Shown here in pieces: positions 1 to 34,225 of a stretch of 34,225 nt of DNA. Position 1 is the first letter of the stretch. Each line of letters opens with the position of its first letter. Origin of the DNA: Alphaproteobacteria bacterium (GTDB lineage: Bacteria > Pseudomonadota > Alphaproteobacteria > ATCC43930 > Allostellaceae); the NCBI GenBank assembly GCA_020852355.1, contig JADZBA010000199.1, positions 1-34,225 on the forward strand. Direction: 5' to 3'. The notes beneath the pieces are model-generated. The model was given only the letters and a program-made list of their open reading frames with translations, was not told the DNA's origin and made no database searches. The translations under genes were made by a program, and so were the position numbers.

Positions 1-543
1 GAGGACGTCGATACCCTGGCCACCGAAGATCGTGTCGTGGCCGTCGCCGCCATAGACGAGGTCGTTGCCGAGGTTGCCGTTGACGTGCCAGTCGTCGCCG
101 TCGCCACCGAGGACCGTGTCGTCGTCCTGGCCGCCGCGCACGAAGTCGGCGCCGCCGCCGCCATGGACCACGTCGTCGCCGACGTTGCCGTTGAGCGCGT
201 CGTCTCCGGCCTCGCCTTCCACGATGTCGTCGCCGTCGCCACCCAGAATCAGGTCGTTGCCGTCGCCGCCGGAGATCTCGTCATCGCCGGTGGCGTCGTT
301 CGAGAGGTTCGTGCCGCCGAACAGCAGGTCGGCTCCCGGGCCGCCGCGGATCGTATCGTCGCCGGCGCTGCCCAGGATCAGGTCGTCGCCGGCACCGCCG
401 TCGGCGGTATCGGCATCCGGCCCGAGATCGATCGTGTCGTTGCCGGCCAGTCCGGAGACGGTGTCGGCGCCACCGAGCGCGAAGTACTCGTCGGCGCCGT
501 CGGTGCCGACGAAGAGATCATTGCCGTTCGTGCCGATGGCCAT
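1..543 (-). CDS. RTX (hemolysin-type) calcium-binding repeat protein, N-terminal part
   Basis: This is the first 181 codons of a protein that continues past the left edge of the window. It reads in frame from an ATG at 543, preceded by a GGGAG ribosome site, with no stop down to base 1. Almost the whole visible stretch consists of glycine/aspartate-rich nonapeptide repeats of the GGxGxDxUx type, for example GGDGNDLIL, GEAGDDALN and GGDGDDWHV, which fold into Ca2+-binding beta-rolls in the family. No N-terminal signal peptide is seen, which fits type I secretion, where the signal is C-terminal and lies outside this window. The gene starts 24 bases after the stop of the LTXXQ gene on the same strand, so the two may be co-transcribed. 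The role (adhesin, protease, S-layer or other) cannot be told from repeats alone. Confidence 0.85.
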   Translation of the reverse strand, partial: MAIGTNGNDLFVGTDGADEYFALGGADTVSGLAGNDTIDLGPDADTADGGAGDDLILGSAGDDTIRGGPGADLLFGGTNLSNDATGDDEISGGDGNDLILGGDGDDIVEGEAGDDALNGNVGDDVVHGGGGADFVRGGQDDDTVLGGDGDDWHVNGNLGNDLVYGGDGHDTIFGGQGIDVL

Positions 544-567
544 CGCCACTCTCCCGCCCTGGATGCC

Positions 568-1152
568 TCACATCATTCCCATCGGCCCGACGAGCCGGTC
601 GGCCATCTCCCGCTGCTCCTTCGAGAGCGCCTCGTAGAGCGGCAGGGCGGCCTTCTTCACGCCCTCCATCGCCTGCAGGCGCGAGGTCATCGCCTCAATG
701 TGCCACTGCAGCCGTTCCGGCAGGGTCTCCGGCACGTCGCGCGACCACATCCGCTCGTGCATCGCCTGCATGCCGGCGGCCGCTGCGCGCAGGGCGTCGG
801 CGTAGGCATCGAACAGCGGCTTCTGCGAGGCCGTGATCTTCAGCTCGGTGCGCAGGAACGCCACGCGCCCTTCGATGAAATGCCCCGGGCCGCCCATCAT
901 CATCATGCCGCGGCCGCCGCCGCGCCCGCCCATCATCGGGCCGGGCCGCCCGTCCCAGTCGCCCATCATCCCGGGGCCCCAACCCATCATCGGGCCCGGC
1001 CCCCAGCCCATCATCGAGCCCGGCCCCCAGCCGGGTCCGCGGTCCGCGGGCGGTCCCTGGGGCGGCCGTGGCGACTGGGCGTCGAGCGTCGACACGCCGC
1101 CGAGCGCGAGGAGCGCCACCAACGAAGCCGCGAGAGTCACTGTCCGTCTCAT
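568..1152 (-). CDS. Spy/CpxP-like LTXXQ-motif periplasmic protein, Met/Gly-rich
   Basis: A 194-residue predicted exported protein. The start at 1152 is chosen because a strong GGGAGGTGA ribosome site lies just upstream and a signal peptide follows directly (MRR, a hydrophobic stretch, then cleavage near LDA-Q at residue 25). Residues about 38-90 are a low-complexity region with repeated GPxMMGWGPG units and a run of four methionines. The C-terminal half is helical and carries two degenerate LTXXQ signatures, ITASQ at 106-110 and LSKEQ at 176-180, as in the Spy/CpxP envelope-stress chaperone family. The methionine-rich segment resembles metal (copper or silver) binding regions, but this is inference. 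It is divergent from the amino acid transport operon and upstream of the RTX gene. Confidence 0.8.
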   Translation of the reverse strand: MRRTVTLAASLVALLALGGVSTLDAQSPRPPQGPPADRGPGWGPGSMMGWGPGPMMGWGPGMMGDWDGRPGPMMGGRGGGRGMMMMGGPGHFIEGRVAFLRTELKITASQKPLFDAYADALRAAAAGMQAMHERMWSRDVPETLPERLQWHIEAMTSRLQAMEGVKKAALPLYEALSKEQREMADRLVGPMGMM

Positions 1153-1241
1153 GAGCGTCACCTCCCGATGATGCATGTTCGCGCCGATCCGCAGCGGCGC
1201 GCATTGCGCTGGATCAACCCGCTCGCACGCCCGCAAGGCCA

Positions 1242-1288
1242 TTGCGGATACCGGAGTGGGGAAACTAGTATCAGTGTTAGACGCGTCT
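1242..1288 (+). promoter_or_regulatory. Candidate promoter and palindrome upstream of the amino acid uptake operon
   Basis: TTGCGG at 1242-1247 and TAGTAT at 1266-1271, with an 18-base spacer, resemble a sigma-70 promoter reading toward the binding-protein gene at 1392. A perfect 10-bp palindrome, AGACGCGTCT (1279-1288), sits about where transcription would start and could be an operator. Each hexamer matches the consensus in only four of six positions, so this is tentative. Confidence 0.35.
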
Positions 1289-1391
1289 TCGCGAAGCGGG
1301 CGGCGGAGACGAGCCGGCGCGGGCGGTTTCGAGCGACCGGACCGGCGCCCGGCGCAGGGCATCCACCCGCGGTCACGGCAGGGAGAACGGC

Positions 1392-2423
1392 ATGAAAGCG
1401 GCAACTTTCCTGGCGGCGCTGGCGCTGGGAGCGGTATCCCTCGCGGCCGGTGCCGCCGTCGCGGCCGACGGCCCGACGCTGGCGGCGGTCAAGCAGCGCG
1501 GCCACCTGATGTGCGGCGGCGACGGGACGCGGCCGGGCATCTCCGCCCCCGACGCCAAGGGCGAGTGGGGCGGCTTCGACGTCGACTTCTGCCGCGTCGT
1601 CGCGGCGGCGATCTTCGGGGATCCCACGAAGGTCCGCTTCATCGCGCTGACGACGGTGCAGCGCTTCCCGTCGCTGCAGTCGGGCGAGATCGACGTGCTG
1701 TCGCGCTCGACGACGCACAACCTGACGCGCGATGCCGCCCTCGGCTTCGACTTCTCGCCGATCACCATGTACGCGCACACGGCGCTGATGGTGCACAAGG
1801 ACCTCGGCGTGAAGGCCGGCAAGGAACTCGACGGCGCATCGGTGTGCGTGCCGCCGGGGACCTCGATCGAGCGCAACATCGCGGACTTCTGGCAGCAGAA
1901 CAACATCAAGTACAAGCCGGTGGTCATCGACAACCAGAAGGAGCTGAACGAGACCTACCTGGCGCACCGCTGCGACGTCATCGCCAACTTCCTGCCCGGC
2001 CTCGCCACCATCCGCGCCTACCAGGCGGCCAAGCCCGAGGACCACGTCATCCTGCCCGACGTGCTGCTGAAGGAGCCGCTGGCGATCACCTTCCGGCAGG
2101 GCGATGCGCAGTGGAAGGACATCGTGAGCTGGTCGGTCTATGCGACGTTCGAGGCGGAGGAGAAGGGTCTCACCTCGAAGAACGTCGACGCGGCCCTGAA
2201 GAGCAAGGACCCGGAGATCCAGCGCCTCCTCGGCGTCACGGCGGACCTCGGCGAGAAGCTCGGCCTGCCCAAGGACTTCGTCTACCAGATCGTCAAGAAG
2301 GTCGGGAACTACGAGGAGATCTGGGAGAAGAACGTCGGCAAGGACGCGCCCCTCAAGCTCGACCGCGGCCTCAACAAGCTGTGGCGCGACGGCGGCGTGC
2401 TGTACTCGCCGCCTTTCCAGTAG
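1392..2423 (+). CDS. aapJ: General L-amino acid ABC transporter, periplasmic substrate-binding protein (AapJ/BztA-like)
   Basis: A 343-residue periplasmic binding protein, close to the usual AapJ length. It begins with a signal peptide (MKAATFLAALALGAVSLAAG, cleavage near AVAA-DG). The mature part opens with TLAAVKQRGHLMCGG and has a PBP-II (family 3) fold signature, GEWGGFDVDFCRVVAAAIFG, then SGEIDVLSRSTTHN. It should capture polar or general L-amino acids and deliver them to the two permeases that follow. The ATG at 1392 has a GGGAGA site upstream. It is the first gene of a plus-strand operon and is separated from the first permease by a 127-base gap containing a strong hairpin. Substrate range cannot be fixed from sequence alone; glutamate, aspartate and broad-range uptake are all plausible. 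Confidence 0.9.
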   Translation: MKAATFLAALALGAVSLAAGAAVAADGPTLAAVKQRGHLMCGGDGTRPGISAPDAKGEWGGFDVDFCRVVAAAIFGDPTKVRFIALTTVQRFPSLQSGEIDVLSRSTTHNLTRDAALGFDFSPITMYAHTALMVHKDLGVKAGKELDGASVCVPPGTSIERNIADFWQQNNIKYKPVVIDNQKELNETYLAHRCDVIANFLPGLATIRAYQAAKPEDHVILPDVLLKEPLAITFRQGDAQWKDIVSWSVYATFEAEEKGLTSKNVDAALKSKDPEIQRLLGVTADLGEKLGLPKDFVYQIVKKVGNYEEIWEKNVGKDAPLKLDRGLNKLWRDGGVLYSPPFQ

Positions 2424-2433
2424 GAGGTACCGC

Positions 2434-2471
2434 GCCGCCGTCGGCCGCCCGATCGAACGGGCGCCGGCGGC
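2434..2471 (+). promoter_or_regulatory. Intercistronic GC-rich stem-loop between binding-protein and permease genes
   Basis: The stem has a lower 7-bp helix (GCCGCCG with CGGCGGC), an internal loop, and an upper 6-bp helix (CGCCCG with CGGGCG) closed by ATCGAA. There is no T-run, so it is not a standard intrinsic terminator. Such hairpins between a binding protein and its permeases often protect the upstream mRNA and lower downstream expression; that role here is inferred. Confidence 0.45.
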
Positions 2472-2550
2472 GCGCGCGCCGATGACCGGCGTGCCGGCGA
2501 ACCGGATGTGAAGCGCCCCACGGCCCGGCGTTCGGAGGTCAGGACGGACG

Positions 2551-3729
2551 ATGGTTGAAGCCGAGGCGCGCCGGCTGGTCCCGCGGGCGCTTTCGTTGGA
2601 CAACGAGACCGTCCGTGCGGTCGTCCTCCAGGTCGCCACCGCGGCGGCGATCGTCGCGGCGCTCTACCTCCTGGGGACGAACGCCGCGCACAACATGGCG
2701 CGCCAGGGCATCGTCTCGGGGTTCGGCTTCCTGTCGCAGGAAGCGGGATACGACGTCGGAGAATCCTGGATCGCCCATTCCGCCCGCTCGACCTATGCCC
2801 GCACCCTGGTCGTCGGGCTGCTCAACACCCTCTACGTCTCCGCGGTCGCCATCGTGCTGGCGACCGTGCTGGGCGTCCTGGTGGGGATCGCGCGGGTCTC
2901 GCCCAACTGGCTGCTGCGCAAGGTGAGCGCGGGCTATGTCGAGATCTTCCGGAACACGCCGCTGCTGCTGCAGATCGTCTTCTGGTACACGGTCATGCGC
3001 CAGCTCCCGCCGCCGCGCCGGGCGCTGCAGCCGATCGAGGGCGTCTTCCTTTCCAACCGGGGCTTCACCCACCCGGTCCCGACCTGGGACCCCGCGCACG
3101 GCTGGATGCTGGCCGCGGCGGCGATCGGCATCGGGGCCGCGATCGCCTACCGCCGCGCCGCGCGCCGGCACCACGAACGCACCGGCCGGCGCTGGCCCGT
3201 GCTGTGGCCGACGGCCGCCCTGGTGGTCGGGCTGCCGGCGCTGGCCTGGCTCGCCGGCGGCAGCCCGATCGGACTCGACGTGCCGCGCATGCGCGCCTTC
3301 AACTTCCAGGGCGGTACCACGCACAGCCCCGAGCTGGTGGCGTTGCTGATCGCCCTCGTCGCCTACATCGGCGCCTTCATCGGCGAGATCGTCCGCTTCG
3401 GCATCCAGGCCGTCGGCTCGGGGCAGCGCGAGGCGGCGCGCGCGCTCGGCCTGCGCGACGGCCACGCCCTGCGCCTCGTCGTGCTGCCGCAGGCCCTGCG
3501 GATCATCGTGCCGCCGCTGACCAGCCAGTATCTCAACCTCGTCAAGGACAGCTCGCTCGCTGTCTGGATCGGCTATCCCGACTTCGTCTCGGTCACCAAC
3601 ACGGCGATCAACCAGACGGGCCAGGCGGTCGAGGGCATCTTCCTGATGATGCTGGTCTATCTGTCGATCAGCCTGTCCATCTCGCTGTTCATGAACTGGT
3701 ACAACCGCCGGATCGGCTATCGCCGATGA
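2551..3729 (+). CDS. aapQ: General L-amino acid ABC transporter, permease (AapQ/BztB-like)
   Basis: A 392-residue polytopic inner-membrane protein of the HisMQ family. One hydrophobic segment lies near the N-terminus (residues about 25-45), followed by a large insertion before the main transmembrane block, as in AapQ. The ABC-permease EAA loop that docks the ATPase is clear near the C-terminus (EAARALGLRDGHALRLVVLP), followed by QYLNLVKDSSLAVWIGYPD. The ATG at 2551 has GGAGGTC upstream. The stop overlaps the start of the second permease by four bases (ATGA), so the two subunits are translationally coupled. They should form a heterodimeric channel, but the EAA loop implies a partner ATPase that is not encoded in this window. 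Confidence 0.9.
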   Translation: MVEAEARRLVPRALSLDNETVRAVVLQVATAAAIVAALYLLGTNAAHNMARQGIVSGFGFLSQEAGYDVGESWIAHSARSTYARTLVVGLLNTLYVSAVAIVLATVLGVLVGIARVSPNWLLRKVSAGYVEIFRNTPLLLQIVFWYTVMRQLPPPRRALQPIEGVFLSNRGFTHPVPTWDPAHGWMLAAAAIGIGAAIAYRRAARRHHERTGRRWPVLWPTAALVVGLPALAWLAGGSPIGLDVPRMRAFNFQGGTTHSPELVALLIALVAYIGAFIGEIVRFGIQAVGSGQREAARALGLRDGHALRLVVLPQALRIIVPPLTSQYLNLVKDSSLAVWIGYPDFVSVTNTAINQTGQAVEGIFLMMLVYLSISLSISLFMNWYNRRIGYRR

Positions 3730-4829
3730 CCGGCGGGCTCCCCATGGCCGCGCCGGCGCAGCGTCCGCCGCTGGACCGCGTCGGCGCCCTGCGCTGGCTT
3801 CGGGTCAACCTGTTCAGCGGCCCCCTCAACACGCTTCTCACGCTCGTCACCTTCGGCGCCATCGCGCTCGTCGTGCCCGCCGTCCTGCGCTGGGCGGTCG
3901 TCGACGCGGTGTGGCGGTCGGCCGACCCGGCGGTGTGCCGCGCCGCCGCCGGCGCCTGCTGGGCCGTCGTCGCCGAGAAGCATCGGCTGATGCTGTTCGG
4001 CCTCTACCCTCACGCCGAGCACTGGCGGCCGGTGGCGGCCACCGTCCTCTATGTCGCCGCCGTCGCGCTCACCTGCTGGCCCGGCTCCTGGCGGCGCATC
4101 GTGCTGGTGCCGTTGTGGACCGTGACGGTCGCCGTCTTTCTCGTGCTGATGCTGGGCGGCGCCCTCGGCCTGTCGCTGGTCGAGACGCGGGAGTGGGGCG
4201 GACTGCCGCTGACGGTGGTGGTCTTCACCGCAACCGTGATGATGGCGCTGCCGCTGGGGATCATCCTGGCGCTCGGCCGCCGCTCGCGGCTGCCGCTGAT
4301 CCGCACGGCCGCGATCGGCCTGATCGAGATCGTCCGCGGCGTCCCGCTGGTGACCGTTCTGTTCTGCGCCGCCGTGGTGTTCCCGCTGTTCCTGCCGCCG
4401 GGCTGGGACGTCGACAAGCTGGTGCGCGTCCTGGTGGCGATGGGAATCTTCTACGGCTGCTACTTCGCGGAGGTCATCCGCGGCGGGTTGCAGGCGATCC
4501 CCAAGGGCCAGCACGAGGCGGCCGCCTCGCTCGGCCTGTCCTACTGGCAGTCGACGCGCAAGATCGTGCTGCCGCAGGCGCTGCGCGTCGTCATCCCGGG
4601 CCTGATGAACCATGTGATCTCGGTCTTCAAGAACTCGACCCTGGTCATCGTCGTCGGGCTGTTCGACATGCTCTACGCCACGACCGCCGCGATCGCCGAC
4701 CCGCTTTGGATCGCCTTCTACACGGAGGGCTATCTCTTCGTGGGGGCGATCTACTTCCTCGGCTGCTGGGCGATGTCGCGCTACAGCCAGTTCATCGAGC
4801 GCCGCCTCGCCCGCGGCCGCAGCTACTGA
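3726..4829 (+). CDS. aapM: General L-amino acid ABC transporter, permease (AapM/BztC-like)
   Basis: A 367-residue HisMQ-family inner-membrane permease. The start at 3726 is chosen because it overlaps the aapQ stop by ATGA; a second ATG lies at 3744. The N-terminus (RWLRVNLFSGPLNTLLT) is characteristic of AapM. After several membrane segments comes the conserved TVVVFTATVMMALPLGIILALG region. The EAA loop, EAAASLGLSYWQSTRKIVLP, is followed by the HVISVFKNSTLVIVVG helix. It should pair with AapQ. In the usual operon the ATPase AapP follows directly. Here the next gene, 28 bases on, is an FAD oxidoreductase, so the ATPase must come from elsewhere in the genome. Confidence 0.9.
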   Translation: MTGGLPMAAPAQRPPLDRVGALRWLRVNLFSGPLNTLLTLVTFGAIALVVPAVLRWAVVDAVWRSADPAVCRAAAGACWAVVAEKHRLMLFGLYPHAEHWRPVAATVLYVAAVALTCWPGSWRRIVLVPLWTVTVAVFLVLMLGGALGLSLVETREWGGLPLTVVVFTATVMMALPLGIILALGRRSRLPLIRTAAIGLIEIVRGVPLVTVLFCAAVVFPLFLPPGWDVDKLVRVLVAMGIFYGCYFAEVIRGGLQAIPKGQHEAAASLGLSYWQSTRKIVLPQALRVVIPGLMNHVISVFKNSTLVIVVGLFDMLYATTAAIADPLWIAFYTEGYLFVGAIYFLGCWAMSRYSQFIERRLARGRSY

Positions 4830-4857
4830 TCCGCCCACCGGAAAGGTTCCCCCCGCG

Positions 4858-6219
4858 ATGATCAGCCCGCCCCCGGTCGGTCCCACCCCGATCGGCAGCC
4901 ATGCGCCGGCCGCCGACGACACGCCGCTTCCCGCCGCCTACCAGCAGGTGGCGCCGCCGCCGCTCGGCGCGCCCATGCTCGACGGGCGCGTCGTCGCCGA
5001 CGTCGCCGTCGTCGGCGCCGGCTACACGGGCCTGTCGACGGCGCTCCATCTCGCCGAGCGCGGCGTCCGGGCGGTGGTCGTCGAGGCGCGGGAGGTCGGC
5101 TGGGGTGGCTCCGGGCGCGCCTTCGGGCAGGTCGTGCCCTACGCCAAGCATGGGCAGGACCACATCCTCGCGCATTTCGGGCCGGAACGCGGCGAGCGCA
5201 TCATCGCCATGCTCGGCGACGGCCCCGACACGGTGTTCGGCCTCATCGAAAAGCACGCCATCGCGTGCGAGGCGGTCCGCGCGGGGCTGCTCTTCGCCGC
5301 GCACACCGCCGCCAACGCCGGCGTGCTGGAGCGCCGCGCCCGCTTCTGGCAGGAGCGCGGAGCGCCCACCTCCTTCCTCGATCGCGACGCGACCGAGGCG
5401 CTGACCGGCAGCCGCTTCTACCCGGCGGCCCTGCTCGACCGCCGCGGCGGCACCCTCAACCCGCTCGGCTATGCGCGCGGACTCGCCCATGCCGCCGTCG
5501 CCGCCGGCGCGCGGATCTACGAGCTCAGCCCGGCGACCGCGCTGCGCCCCCGTGCCGGCGGCTGGGAGGTGGCGGCCGGGAAGGGAACGGTGGAGGCCGA
5601 GCAGGTCGTGCTCGCGACCGACGCCTACACCGACGCCCTGTGGCCCGGCCTGGCCCGCTCGCTGATCCCGCTGCGCGCCTACCATCTCGTCAGCGCGCCG
5701 CTCACCGGCAACCTGCAGCGCGCGGTCCTGCCCGGCCGCCAGTCCCTGACGGACACGCGCCATCTCTATTCGGGCATCCGCATGCGGCCGGACGGGCGCA
5801 TCCATATCGGCGTCGACGGGCCGGCCTTCCGCAACGGCGCCCACCCCTACCGGCACAAGGCCACGCAGCGCATCGCCAGGCTGTTCCCGGCGCTGGCCGA
5901 CATCCGCTGGGAGGACGAGGTGGCGGGCTGGGTCGGGATGACGGCCGACCAGTACCCGCACATCCACAGCCTGGCGCCGGGCATGTGGGCCGGCATCGGC
6001 CTCAACGGCCGCGGCATCGCCTTCGGCACGCTGCTCGGCCGCGAGCTGGCCCTGCGTCTCCTCGGCCGGCCGGAGCAGGAGCTGGCGATGCCGGTCACCC
6101 CCCTGCGGCCGATCGCGGTACGGCCGTTCGCACGCCCGCTGGTCGGCAGCCTGATGCAGCTCTATCGCGTCGTCGACGGCATCGCGCTGCGCGGCGCCTA
6201 CCTGAGGAACGGCCGATGA
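4858..6219 (+). CDS. FAD-dependent oxidoreductase, DAO family (PuuB/amino acid oxidase-like)
   Basis: A 453-residue flavoenzyme. After a proline-rich leader (residues 1-45) it has the dinucleotide-binding motif VVGAGYTGLSTALHLAERG (GAGYTG at 53-58) and the E of VVVEAREVG that contacts the FAD ribose. The segment GWGGSGRAFGQVVPYAKH follows the pattern of gamma-glutamylputrescine oxidase and related amino acid or amine oxidases. The C-terminal flavin-closing segment is MWAGIGLNGRGIAFGTLLGRELA. It should oxidise an amine or amino acid to an imine. It sits 28 bases after aapM and overlaps the next gene by ATGA, so it probably acts on the solute imported by this operon. The exact substrate is unknown. 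Confidence 0.85.
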   Translation: MISPPPVGPTPIGSHAPAADDTPLPAAYQQVAPPPLGAPMLDGRVVADVAVVGAGYTGLSTALHLAERGVRAVVVEAREVGWGGSGRAFGQVVPYAKHGQDHILAHFGPERGERIIAMLGDGPDTVFGLIEKHAIACEAVRAGLLFAAHTAANAGVLERRARFWQERGAPTSFLDRDATEALTGSRFYPAALLDRRGGTLNPLGYARGLAHAAVAAGARIYELSPATALRPRAGGWEVAAGKGTVEAEQVVLATDAYTDALWPGLARSLIPLRAYHLVSAPLTGNLQRAVLPGRQSLTDTRHLYSGIRMRPDGRIHIGVDGPAFRNGAHPYRHKATQRIARLFPALADIRWEDEVAGWVGMTADQYPHIHSLAPGMWAGIGLNGRGIAFGTLLGRELALRLLGRPEQELAMPVTPLRPIAVRPFARPLVGSLMQLYRVVDGIALRGAYLRNGR

Positions 6220-7223
6220 GCGTCGTCATGAGCGTGGCCGAGCTGACCGATCTCGTCGCCGCCGTCCTCGCCCGCCACGGGCTGGCGGCGGAGGCCGCGC
6301 GCTCGGTCGCCGGCGTCGTCGCGGCGGCGGAGCGCGACGGCAGCCGCAGCCATGGGCTCTTCCGCCTGCCTGGCTATGTCGCGACGCTGAAGAGCGGCTG
6401 GATCGACGGCGGCGCGGTGCCGGTGGTGAGCGACGCGGCGCCCGGCCTCGTCGCCGTCGACGCCGCCAACGGCTTCGCCCAGCCGGCGCTGGCGGCCGGT
6501 GCGCCGCTGCTGCGCGCCAAGGCGCGCGGCCAGGGCATCGCCGCGCTGGCGATCCGCAACTCGCACCACTTCGCCGCCCTCTGGCCCGATGTCGAGCCGT
6601 TCGCGGAGGAGGGGTTCGTCGCGATGGCCTTCGTCAACGCGCGCAGCCGGGTGGCGCCCTGGGGCGCCCGGAAGAAGTTCCTCGGCACCAACCCGATGGC
6701 GTTCGCCTGCCCGCGCCCCGACGGCCCGCCGCTGGTCTGGGACCAGGCCTCCAGCGTCGTCGCCCAGGGCGAGGTGCTGCTCGCCGCCCGCGAGGGGCAC
6801 GCGCTCGCCGACGGCATCGGCCTCGACGCCGAGGGCGATCCGACGAACGATCCCAAGGCCGTGCTCGAAGGCGGGGCGATGCTGCCCTTCGGCGGCCACA
6901 AAGGCTCGGGGATCGCCTTCATGGTGGAGATCATGGCCGCCGCCGTCACCGGCGGCCGCTTCGGCTTCGAGGATCGCTCGGCCGCCTTTCCCGGCGCGCA
7001 GACGTCGAACGCCGGGGAATGCGTAATCCTCGTCGACCCGGCGCGGGCGGGCGGCGCCGACGTGGGCGTGCGCCTCGGCGGCCTGTTCGCGGGGCTGGCC
7101 GGCGCCGGGGTGCCGCGCCTGCCGGGCGACGCCCGCTACGCCCGCCGGCGCAGGTCGCTCGCCGAGGGGATCACGATCCCGCAGGAGACCTGGGACACCG
7201 TGCAGCGGCTGCTGGCGGGCTGA
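6216..7223 (+). CDS. Malate/L-lactate dehydrogenase family oxidoreductase (DpkA-like ketimine reductase candidate)
   Basis: A 335-residue NAD(P)H-dependent enzyme of the Ldh2/YlbC/ComC family, close to the usual size. Key family motifs are present: SHG at 45-47, NSHHF at 115-119, GTNPMAFACPRPDGPPLVWDQA, the segment DAEGDPTNDP, and LPFGGHKGSGIAFMVEIM. Members reduce 2-oxoacids or cyclic imino acids such as piperideine-2-carboxylate and pyrroline-2-carboxylate. Next to an FAD amino acid oxidase and an amino acid transporter, the cyclic imine role is attractive, but this is inference. The ATG at 6216 overlaps the preceding stop by ATGA and has GAGGAAC upstream; an in-frame ATG at 6228 is an alternative. 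Its last 88 bases overlap the convergent PhzF gene. Confidence 0.85.
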   Translation: MSVVMSVAELTDLVAAVLARHGLAAEAARSVAGVVAAAERDGSRSHGLFRLPGYVATLKSGWIDGGAVPVVSDAAPGLVAVDAANGFAQPALAAGAPLLRAKARGQGIAALAIRNSHHFAALWPDVEPFAEEGFVAMAFVNARSRVAPWGARKKFLGTNPMAFACPRPDGPPLVWDQASSVVAQGEVLLAAREGHALADGIGLDAEGDPTNDPKAVLEGGAMLPFGGHKGSGIAFMVEIMAAAVTGGRFGFEDRSAAFPGAQTSNAGECVILVDPARAGGADVGVRLGGLFAGLAGAGVPRLPGDARYARRRRSLAEGITIPQETWDTVQRLLAG

Positions 7224-8017
7224 TCCGGCAGCTCGATCGTCCCGGCCAGGTACGGAGCCACCGCGGCGGACAGGCGCACGCGGTCGCCGCGGAGCTCGCA
7301 TCCGATCGTGGCGCCGCGGCGAGAGAGCTGGCGGGCGACCAGGGTCGTCCGACCCAGGCGTCCGGCCCAGAAGGGGACGACCTGGGCATGCAGCGATCCG
7401 GTCGCCGGGTCCTCGGGAATGCCCTTGGCCGGCGCGAAGTAGCGTGAGGCGATGTCGCAGCCGTGGCCGGCGCCCGGCGCGGTGACGATGACGCCCGGCA
7501 GGTCGAGGGCGGCGATCCGCGCGAGGTCGGGCGACAGGCGGGCGACCGTGCCGGCATCGGCGAGCACGGCGACGTAGGAGGCGCCACGCAGCACCTCCAG
7601 TGGCTCGACGCCGATCGCCGCGGCGAGGCCGGCGGGTGCGGCGCACGGCATGATGGCGCGGGCCGGCACGTCGAGGAGATAGCGGCCGCCCTCGCGCGCC
7701 ACCGTCAGCGGTCCGGCGCGGGTCGCGAAGGTGACGGCGTCGCGGCCGGGCTCCAGCCGCTCCAGCACCACCCAGGCGGCCGCCAGCGTGCCGTGGCCGC
7801 ACATCTCCTCCTCGACCCGCGGCGTGAACCAGCGGAGCGCGTAGCCCTCGCCCTCGCGCCGCAGGAAGGCGGTCGCCGGCATCGCGTTCTCCGCGGCGAT
7901 CGCCTGCATGGCCGCCGCGTCGGGCCAGTCGTCCAGCACGCACACCCCCGCCGGGTTGCCGGCGAACGGCCGCTCGGCGAAGGAGTCGACCTGGAAGTAG
8001 GGGATGCGCGCCGGCAC
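7136..8017 (-). CDS. PhzF family isomerase/epimerase-like protein lacking the usual catalytic Glu
   Basis: A protein of about 293 residues with the PhzF (diaminopimelate-epimerase-like) fold. Visible motifs are IPYFQVDSFAERPFAGNPAGVCVL at the N-terminus, LRWFTPRVEEEMCGHGTLAAAWVV, and later SRYFAPAKGIPEDPATGSLHAQVVPFW. In most members the segment after the first helix reads SETAF and its Glu is catalytic; here it reads MPATAFL, so that Glu is replaced by Ala. The GTG at 8017 is chosen because the protein starts there as in the family and GGAGTGA lies upstream; GTG at 8029 overlaps the preceding stop and is an alternative. The C-terminus extends about 28 residues past the family end and overlaps the convergent dehydrogenase gene. 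It is probably in an operon with the upstream TctC-like gene. Confidence 0.85.
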   Translation of the reverse strand: MPARIPYFQVDSFAERPFAGNPAGVCVLDDWPDAAAMQAIAAENAMPATAFLRREGEGYALRWFTPRVEEEMCGHGTLAAAWVVLERLEPGRDAVTFATRAGPLTVAREGGRYLLDVPARAIMPCAAPAGLAAAIGVEPLEVLRGASYVAVLADAGTVARLSPDLARIAALDLPGVIVTAPGAGHGCDIASRYFAPAKGIPEDPATGSLHAQVVPFWAGRLGRTTLVARQLSRRGATIGCELRGDRVRLSAAVAPYLAGTIELPDQPASSRCTVSQVSCGIVIPSASDLRRRA

Positions 8018-8025
8018 GCCCGGGT

Positions 8026-8979
8026 TCACTCCGGCTGCAGGCCGCTGTCCCGCACGTAGACCTCCCACTTCGCGATCTCGCGCGTCAGATGCTCGGAGAG
8101 GGCCTGCGGCGTGCCGGTGATGATCTCGATGCCGAGCTTGTCGACCTGCGGGCGCAGCGCCGGCGCGGCCATCGCGTCGACGATCCTGGCGTTGAGCAGG
8201 TCGATGATCGGCTTGGGCGTGCCGGCCGGCACGAAGGCGGCGAACCAGCCGACGAGGTCGAAGTCGGCGACGCCCGCCTCGTGCATCGAGGGCACCTCGG
8301 GATAGAGCGTCGAGCGCTGCTTGCCGCTGATGGCGAGCGGCCGCATGTCGCCGTTGGCGAAGTAGCCGGCCCCCGATGCGAAGTCCGACGCCATGGCGGC
8401 GAGGCGGCCGCCGATCAGGTCGGTGGTCGCCTGCGGCGAGCTGCGGTAGGGGACGGAGATCATGTCGATGCCGAAGGCCTTCAGCAGCATGTGGCTGGCG
8501 ATCAGCCCGCCGGCGCTGCCGTGGCCGATGCTGAGCTGGCCCGGCTGCGCCCGGGCGGCCTCGACGAGGCTCGCCAGCGTGCGGTGCGGCGAGCTCGAAT
8601 GCACGGCGATCACCCAGTTGATCGAGCCCAGCCGCGTCACCGGTTCGAAGTCCTTGGTGGGATCGACGCGCTGCTGGCGGAACAGCCAGACGTTGGACGC
8701 GGTCCCGGTGGTGCCCATCAGGATCGTGTAGCCGTCGGGCTTCGCCCGCTTCACCGATTCCGCGGCCACGCCGCCGTTGGCGCCGGGCCGGTTGTCGATG
8801 ACGATGGGCTGGCCCAGCGTGTCCTTCAGCTCCTTGGCGATCAGGCGCGCGAAGAGATCGCTCGCGGCACCGGCGCTGAACGGCACCACCAGGGTGACCG
8901 GCCGGCTGGGGAAGACGTCGGCGCGGGCCGGCGCGGCGACGGCGAGGCAACAGAGCAGCGCTGCGGCGAGACGGAACAT
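8026..8979 (-). CDS. Tripartite tricarboxylate transporter receptor (TctC/Bug family)
   Basis: A 317-residue periplasmic solute-binding protein. The ATG at 8979 follows an excellent AGGAGGGG site and opens a signal peptide (MFRLAAALLCCLAVAAPARA). The mature protein begins DVFPSRPVTLVVPFSAGAA and contains the family segments IVIDNRPGANGGVAAESVKRAKPDGYT, VPYRSSPQATTDLIGG, and the C-terminal LSEHLTREIAKWE. Bug proteins bind carboxylates, amino acids or aromatic acids. The membrane partners TctA and TctB are absent here, which is common for this expanded family. It is divergent from the hydantoinase genes, is followed by PhzF, and may bind the substrate or inducer of the pathway encoded across the divergent promoter. 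Confidence 0.9.
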   Translation of the reverse strand: MFRLAAALLCCLAVAAPARADVFPSRPVTLVVPFSAGAASDLFARLIAKELKDTLGQPIVIDNRPGANGGVAAESVKRAKPDGYTILMGTTGTASNVWLFRQQRVDPTKDFEPVTRLGSINWVIAVHSSSPHRTLASLVEAARAQPGQLSIGHGSAGGLIASHMLLKAFGIDMISVPYRSSPQATTDLIGGRLAAMASDFASGAGYFANGDMRPLAISGKQRSTLYPEVPSMHEAGVADFDLVGWFAAFVPAGTPKPIIDLLNARIVDAMAAPALRPQVDKLGIEIITGTPQALSEHLTREIAKWEVYVRDSGLQPE

Positions 8980-9069
8980 TCGGACCCCTCCTGTTTCGAT
9001 GGACGGCGAGCGGGCCCTTGGCGGGCGTCTTCTCGATCGCCGATCGTGGCGCGTTGAGCTACGCGGCAA

Positions 9070-9081
9070 ATAGTATACTAT
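9070..9081. promoter_or_regulatory. Perfect 12-bp palindrome in the divergent promoter region, candidate GntR/FCD operator
   Basis: ATAGTATACTAT is a perfect inverted repeat in a small AT-rich island within very GC-rich DNA. It lies between the divergent TctC-like gene (start 8979) and hyuB (start 9157). It contains GT-AT-AC, the type of core bound by FadR-type GntR regulators, and such a regulator is encoded at the end of the hyu operon (14576-15373). It overlaps promoter-like hexamers (TTGAGC at 9054 with TACTAT at 9076). Binding is inferred. Confidence 0.5.
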
Positions 9082-9156
9082 ATTCCCAACGTCGTCCGCG
9101 GGCGTCAATCGGCTTGCTCGCCGCCCGCGGGCCCTGCAGTCGCGGCCGGAGGTCCC

Positions 9157-10815
9157 ATGCCCGATACGTCCCGCACCGAGTTCGATCCGGTCTCGCTGGA
9201 GATCCTGTGGAGCCGGCTCATCTCGATCGCCGACGAATCGGCGGCGGCCCTGCTGCGCACCTCATTCTCGACGATCGTCCGTGAATCGAACGACTTCGCG
9301 ACCGCGCTGATGGACGCCAACGGCGATTCGCTGTCGGAGAACACCGCCGGCATCCCGTCCTTCGTCGGCATCCTGCCGCGCACGCTGAAGCACTTCCTCG
9401 CGCGCTTTCCCAAGGACCAGTGGCGGCCGGGCGATCTCGTCATCACCAACGACCCGTGGATGGCGACCGGCCATCTGCCGGACGTGACGATGGCCGCGCC
9501 GATCTTCCACCGCGGCCGGCTGGTCGGCTTCTCCGGCTCGATCGCCCATCTGCCCGACATCGGCGGCGCGCCCTGGGGCTGCGACGCGCGCGAACTCTAC
9601 GAGGAAGGGCTGCGCATCCCGCCGATGAAGTTCTACTCCGAGGGCCGGCAGAACGCCGACCTGACCGAGATGATCCTCGGCAACGTCCGCGTCCCCGACC
9701 AGGTGATGGGCGACCTCCAGGCGCAGGTGACGGCCAACCGGGTGTGCGCCCGCCGCCTCGGCGAGTTCCTCGACGACGCCGGCATGGTCGACCTGACGGC
9801 GCTGTCGCGCGCCCTGCAGGACCGCGCGGAGATGGCGATGCGCCGCGCGATCACAGCGGTGCCCGACGGCGTCTACCGCTCCAGCGTCGATGCCGACGGC
9901 TTCGACGACGACGAGACGCACATCGAATGCACGGTCACCGTGCGGGGCTCGGATCTGCACATCGACTATGCCGGCACGTCGAAGCAGATCGGCCGCGGCC
10001 TCAATTCGGTGATGAACTACACCTACGCCTACTCGGTCTATCCCATAAAATGCGCACTCGACCCGATGACGCCGCGCAACGAGGGGTCGTACCGCTCGGT
10101 CACCGTCGACGCGCCGCTCGGCTCGATCCTCAACCCGCGCTATCCGGCGCCCTGCAACGCCCGCCAGCTCACCGGGCACCTGCTCGCCGGCGCGATCTAC
10201 GGCGCGCTCGCCCAGGCGGTGCCGGGGAGGGTGACGGCGGAATCCGGCAGCGCGCCGACGCTGCGGTCGGTCTATGGCGGCGTCGACCGCCAGGGCAACC
10301 GCTTCTCGCAGATCCTCTTCGCCAGCGGCGGCATGGGCGCCTCGGCGGTGAAGGACGGTCTGGCGACGACCGCCTTCCCGACCAATGCCGGCGCCGGCAG
10401 CATCGAGGCGTTCGAGAGCATCTCGCCGCTGATCGTCTGGAAGAAGGAGCTGCGCACCGATTCGGGCGGCCCCGGCACCTTCCGCGGCGGTCTCGGCCAG
10501 GACGTCGAGGTCGAGGTGGTGTCGCCCGAGGCGGTGCGCCTGTCGCTGCTCTCCGACCGCCAGAAGTACCCGCCGCGCGGGCTGCTCGGCGGCAAGGAAG
10601 GCGCGCTGGTCGCCATCACGCTGGCCGACGGCACGCGGCCGCACCCCAAATCGCGCACCCAGCTCCAGCCGGGTGACCGGCTCGCCATGCGGTTCAGCGG
10701 CGGCGGCGGCTACGGCGATCCCGCGGCGCGCGATCCGGCCGCCGTGCGCGCCGACGTGCGCAACGGCTACGTGTCCGCGGATGCGGCGCGGCGCGACTAT
10801 GGGGTCGAGCCGTGA
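9157..10815 (+). CDS. hyuB: Hydantoinase B / oxoprolinase family protein (HyuB)
   Basis: A 552-residue protein of the HyuB family, the beta-type subunit of ATP-dependent hydantoinases, 5-oxoprolinases and acetophenone-carboxylase-like enzymes. Recognisable parts are the N-terminal FDPVSLEILWSRLISIADESAAALLRTSFSTIVRESNDFATAL, then GDLVITNDPWMATGHLPDVT, GFSGSIAHLPDIGG, LNSVMNYTYAYSVYPIKCALDP, and the glycine-rich C-terminal GPGTFRGGLGQ and FSGGGGYGDP. The ATG at 9157 follows CGGAGGTCCC. It overlaps hyuA by GTGA and so forms a coupled pair. The likely reaction is ATP-driven opening or activation of a cyclic amide, but the substrate cannot be read from the sequence. Confidence 0.92.
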   Translation: MPDTSRTEFDPVSLEILWSRLISIADESAAALLRTSFSTIVRESNDFATALMDANGDSLSENTAGIPSFVGILPRTLKHFLARFPKDQWRPGDLVITNDPWMATGHLPDVTMAAPIFHRGRLVGFSGSIAHLPDIGGAPWGCDARELYEEGLRIPPMKFYSEGRQNADLTEMILGNVRVPDQVMGDLQAQVTANRVCARRLGEFLDDAGMVDLTALSRALQDRAEMAMRRAITAVPDGVYRSSVDADGFDDDETHIECTVTVRGSDLHIDYAGTSKQIGRGLNSVMNYTYAYSVYPIKCALDPMTPRNEGSYRSVTVDAPLGSILNPRYPAPCNARQLTGHLLAGAIYGALAQAVPGRVTAESGSAPTLRSVYGGVDRQGNRFSQILFASGGMGASAVKDGLATTAFPTNAGAGSIEAFESISPLIVWKKELRTDSGGPGTFRGGLGQDVEVEVVSPEAVRLSLLSDRQKYPPRGLLGGKEGALVAITLADGTRPHPKSRTQLQPGDRLAMRFSGGGGYGDPAARDPAAVRADVRNGYVSADAARRDYGVEP

Positions 10816-12959
10816 GGAAGGGAGAGACCGGATTGGACCAGAGCGTGCGCATCGGCATCGACGTCGGCGGCACCTTCACCGACTTCGTCATGGTCGACGA
10901 GGCGCGCGGCCTGATCTTCACGGGCAAGCGCCTGACGACGCCGGGCGATCCCAGCGTCGCCATCATCGAGGGCACCGAGCGGCTGTTGCGCGAGGCGGGG
11001 ACGGCGATCGGCGACGTCGACAGCATCGTCCACGGGACGACCCTGGTGACCAACACGGTGATCGAGCGCAAGGGCGCCCGCGTCGGCCTGATCACCACCC
11101 GCGGCTTCCGCGATTCGCTCGAGATGGGCAGCGAGATCCGCTACGACCTCTACGACCTGTTCCTCGAGCGGCCGGAGCCGCTGGCGCCGCGCTACCTGCG
11201 TCTCGAGGTGGACGAGCGCATCGACGCCGGGGGCGCGGTGCTGCGCCCGCTCGACCCGGCCGCGGTGCGCGCGGCCGGCGAGGCGCTGCTGCGCGAGGGC
11301 GTCGAGGCGATCGCCGTGTGCTTCCTCCACAGCTACCGCAACGACGCCCACGAGCGCCTCGCCAGGGAGGTGCTGGCGGAGCTGGCGCCGGGCCTTCCGG
11401 TGTGCATCTCCTCCGAGGTCGCACCGGAGATCCGCGAGTTCGAGCGCGGCAGCACCACCGTCGCCAACGCCTACGTCCTGCCGCTGATGCGCGACTATCT
11501 CGCGCGCCTGGAGACGCGGCTGCGCGCGATGGGCCTCGACGGCACCCTCTACGTCATGCTGTCGGGCGGCGGCATCACCACTATCCGCGCGGCGCAGCAG
11601 TTCCCGATCCGAATCATCGAATCCGGTCCGGCGGCGGGCGCCATGGGCGCCTCCTTCTACAGCCGGCTGATCGGCGCCGACCACCTGATCTCGTTCGACA
11701 TGGGCGGCACCACCGCGAAGATGTGCCTGATCGACGAGGGACGGCCCGAGCACGCCCATGAGTTCGAGGCGGCCCGCGTCCGCCGCTTCCGCAAGGGCTC
11801 CGGCCTGCCGCTCAAGGTGCCGGTCATCGACCTGATCGAGATCGGTGCCGGCGGCGGCTCGCTCGCCCGGGTCGATCCGATGGGCCTGCTGAAGGTCGGG
11901 CCGGAGAGTGCCGGCTCGCAGCCGGGTCCCGTGTGCTACGCCCGCGGCGGCACCGAGCCCGCGGTGACCGACGCCGACCTGCTGCTCGGCTACCTCTCGC
12001 CCGAATATTTCCTGGGCGGCGAGATGAAGCTCGACCTCGACGCGGTGCGCGCGGCGATGGAGACGCGCGTCGCCCGGCCGCTCGGCCTCGACGTCACCGC
12101 GGCGGCGGCGGGCATCCACAGCATCGTCAACGAGAACATGGCGGCGGCCACCCGCATGTACATCGCGGAGAAGGGGCGCGACCCGCGGCGCTACACCATG
12201 ATCGCCTTCGGCGGGGCCGGGCCGGTCCACGCCTACGGCCTGGCCAAGCTGCTGAAGCTGCGCCGCATCGTCTGCCCCCTCGGCGCCGGCGTGATGTCGG
12301 CGCTGGGCTTCCTGGTGGCGCCCTCCGCCATCGACTTCGTGCGCAGCTACGTCGCGCGCCTGGAGGGGATCGACTGGGACCATCTCAACCGCCTCTTCGA
12401 CGAGATGGAAGCGGAGGGCAGGCGCCTGCTCGCCGACGCCGGAGTGACCGACGTCGCGATCCGCCGCCATGCCGACATGCGCTATGTCGGCCAGGGCTTC
12501 GAGATCGGCGTGGCGCTGCCGGCGGGCCGCCTCGGGCCGGAATCCGTCGCCGCCGTCAGGGACGAGTTCCTCGCGACCTACGAGCGCCTCTTCGACCGCC
12601 GCATCGCCGAGGTGCCGATCGAGGCGCTGACCTGGCGCCTGGGCGCCGCGGGGCCGACCCCGGACATCCGCCTGCACTTCGCCGGCGCGCAGACCGGGGA
12701 GGGCACGGCGCGCAAGGGCACGCGCGAGGTCTACTTCCCCGAGACGGGCTACGTGGCGTGCCCGGTCTACAGCCGCTACGCGCTGGCCGAGGGAGCGGAG
12801 CTGCGCGGGCCGGCGGTGATCGAGGAGCGGGAATCGACGGTGGTGGTCGGCGCCGACGCGCGCGTCACCGTCGACCGCTACCTCAACCTCGTCATCGACA
12901 TTGATGCGCCCGGCGACATGGTGGACGCGCGGGAGGAAGCCTATGCCGACCACCGTTGA
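10812..12959 (+). CDS. hyuA: Hydantoinase A / oxoprolinase family protein (HyuA)
   Basis: A 715-residue ATPase subunit with an actin-like fold. The phosphate-binding motif is at the N-terminus (RIGIDVGGTFTDFVMVDE), followed by HGTTLVTNTVIERKGARVGLITTRGFRD, then SSEVAPEIREFERGSTTVANAYVLP. The second phosphate region is ISFDMGGTTAKMCLI, and the C-terminal half has FGGAGPVHAYGLAKLL. The length is normal for HyuA. The GTG at 10812 overlaps the hyuB stop; an in-frame TTG at 10833 preceded by GGGAG is an alternative start, which would remove seven residues. It should form the ATP-dependent complex with HyuB. The downstream TPP enzyme begins 17 bases before this stop, so all three are likely co-translated. 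Confidence 0.92.
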   Translation: MRKGETGLDQSVRIGIDVGGTFTDFVMVDEARGLIFTGKRLTTPGDPSVAIIEGTERLLREAGTAIGDVDSIVHGTTLVTNTVIERKGARVGLITTRGFRDSLEMGSEIRYDLYDLFLERPEPLAPRYLRLEVDERIDAGGAVLRPLDPAAVRAAGEALLREGVEAIAVCFLHSYRNDAHERLAREVLAELAPGLPVCISSEVAPEIREFERGSTTVANAYVLPLMRDYLARLETRLRAMGLDGTLYVMLSGGGITTIRAAQQFPIRIIESGPAAGAMGASFYSRLIGADHLISFDMGGTTAKMCLIDEGRPEHAHEFEAARVRRFRKGSGLPLKVPVIDLIEIGAGGGSLARVDPMGLLKVGPESAGSQPGPVCYARGGTEPAVTDADLLLGYLSPEYFLGGEMKLDLDAVRAAMETRVARPLGLDVTAAAAGIHSIVNENMAAATRMYIAEKGRDPRRYTMIAFGGAGPVHAYGLAKLLKLRRIVCPLGAGVMSALGFLVAPSAIDFVRSYVARLEGIDWDHLNRLFDEMEAEGRRLLADAGVTDVAIRRHADMRYVGQGFEIGVALPAGRLGPESVAAVRDEFLATYERLFDRRIAEVPIEALTWRLGAAGPTPDIRLHFAGAQTGEGTARKGTREVYFPETGYVACPVYSRYALAEGAELRGPAVIEERESTVVVGADARVTVDRYLNLVIDIDAPGDMVDAREEAYADHR

Positions 12960-14553
12960 GGTCCTCGCCCAGGCGTTCGAGGAGATGGGCACGCCGTTCA
13001 TCGTGGGACACCCGGGCGGCGAGTCGGTGGAGCTGATGCAGGCGGCGCAGCAGCGCGGCATGCGCTTCATCCTGATGAAGCAGGAGACCGCGGGCGCGAT
13101 GCTGGCGGCGACCTGGGGCGAGATCACCGGCGCGCCCGGCGTCTGCCTGTCGACGCGTGGTCCGGGTGCGGCCAACATGGTGAACGGCGTGGCGCACGCG
13201 TTCATGGATCGCTGCCCGCTGATCGCGATCACCGACCAGTATTCGGCACCGACCTACGAGACCGGCCTGCGGCAGCGGCTCGACCAGCGCGCGCTCTATG
13301 CGCCGGTCACGAAATGGTCGACCGCGATCAACGCCAGGACCGTGCGCCAGCAGGTCCGCCGCGCGGTGCGCACCGCCTGCGCGCTGCCGCCGGGCCCGGT
13401 GCAGTTCGACATGCCGCAGAGCGAGACGACCCGTGAAGCCGGCGAAGGCGTGGCCGACGGGCCGCTGCTGCCGCAGATCGTCGCGATGGTGCCCGACCGG
13501 GACGCGCTGAAGGAGCCGCTGCGCGTGCTGGCGGGCGCCAGGCGGCCGATCCTGCTGGTCGGGCTCGGCGTCTACTGGAGCCGCGCCTCGGCCGAGCTGG
13601 TGGCGCTGGCCGAGCGCCTGGGCGCGCCGGTGCTGACGACGTCGAAGTGCAAGGGTGCCATCCCCGAGGATCATCGGCTGCGGGCGGGCTGCATCATCGG
13701 CGGGCTGATCGAGCGCAAGCTGATCCTGCAGTCCGACCTCATCGTCACCGTCGGACTGGATGCGATCGAGCTGCAGCCGAAGCCCTGGCCCTACACGCTG
13801 CCGGTCATGTCGCTGGCCGGCACGCCCAGCCTCGACGCGCTGGTGCCGGCGGTGCCGGAGGTGGTCGGCGACCTCAAGGCGATCCTCGCCGGCCTCGCCG
13901 CCTGGGCGCCCGAGGGCAGCGGCTGGGGCGACAAGGCGGCGCGCACCTTCCGCGAGGAAGTGACGGCGGCGCTCGACACCCCGGCGACCGGCCTCTCGCC
14001 GCAGCGCGCCATGGAGGTCGCCCGCGCCGTGCTGCCGCGCGACACCATCGCGACCTGCGATGCCGGCGCCAGCCGCCTGCTGGTCGTGCAGAAATGGCAG
14101 TCCTACGGCCCCCGCGAGTTCCTGACGTCCAACGGCCTGGGCTCGATGGGCTACGCCGTTCCGGGCGCGCTCGCCGCCCGTCTCGCCCATCCCGGCCGCC
14201 CCGTGGTCGCCTTCACCGGCGACGGCGGCTTCATGATGGCCGTGGCCGAGCTGCAGACCTCGGTGCGCGAAGGGTTGCCGATCATCGTCGTCGTGCTCGA
14301 CGACGAGGAGATCGGCCTGATCCGGGTCAAGCAGGAGATCAAGGGCATCCCGACCTACGGCGTCAAGATCGGCGGCATGAACTGGGAGAAGCTGGCCCAG
14401 GGCTTCGGTGCCGACGGCATCACCGTCGACAGCGAGCATGCCCTCGGCGACGCCCTGCAGGCCGCGCTGAAGACCGGCCGCACGACCGTGATCGGCGTGC
14501 GCATCGACGCCTCGGGCTACGTCGCGCAGTTCAACGCGCTGCGCGAGCTGTAG
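12943..14553 (+). CDS. TPP-dependent enzyme, acetolactate synthase/2-oxoacid decarboxylase superfamily
   Basis: A 536-residue thiamine-diphosphate enzyme with the usual three domains. The N-terminal Pyr domain has the activating Glu in LMKQETAGAM (E48), followed by GVCLSTRGPGAANMVNGVAHA. The central domain is the Rossmann-like LRVLAGARRPILLVGLGVYWSRASAELVALAERLGAPV. The C-terminal PP domain has FTGDGGFMMAVAELQTSVREGLPIIVVVLDDEEIGLI. The usual NN (Mg2+) pair after GDG is DD here. The start at 12943 is chosen for its GGGAGG site; it overlaps hyuA by 17 bases. It is not a housekeeping acetolactate synthase by context: no small subunit is nearby and it belongs to the hyu operon, so a 2-oxoacid-type intermediate of that pathway is the likelier substrate. 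Confidence 0.85.
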   Translation: MPTTVEVLAQAFEEMGTPFIVGHPGGESVELMQAAQQRGMRFILMKQETAGAMLAATWGEITGAPGVCLSTRGPGAANMVNGVAHAFMDRCPLIAITDQYSAPTYETGLRQRLDQRALYAPVTKWSTAINARTVRQQVRRAVRTACALPPGPVQFDMPQSETTREAGEGVADGPLLPQIVAMVPDRDALKEPLRVLAGARRPILLVGLGVYWSRASAELVALAERLGAPVLTTSKCKGAIPEDHRLRAGCIIGGLIERKLILQSDLIVTVGLDAIELQPKPWPYTLPVMSLAGTPSLDALVPAVPEVVGDLKAILAGLAAWAPEGSGWGDKAARTFREEVTAALDTPATGLSPQRAMEVARAVLPRDTIATCDAGASRLLVVQKWQSYGPREFLTSNGLGSMGYAVPGALAARLAHPGRPVVAFTGDGGFMMAVAELQTSVREGLPIIVVVLDDEEIGLIRVKQEIKGIPTYGVKIGGMNWEKLAQGFGADGITVDSEHALGDALQAALKTGRTTVIGVRIDASGYVAQFNALREL

Positions 14554-14556
14554 GAA

Positions 14557-14574
14557 CGCCGCGCCGGCGCGGCG
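14557..14574. terminator. Perfect 18-bp GC palindrome between convergent genes
   Basis: CGCCGCGCCGGCGCGGCG fills nearly all of the 22-base gap between the stop of the TPP enzyme and the stop of the convergent GntR gene. It can form a strong stem on either strand but is not followed by a T-run. It may serve as a bidirectional termination or mRNA 3'-end element; a chance GC-rich palindrome cannot be excluded. Confidence 0.35.
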
Positions 14575-14575
14575 G

Positions 14576-15373
14576 TCAGTGCTGCGGCGTCCGGCCCGGC
14601 GTCCGGGCGGGACCGCGCTTCTCCAGCGCCACGACGTTGCCGGGCTCGGCGGCGGCACGCGGCGCCTGGGGCCGGGTGCTCATGACGCACTCGGTCGCCT
14701 CGAGGTGCCGCAGCGCCCGGCGGGTGGCGGCCTTGACGTCGCGCGCCTCGATCGCCTCCAGGATGCGGCGATGGATGCGGGCGATGATCAGTGCCTCGGC
14801 GGCGTCGCCGCTGTAGCGCATCTCGATCATCACCTCGCGCATCAGCGTGGTGATGATGGCCATGACGTTGTTGTGCGCGGCCTCGCCGAGCAGCGTGTGG
14901 AAGCGGTTGCTCTGCTCCAGCACGATGTCCTTGTCGCCGGGATTCTCCTCGATCAGCTCGATCGTCCGCCGGATCGCCGCGAGATCGCCGGGCGTCGCCC
15001 GGTCGATGGCGAGCTGGATCACCAGCGGCTCGATCAGCCGCTGCGCCTCGAGCAGCTCGGCGGCCGTCGTGCTCTGCAGGCGCAGAATCGTGTCGAGGCC
15101 GTAGACCAGCCGTTCGGTGTTCGGGCTGCTGATCACGGCGCCGCCGTTGCGGCCGGCCTGGAGCTGGATGAGCCCGTCCGATTCCAACAGGCGCAGGCCC
15201 TCGCGCACGACCGAGCGGCTGTAGCCGAACTGCTTGATCAGCTCCTTCTCGGTCGGCAGGCGGTCGCCGACCGCGAGCTCGCCCGAGAGCACCGCGTCGC
15301 GCACGCGCTGGGCGATGAGCTGCGCCGCCTTCACCGGCTTCAGCGTCTCGAACTTGACCGCTCCGGCCGACAC
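14576..15373 (-). CDS. FadR-type GntR transcriptional regulator (FCD domain)
   Basis: A 265-residue regulator. Residues about 14-75 form the winged helix-turn-helix (VRDAVLSGELAVGDRLPTEKELIKQFGYSRSVVREGLRLLESDGLIQL). The rest is an all-helical FCD ligand domain with the expected His/Asn positions, including NRFHTLLGEAAHNNVM, ARIHRRILEAIEARD and RRALRHLEA, which bind a metal and an organic acid in the family. The GTG at 15373 follows GGAGGA. A Pro/Ala/Arg-rich tail of about 30 residues follows the FCD domain. It is convergent with the hyu operon and is the obvious candidate regulator of it and of the divergent TctC/PhzF genes. AT-rich AGTATA sequence in its own promoter recalls the 9070 palindrome and suggests autoregulation. 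Confidence 0.9.
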   Translation of the reverse strand: MSAGAVKFETLKPVKAAQLIAQRVRDAVLSGELAVGDRLPTEKELIKQFGYSRSVVREGLRLLESDGLIQLQAGRNGGAVISSPNTERLVYGLDTILRLQSTTAAELLEAQRLIEPLVIQLAIDRATPGDLAAIRRTIELIEENPGDKDIVLEQSNRFHTLLGEAAHNNVMAIITTLMREVMIEMRYSGDAAEALIIARIHRRILEAIEARDVKAATRRALRHLEATECVMSTRPQAPRAAAEPGNVVALEKRGPARTPGRTPQH

Positions 15374-15400
15374 GATGACCCGAGTCCTCCTGTAGCGGCC

Positions 15401-15480
15401 AGTATATAGGCGAACGACCCCACCATCGCCATCGCCCGAACGGTCGCGCGACTGAAAGGATAGGCTGGTACACTTACCAG
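15401..15480. promoter_or_regulatory. Promoter/operator region of the GntR gene, with an inverted repeat
   Basis: Two elements lie upstream of the GntR start. AGTATATA at 15401-15408 reads on the minus strand as a -10-like TATACT and shares AGTATA with the 9070 palindrome. At 15465-15480 CTGGTACACTTACCAG is an inverted repeat with 6-bp arms (CTGGTA and TACCAG) and a 4-base centre, resembling FadR-type operators built on TGGT and ACCA half sites. The second repeat also sits just before the decayed dehydrogenase on the plus strand, so it may have served that gene. Confidence 0.45.
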
Positions 15481-15492
15481 CGACGGGAAGTA

Positions 15493-15746
15493 ATGCCGAC
15501 GGTCACGCCCGGCGTCGCCTTCAAGGGCGGCATCTCCTGGCTGACCCGGGCGATGTCGCTCAGCCTCGCCCCGCACGGCATCGGGATGAGCGCCATCGGG
15601 CCGGCACGATGGTTACCGAACCGCGAGAGCCTGCTGTCCGATCCGGCCAGCCGCGACCGCTTCCTCTCGCGGCCGCGCCCGGTCGGTTCAGCACCACGGT
15701 CTTCCTGGCGGACGAGGACTCCGCCTACACCACCGGCCACACGGTC
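15493..15746 (+). pseudogene. Remnant of a short-chain dehydrogenase/reductase (SDR), C-terminal half, frameshifted
   Basis: Read in two alternating frames, this stretch recovers the C-terminal half of an SDR. From 15493 the first frame gives VAFKGGISWLTRAMSLSLAPHGIGMSAIGP, the helix after the catalytic YxxxK (Lys present, Tyr position lost). The next frame gives MVTEPREPAV (from 15609), the first frame again gives SDPASRDRFLSR, and the other frame ends with GRFSTTVFLADEDSAYTTGHTV. About eight residues usually found between GRF and VFLA are missing, as is the terminal VDGG. The N-terminal Rossmann half is absent upstream. So the gene is truncated, frameshifted and deleted, and cannot make an active enzyme. 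Its position next to the GntR regulator suggests it once belonged to the same catabolic set. Confidence 0.7.
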
Positions 15747-15781
15747 CCGTCCCCCGCCCGGCGTGGGCCGCCCGGCCGGTG

Positions 15782-15815
15782 CAAAAAAAGAGGCCCCGGT
15801 GTTGCCACCGGGGCC
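15782..15815 (-). terminator. Rho-independent terminator (minus strand)
   Basis: A perfect 10-bp stem, GGCCCCGGTG with CACCGGGGCC, closes a 4-base loop (GCAA on the minus strand, 15802-15805) and is followed on the minus strand by TC and a run of seven T. This is the clearest intrinsic terminator in the window. No protein gene on the minus strand ends just before it, which points to a non-coding transcript. Confidence 0.85.
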
Positions 15816-15891
15816 AGTTGAACAGGGAGGCTTCACGTCTGGGAGACGTAGGATCCCGAAGGACCCCATTTCGGGCGGGGAGCCCGAAATA
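15782..15891 (-). ncRNA. Candidate structured small RNA with C-rich hairpin loops and CCUCCC linker (suhB/MmgR-like)
   Basis: On the minus strand, four hairpins follow each other. The first is a 9-bp stem with loop TCCCC (15868-15890). The second is GGGTCC-TTCG-GGATCC, a UUCG tetraloop hairpin whose G-U pair forms only on the minus strand (15851-15866). The third is ACGTCT-CCC-AGACGT (15835-15849). After an unpaired linker containing GAAGCCTCCCTG comes the intrinsic terminator. Exposed C-rich, anti-Shine-Dalgarno-like loops plus a terminator are typical of alphaproteobacterial trans-acting sRNAs. The last three elements recall the suhB/MmgR (alpha-r8) family from memory. The 5' end is uncertain: a core of about 70 nt could start near 15850, and further pairing (an 8-bp hairpin at 15938-15956, and GGCTTC with GAAGCC) allows an RNA reaching about 15970. 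Confidence 0.55.
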
Positions 15892-16105
15892 TCTGGCCGA
15901 AGCGCCTCTCCCAGGAAGCCCGCCGGCCGTGTTCCGTGGTGCTGCAACGCAGCACCTGTCGATGATTAAATAGGCATGAGCTGGGAGGCACCATCGCGAA
16001 TGTCTCTTGGCGGATATGCGAAAAGCGCATGGCTCCGGCCACATAGCCGCCGGATTTACACCGCGGCGGCAAGCCGCGGAGCGGCCGCGATCGATGTTGC
16101 AGTGC

Positions 16106-17002
16106 CTAAAAGCGCGTCTCGGCTACCCGGGCCACGAGATAATCGCGGAAGACGGCAATCCGCTTGGAATGGCGCAGTTCCTCGGGATAGACGAAGTAGG
16201 CGTCGACCGGCGGTCCGGCCAGCTCGGGCAGGACGCGCTCAAGGGCCACCGACTCGCCGACCATGTAGTCCGGCAGCGCCCCGATCCCGATGCCGCTCTC
16301 GACCGCGCGCAGGATGGCGTAGACGCTGTTGACCGTGAACACGTTGGGGCGGGGGCGGCCGCTCTGGCCGGCGATCTCCAGCAGCCAGTTGACCGACGGC
16401 GTCGGCGCACGGCCGTAATCGCCGAAGACGACCATGCGGTGCTTCTCGAGGTCGGCCGTGGACTGCGGCGCCCCGTGCTCCTGGATGTACTGTCGTGACG
16501 CGTAGAGGTGCAGCGACAGTGTGACGAGATGGCGCTGCACGAGATCCGGCTGCCGCGGCGGTGACGTACGGATCGCCACGTCCGCCTCGCGCATGCCGAG
16601 GTCGAGCTCGGTCTCGTCGAGCAGCAGGCTGACCTGGATGTCGGGATAGCGGTCGATGAAGCTGCCCATGCGCGGCGTCAGCCAGGTCGAGCCGAAGGCG
16701 ACCGGCGCGGTGATCTTGAGCGGTCCCTTGGGGCGGTCCTTCGATTCGCTGAGCGCCGCCTCGGTCATCGCCAGCTTGGCGAAGACGTCGTGGGCGGTGC
16801 GGTAGAGGAGCTCGCCCTGCTCGGTCAGGATCAGCCCCCGCGCATGGCGGTGGAACAGCGGCGTCCCGAGGCTGTCCTCGAGCGCGCTGATCTGCCGGCT
16901 GACCGCCGACTGGCTGAGGTTAAGCGTCTCGCCCGCGTGCGTGAAGCTTCCCGCCTCCGCGACGGCGTGGAAGATCCGCAGCTTGTCCCAGTCCATCGCC
17001 AT
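16106..17002 (-). CDS. LysR family transcriptional regulator
   Basis: A 298-residue LysR-type regulator of normal length. The N-terminal winged helix-turn-helix is clear (LRIFHAVAEAGSFTHAGETLNLSQSAVSRQISALEDSLGTPLFHRHARGLILTEQGE, residues about 7-64). It is followed by the linker helix and a periplasmic-binding-like effector domain beginning GPLKITAPVAFGSTWLTPRM. The ATG at 17002 has only a weak ribosome site; ATG at 16996 (MDWDKL) is an alternative. It lies 54 bases downstream of trxB on the same strand, so it may be co-transcribed with thioredoxin reductase. The effector is unknown. Confidence 0.9.
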   Translation of the reverse strand: MAMDWDKLRIFHAVAEAGSFTHAGETLNLSQSAVSRQISALEDSLGTPLFHRHARGLILTEQGELLYRTAHDVFAKLAMTEAALSESKDRPKGPLKITAPVAFGSTWLTPRMGSFIDRYPDIQVSLLLDETELDLGMREADVAIRTSPPRQPDLVQRHLVTLSLHLYASRQYIQEHGAPQSTADLEKHRMVVFGDYGRAPTPSVNWLLEIAGQSGRPRPNVFTVNSVYAILRAVESGIGIGALPDYMVGESVALERVLPELAGPPVDAYFVYPEELRHSKRIAVFRDYLVARVAETRF

Positions 17003-17056
17003 GCCCGTTCGCGGCCGGACCCCACGGTCGGCCGCGCCCCCCGGTTCTTGGCCGCG

Positions 17057-18028
17057 TCAGTCCGCGGCTTGCTTCGCCGCCGCGTCTTCGGCTGCGGCGA
17101 GATAGCGCTCCGCCTCCAGCGCCGCCATGCAGCCGAGCCCGGCCGCGGTCACCGCCTGGCGGAAGATCTTGTCGCGCACGTCCCCGGCGGCGAACACGCC
17201 GGGAATGTCCGTAGCGGTCGAATCCGGCCGCGTCAGGATGTAGCCCTCGGAGTCCAGGCGAAGCTGGCCCCGGAACAGCTCGGTCACCGGCGTGTGCCCG
17301 ATGGCGACGAAGACGCCGTCGGTGTCGACGCGCGAGCGGTCGCCGGTCACGGTGTCGCGCACCGCGACGCCGGTCACCCCCGGCGGGTCGCCGCCGCCCA
17401 GGATCTCCTCGACCACGGCGTTCCACACGACCCGCGCCTTGGGGTTGCGGAACAGCCGGTCCTGCAGGATCTTCTCGGCCCGGAGGCGGTCGCGGCGATG
17501 GACGAGGATCACCTCGCTCGCATGGTTGGTGAGGTAGAGGGCCTCCTCGACGGCGGTGTTGCCGCCGCCCACCACCACCACCCGGCGATTGCGGAAGAAG
17601 AAGCCGTCGCAGGTGGCGCAGGCCGACACGCCCAGGCCGCGGTAGCGTTCCTCGCTCGGCAGGCCGAGCCAGCGCGCCTGCGCGCCGGTCGAGATGACCA
17701 GTGCGTCGGCGAGATATTCGTCGCCGCTGTCGCCGACGCAGCGGAAGGGCCGGCGCGTCAGGTCGCACGAGACGATCAGGTCGCCGAAGAGGCGGGTCCC
17801 GACATGCTCGGCCTGGCGGCGCATCTGCTCCATCAACCAGGGGCCCTGGATGACGTCGGCGAAGCCCGGATAGTTCTCCACGTCCGTGGTGATCATCAGC
17901 TGCCCGCCCGGCTGCAGCCCCTCGACCAGCATGGGCGACAGGTTGGCGCGGGCGGCGTAGATGCCGGCCGTGTAGCCGGCGGGGCCGCCGCCGATGATCA
18001 GGACCTTGCTGTGATGCCGCTGGGCCAT
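17057..18028 (-). CDS. trxB: Thioredoxin-disulfide reductase
   Basis: A 323-residue flavoprotein that transfers electrons from NADPH to thioredoxin in the cytoplasm. FAD motif: [20 protein letters not shown] (GGGPAG at 13-18). Redox-active CATC at 138-141 lies within [18 protein letters not shown] motif: [17 protein letters not shown]. Second FAD site: [30 protein letters not shown]. The ATG at 18028 begins the conserved N-terminus and follows GGAGTCGGGCGGGA. Length and all active-site residues are normal. It is followed by the LysR gene and divergent from the glycosyltransferase gene at 18080. Confidence 0.96.
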
Positions 18029-18079
18029 TCCCGCCCGACTCCGAAGACAGAACATGAGAGAATAAGATAGGAACGGTCG

Positions 18080-19561
18080 ATGACGAAAGCAGCGACTCGC
18101 CCGGAACTTCGCGCGCCGGCCGAATGGCTGGCGGGCTGGCCCCCGGCGATCGCCGTCGTCGCGATCCTCACCGCCTTCAGGCTGCTGTGGCTGGCCGGCG
18201 GCCCGATCGACCTCTACGGCGACGAGGCGCAGTACTGGATCTGGGCCAAGGAGCCGGCCTTCGGCTACTATTCCAAGCCGCCGCTGGTCGCCTGGCTGAT
18301 CGCGGCATCGACCGCGATCCTGGGCGACGGCGCGGTCGCGATCAAGCTGCCGAGCGCGCTGGTGCATGCGGCGACCGCCCTGGTCCTGTTCGCCATCGGG
18401 CGCGATCTCGGCGGCCGTGCCGTCGCCTTCTGGTCGGCGGTTGTCTGGGCCACGCTGCCGGCGGTGACCCTGTCGGCGCTGATCATCTCGACCGATCCGC
18501 CGTTGCTGCTGTGCTGGGCGCTGGCCCTGCACGCGTTCCAGCGGGCCCGCCGCGCCCCCGGTTTCGGCTGGTGGCTCGCATGCGGGCTGTGGGTCGGCCT
18601 CGGCCTGCTCGCCAAGTACGCGATGGGCTACTTCCTGCTGTCGGCGGCCCTCTACCTGCTGGCGACGCCGTCCGATCGGCCGCTGCTGTGGCGGCGGCTG
18701 CCCGCGACCCTGGCGGTCGCGGCGGCCCTCCTGGCGCCCAACATCGCCTGGAACGTCGCCAACGGCTTCGCCACGATCCGCCATACCGGCGACAACGCCA
18801 ATCTCGGCGGCACGCTGTTCAATCCCGGCGCGCTCGCCGAATTCCTCGCCTCCCAGTTCCTCGTCTTCGGGCCGATCCCCTTCCTCGCCCTGCTCGCCGC
18901 GCTGGCGACCGGCGGCGACGCCGACGGGCGGCGGCTCGGCTTCTTCGTCTGGCCGACCCTGGTGGTCGCCTGCGTCATCGCGCTGCTGTCGCGCGCCCAC
19001 GCGAACTGGGCCGCACCGGCCTACGTCGCCGCCACGCCGCTCGCGGTGGCATGGCTCGTCGGGCGCGGCCGGGGGCGGCTGGTGGAGGTCGCCGTGGCCC
19101 TGCATGTCGCGCTCGCCGTCGTCGTCATGCTCGGGCCCGCCGCGGTCCGAGCGGCCGGCTGGGAGCTGCCGGCGCGCTACGATCCCTGGCGGCGGGTCAG
19201 CGGCTGGGCCGCGCTCGGCGAGGAGGTCGGGGCGCTGCGCCGCCGCCATCGCGATGCCGGCCTGCTGGTCGACAGCCGCCTGCTGCTGTGCTCACTCGTC
19301 TACTACGTGCGGCCGCACCCGTTCGACGTCGTGAAGTGGAACCCCGACGGCGTCGCCAACGATCACTTCGAGCTGACGACGCATCTGGAACAGGCGCCGC
19401 ACGCGCGCTTCCTGCTGGTGACCGCGCGGCCCGATCCGTCCGAGATCCTCGCGCGCTTCGCGTCCGCCGAGCGCCTGGCCGAGATCGTGGTGCCGCTCGG
19501 CCCGGACCGCGACCGGCGCCACTACGTCTTCCTGGTCGCGGGCTTCCGCGGCTATCACTGA
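18080..19561 (+). CDS. Glycosyltransferase family 39 (ArnT/PMT-like) membrane protein
   Basis: A 493-residue polytopic membrane protein of the GT-C fold. The diagnostic first periplasmic loop is present: [30 protein letters not shown], with the catalytic-type Asp-Glu and the KPP motif. About ten hydrophobic segments follow up to residue 350. The C-terminal soluble part contains [28 protein letters not shown]. Such enzymes move a sugar from a polyprenyl phosphate to lipid A, a protein or a glycan on the periplasmic side. The acceptor is not known. Its stop overlaps the convergent ELM1-family gene by seven bases. Confidence 0.85.
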
Positions 19562-20517
19562 AGGGCGCGGCGGCGGACGATCTCGGCGGCGACGCGGCCG
19601 GCATCGTCGGGCGGCGTGTAGCTCCAGCTCTCCAGCCGCCCGGCGAACGGCCGGGTGATGCCGAGGGCGCGGAAATGCGCGTGGAAGCGCGTGAACTTGG
19701 GCGATCCGCCGGGCAGGTCGGCGATGTGCACGGGCTTGCCGGTCGCCGCCGCCTCCGACGGCATCGAGACCGAATCGGCGGTGACCACGATGGCGTCGGC
19801 CAGCGCGAGGTAGCCGAGATAGGGGTTGTCGCCGCGGCCGTCCCAGAAGGCGATCGCCGGGCCGGCCAGGATCGCCCGCAGGGCCGCGGCGGCCTCCGGC
19901 CCGGTGCGGCGGGACGCGGTCACGAGGAGGCTGCCGCCCGTCGCCTCGCGCATCGCCGTCAGCGCGCGCCCCAGCGCGGTCGCCGCCTCGACGGTCATCC
20001 GGTAGGCGCGGCTGGAGCCGCCGATCAGCACCGCGACACGCGGCCGCGGCATCCGGGCGAGCCGGGGTCCCCAATCGGCCGCCGCCGCGTCGAGCGCGGC
20101 CCGCGTCACCCTGTGGATGGCGCCGTCCGTCACGACCACGTTGGGGCCGCGCAGCCGGTCGTGGCGGGGCACCGTCACCAGGTCGAAGCGCGCGGGGGCG
20201 ACGCCGCTGTCCTGGATCTGGACCGCGAACGGCCGCCCGGCCGCGGCGCGGCGCACCCACAGGACGGCACGCGCGGTGCGCCGGCCGGCGCCGATCACGA
20301 TGTCCGGCCAGGGCGGCCCGAGGGCGTCGCCGCCGGGCGGGTGGCGCATGAGGCCGGCCTGCCAGAGCCTCGCCGGCAGCAGCATCCGGGGGCCGTCCAC
20401 GGTGGAGCGCAGCAGCCGGTGCTCCGCGCCCAGGGCCTGGCCGAGGCCGAGGAGCTGGCTGACGTTCCCCGCCTTGCCGTCATGCAGCAGCCAGGCGCGC
20501 GGCGGCGGCGCGGTCAT
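19555..20517 (-). CDS. Mitochondrial fission ELM1 family protein (DUF1022)
   Basis: A 320-residue protein that matches the ELM1/DUF1022 family common in alphaproteobacteria and plants. It begins with WLLHDGKAGNVSQLLGLGQALG, then has VQIQDSGVAPARFDLVTVPRHDRLRGPNVVVTDGAIHRV, VAVLIGGSSRAYRM and the C-terminal DAIVVTADSVSMPSEAAATGKPVHI, GSPKFTRFHAHFRALGITRPF. The pattern (glycine-rich N-terminus, S-x-E-A near the C-terminus) resembles GT-B glycosyltransferases, and the gene adjoins one membrane glycosyltransferase, so a role in envelope glycan synthesis is possible. The bacterial function is not established. The start at 20517 faces the Lrp gene across an 80-base gap. Confidence 0.85.
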   Translation of the reverse strand: MTAPPPRAWLLHDGKAGNVSQLLGLGQALGAEHRLLRSTVDGPRMLLPARLWQAGLMRHPPGGDALGPPWPDIVIGAGRRTARAVLWVRRAAAGRPFAVQIQDSGVAPARFDLVTVPRHDRLRGPNVVVTDGAIHRVTRAALDAAAADWGPRLARMPRPRVAVLIGGSSRAYRMTVEAATALGRALTAMREATGGSLLVTASRRTGPEAAAALRAILAGPAIAFWDGRGDNPYLGYLALADAIVVTADSVSMPSEAAATGKPVHIADLPGGSPKFTRFHAHFRALGITRPFAGRLESWSYTPPDDAGRVAAEIVRRRALQ

Positions 20518-20528
20518 GGCGGCCGGCT

Positions 20529-20567
20529 AAGAATATTGCCGGTGCCCGAATCAGCCGTAATATCCTT
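20529..20567. promoter_or_regulatory. Imperfect inverted repeat and promoter between the ELM1 and Lrp genes
   Basis: AAGAATATTGCCG (20529-20541) and CGTAATATCCTT (20556-20567) are inverted copies matching at about ten positions. They form a rare AT-rich patch. On the plus strand TTGCCG (20536) and TAATAT (20558), with a 16-base spacer, make a sigma-70-like promoter for the Lrp gene. The repeat could be the site for Lrp autoregulation. Confidence 0.4.
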
Positions 20568-20597
20568 GCTCGGATCGAGGGGGGCTGCCACCGGGCC

Positions 20598-21092
20598 ATG
20601 CGACGGATCAAGCTGGACAAGATCGACCGCCGCATCCTGCGCGACCTCCAGGCGAATGGCCGCATGACCAATGTCGAGCTGGCGCGTCGCGCCGGCATCT
20701 CGGCGCCGCCCTGCCTGCGCCGGGTCCGGGCGCTGGAGCAGGCGGGCTTCATCCGCGGCTTCCATGCCGACATCGACCCGGCGCTGCTCGGCTTCGGCGT
20801 CACCGTGTTCGCCTCGGTCGGCCTCTCCAGCCAGGCGGAGGCCGATCTCAAGGCGTTCGAGAGCCTGGCCGAAAGCTGGCCCGAGGTGCGCGAGTGCCAC
20901 ATGCTGGCGGGCGAGAACGACTTCCTCCTGCGTATCGTCGCGGAGAACTGGGACGCCTATCAGCGCTTCCTCACCACCCGGCTGACCGCCGCACCCAACG
21001 TCAGCCACGTCAAGTCGGCCCTCGCCATCCGTTCGGCCAAGGCGCTGCCGGGCGTGCCGATCGACGACGTCGCACCGGCCGCGGCGTCCTGA
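20598..21092 (+). CDS. Lrp/AsnC family transcriptional regulator
   Basis: A 164-residue regulator of normal length. The N-terminal helix-turn-helix is typical (KLDKIDRRILRDLQANGRMTNVELARRAGISAPPCLRRVRALEQAGFIRGFHADIDP). The C-terminal RAM domain, which binds amino acids and drives oligomerisation, includes VRECHMLAGENDFLLRIVAENWDAYQRFL and TAAPNVSHVKSALAIRS. It is divergent from the ELM1-family gene and convergent with pntB, separated from the latter by three bases. Regulation of amino acid metabolism, or autoregulation through the upstream inverted repeat, is likely. Targets cannot be assigned. Confidence 0.93.
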   Translation: MRRIKLDKIDRRILRDLQANGRMTNVELARRAGISAPPCLRRVRALEQAGFIRGFHADIDPALLGFGVTVFASVGLSSQAEADLKAFESLAESWPEVRECHMLAGENDFLLRIVAENWDAYQRFLTTRLTAAPNVSHVKSALAIRSAKALPGVPIDDVAPAAAS

Positions 21093-21095
21093 CGG

Positions 21096-22493
21096 TCAGG
21101 CGCCGAGCGAGCGGACGATCTCCTCGGTCATCTTCTTGGCGTCGCCGAACAGCATCATCGTGTTGTCGCGGAAGAACAGCTCGTTCTCGACGCCGGCGTA
21201 GCCCGAGGCCATCGACCGCTTGATGAACAGCACGGTCTGCGCCTTCTCCACGTCGAGGATCGGCATGCCGTAGATCGGGCTCTTGGGGTCGGTCTTGGCG
21301 GCGGGGTTGGTGACGTCGTTGGCGCCGATGACGAAGGCGACGTCGGCGCTGGCGAAGTCGCGGTTGATGTCCTCCAGCTCGAAGACCTCGTCGTAGGGCA
21401 CGTTCGCCTCGGCCAGCAGCACGTTCATGTGGCCGGGCATGCGGCCGGCGACCGGATGGATGGCGTACTTCACCTCCACCCCCTCCTTCTTGAGGATGTC
21501 GCCCATCTCGCGCAGCGCGTGCTGGGCCTGGGCGACGGCCATGCCGTAGCCCGGGACGATGATGACCGAGCGCGCGTTCTTCATGAGGAAGGCCGCATCC
21601 TCGGCGCTGCCCGACTTCACCGCCCGGTCGCCGCCGGGGCCGGCCGCGGCCGCCGTGCCGCCGTCCGTGCCGAAGCCGCCGAGGATGACGTTGAAGATCG
21701 AGCGGTTCATCCCCTTGCACATGATGTAGCTGAGGATGGCGCCCGAGGCCCCGACCAGGGCGCCGGTGACGATCAGCAGGTTGTTCTGCAGGGTGAAGCC
21801 GATGCCCGCCGCCGCCCAGCCGGAGTAGGAGTTCAGCATCGAGATGACGACCGGCATGTCGGCGCCGCCGATCGGCAGGATCAGCAGGAAGCCGAGGGCC
21901 AGCGCGAGCAGCACCAGCAGCCAGAAGGCGATCGACGATTCCGACGCCACCAGCCAGACGCACAGCAGCACGATGGCGATGCCGAGGGCGGCGTTGAGCG
22001 GATGCTGGCCGGTGAATACCAGGGGCTTGCCGGTGACGAGGCCCTGGAGCTTGGCGAAGGCGACGATCGAGCCGGTGAAGGTGATGGCGCCGATGGCGAC
22101 GCCCAGGCTCATCTCGATCAGGCTGGCGCCCTTGATGGCGCCGCGCACGCCGATGCCGTACGCCTCCGGCTGGTAGAAGGCGGCGGCGGCCACGAACACC
22201 GCGGCGAGGCCGACCAGGCTGTGGAAGGCGGCCACGAGCTGCGGCAGGGCGGTCATCTCGATCCTGAGCGCGATCACCGTGCCGATGGCGCCGCCGATCA
22301 GGATGCCGAGCAGGATCATCCAGTAGCTGACGACCTCGGGCGAGGCCAGCGTCGTCGCCACGGCGATCGCCATGCCGACGATGCCGTAGAGATTGCCGGC
22401 CCGCGACGTCTCGGGCGAGGACAGCCCGCGCAGCGCCATGATGAAGCAGACGGAAGCGACGAGGTAGAGGACGGCCGAAAGGTTGGCGCTCAT
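21096..22493 (-). CDS. pntB: NAD(P) transhydrogenase subunit beta
   Basis: A 465-residue membrane protein that forms half of the proton channel and the NADP(H)-binding domain III. The first part is a block of about nine hydrophobic segments (to residue 260). Domain III follows, with VIIVPGYGMAVAQAQHALREM, YAIHPVAGRMPGHMNVLLAEANVPYDEVFELEDIN, DVAFVIGANDVTNPAAKTDPKSPIYGMPIL and KRSMASGYAGVENELFF, all matching the family. The start at 22493 lies 15 bases after the pntAB stop. It is the last gene of the pntAA-pntAB-pntB operon. The enzyme couples proton entry to NADPH formation from NADH. Confidence 0.96.
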   Translation of the reverse strand: MSANLSAVLYLVASVCFIMALRGLSSPETSRAGNLYGIVGMAIAVATTLASPEVVSYWMILLGILIGGAIGTVIALRIEMTALPQLVAAFHSLVGLAAVFVAAAAFYQPEAYGIGVRGAIKGASLIEMSLGVAIGAITFTGSIVAFAKLQGLVTGKPLVFTGQHPLNAALGIAIVLLCVWLVASESSIAFWLLVLLALALGFLLILPIGGADMPVVISMLNSYSGWAAAGIGFTLQNNLLIVTGALVGASGAILSYIMCKGMNRSIFNVILGGFGTDGGTAAAAGPGGDRAVKSGSAEDAAFLMKNARSVIIVPGYGMAVAQAQHALREMGDILKKEGVEVKYAIHPVAGRMPGHMNVLLAEANVPYDEVFELEDINRDFASADVAFVIGANDVTNPAAKTDPKSPIYGMPILDVEKAQTVLFIKRSMASGYAGVENELFFRDNTMMLFGDAKKMTEEIVRSLGA

Positions 22494-22508
22494 CGTTCCC
22501 GTCCCCCG

Positions 22509-22922
22509 TCAGCGCGTCTTCTTCTTGAACATCTGCAGCATTCGGTGGGTCACGATGAACCCGCCGAAGATGTTCACCGATGCCAGCACGACGGCGAGGA
22601 AGCCCATCACCTTGGCGAAGCCGATGCCGCCCGGCCCGGCGGCGATCAGCGCCCCGACGATGATGACGCTGGAAACCGCGTTGGTCACCGCCATCAGCGG
22701 CGAGTGCAGGGCCGGCGTGACGCGCCAGACGACGTAGTAGCCGACGAAGCAGGCGAGCACGAAGACCGCCAGCGCGGCCACCGTCGGGCTCAGCTCGGCG
22801 GTGTGGGCGGAGCGGGCGGCGAGCTGTCCGACCTCGCCCGCGAAGGTGCGCAGGTTCTGCGCCAGCACCTCGGCGTCGGTCGCCAGCGACCCGGCGCGGG
22901 TGCTGAGCTGGTTGGGATCCAT
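22509..22922 (-). CDS. pntAB: NAD(P) transhydrogenase subunit alpha part 2 (membrane domain)
   Basis: A 137-residue membrane subunit, the separate second half of the alpha chain seen in Rhodospirillum-type three-gene systems. After an N-terminal extension ([26 protein letters not shown]) there are about four hydrophobic helices, including [45 protein letters not shown], and the conserved end [19 protein letters not shown]. The ATG at 22922 has GGGAGG upstream and lies 15 bases after the pntAA stop. Confidence 0.95.
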
Positions 22923-22937
22923 CGGCGGATTGCCTCC

Positions 22938-24089
22938 CTAGCCGGCGAAGTTCGGATGGACGACGGCCCCGTCGCGCGTCAGCAGCGTCGCCTTCACGAT
23001 CTCGTCGTCGGGGGCGATCTTCAGCGCCCCGGATTCCTTGTCGACGAGCGGCGTCAGGAACGCGAGGAGGTTGCGGGCATAGAGCTGGCTGGCATCGACC
23101 GCGATCCGGCTCGGCATGTTCGACCAGCCGACGATGCGCACGCCGTTGGCGGTCTCGACCGTCTCGTCCGCGCGGCTGCCCTCGCAGTTGCCGCCCTGCT
23201 CGACGGCGAGGTCGACGACGATCGCGCCCGGGCGCATCGAGGCCAGCATGTCGGCGGAGACGAGCTGGGGCGCCGGCCGGCCGGGGATGAGGGCGGTGGT
23301 GATGACGATGTCCTGCTTGGCGATGTGCTGGGCGACGAGGGCGGCCTGCTTCACCCGGTACTCCGCGGACATCTCCTTGGCGTAGCCCCCGGCCGTCTCC
23401 GCCTGCTTGAACTCCTCGTCCTCGACCGCGACGAACTTGGCGCCCAGGCTCTCCACCTGCTCCTTGGCGGCCGGTCGGACGTCGGTCGCGGTGACGCTGG
23501 CTCCCAGGCGCCGGGCGGTCGCGATCGCCTGCAGCCCGGCGACGCCCGCGCCCATGACGAAGACGCGGGCGGCGGGCACGGTGCCGGCGGCGGTCATCAT
23601 CATCGGGAAGGCACGGCCGAAGGCGAAGGCGGCCTCCAGCACGGCGCGATAGCCTGCGAGGTTGGCCTGGGACGACAGCACGTCCATGGTCTGCGCCCGG
23701 GTGATGCGTGGCAGCAGCTCCATGGAGAAGGCGGTGATGCCGCGCTCGGCATAGGCGTGCAGCAGCGGTCGGTCGGCATAGGGCGCGAGCATGCCGATCA
23801 GGACGGCGCCGCGCTTCATCGCCGCGAGCTCGTCGATCGCGCCCCCCGGCCCTGCGAGCGGCCGCTGCACCTTGAGCACGATGTCGGAGTCGCCCAGCAG
23901 AGCGACCGGGTCCGCGACGATGGCGGCGCCGGCGGCGGCGTACGCCTCGTCCGTCATCGCCGCGCGGGTTCCGGCACCGCTCTCGACGGCGACCGACAAG
24001 CCGAGCCCGATCAGGCGCTTGACCGTGTCCGGCGAGGCCGCGACACGGGCCTCCCGCGGTCGACGTTCCTTGACGATGGCCAGCTTCAT
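22938..24089 (-). CDS. pntAA: NAD(P) transhydrogenase subunit alpha part 1 (NAD-binding domain)
   Basis: A 383-residue soluble NAD(H)-binding domain I. The N-terminal MKLAIVKERRPREARVAASPDTVKRL is typical of the alanine dehydrogenase/PNT family. The RQD loop that closes over the nicotinamide is intact (R128, Q133, D136 in LPRITRAQTMDVLSSQANLAGYRA). The nucleotide motif is VFVMGAGVAGLQAIATARRLGASVTATDVR (GAGVAG at 180-185, D203). The end, DGAVVHPNFAG, is normal. The start at 24089 has only a weak ribosome site (GAGAG). It is the first gene of the operon; its promoter should lie in the 24090-24450 gap. Confidence 0.95.
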   Translation of the reverse strand: MKLAIVKERRPREARVAASPDTVKRLIGLGLSVAVESGAGTRAAMTDEAYAAAGAAIVADPVALLGDSDIVLKVQRPLAGPGGAIDELAAMKRGAVLIGMLAPYADRPLLHAYAERGITAFSMELLPRITRAQTMDVLSSQANLAGYRAVLEAAFAFGRAFPMMMTAAGTVPAARVFVMGAGVAGLQAIATARRLGASVTATDVRPAAKEQVESLGAKFVAVEDEEFKQAETAGGYAKEMSAEYRVKQAALVAQHIAKQDIVITTALIPGRPAPQLVSADMLASMRPGAIVVDLAVEQGGNCEGSRADETVETANGVRIVGWSNMPSRIAVDASQLYARNLLAFLTPLVDKESGALKIAPDDEIVKATLLTRDGAVVHPNFAG

Positions 24090-24451
24090 CGGGAATCCGC
24101 TCTCGCGATCGCGGCGGCCACAATGCCGGCTCGACCGACGTTTGTGAAGACGGCGCTCGCCTGCGGCTGGAGGTTCATGGCCTCAGGCCACCTCAGCTGC
24201 GCACGGCCCCGATGCGACGGCGGCCGGGATGAGGCGGGCAGCCATCATCCCGAAATTGATGGCGCGCGCGGGCCCGCGACAATCCTCCGGGCGCTCCGGT
24301 GCGGTCGGCCGGGCCCGCGCGGCTTGACGGGTGCGGCCGCCGGAGGCCACGATCCGGGCATCTGCACGATTTCCGGGCCCCGCCTTTGCCGTTTACCAGC
24401 CGCCGCCTCGATGCGCCCGCGCCACACCGGGGGGTATCGGGGCGCACCACC
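24090..24451. other. Intergenic region between the pnt operon and the ECF sigma gene
   Basis: About 360 bases with no convincing gene. Short reading frames on both strands are arginine/proline-rich and lack ribosome sites. The region must contain the pntAA promoter (minus strand), but no clear hexamer pair is seen. At its right end it adjoins the ECF-type promoter. Confidence 0.5.
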
Positions 24452-24476
24452 GGAATAAACCGTGCGGAAACCCGTT
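24452..24476 (+). promoter_or_regulatory. ECF-type sigma factor promoter (GGAAT-N16-CGTT)
   Basis: GGAATAA at 24452-24458 and CGTT at 24473-24476 are separated by 16 bases counted from GGAAT. This matches the GGAA(C/T)-N16/17-CGTT pattern of alphaproteobacterial ECF promoters. It lies 29 bases before the sigma factor start, so autoregulation is likely. Confidence 0.6.
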
Positions 24477-24504
24477 CCGCCTACAGCAGTGGGACGACCC
24501 GGCG

Positions 24505-25026
24505 GTGACCGAACCGATCGGCGACCAGCTCATCGTCCTGCTGCCGCGGCTGCGACGATTCGCCCGGGGGCTCGCCAAGAACGTCTCCGACGCGGACGAC
24601 CTGGTCCAGGCGGCGTGCGAGCGAGCGCTCGGGCGGGCCCACCAGTGGCAACCGGGGACGCGGTTCGACAGCTGGATGTTCCGGATCGTGCAGACGATCT
24701 GGATCGACCAGATGCGGGCACGGGCGGTGCGCGGCGAGTCCGATGCCATCGACCCGGAGCTGCAGCCGACCGACGAGACGGTGCGCCGCGCCGAGGCGCG
24801 GATGTCGCTCCAGGCGGTGCAGAAGGCAGTGGTTCGGCTGCCGGAAGAGCAGCGGGCGGTGTTGATGTTGGTGACGGTCGAGGGGTTGAGCTACAAGGAG
24901 GCGGCTGATGCGCTGGGCGTCCCGATCGGGACGGTCATGAGTCGGCTGGCCCGTGCCCGAGCGGCCGTACAAAGCATGACCGGCTTATCCGCCGGTGGGC
25001 ATGGAGGTGTGGATGCGACGGTTTGA
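24505..25026 (+). CDS. ECF-type RNA polymerase sigma factor
   Basis: A 173-residue sigma-70 family factor with only regions 2 and 4. Region 2 includes DADDLVQAACERALGRAHQWQPGTRFDSWMFRIVQTIWIDQMRAR (residues 29-73). Region 4 includes LPEEQRAVLMLVTVEGLSYKEAADALGVPIGTVMSRLARARAAV (112-155). The GTG at 24505 is chosen because the protein starts there in the usual way for this family; the frame is open upstream to an ATG at 24331, but the ECF-type promoter at 24452 lies between, so the longer form is unlikely. It overlaps the next gene by 14 bases. The pairing with a membrane anti-sigma factor points to an envelope or oxidative stress regulon. Confidence 0.93.
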   Translation: MTEPIGDQLIVLLPRLRRFARGLAKNVSDADDLVQAACERALGRAHQWQPGTRFDSWMFRIVQTIWIDQMRARAVRGESDAIDPELQPTDETVRRAEARMSLQAVQKAVVRLPEEQRAVLMLVTVEGLSYKEAADALGVPIGTVMSRLARARAAVQSMTGLSAGGHGGVDATV

Positions 25027-25858
25027 CGACGAGACGCTGATGGCGTTCGTCGACGGCGAGCTGGACGCCGGGACGGCCGATGCGGTCGCCCGGGCGGCCG
25101 CGGCCGATGCCGACGTCGCCGCCCGGGTGCGCGCATTCCAGGATTCCGCGATCATGGTGCGGGCGGCGTTCGCCGACGTGGTCGACGAGCCGGTGCCCGA
25201 CCGCCTCCTGCGGGCGGCGCGGGGAACCGCGGCCGAGGGTGACGCGGCTGCGACCAACGTGGTGGCGTTCCGCAAGCGCTCGGTGGTGCGTCAGTGGATC
25301 GCCCTGCCGATCGCGGCTTCGCTCGTGGCCCTCCTGGTCGGTGCGGGCGGCGGTTACTGGGCCGGCAAGCGGCCGAACGCGGTCGGGCCGGCCGAGACCG
25401 CGTCGGTGTCGGGCCTGGTCGACAACTTGGCCGGCTACTACGACCTCTACACCTATCCAACGAGCGGCGGCAGCGAGCCGCAGCAGCTCGCCATGGCCGA
25501 CCTGCAGACCGACGAGCGCGAGGGCCTGCAGACTTGGCTGTCGCGCCGCCTCGACCGCGAGACCAAGGTCCCCGACCTGTCCAACTTCGGCTACAGCCTG
25601 CGCGGCGGCCGCATCGTGATCTCCGAGGGCCGCCCGGCGGGCCAGATCATCTACGAGAACCCGCAGGAGCGGCAGCCGATCGCGATCTATGTCGGCACCA
25701 CGAACAAGCGCGATGCCAAGCTCACCCTCGACCAGCGCAAGGACGTCAACGTCGCCTACTGGCGGCGCGAGGGGCGGACGATCGCGGTGTTCGGGAAGAC
25801 CGACAAGACGATGATCCGCGACATCGCCAACAAGGTCGGCGAGGGCGGCGGCATCTGA
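25013..25858 (+). CDS. Membrane anti-sigma factor
   Basis: A 281-residue single-pass membrane protein. The start at 25013 is set by an ideal GGAGGT site. The N-terminal cytoplasmic part (FDDETLMAFVDGELDAGTADAVARAAAADADVAARVRAFQ) is the anti-sigma helix pattern; it lacks the His-x3-Cys-x2-Cys zinc motif. One membrane helix lies at residues about 95-117. The periplasmic part (about 160 residues) includes LSNFGYSLRGGRIV, AIYVGTTNKRD and VAYWRREGRTIAVFGK, typical of transmembrane anti-sigma proteins in Rhodospirillales and Rhizobiales. It should hold the upstream sigma factor inactive until an envelope signal arrives. Its stop is ten bases from the convergent NTF2-like gene. Confidence 0.88.
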   Translation: MRRFDDETLMAFVDGELDAGTADAVARAAAADADVAARVRAFQDSAIMVRAAFADVVDEPVPDRLLRAARGTAAEGDAAATNVVAFRKRSVVRQWIALPIAASLVALLVGAGGGYWAGKRPNAVGPAETASVSGLVDNLAGYYDLYTYPTSGGSEPQQLAMADLQTDEREGLQTWLSRRLDRETKVPDLSNFGYSLRGGRIVISEGRPAGQIIYENPQERQPIAIYVGTTNKRDAKLTLDQRKDVNVAYWRREGRTIAVFGKTDKTMIRDIANKVGEGGGI

Positions 25859-25868
25859 CCGCCGCCGG

Positions 25869-26240
25869 CTATCGGGTGACGTGCGCCGCCACGGCCACCC
25901 ACGTCCCGTCCCGTCGCGCCCAGACGTCGGTGTAGCGGCCGTTGCGCTGCTCCCCGGCGGCCGTCCGGTAGCTGGTCCGGGCGTGGATGATGGCGACGTC
26001 GCCGAGCACGCGCACCCGGACGTCCTCGGCCGTCAGCCCGCTGATCGTGACCGGCCGTGCCGTCTGCGCCAGGAACGCCTGCTTGTCCACGAGCGAGCCG
26101 TCGGGATTCGAGCAGACGAAGTCGTCGGCGAGGATCTCGCCGAACCGTCGGACGTCGCCCCGCTGCACGGAATCGATGTAGTCGCGGTTGAGCGCGGCCA
26201 ACGTTTCGGTGTCGCTGGGCGCTGGTGCATCGATGCTCAC
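25869..26240 (-). CDS. NTF2-like (SnoaL/DUF4440) small protein
   Basis: A 123-residue protein with the cone-shaped NTF2 fold pattern: TLAALNRDYIDSVQRGDVRRFGEILADDFVCSNPDG, then ISGLTAEDVRVRVLGDVAIIHARTSYRTAAGEQRNGRYTDVWARRDGTWVAVAAHVT. The GTG at 26240 is chosen for its GGAGGCG site and because the frame upstream of it has no family resemblance. Proteins of this type are often small stand-alone enzymes or ligand binders; no function can be assigned. It is the last of three minus-strand genes but is separated from the GH17 gene by 125 bases. Confidence 0.8.
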   Translation of the reverse strand: MSIDAPAPSDTETLAALNRDYIDSVQRGDVRRFGEILADDFVCSNPDGSLVDKQAFLAQTARPVTISGLTAEDVRVRVLGDVAIIHARTSYRTAAGEQRNGRYTDVWARRDGTWVAVAAHVTR

Positions 26241-26365
26241 GGGGGCACGCCTCCGCGCGATGGTCGGGTCCGGGTCGCCCCGGCGAGGGGCAGAGTAGCC
26301 GGGCCCGGGTCGAAGGGCGACCTCGACGGCTCGACCCGGACCAGGCTCCCGGCGGGCGCGGGGTC

Positions 26366-27994
26366 CTACGCAGGCCGGCGTGCCGTCAGCCGCATGCCCC
26401 ACGCGAATGGTACCGCCATGGCGACCGTCATCGCGGCCCAGGCCAGCGCCTCGCGGTTGGCCAGGGTCTCCCCGATCACCATCCCCATCGCGCCCAGCAG
26501 GGCGCCGCCGACGAGCAGCGCCCTTGCGTCGCCGCCGAGGGCCGGCCCGCTGCCCGCCCCGAACAGGCGGTCGATCGCCAGCCCGCCCCGGCCCGCCGTC
26601 CGCCCCAGGGCAAGGCGGGCGGCGACCAGCAGGGCGGTGCCGAGCAGGGGCACGAGGAACAGCAGGTTGGGGAAGTCGCGGTAGCGGCCGTCGAAGGCCA
26701 GCAGCACGGCGTGGACGGCGGCGGCGGCGGCGAAGACGGTGAAGAGCATGCCGGCGCGGCGCGCCCAGCCCGCCGCGGCCGGCGGTTCCGGCGCGCCGAG
26801 CGCGCGGAAGCCCAGGACCAGGACCGCGGCCATGGCCAGGATCAGGGCGCTCGCGGCGCTCGACCACAGGATCCGCCAGAGCGAATAGGCGACCAGCCAC
26901 TCCTGGACGATGCCGTGGAGCGCCGCGGTGACGATGGTCTGCACGCCGAAGGCGGCCCACAGCACGGCGCCCGGCCCGATCCCCGGGCGCGTGGCGACGA
27001 TCCAGGCCAGCAGCAGGACGGCGAGCGTGCTGGTGACCGCGAAATGGGCCCGCCAGTCGGGGTTCTCGACGACCTTGCCGTCCGCGCCCCACTTGGCATG
27101 CCGGTCGTGGGAGAACAGGCCCCAATTGGCCCCGACGGTGCCCTCGAGCTTCGCCTTCCAGCGCTGGTCGAACGCCTCGATCAGGTTGTAGTCGACGCCC
27201 TTTTCGGCGGCCAGCACGCGGAAGCCGTTGATGAAGCGCGCCTTGTTGACCAGCGTCGGCACCGCCGGCCCGCGCGTGCGGCCGGCGCTCGGCCAGCCGG
27301 CCTCGCCGATCAAGAGCGGCTTGCCGGGGAAGGCGCGCTCGATCTCGCGGTAGGCCGCCATGACGTGGGCCTCCATGTCCTCGATCGCCGAGGGGCGGTT
27401 CTCCCAGTAGGGCAGGATATGGATGGTGACGAAGTCGACCTCGGCGGCGAGCGCCGGGTTGCGGTGCCAGAACTCCCAGACGTCGGCGTAGCTGACCGGC
27501 TGTTTCACCGCCCCGCGGACGCGGCGGATGTAGGCGGCCAGCGCCGCCGGCTTCTGCTCCTTGCGCAGCAGCACCTCGTTGCCGACGATCACCCGCTTGA
27601 TGACGTCGGGATAGGCGTTGGCGAGGCGGATCAGCGCCGCCACCTCCTTGTCGTTGATGTCGGCCTCGCTGCCGATCCAGGCCGACATGGTGACCTCGAG
27701 GCCGAGCCGGCGGGCGATCTCCGGCACCACCTCCAGGCCCTCGCGGCTGGTGTAGGTGCGGATGCCGGCGACGCGGCCCTGCAGCAGCCGCATGTCCTCC
27801 TCGATCTGCTGCGCCGTCGGGTAGGTCTTGTCGAGCGGGCTCTGGCCGTCGCGGAAGGGCGCGAAGGAGACGCTGCGGATGATGCCGAGCGGCCGCGCCT
27901 CCAGGTCGTAGGGGCGGTTCGGCAGGCTCCAGAAGAGCCAGTTCAGGGCGACGACGACGGCTGCGCCGACGACGAGGGCGAAAAGGCGCAGCAC
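26366..27994 (-). CDS. Membrane-anchored GH17-family glycoside hydrolase with polytopic C-terminus
   Basis: A 542-residue protein. One N-terminal membrane helix (residues 3-22) is followed by a periplasmic TIM-barrel domain of the beta-1,3-glucanase-like GH17 family: LGIIRSVSFAPF, VAGIRTYTSREG, the acid/base Glu in IVGNEVLLR (E140), DFVTIHILPYWE, and the nucleophile in LLIGEAGWPSAG (E231). Residues about 320-540 form roughly eight membrane helices. The fused catalytic and membrane parts suggest that it trims or transfers a beta-glucan at the periplasmic face of the inner membrane, possibly during synthesis of periplasmic glucans. The GTG at 27994 lacks a clear ribosome site and is 40 bases after the upstream GT-C-like gene. 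Confidence 0.85.
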   Translation of the reverse strand: MLRLFALVVGAAVVVALNWLFWSLPNRPYDLEARPLGIIRSVSFAPFRDGQSPLDKTYPTAQQIEEDMRLLQGRVAGIRTYTSREGLEVVPEIARRLGLEVTMSAWIGSEADINDKEVAALIRLANAYPDVIKRVIVGNEVLLRKEQKPAALAAYIRRVRGAVKQPVSYADVWEFWHRNPALAAEVDFVTIHILPYWENRPSAIEDMEAHVMAAYREIERAFPGKPLLIGEAGWPSAGRTRGPAVPTLVNKARFINGFRVLAAEKGVDYNLIEAFDQRWKAKLEGTVGANWGLFSHDRHAKWGADGKVVENPDWRAHFAVTSTLAVLLLAWIVATRPGIGPGAVLWAAFGVQTIVTAALHGIVQEWLVAYSLWRILWSSAASALILAMAAVLVLGFRALGAPEPPAAAGWARRAGMLFTVFAAAAAVHAVLLAFDGRYRDFPNLLFLVPLLGTALLVAARLALGRTAGRGGLAIDRLFGAGSGPALGGDARALLVGGALLGAMGMVIGETLANREALAWAAMTVAMAVPFAWGMRLTARRPA

Positions 27995-28034
27995 GGGTTG
28001 CGGAGCACCACGGAAGAGGGCGGGCGCCGCCGGG

Positions 28035-29696
28035 TCAGCGGCGACGGTAGACGATGTAGCGGTCGAACGCCTTGTAGAGATCGTAGTTCAGGAATTCGGT
28101 CGCGAAGCGCGGATTCTGCAGGAAGTAGGCGAGGTAGTCGAAGACCTTGCCGTCGCAGGTCGGCATTCCCGGGATGCGGTCGACGATGACGATCCTGGGC
28201 TTGCCGGCGACGAGGCCGTCCGTCACCGTCTCGAACACCCGGCGTTCCGCCGGCGCCATGGCATCCGGCGCGTTGAACGCCTGGGGCTGGCCGCTGGCCG
28301 GACAGTTCTTGTAGACGCCCTGCAGCACCCACATGCTCATGTACGGCATGGCCATCCGGGTCCCGGTATAGTTCACCATCGGGAAGAACGGATAGATGCC
28401 CGGGGACAGCGCCAGGATCGGCTCGCCCGGCCGGGCCTCGGCCTCGACCAGGTTGATCTGGCGGCCGAGACGGCCGTCGTAGCCCATCCGGTCGACGCGG
28501 AACCAGGGCGGGGCGTCATTGTTCGCCGCGACATAGGCGAAGGCGAGCATGGCGACGACCAGGGTCGCGCCGAGGCGGCGCCGGCGCAGCATGTCCGTCG
28601 GCCCGTAGCGCTCCACGGCGGCGGCCATCACCGCGGCCGAGAGCAGGATGAAGGCGAGGTCGGCGTGCAGCCATTGGTGCGACCAGCCCTTGCCCTGGAT
28701 GATCGTCGTGGCGGCGGCGCCGATGGCGAACAGCGCCAGGCACTGGGCGGTGCGGGAACGCACCATGAAGCCGGCCACCAGGGCCAGCACCGCGATCCCC
28801 GCCTCGACCGGCAGGAAGCCCCGGTTGAAGGCGACCATCGGGCTCGAATCGCCGAGCCGCGAGTAGTACTCGAACGTCATCGGCAGGATGGTGTCGACGT
28901 ACTCGCGGAAGAGCAGCAACGTCGCGCCGACATAGGCGGCCCAGACGGCGGCCATCGTCCACGGCACCGGGTCGCGGAAGGCACGCCGGCCGCAGACCAC
29001 GAGAATGAAGCCTTCGAGCAGGGCCGGCACCACCAGGAAGAACGGCTTCAGCGCGAAGCCGGTGGCCGCCGCCAGCGCGATGCCCACGGCGAGCGGCATG
29101 GGTACCGTACGCCGTTCCAGCCGCAGCGCGGTGAAGACGACGTAGGGCACCGTCAGCATCACCATCAGATGCTCGCGCTGGCCGAGCTCGCCCGGGGTCA
29201 GCAGGGCGAAAAGGAGGGCGAGCGGCACCAGCGTCGCGGTCAGCGACCCCATCTCGCCGCGACCGAGCTGGCGCGAGCGCATGGCCAGCAACCGCCATGT
29301 CACCCATGCGGAGAGCACCGAGGCGACGACGACCGTGCCGATCAGCGCCGTCGGCTCGGAAATGCCGAGCGCCCGGTGGACGACGACCGGTACCAGTCCC
29401 AGCACGAAGACGAGGGGCGGGTTGACGTCGATCAGGTCGACATAGAGCCGGTCCCCGAGCAGCCAGCGGTGCGCGAAGTAGAGGATCGCCCCGGTGTCGT
29501 GGTCGAGCGGCGCGTAGAATTGCGCTGCCGCCCAGACCAGCGGCACGGCCAACCCGAAGGCGACGGCCGCGGCGAGCGCCAGCCGCCCGACCAGATCGCC
29601 CTCCGCGGCGAGGAAGCGCCAGCCGAATCCGGCCGCCGTGCGGCCCGACAGCGGCTTGGCGGAGGCGAGGTTCCTCGCCGGATCGATGCTCGTCAT
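28035..29696 (-). CDS. GT-C-type polytopic membrane protein, probable glycosyltransferase
   Basis: A protein of about 553 residues with about ten membrane helices. After the first helix, the loop PLDHDTGAILYFAHRWLLGDRLYVDLIDVNPPLVFVLGL has the Asp and NPP pattern of GT39/GT-C enzymes. The C-terminal 130 residues are soluble, with ILALSPGIYPFFPMVNYTG and PRIVIVDRIPGMPTCDGKVFDYLAYFLQ, probably periplasmic. The ATG at 29696 is used; an in-frame GTG at 29738 would add 14 residues, and neither has a good ribosome site. It precedes the GH17 gene by 40 bases, so the two probably act together on the same glycan. Donor and acceptor are unknown. Confidence 0.8.
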   Translation of the reverse strand: MTSIDPARNLASAKPLSGRTAAGFGWRFLAAEGDLVGRLALAAAVAFGLAVPLVWAAAQFYAPLDHDTGAILYFAHRWLLGDRLYVDLIDVNPPLVFVLGLVPVVVHRALGISEPTALIGTVVVASVLSAWVTWRLLAMRSRQLGRGEMGSLTATLVPLALLFALLTPGELGQREHLMVMLTVPYVVFTALRLERRTVPMPLAVGIALAAATGFALKPFFLVVPALLEGFILVVCGRRAFRDPVPWTMAAVWAAYVGATLLLFREYVDTILPMTFEYYSRLGDSSPMVAFNRGFLPVEAGIAVLALVAGFMVRSRTAQCLALFAIGAAATTIIQGKGWSHQWLHADLAFILLSAAVMAAAVERYGPTDMLRRRRLGATLVVAMLAFAYVAANNDAPPWFRVDRMGYDGRLGRQINLVEAEARPGEPILALSPGIYPFFPMVNYTGTRMAMPYMSMWVLQGVYKNCPASGQPQAFNAPDAMAPAERRVFETVTDGLVAGKPRIVIVDRIPGMPTCDGKVFDYLAYFLQNPRFATEFLNYDLYKAFDRYIVYRRR

Positions 29697-29814
29697 GTCG
29701 GCTGCCGCAGTGCGTCCAAATGGTTGTGTAGCGGACACCTGCGGCGCCCGCTAGGCGGACAACGGGTCGCAGCCGCACCTATTCCCGCAGTCGTTCCGCA
29801 TGCCGCGCCCGCGC

Positions 29815-31299
29815 TCAGGGGGTGGCTTGTGCCTGGCCCCGAATCTGGGCGACGTGCTCCCGGAAGGCGACGAGCTCCGGCCCGGCGAGGTCGCGCGGCG
29901 TCGGCATCAGGGCCTGCAGCGGATTGACCGGCCGGCCGTCGACGAGCACGGAGAAGTCGACATGCGGACCGGTCGAGCGGCCGGACGAGCCGACATAGCC
30001 GATGACCTCGCCCTGGCGGACGCTGGCCCCGGCCACCACCGCCGACGCGTACTCGCGCAGATGGCCGTAGCCGGTCGAGACGCCGTTGCCGTGCGCGACG
30101 CGGACATAGCGGCCGTAGGCACCGCGCCAGCCGGCGAACTCCACGACGCCGTCGGCCGAGGCGATGATCGGCGTGCCGATCGGCGCCGCGAGGTCGATGC
30201 CGCGGTGGAACATGCGCTTGCGCAGCTTGGGATGGCGTCGCCAGCCGAAGTCGGAGGTCAGCTTGCCGTCGGCGATGGGCAGGGCCAGGGCCAGAGGGGC
30301 GATGCTGCGCCCCGCCTCGTCGAAGTACCCGGCCGGCCCGTCCGGCGGCATGTAGCGATAGATGCGGTGGTCGACCCCGGCGACGGCGACGCCGACGTAG
30401 CGAACCGCGTGGGACGGGCCGGAGGCGGCACCGGTCCGCCGTTCCGCCAGGATCTCGAAGCTCGCGCCGCGCGGCACCGGGCGCGGCAGGTCGAGATCGA
30501 GGGCGAGCAGGCGGTCGACCTCGTCGGCGACGTCGGCCGGGACGTCGGCCGCCGCCAGCGCGCCGCGCCAGTCGCCGCCGACGGTGCCGGTCATGGTGAC
30601 CATCAGGGCCGCGCCGCCCGGGTCCCCGCCGGCGACGGTGAAGGTGCCGTCGGCCGCGCGCACCAGGGTGACGTCGCCGCCCTGGCCGCGGGCGATGCGC
30701 ACGGCGGCGAGCTTCAGCTCGCCCGCGTCGTTCCGCTCGCCCAGCACCAGCTCGATGCGGTCGCCACGGCCGAGCGGCGCCCGCTCCTCGAAATCCTCGA
30801 ACGCATCGACCGCGGCGATCAGGTCGTCGGTCGCGACATCTTCGCGCACCAGCACGTCGATGAGGCTCTCCTCCTCCTCGATGAGGGTGACGACCCGGCG
30901 ATCCGGGGCGGTGGCCGTGACGGCGGACGCGGTGCGGTAGAGGGCGGGGGCGCGGGCCGCGGCGACCGCGCTGCGGCCGCGGACGGCGAGCGCCCTGGCG
31001 ACCGGCTTGCCGCCGCGCACGGCGGCGACCTTGGCGCTCTTGCGGGAGAGGGGAGCCGCCGGCTTGCGCGCCGCGGCGGCGGCGAGCGCCGGCTTCCTCG
31101 GCGGCGACGATTTGGCGGCGCGGGCCTTGGCGGCGGTCGGCTTGGCGGCGGCGGCCTTGGCGGGAGCGGGCTTGGCGGTGCCGGTCTTGGTCGCGGCTGC
31201 CGCCTCGGGGGCGGTCAGGCAGAGGGTGGTGCCGACGAGGACGGCCACGGCCGTCCGGGAAATGGCGAAAAATGATCGACATGGCGTCGGAAGACGCAT
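29815..31299 (-). CDS. M23 family metallopeptidase with variant zinc motif and Ala/Lys-rich N-terminus
   Basis: A 494-residue predicted exported protein. The ATG at 31299 follows GGAGGGGGG. A signal segment (AVAVLVGTTLCLTAPEAAAA) is followed by about 80 residues rich in Ala, Lys and Pro, which could bind peptidoglycan or nucleic acid non-specifically. A middle region resembles the beta-rich insert domain of MepM-type endopeptidases. The LytM domain is C-terminal: KLTSDFGWRRHP, FHRGIDLAAPIGTPI (H365, D369), YGHLREYA (H413) and STGPHVDFSV (H446). The last motif is HxD instead of the usual HxH. It should cleave peptidoglycan cross-bridges in the periplasm, or regulate an amidase if the variant motif impairs zinc binding. 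Confidence 0.9.
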   Translation of the reverse strand: MRLPTPCRSFFAISRTAVAVLVGTTLCLTAPEAAAATKTGTAKPAPAKAAAAKPTAAKARAAKSSPPRKPALAAAAARKPAAPLSRKSAKVAAVRGGKPVARALAVRGRSAVAAARAPALYRTASAVTATAPDRRVVTLIEEEESLIDVLVREDVATDDLIAAVDAFEDFEERAPLGRGDRIELVLGERNDAGELKLAAVRIARGQGGDVTLVRAADGTFTVAGGDPGGAALMVTMTGTVGGDWRGALAAADVPADVADEVDRLLALDLDLPRPVPRGASFEILAERRTGAASGPSHAVRYVGVAVAGVDHRIYRYMPPDGPAGYFDEAGRSIAPLALALPIADGKLTSDFGWRRHPKLRKRMFHRGIDLAAPIGTPIIASADGVVEFAGWRGAYGRYVRVAHGNGVSTGYGHLREYASAVVAGASVRQGEVIGYVGSSGRSTGPHVDFSVLVDGRPVNPLQALMPTPRDLAGPELVAFREHVAQIRGQAQATP

Positions 31300-31357
31300 G
31301 CCCCCCTCCGATTGCTGTTCATCCCCGGGGCGGGTCCCCACCCGCCTTTGTTAACGA

Positions 31358-31385
31358 TTGTTACGAACTGCGGCGACCCTGTCAA
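31358..31385 (-). promoter_or_regulatory. Candidate sigma-70 promoter for the M23 peptidase gene
   Basis: On the minus strand a perfect TTGACA (31380-31385) is followed after 16 bases by TAACAA (31358-31363), a weak -10 match. It lies about 60 bases upstream of the peptidase start, in one of the few AT-richer patches. Confidence 0.4.
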
Positions 31386-31427
31386 ACCCCTATGCCTCGA
31401 CCCCTGGGGCCGGAGGGGCTCGCCACA

Positions 31428-32618
31428 TCAAGCCCTTGACAAGCGCCGGACGAGGGGAACCGTCGCCGCGGCCAGCCACAGGCAGGCGGCGAGGAGCACG
31501 AAGACGAGGTCGGGACGGCCGCGGTCGAGCAGCAGGCCGGCGGCCAGCGGCGCGATCGCCGAGCCGACGTCGAGGGCGGAGTAGACGAAGCCGAAGACGC
31601 GACCGGTGGCGCCCGGCGGGGCCGCGTTGCGCACCAGCATGTCGCGCGATGCCGAGGTGAACCCGGACAGGCCGCCGGCCGCCGCCAGCAGCCCGGCCAG
31701 CGCCGCCGGGCCGAGCGGTACGTAGCCCGCGGCCAGCAGCAGGGCGCCGGCGATGCACAGGCCGATGCCGATGATCGCGTCGGGGCGCCGCCAGCGGTCG
31801 GCCGCGATGCCGCCGGCGACGATCCCCGCGGCGTTCCCGAGGAAATACGCCGTGAGGGCTGCGCCGGCCGCGGCGGCCGGCACCTGGAAGATCGCGCCGA
31901 CCGCGGGGGTGAAGAAGGTCTGCAGGGCGATCAGGGCCGAGGCGAAGAAGGTGAAGTAGACGAAGCAGAGCAGGACCGGCGCGCTGAACAGCGGGGCTGC
32001 GGCCTTGGCTCCCGCATTCTCGCCCGACCGGTCGTCGCGCAGCAGCCCGGAGTTGGCGGCGACCAGCGCGGCGATCGCGAGGCCGACCAGCCCGGCCGCC
32101 ACCAGCGCGCCGCGCCAGCCGAGCGCCAGCGCCAGCGGCAGGACCACGGCCGGTGCGGCGGCATAGCCGAGCGTGCCGCCCAGCGTGTGCGTGCCATAGG
32201 CCCGGCCGAGGCGGCTCTTGCCGATCGAGGCCGACAGGATGGTGTAGTCGGCGGGGTGGAAGACGGAATTGCCGAGGCCGGCCAGCACCGCGAAGGGCAG
32301 CAGCAGCCAATAGCTGCCGAAGAGGCCGATCGCCGCCGTCGAGCCGGCCAGCAGGACCATCCCGGAGAGGAGGACGCGGCGGGCGCCGATGCGGTCGACG
32401 ACGAAGCCGGCCGCGAACTGACCCAGGCCGGAAGCGACGTAGAAGGTGGTCACCACGACGCCGAGCGCGGTGTAGGTGATGCCCCATTCCGCGCGCAGGA
32501 ACGGGAACAGCGGCGGCAGGACGAGCTGGTAGAAGTGGCTGGCGAAATGCGCGACGCCGACCAGCGCCATGACCTTGCCGTCGCGGCGCGGGTCGTCGAA
32601 GGCGGTCGCAGCCGTCAT
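31428..32618 (-). CDS. Major facilitator superfamily transporter (Fsr-like)
   Basis: A 396-residue transporter with 12 predicted membrane helices. The N-terminus, [37 protein letters not shown], and the loop 2-3 motif [16 protein letters not shown] match MFS, and the opening resembles the fosmidomycin-resistance (Fsr) group. [37 protein letters not shown] follows. The ATG overlaps the lysK stop by four bases (ATGA), so it is translationally coupled to a tRNA synthetase gene. Substrate is unknown; drug efflux or small carboxylate export are possible. Confidence 0.88.
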
Positions 32619-34201
32619 GCCGGCACCGGCTCCTCCAGCGCGCGCCGGATCAGGGCCACGGTCTCCGCGACGCCGTAGAGCGCGATGAACGAGCCCATGC
32701 GCGGTCCCTCGCTCTGCCCGAAGAGCACTTCGTAGAGCGCCTTGAACCAGTCGCGGAGCTGCGCGAAGGGATGGCGCTTGCCGATCTCGTAGACCGCGTT
32801 CTGGAGGGCGGCCGCGTCGGCGTCGGCCGGCATCGCGGCCAGCGTCCGCGCCAGGTCGTCGAGCGCGGCCCGCTCGAGCGCGGACGGCGCCCGGCGCTGC
32901 TGGCGCGGCTTCACGAAGTCCTGGTAGAAGCGCACCGCGTAGCCGGCGAGGCGATCGAGCATGGGGGCGCTGGCCGGCGTGGTGCCGGGCGCATAGCGGC
33001 TGATGAAGCCCCAGAGCACGTCCTTGGTCTCGGCATGGGCGACGCCGACCAGATTCAGCAGCACCCCGAAGGTCAGCGGCGCCTCGGCCGGCGGCGGCGC
33101 GCCGTCATGGATGTGCCATGCCGGGTTCTCGAGCCGGGCGGCGGCGGGCTCGGCCGGGTACTTCTCCAGGAAGCCGAGATAGTCGTCGACCGCGCGCGGG
33201 ATGACGTCGAAATAGAGGCGCTTGGCGCGGCGCGGCTGCTGGTACATGAACAGCGACAGCGATTCCGGCGGCGCGTAGGCCAGCCACTCCTCGACCGACA
33301 GGCCGTTGCCCTTGGATTTCGAGATCTTCTCGCCGTTCTCGTCGAGGAACAGCTCGTAGTGGAAGCCGTCGGGCGGCGCGGCACCGAGGATGCGGGCGAT
33401 CTGTCCGGACGCCTTGACGCTGTCGATCAGGTCCTTGCCCGACATCTCGTAGTCGACGCCGAGCGCCACCCAGCGCATCGCCCAGTCGCACTTCCATTGC
33501 AGCTTGCAGTGGCCGCCCGTCACCGGCAGCTCGACGGCGCGACCGTCCTCGTCGCGGAAGGCGATGGTGCCGGCGTCGACGTCGCGGTGGATGATCGGCA
33601 CCTGCAGCACGCGGCCGGTGCGCGGGCAGACCGGCAGGAACGGGCTGTAGGTCGCCTGCCGCTCGGCGCCCAGCGTCGGCAGCATCACCGCCATGACTGC
33701 GTCGTAGTGGCGCAGCACCGCCATCAGCGTCGCGTCGAAGCGCCCGCTGCGGTACCAGTCGGTGGCGCTCTGGAACTCGTAGTCGAAGCCGAAATCGTCG
33801 AGAAAGGCGCGCAGCCGCGCATTGTTGTGCGCGCCGAAGCTCGGGTGCGTCCCGAACGGATCGGGCACCGCGGTCAGCGGCTTGCCGAGATGGCCGCGCA
33901 GCATGTCCGGGTTCGGCACGTTGTCGGGCACCTTGCGCAGCCCGTCCATGTCGTCGGAGAAGGCGAAGAGCCGGGTCGGCAGGTCCGACAGGCGGCGGAA
34001 CGCCTGGCGCACCATCGTCGTGCGCACGACCTCGCCGAAGGTGCCGAGATGCGGCAGGCCGGACGGCCCGTAACCGGTCTCGAACAGGACGTATCCCTTG
34101 CCCGGCGGCGCCTCGCGGAACCGCTCCAGCAGCCGTCGCGCCTCCTCGAAGGGCCACGCCTTGGCGGCCAGGCCGAGCGTGCGCAGCGCCGCATCCACCA
34201 C
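32615..34201 (-). CDS. lysK: Lysyl-tRNA synthetase, class I (archaeal type)
   Basis: A 528-residue class I synthetase that charges tRNA-Lys. The HIGH-like motif is in [20 protein letters not shown] (HLGTF at 51-55) and the KMSKS-like motif is [13 protein letters not shown] (KISKS at 292-296). The segment [21 protein letters not shown] is characteristic of class I LysRS, which many alphaproteobacteria use in place of the class II enzyme. The length is normal. The GTG at 34201 has GGGAG about ten bases upstream, so the gene is complete in the window. It overlaps the MFS gene by four bases. Confidence 0.95.
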
Positions 34202-34225
34202 TGTCCGATACTCCCGAGAAAAAGC

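Follow-up and report, generated by a model that had tools for sequence, protein, structure and literature searches.

The question raised by this locus is what is encoded on the minus strand at 15,782 to 15,970 of the window (the whole stretch of 34,225 nt that was analysed), where a preliminary description had placed a candidate structured small RNA. Our reading, which we hold at a probability of about 0.78, is that the region encodes a trans-acting small RNA (sRNA) of about 180 nt and of the AbcR/SorX kind, which would be activated by the LysR-type regulator LsrB and would repress uptake genes through an anti-Shine-Dalgarno (anti-SD) motif.

Structured elements of the minus-strand RNA

The hairpins named in that description (ACGTCT-CCC-AGACGT, a UUCG hairpin, a 9-bp hairpin with a TCCCC loop and an 8-bp hairpin at 15938-15956) and CCTCCC were all in the sequence, as was the 10-bp terminator stem followed by seven T on the minus strand. 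The stem, GGCCCCGGTG/CACCGGGGCC with the tail TCTTTTTTT, formed a clear terminator-like site (15815-15783, minus). The elements of the RNA were as follows.

15783..15960, minus: predicted primary sRNA of about 178 nt, whose start, uncertain by a few nt, was placed by taking the LsrB box to stand at -61 as in PabcR1
15938..15956, minus: 8-bp hairpin GGTGCTGC-GTT-GCAGCACC at the predicted 5' end, seen in the sequence, with similar palindromes here in relatives
15868..15890, minus: 9-bp hairpin with the C-rich loop TCCCC, from sequence and fold, relatives having a G/C-rich hairpin in the corresponding position
15850..15867, minus: UUCG hairpin (helix 1), six pairs, all with two-sided changes, 96.8% of cells paired
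15835..15849, minus: near-invariant C-loop hairpin ACGUCU-CCC-AGACGU (helix 2), each of its six pairs showing some double changes, with 96.4% of cells paired
15821..15834, minus: single-stranded linker GAAGCCUCCCUGUU, (nearly) invariant in relatives
15830-15825, minus: CCUCCC, the predicted anti-SD seed within GAAGCCUCCCUGUU, unpaired probability 0.92-0.96 in 3' forms of 69-86 nt
15783..15815, minus: intrinsic terminator, 10-bp stem at 15815-15792 and T-run at 15789-15783, covarying in relatives (helices 3 and 4)

The minus strand folded at -98.5 kcal/mol, with z = -6.2 against shuffles and 0 of 200 shuffles as good; the fold of the plus strand was weaker (z = -3.9). In this species, the full 178-nt RNA had a long-range minimum-energy fold that masked CCUCCC, in contrast to the simple string of hairpins described earlier, and the unpaired probability of CCUCCC was accordingly 0.16 in this fold versus 0.92-0.96 in the 3' module. 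Across the full-length forms of 101 loci the median was 0.76 and the value fell below 0.4 in only 9 of the 101, so masking of CCUCCC as a general switch was rejected. In the 5' half of the window's RNA, CUUCCUGGGAGAGG (15900-15930, minus) was complementary to UCUCCCAG and GAAGCCUCCC of the module; an arm resembling it was seen in locus L004 and diverged ones in L003 and L005. In this species the arm could mask the seed until processing.

Conservation and covariation

The part at 15866-15812 was matched by blastn in many genomes of the order and class. The loci had a common pattern, with a UUCG-type hairpin of variable sequence, then a near-invariant UACGUCUCCCAGACGUGAAGCCUCCCUGUUCAACU, then a terminator of variable sequence; the 3' part made of the UUCG hairpin, the ACGUCU-CCC-AGACGU hairpin, the GAAGCCUCCCUGUU linker and the terminator thus recurred across Alphaproteobacteria. 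MAFFT alone misaligned the stems, and a structure-guided covariance model (R1), built from 16 loci with the window excluded, was used in its place. R1 matched the window with 79.4 bits (E 4e-23) and was present in 119 of 241 sampled genomes of the class.

Changes on both sides were found at 20 of 20 pairs among 98 distinct sequences. The covariance analysis of homologous regions proposed at the outset gave 336 double-change cells, compared with 70 expected from shuffles and at most 80 for slid structures. Cells were paired at 95.6% across the R1 alignment (98 distinct rows), a value that leans towards the structure because the alignment was fitted to it, although the gap to both controls was still large. 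Many G-U pairs stand on the minus strand only, for example 31 G-U at column pair 12-49. With the fold, the covariation and these G-U pairs all pointing the same way, comparison argues strongly for a structured RNA on the minus strand, as had been claimed; the comparative evidence stood out from chance much more than the folding energy did. A second copy of the RNA in the window's own genome was considered and rejected, the candidate being just a 32-nt match in apparent coding DNA.

Linkage to an LsrB/VtlR gene

Two genes on the same strand precede the RNA.

17057..18028, minus: trxB (thioredoxin-disulfide reductase), which neighbours lysR upstream in the conserved block, from the open reading frame list; upstream on the same strand in most relatives
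16106..17002, minus: lysR, predicted LsrB/VtlR orthologue of 298 aa with no cysteine, 53% identical over its full length to the S. meliloti protein between trxB and AbcR

Nearly every blastn locus had this LysR ahead of the RNA and in the same orientation, with 57-100% identity across the aligned part. Of the 211 loci that had this LysR and enough downstream sequence, 143 had the core no more than 1,300 nt away from lysR, versus 0 on the reverse strand and 2 in shuffles; because some loci had been fetched via the RNA itself, a test at the level of genomes is fairer than this count. There was one LysR match per genome in 121 of the 241 class genomes (E<=1e-90). LysR and RNA were both present in 94 of the 241 genomes and both absent from 95, giving an odds ratio of 13 and a p of 2e-19 that overstates independence because the genomes are related. 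In 76 of 90 genomes having both, lysR was immediately followed by the best R1 match in the same orientation, mostly 120-300 nt away, and in seven more genomes that match lay 1.7-5.6 kb downstream, also on the same strand. Comparison of genomes therefore indicates that RNA and regulator gene are linked.

Sinorhizobium meliloti had the order lrp, trxB, lysR, two ar15 (AbcR) genes and arsR. The order was the same in Rhizobium leguminosarum, where NCBI names the protein VtlR. AbcR1/2 of S. meliloti have been located between lsrB and SMc01226 (PMC3712013), and the AbcR1 region has been described earlier as highly syntenic among alphaproteobacteria (PMC8844928). Since the order trxB-lysR-RNA equals trxB-lsrB-AbcR1/2 in S. 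meliloti, the window's LysR is, by sequence and position, identified as the LsrB/VtlR orthologue. LsrB of S. meliloti is reported to act as an oxidation sensor through cysteines. The window's LysR has none, so redox control of the S. meliloti type would not apply and the signal must differ.

Some arrangements departed from the common one. In Tistrella mobilis pTM3 (L332, 11719-11811), L067 (6442-6519) and L140 (4279-4366), the RNA followed lysR on the same strand at a distance of 2.8-5 kb, as though other genes had come to lie between the two by insertion. A plasmid lsrB orthologue of Azospirillum brasilense (p2, L329) had no adjoining trxB and no R1 match downstream; another A. brasilense assembly (L160) had lysR with the RNA.

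A conserved promoter-like region

Two elements were recognised between lysR and the RNA.

16016..16030, minus: 15-bp palindrome ATGC-N7-GCAT, a predicted LsrB/VtlR box, conserved in place across loci and present in the S. meliloti abcR1 promoter
15968..15973, minus: predicted -10 element CTATTT; CTATnT-like words peak 46-49 nt past the palindrome's GCAT (84 loci)

The exact ATGC-N7-GCAT was found between lysR and RNA in 81 of 123 loci (66%) versus 0.4% of shuffles; when at most one mismatch was allowed, it was found in 109 of the 123 versus about 10% of shuffles. One such palindrome in 34 kb is not beyond chance, so its conserved place is what counts. The aligned flank in the loci read GCAT-rgC-TG, and the published LsrB consensus is GCAT-N3-TG-N3-T (PMC8844928). 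The window's box was an exact palindrome but agreed with this consensus at 5 of 7 positions; many relatives had the full consensus. S. meliloti had ATGCGCAAACGGCAT-GGC-TG-TCA-T, whose second GCAT begins 61 nt ahead of ar15. The LsrB motif of abcR1 is at -61 to -49, LsrB binds and activates PabcR1, and the alphaproteobacterial -10 element is CTATAT (PMC8844928). No good -35 element was seen in the window's promoter region.

The position of the box and the spacing of the -10 element predict a start at about 15,958-15,961, just before the 15956-15938 hairpin, and an RNA of about 178 nt, in keeping with the longer 5' part suspected earlier. The place of both elements is supported by comparison across loci, and we infer that minus-strand transcription of the RNA begins at a promoter of its own, a short way past the LsrB/VtlR gene, and that LsrB/VtlR activates it through the ATGC-N7-GCAT box.

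Comparison with named RNA families

At the gathering threshold, no Rfam family was found on the window, and none on 20 core-positive related loci. The best sub-threshold match of the window was suhB/mmgR (RF00519), aligned over its full length (positions 1-77 of 77); with 25.8 bits against a cut-off of 41 (E 0.005), membership was rejected. The suhB/MmgR type suggested in the preliminary description was thus right as to architecture, with the C-loop hairpin, CCUCCCU linker and terminator in common, and wrong as to membership; the window's RNA differs in its extra UUCG and 5' hairpins and in the sequence of the first hairpin. The broader claim of a regulatory sRNA of the C-loop, CCUCCC-linker and terminator type gained support from the covariation, the wide range, the promoter-like region and the LsrB/VtlR synteny.

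The ar15/AbcR family (RF02345), which belongs to the same Rfam clan as suhB, gave no match on the window at gathering (cut-off 40 bits) and none in the window's own genome even at E<=0.1. Above cut-off, ar15 was found in 0 of 241 and 1 of 389 genomes in samples of the class, and R1 scored AbcR at about 5 bits or less. The likeness to AbcR1/AbcR2 (alpha-r15; Rhizobiaceae, Brucella) lies in the trxB-lsrB/vtlR-sRNA neighbourhood, in the palindrome whose second GCAT stands about 61 nt before AbcR1, in the intrinsic terminator and in anti-SD motifs in a hairpin loop and linker. The linker is CCUCCCUGUU in the window but UUCCCCUC in AbcR, and the window's RNA has a UUCG hairpin instead of the AbcR layout. 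LsrB activates AbcR1, and AbcR1/2 repress transport mRNAs via anti-SD motifs (PMC8844928).

Membership of SorX (RF02784) was also rejected (21.5 bits for the window against a cut-off of 46.6). The CCUCCCUGUU linker between hairpin and terminator is common to the window and to SorX of Rhodobacter sphaeroides in this sub-threshold alignment. SorX was found above cut-off downstream of an LsrB orthologue in L073, Paracoccus denitrificans, Pseudorhodobacter turbinis and the metagenome-assembled genome of L200. This last locus scored 48.4 bits as SorX and 78.6 bits by R1, and because both models match it, it bridges the window's RNA family and SorX. No paper treating SorX and LsrB together was found in the literature search. 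In R. sphaeroides, SorX derives from the ompR-1 mRNA and not from a site beside a LysR gene, unlike the window's RNA; RNase E shortens SorX from 116 to 75 nt, and SorX depends on Hfq and blocks potA, which encodes part of a polyamine transporter (PMC9438474, PMC6238624).

NfeR1 of S. meliloti (alpha-r14, the 'cuckoo' RNA) is activated by LsrB and pairs through anti-SD motifs with transporter mRNAs (PMC10746234), two features that the window's RNA is proposed to have as well. NfeR1/ar14 is defined by three unpaired CCUCCUCCC motifs; the window's 178-nt RNA has one CCUCCC, and membership was rejected.

Judged by these comparisons, the window's RNA has closer named relatives than suhB, namely SorX by the sequence bridge and AbcR1 by locus and promoter, and it is best read as the equivalent of AbcR1 at this locus and a diverged relative of SorX. 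We lean slightly towards a wider view, that LsrB/VtlR and an adjacent anti-SD sRNA formed one ancestral alphaproteobacterial pair. AbcR, SorX and the window's RNA would then be lineage versions of one gene that kept its place and promoter box while the RNA body was remodelled, and Rhodobacter SorX would be a displaced descendant.

Proposed action and target sites

The active part would be the ultra-conserved 3' module, with its C-loop hairpin and free CCUCCC linker capped by the terminator; this module is perhaps released by RNase E, as for SorX, and may use Hfq. CCUCCC would pair with GGGAGG ribosome-binding sites, above all those of periplasmic substrate-binding proteins, and pairing there would block translation of uptake genes.

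Target sites were counted as AACAGGGAGG-N2-10-ATG, AACAGGGAGG being the complement of CCUCCCUGUU, in 20 model-positive genomes. There were 59 occurrences, two of which were the RNA's own antisense, compared with 31 for the permuted ACAAGGGAGG and 13 for the displaced GGAGGGACAA in the same genomes. The full 10-nt complement was thus about twofold over the best control (57 versus 31, p 0.007). In the window's genus there was no excess of the linker complement over the reversed motif (15 versus 14).

Among genes of at least 150 aa behind the sites, substrate-binding proteins made up 9 of 19 for AACAGGGAGG, 10 of 23 for ACAAGGGAGG (three genes of this set being classed from sequence without Pfam) and 1 of 10 for GGAGGGACAA (one of these ten from the window's own genome). 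Substrate-binding proteins made up 5 of 12 such genes in the window's genus, one of the five being assigned as the orthologue of a scanned protein, and 2 of 3 in the window's own genome, both SBP_bac_5. Since the shares were equal for the complement and the permuted-prefix control (9/19 and 10/23), the enrichment belongs to GGGAGG sites generally and is weak evidence. It suggests a concentration of GGGAGG sites on uptake genes, the kind of gene that AbcR and NfeR1 target. The test is confounded, since the same pattern could arise if abundant proteins simply have strong ribosome-binding sites.

Alternative explanations

Alternatively, the RNA might have no promoter of its own and come from the 3' untranslated region of lysR, arising chiefly when transcription reads through and RNase E cuts the transcript; it would still be a regulatory sRNA in that case. 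The gap that follows lysR contained no terminator ahead of the RNA, and lysR transcripts are therefore expected to stop at the RNA's terminator, which probably serves lysR as well. The relative SorX originates in a 3'UTR and is trimmed by RNase E to 75 nt (PMC9438474, PMC6238624), and the conserved module here is of SorX-like size (69-86 nt). However, a palindrome and -10 element at fixed spacing are kept between lysR and RNA as in the proven abcR1 promoter, and the RNA was 1.7-5.6 kb from lysR or unlinked in several genomes, which makes this origin rather unlikely. The same separate, conserved promoter-like region argues against the earlier proviso that the hairpins might belong only to the 3' end of the LysR mRNA. 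We consider it very improbable that the region, as terminator and structural 3' end, only protects or closes the lysR mRNA and does nothing in trans: the RNA is usually close behind lysR and ends in a strong terminator, but the unpaired GAAGCCUCCCUGUU and the hairpin sequence were far more conserved than the terminator sequence, beyond what structure alone would require, and unlinked and tandem copies occur.

A sponge or ribosome-directed RNA, in which CCUCCC titrates a C-rich-binding protein or ribosomes with no chosen mRNAs, would suit the several short C-rich loops that accompany the linker in this RNA and, to a greater extent, in some relatives. Conservation reaches well beyond CCUCCC (GAAG..UGUU), though, and the closest characterised relatives act via mRNA pairing (PMC8844928, PMC9438474), so we find this hard to credit. 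Coincidental GC-rich hairpins in an ordinary intergenic region deserve almost no weight; GC-rich DNA folds easily, and the plus strand too reached z = -3.9, but conservation and synteny argue against coincidence and the covariation already refutes it. An LsrB-activated, trans-acting anti-SD sRNA is thus the preferred reading.

Significance

The RNA was present in about half of the sampled alphaproteobacterial genomes, with no Rfam family recognising the window or the 20 related loci tested, and its core sequence was absent from the open-access papers searched. One locus and one regulator would link AbcR (nutrient uptake, symbiosis, virulence) and SorX (oxidative stress), which have been studied separately. 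A candidate regulator and target class are supplied for many species that have had no sRNA work, and the age of the LsrB-sRNA circuit becomes testable.

Variants in other genomes

Two or three tandem copies of the RNA were found downstream of lysR in L051, L076, L083, L099, L161, L163 and L222, an arrangement like that of the tandem AbcR1/AbcR2 of rhizobia. Genome G258 had six matches. Strong R1 matches with no close LsrB orthologue were found in the small genomes G047, G055, G124, G139, G155, G175, G180, G258 and G268, where the RNA seems to persist without its usual LsrB neighbour. Extra C-rich loop hairpins lay between lysR and the module in L073, L075, L080, L099, L114 and L117; their loops were CUCCUCCC, CUCUCCC and CCCCCC, giving RNAs with several anti-SD loops.
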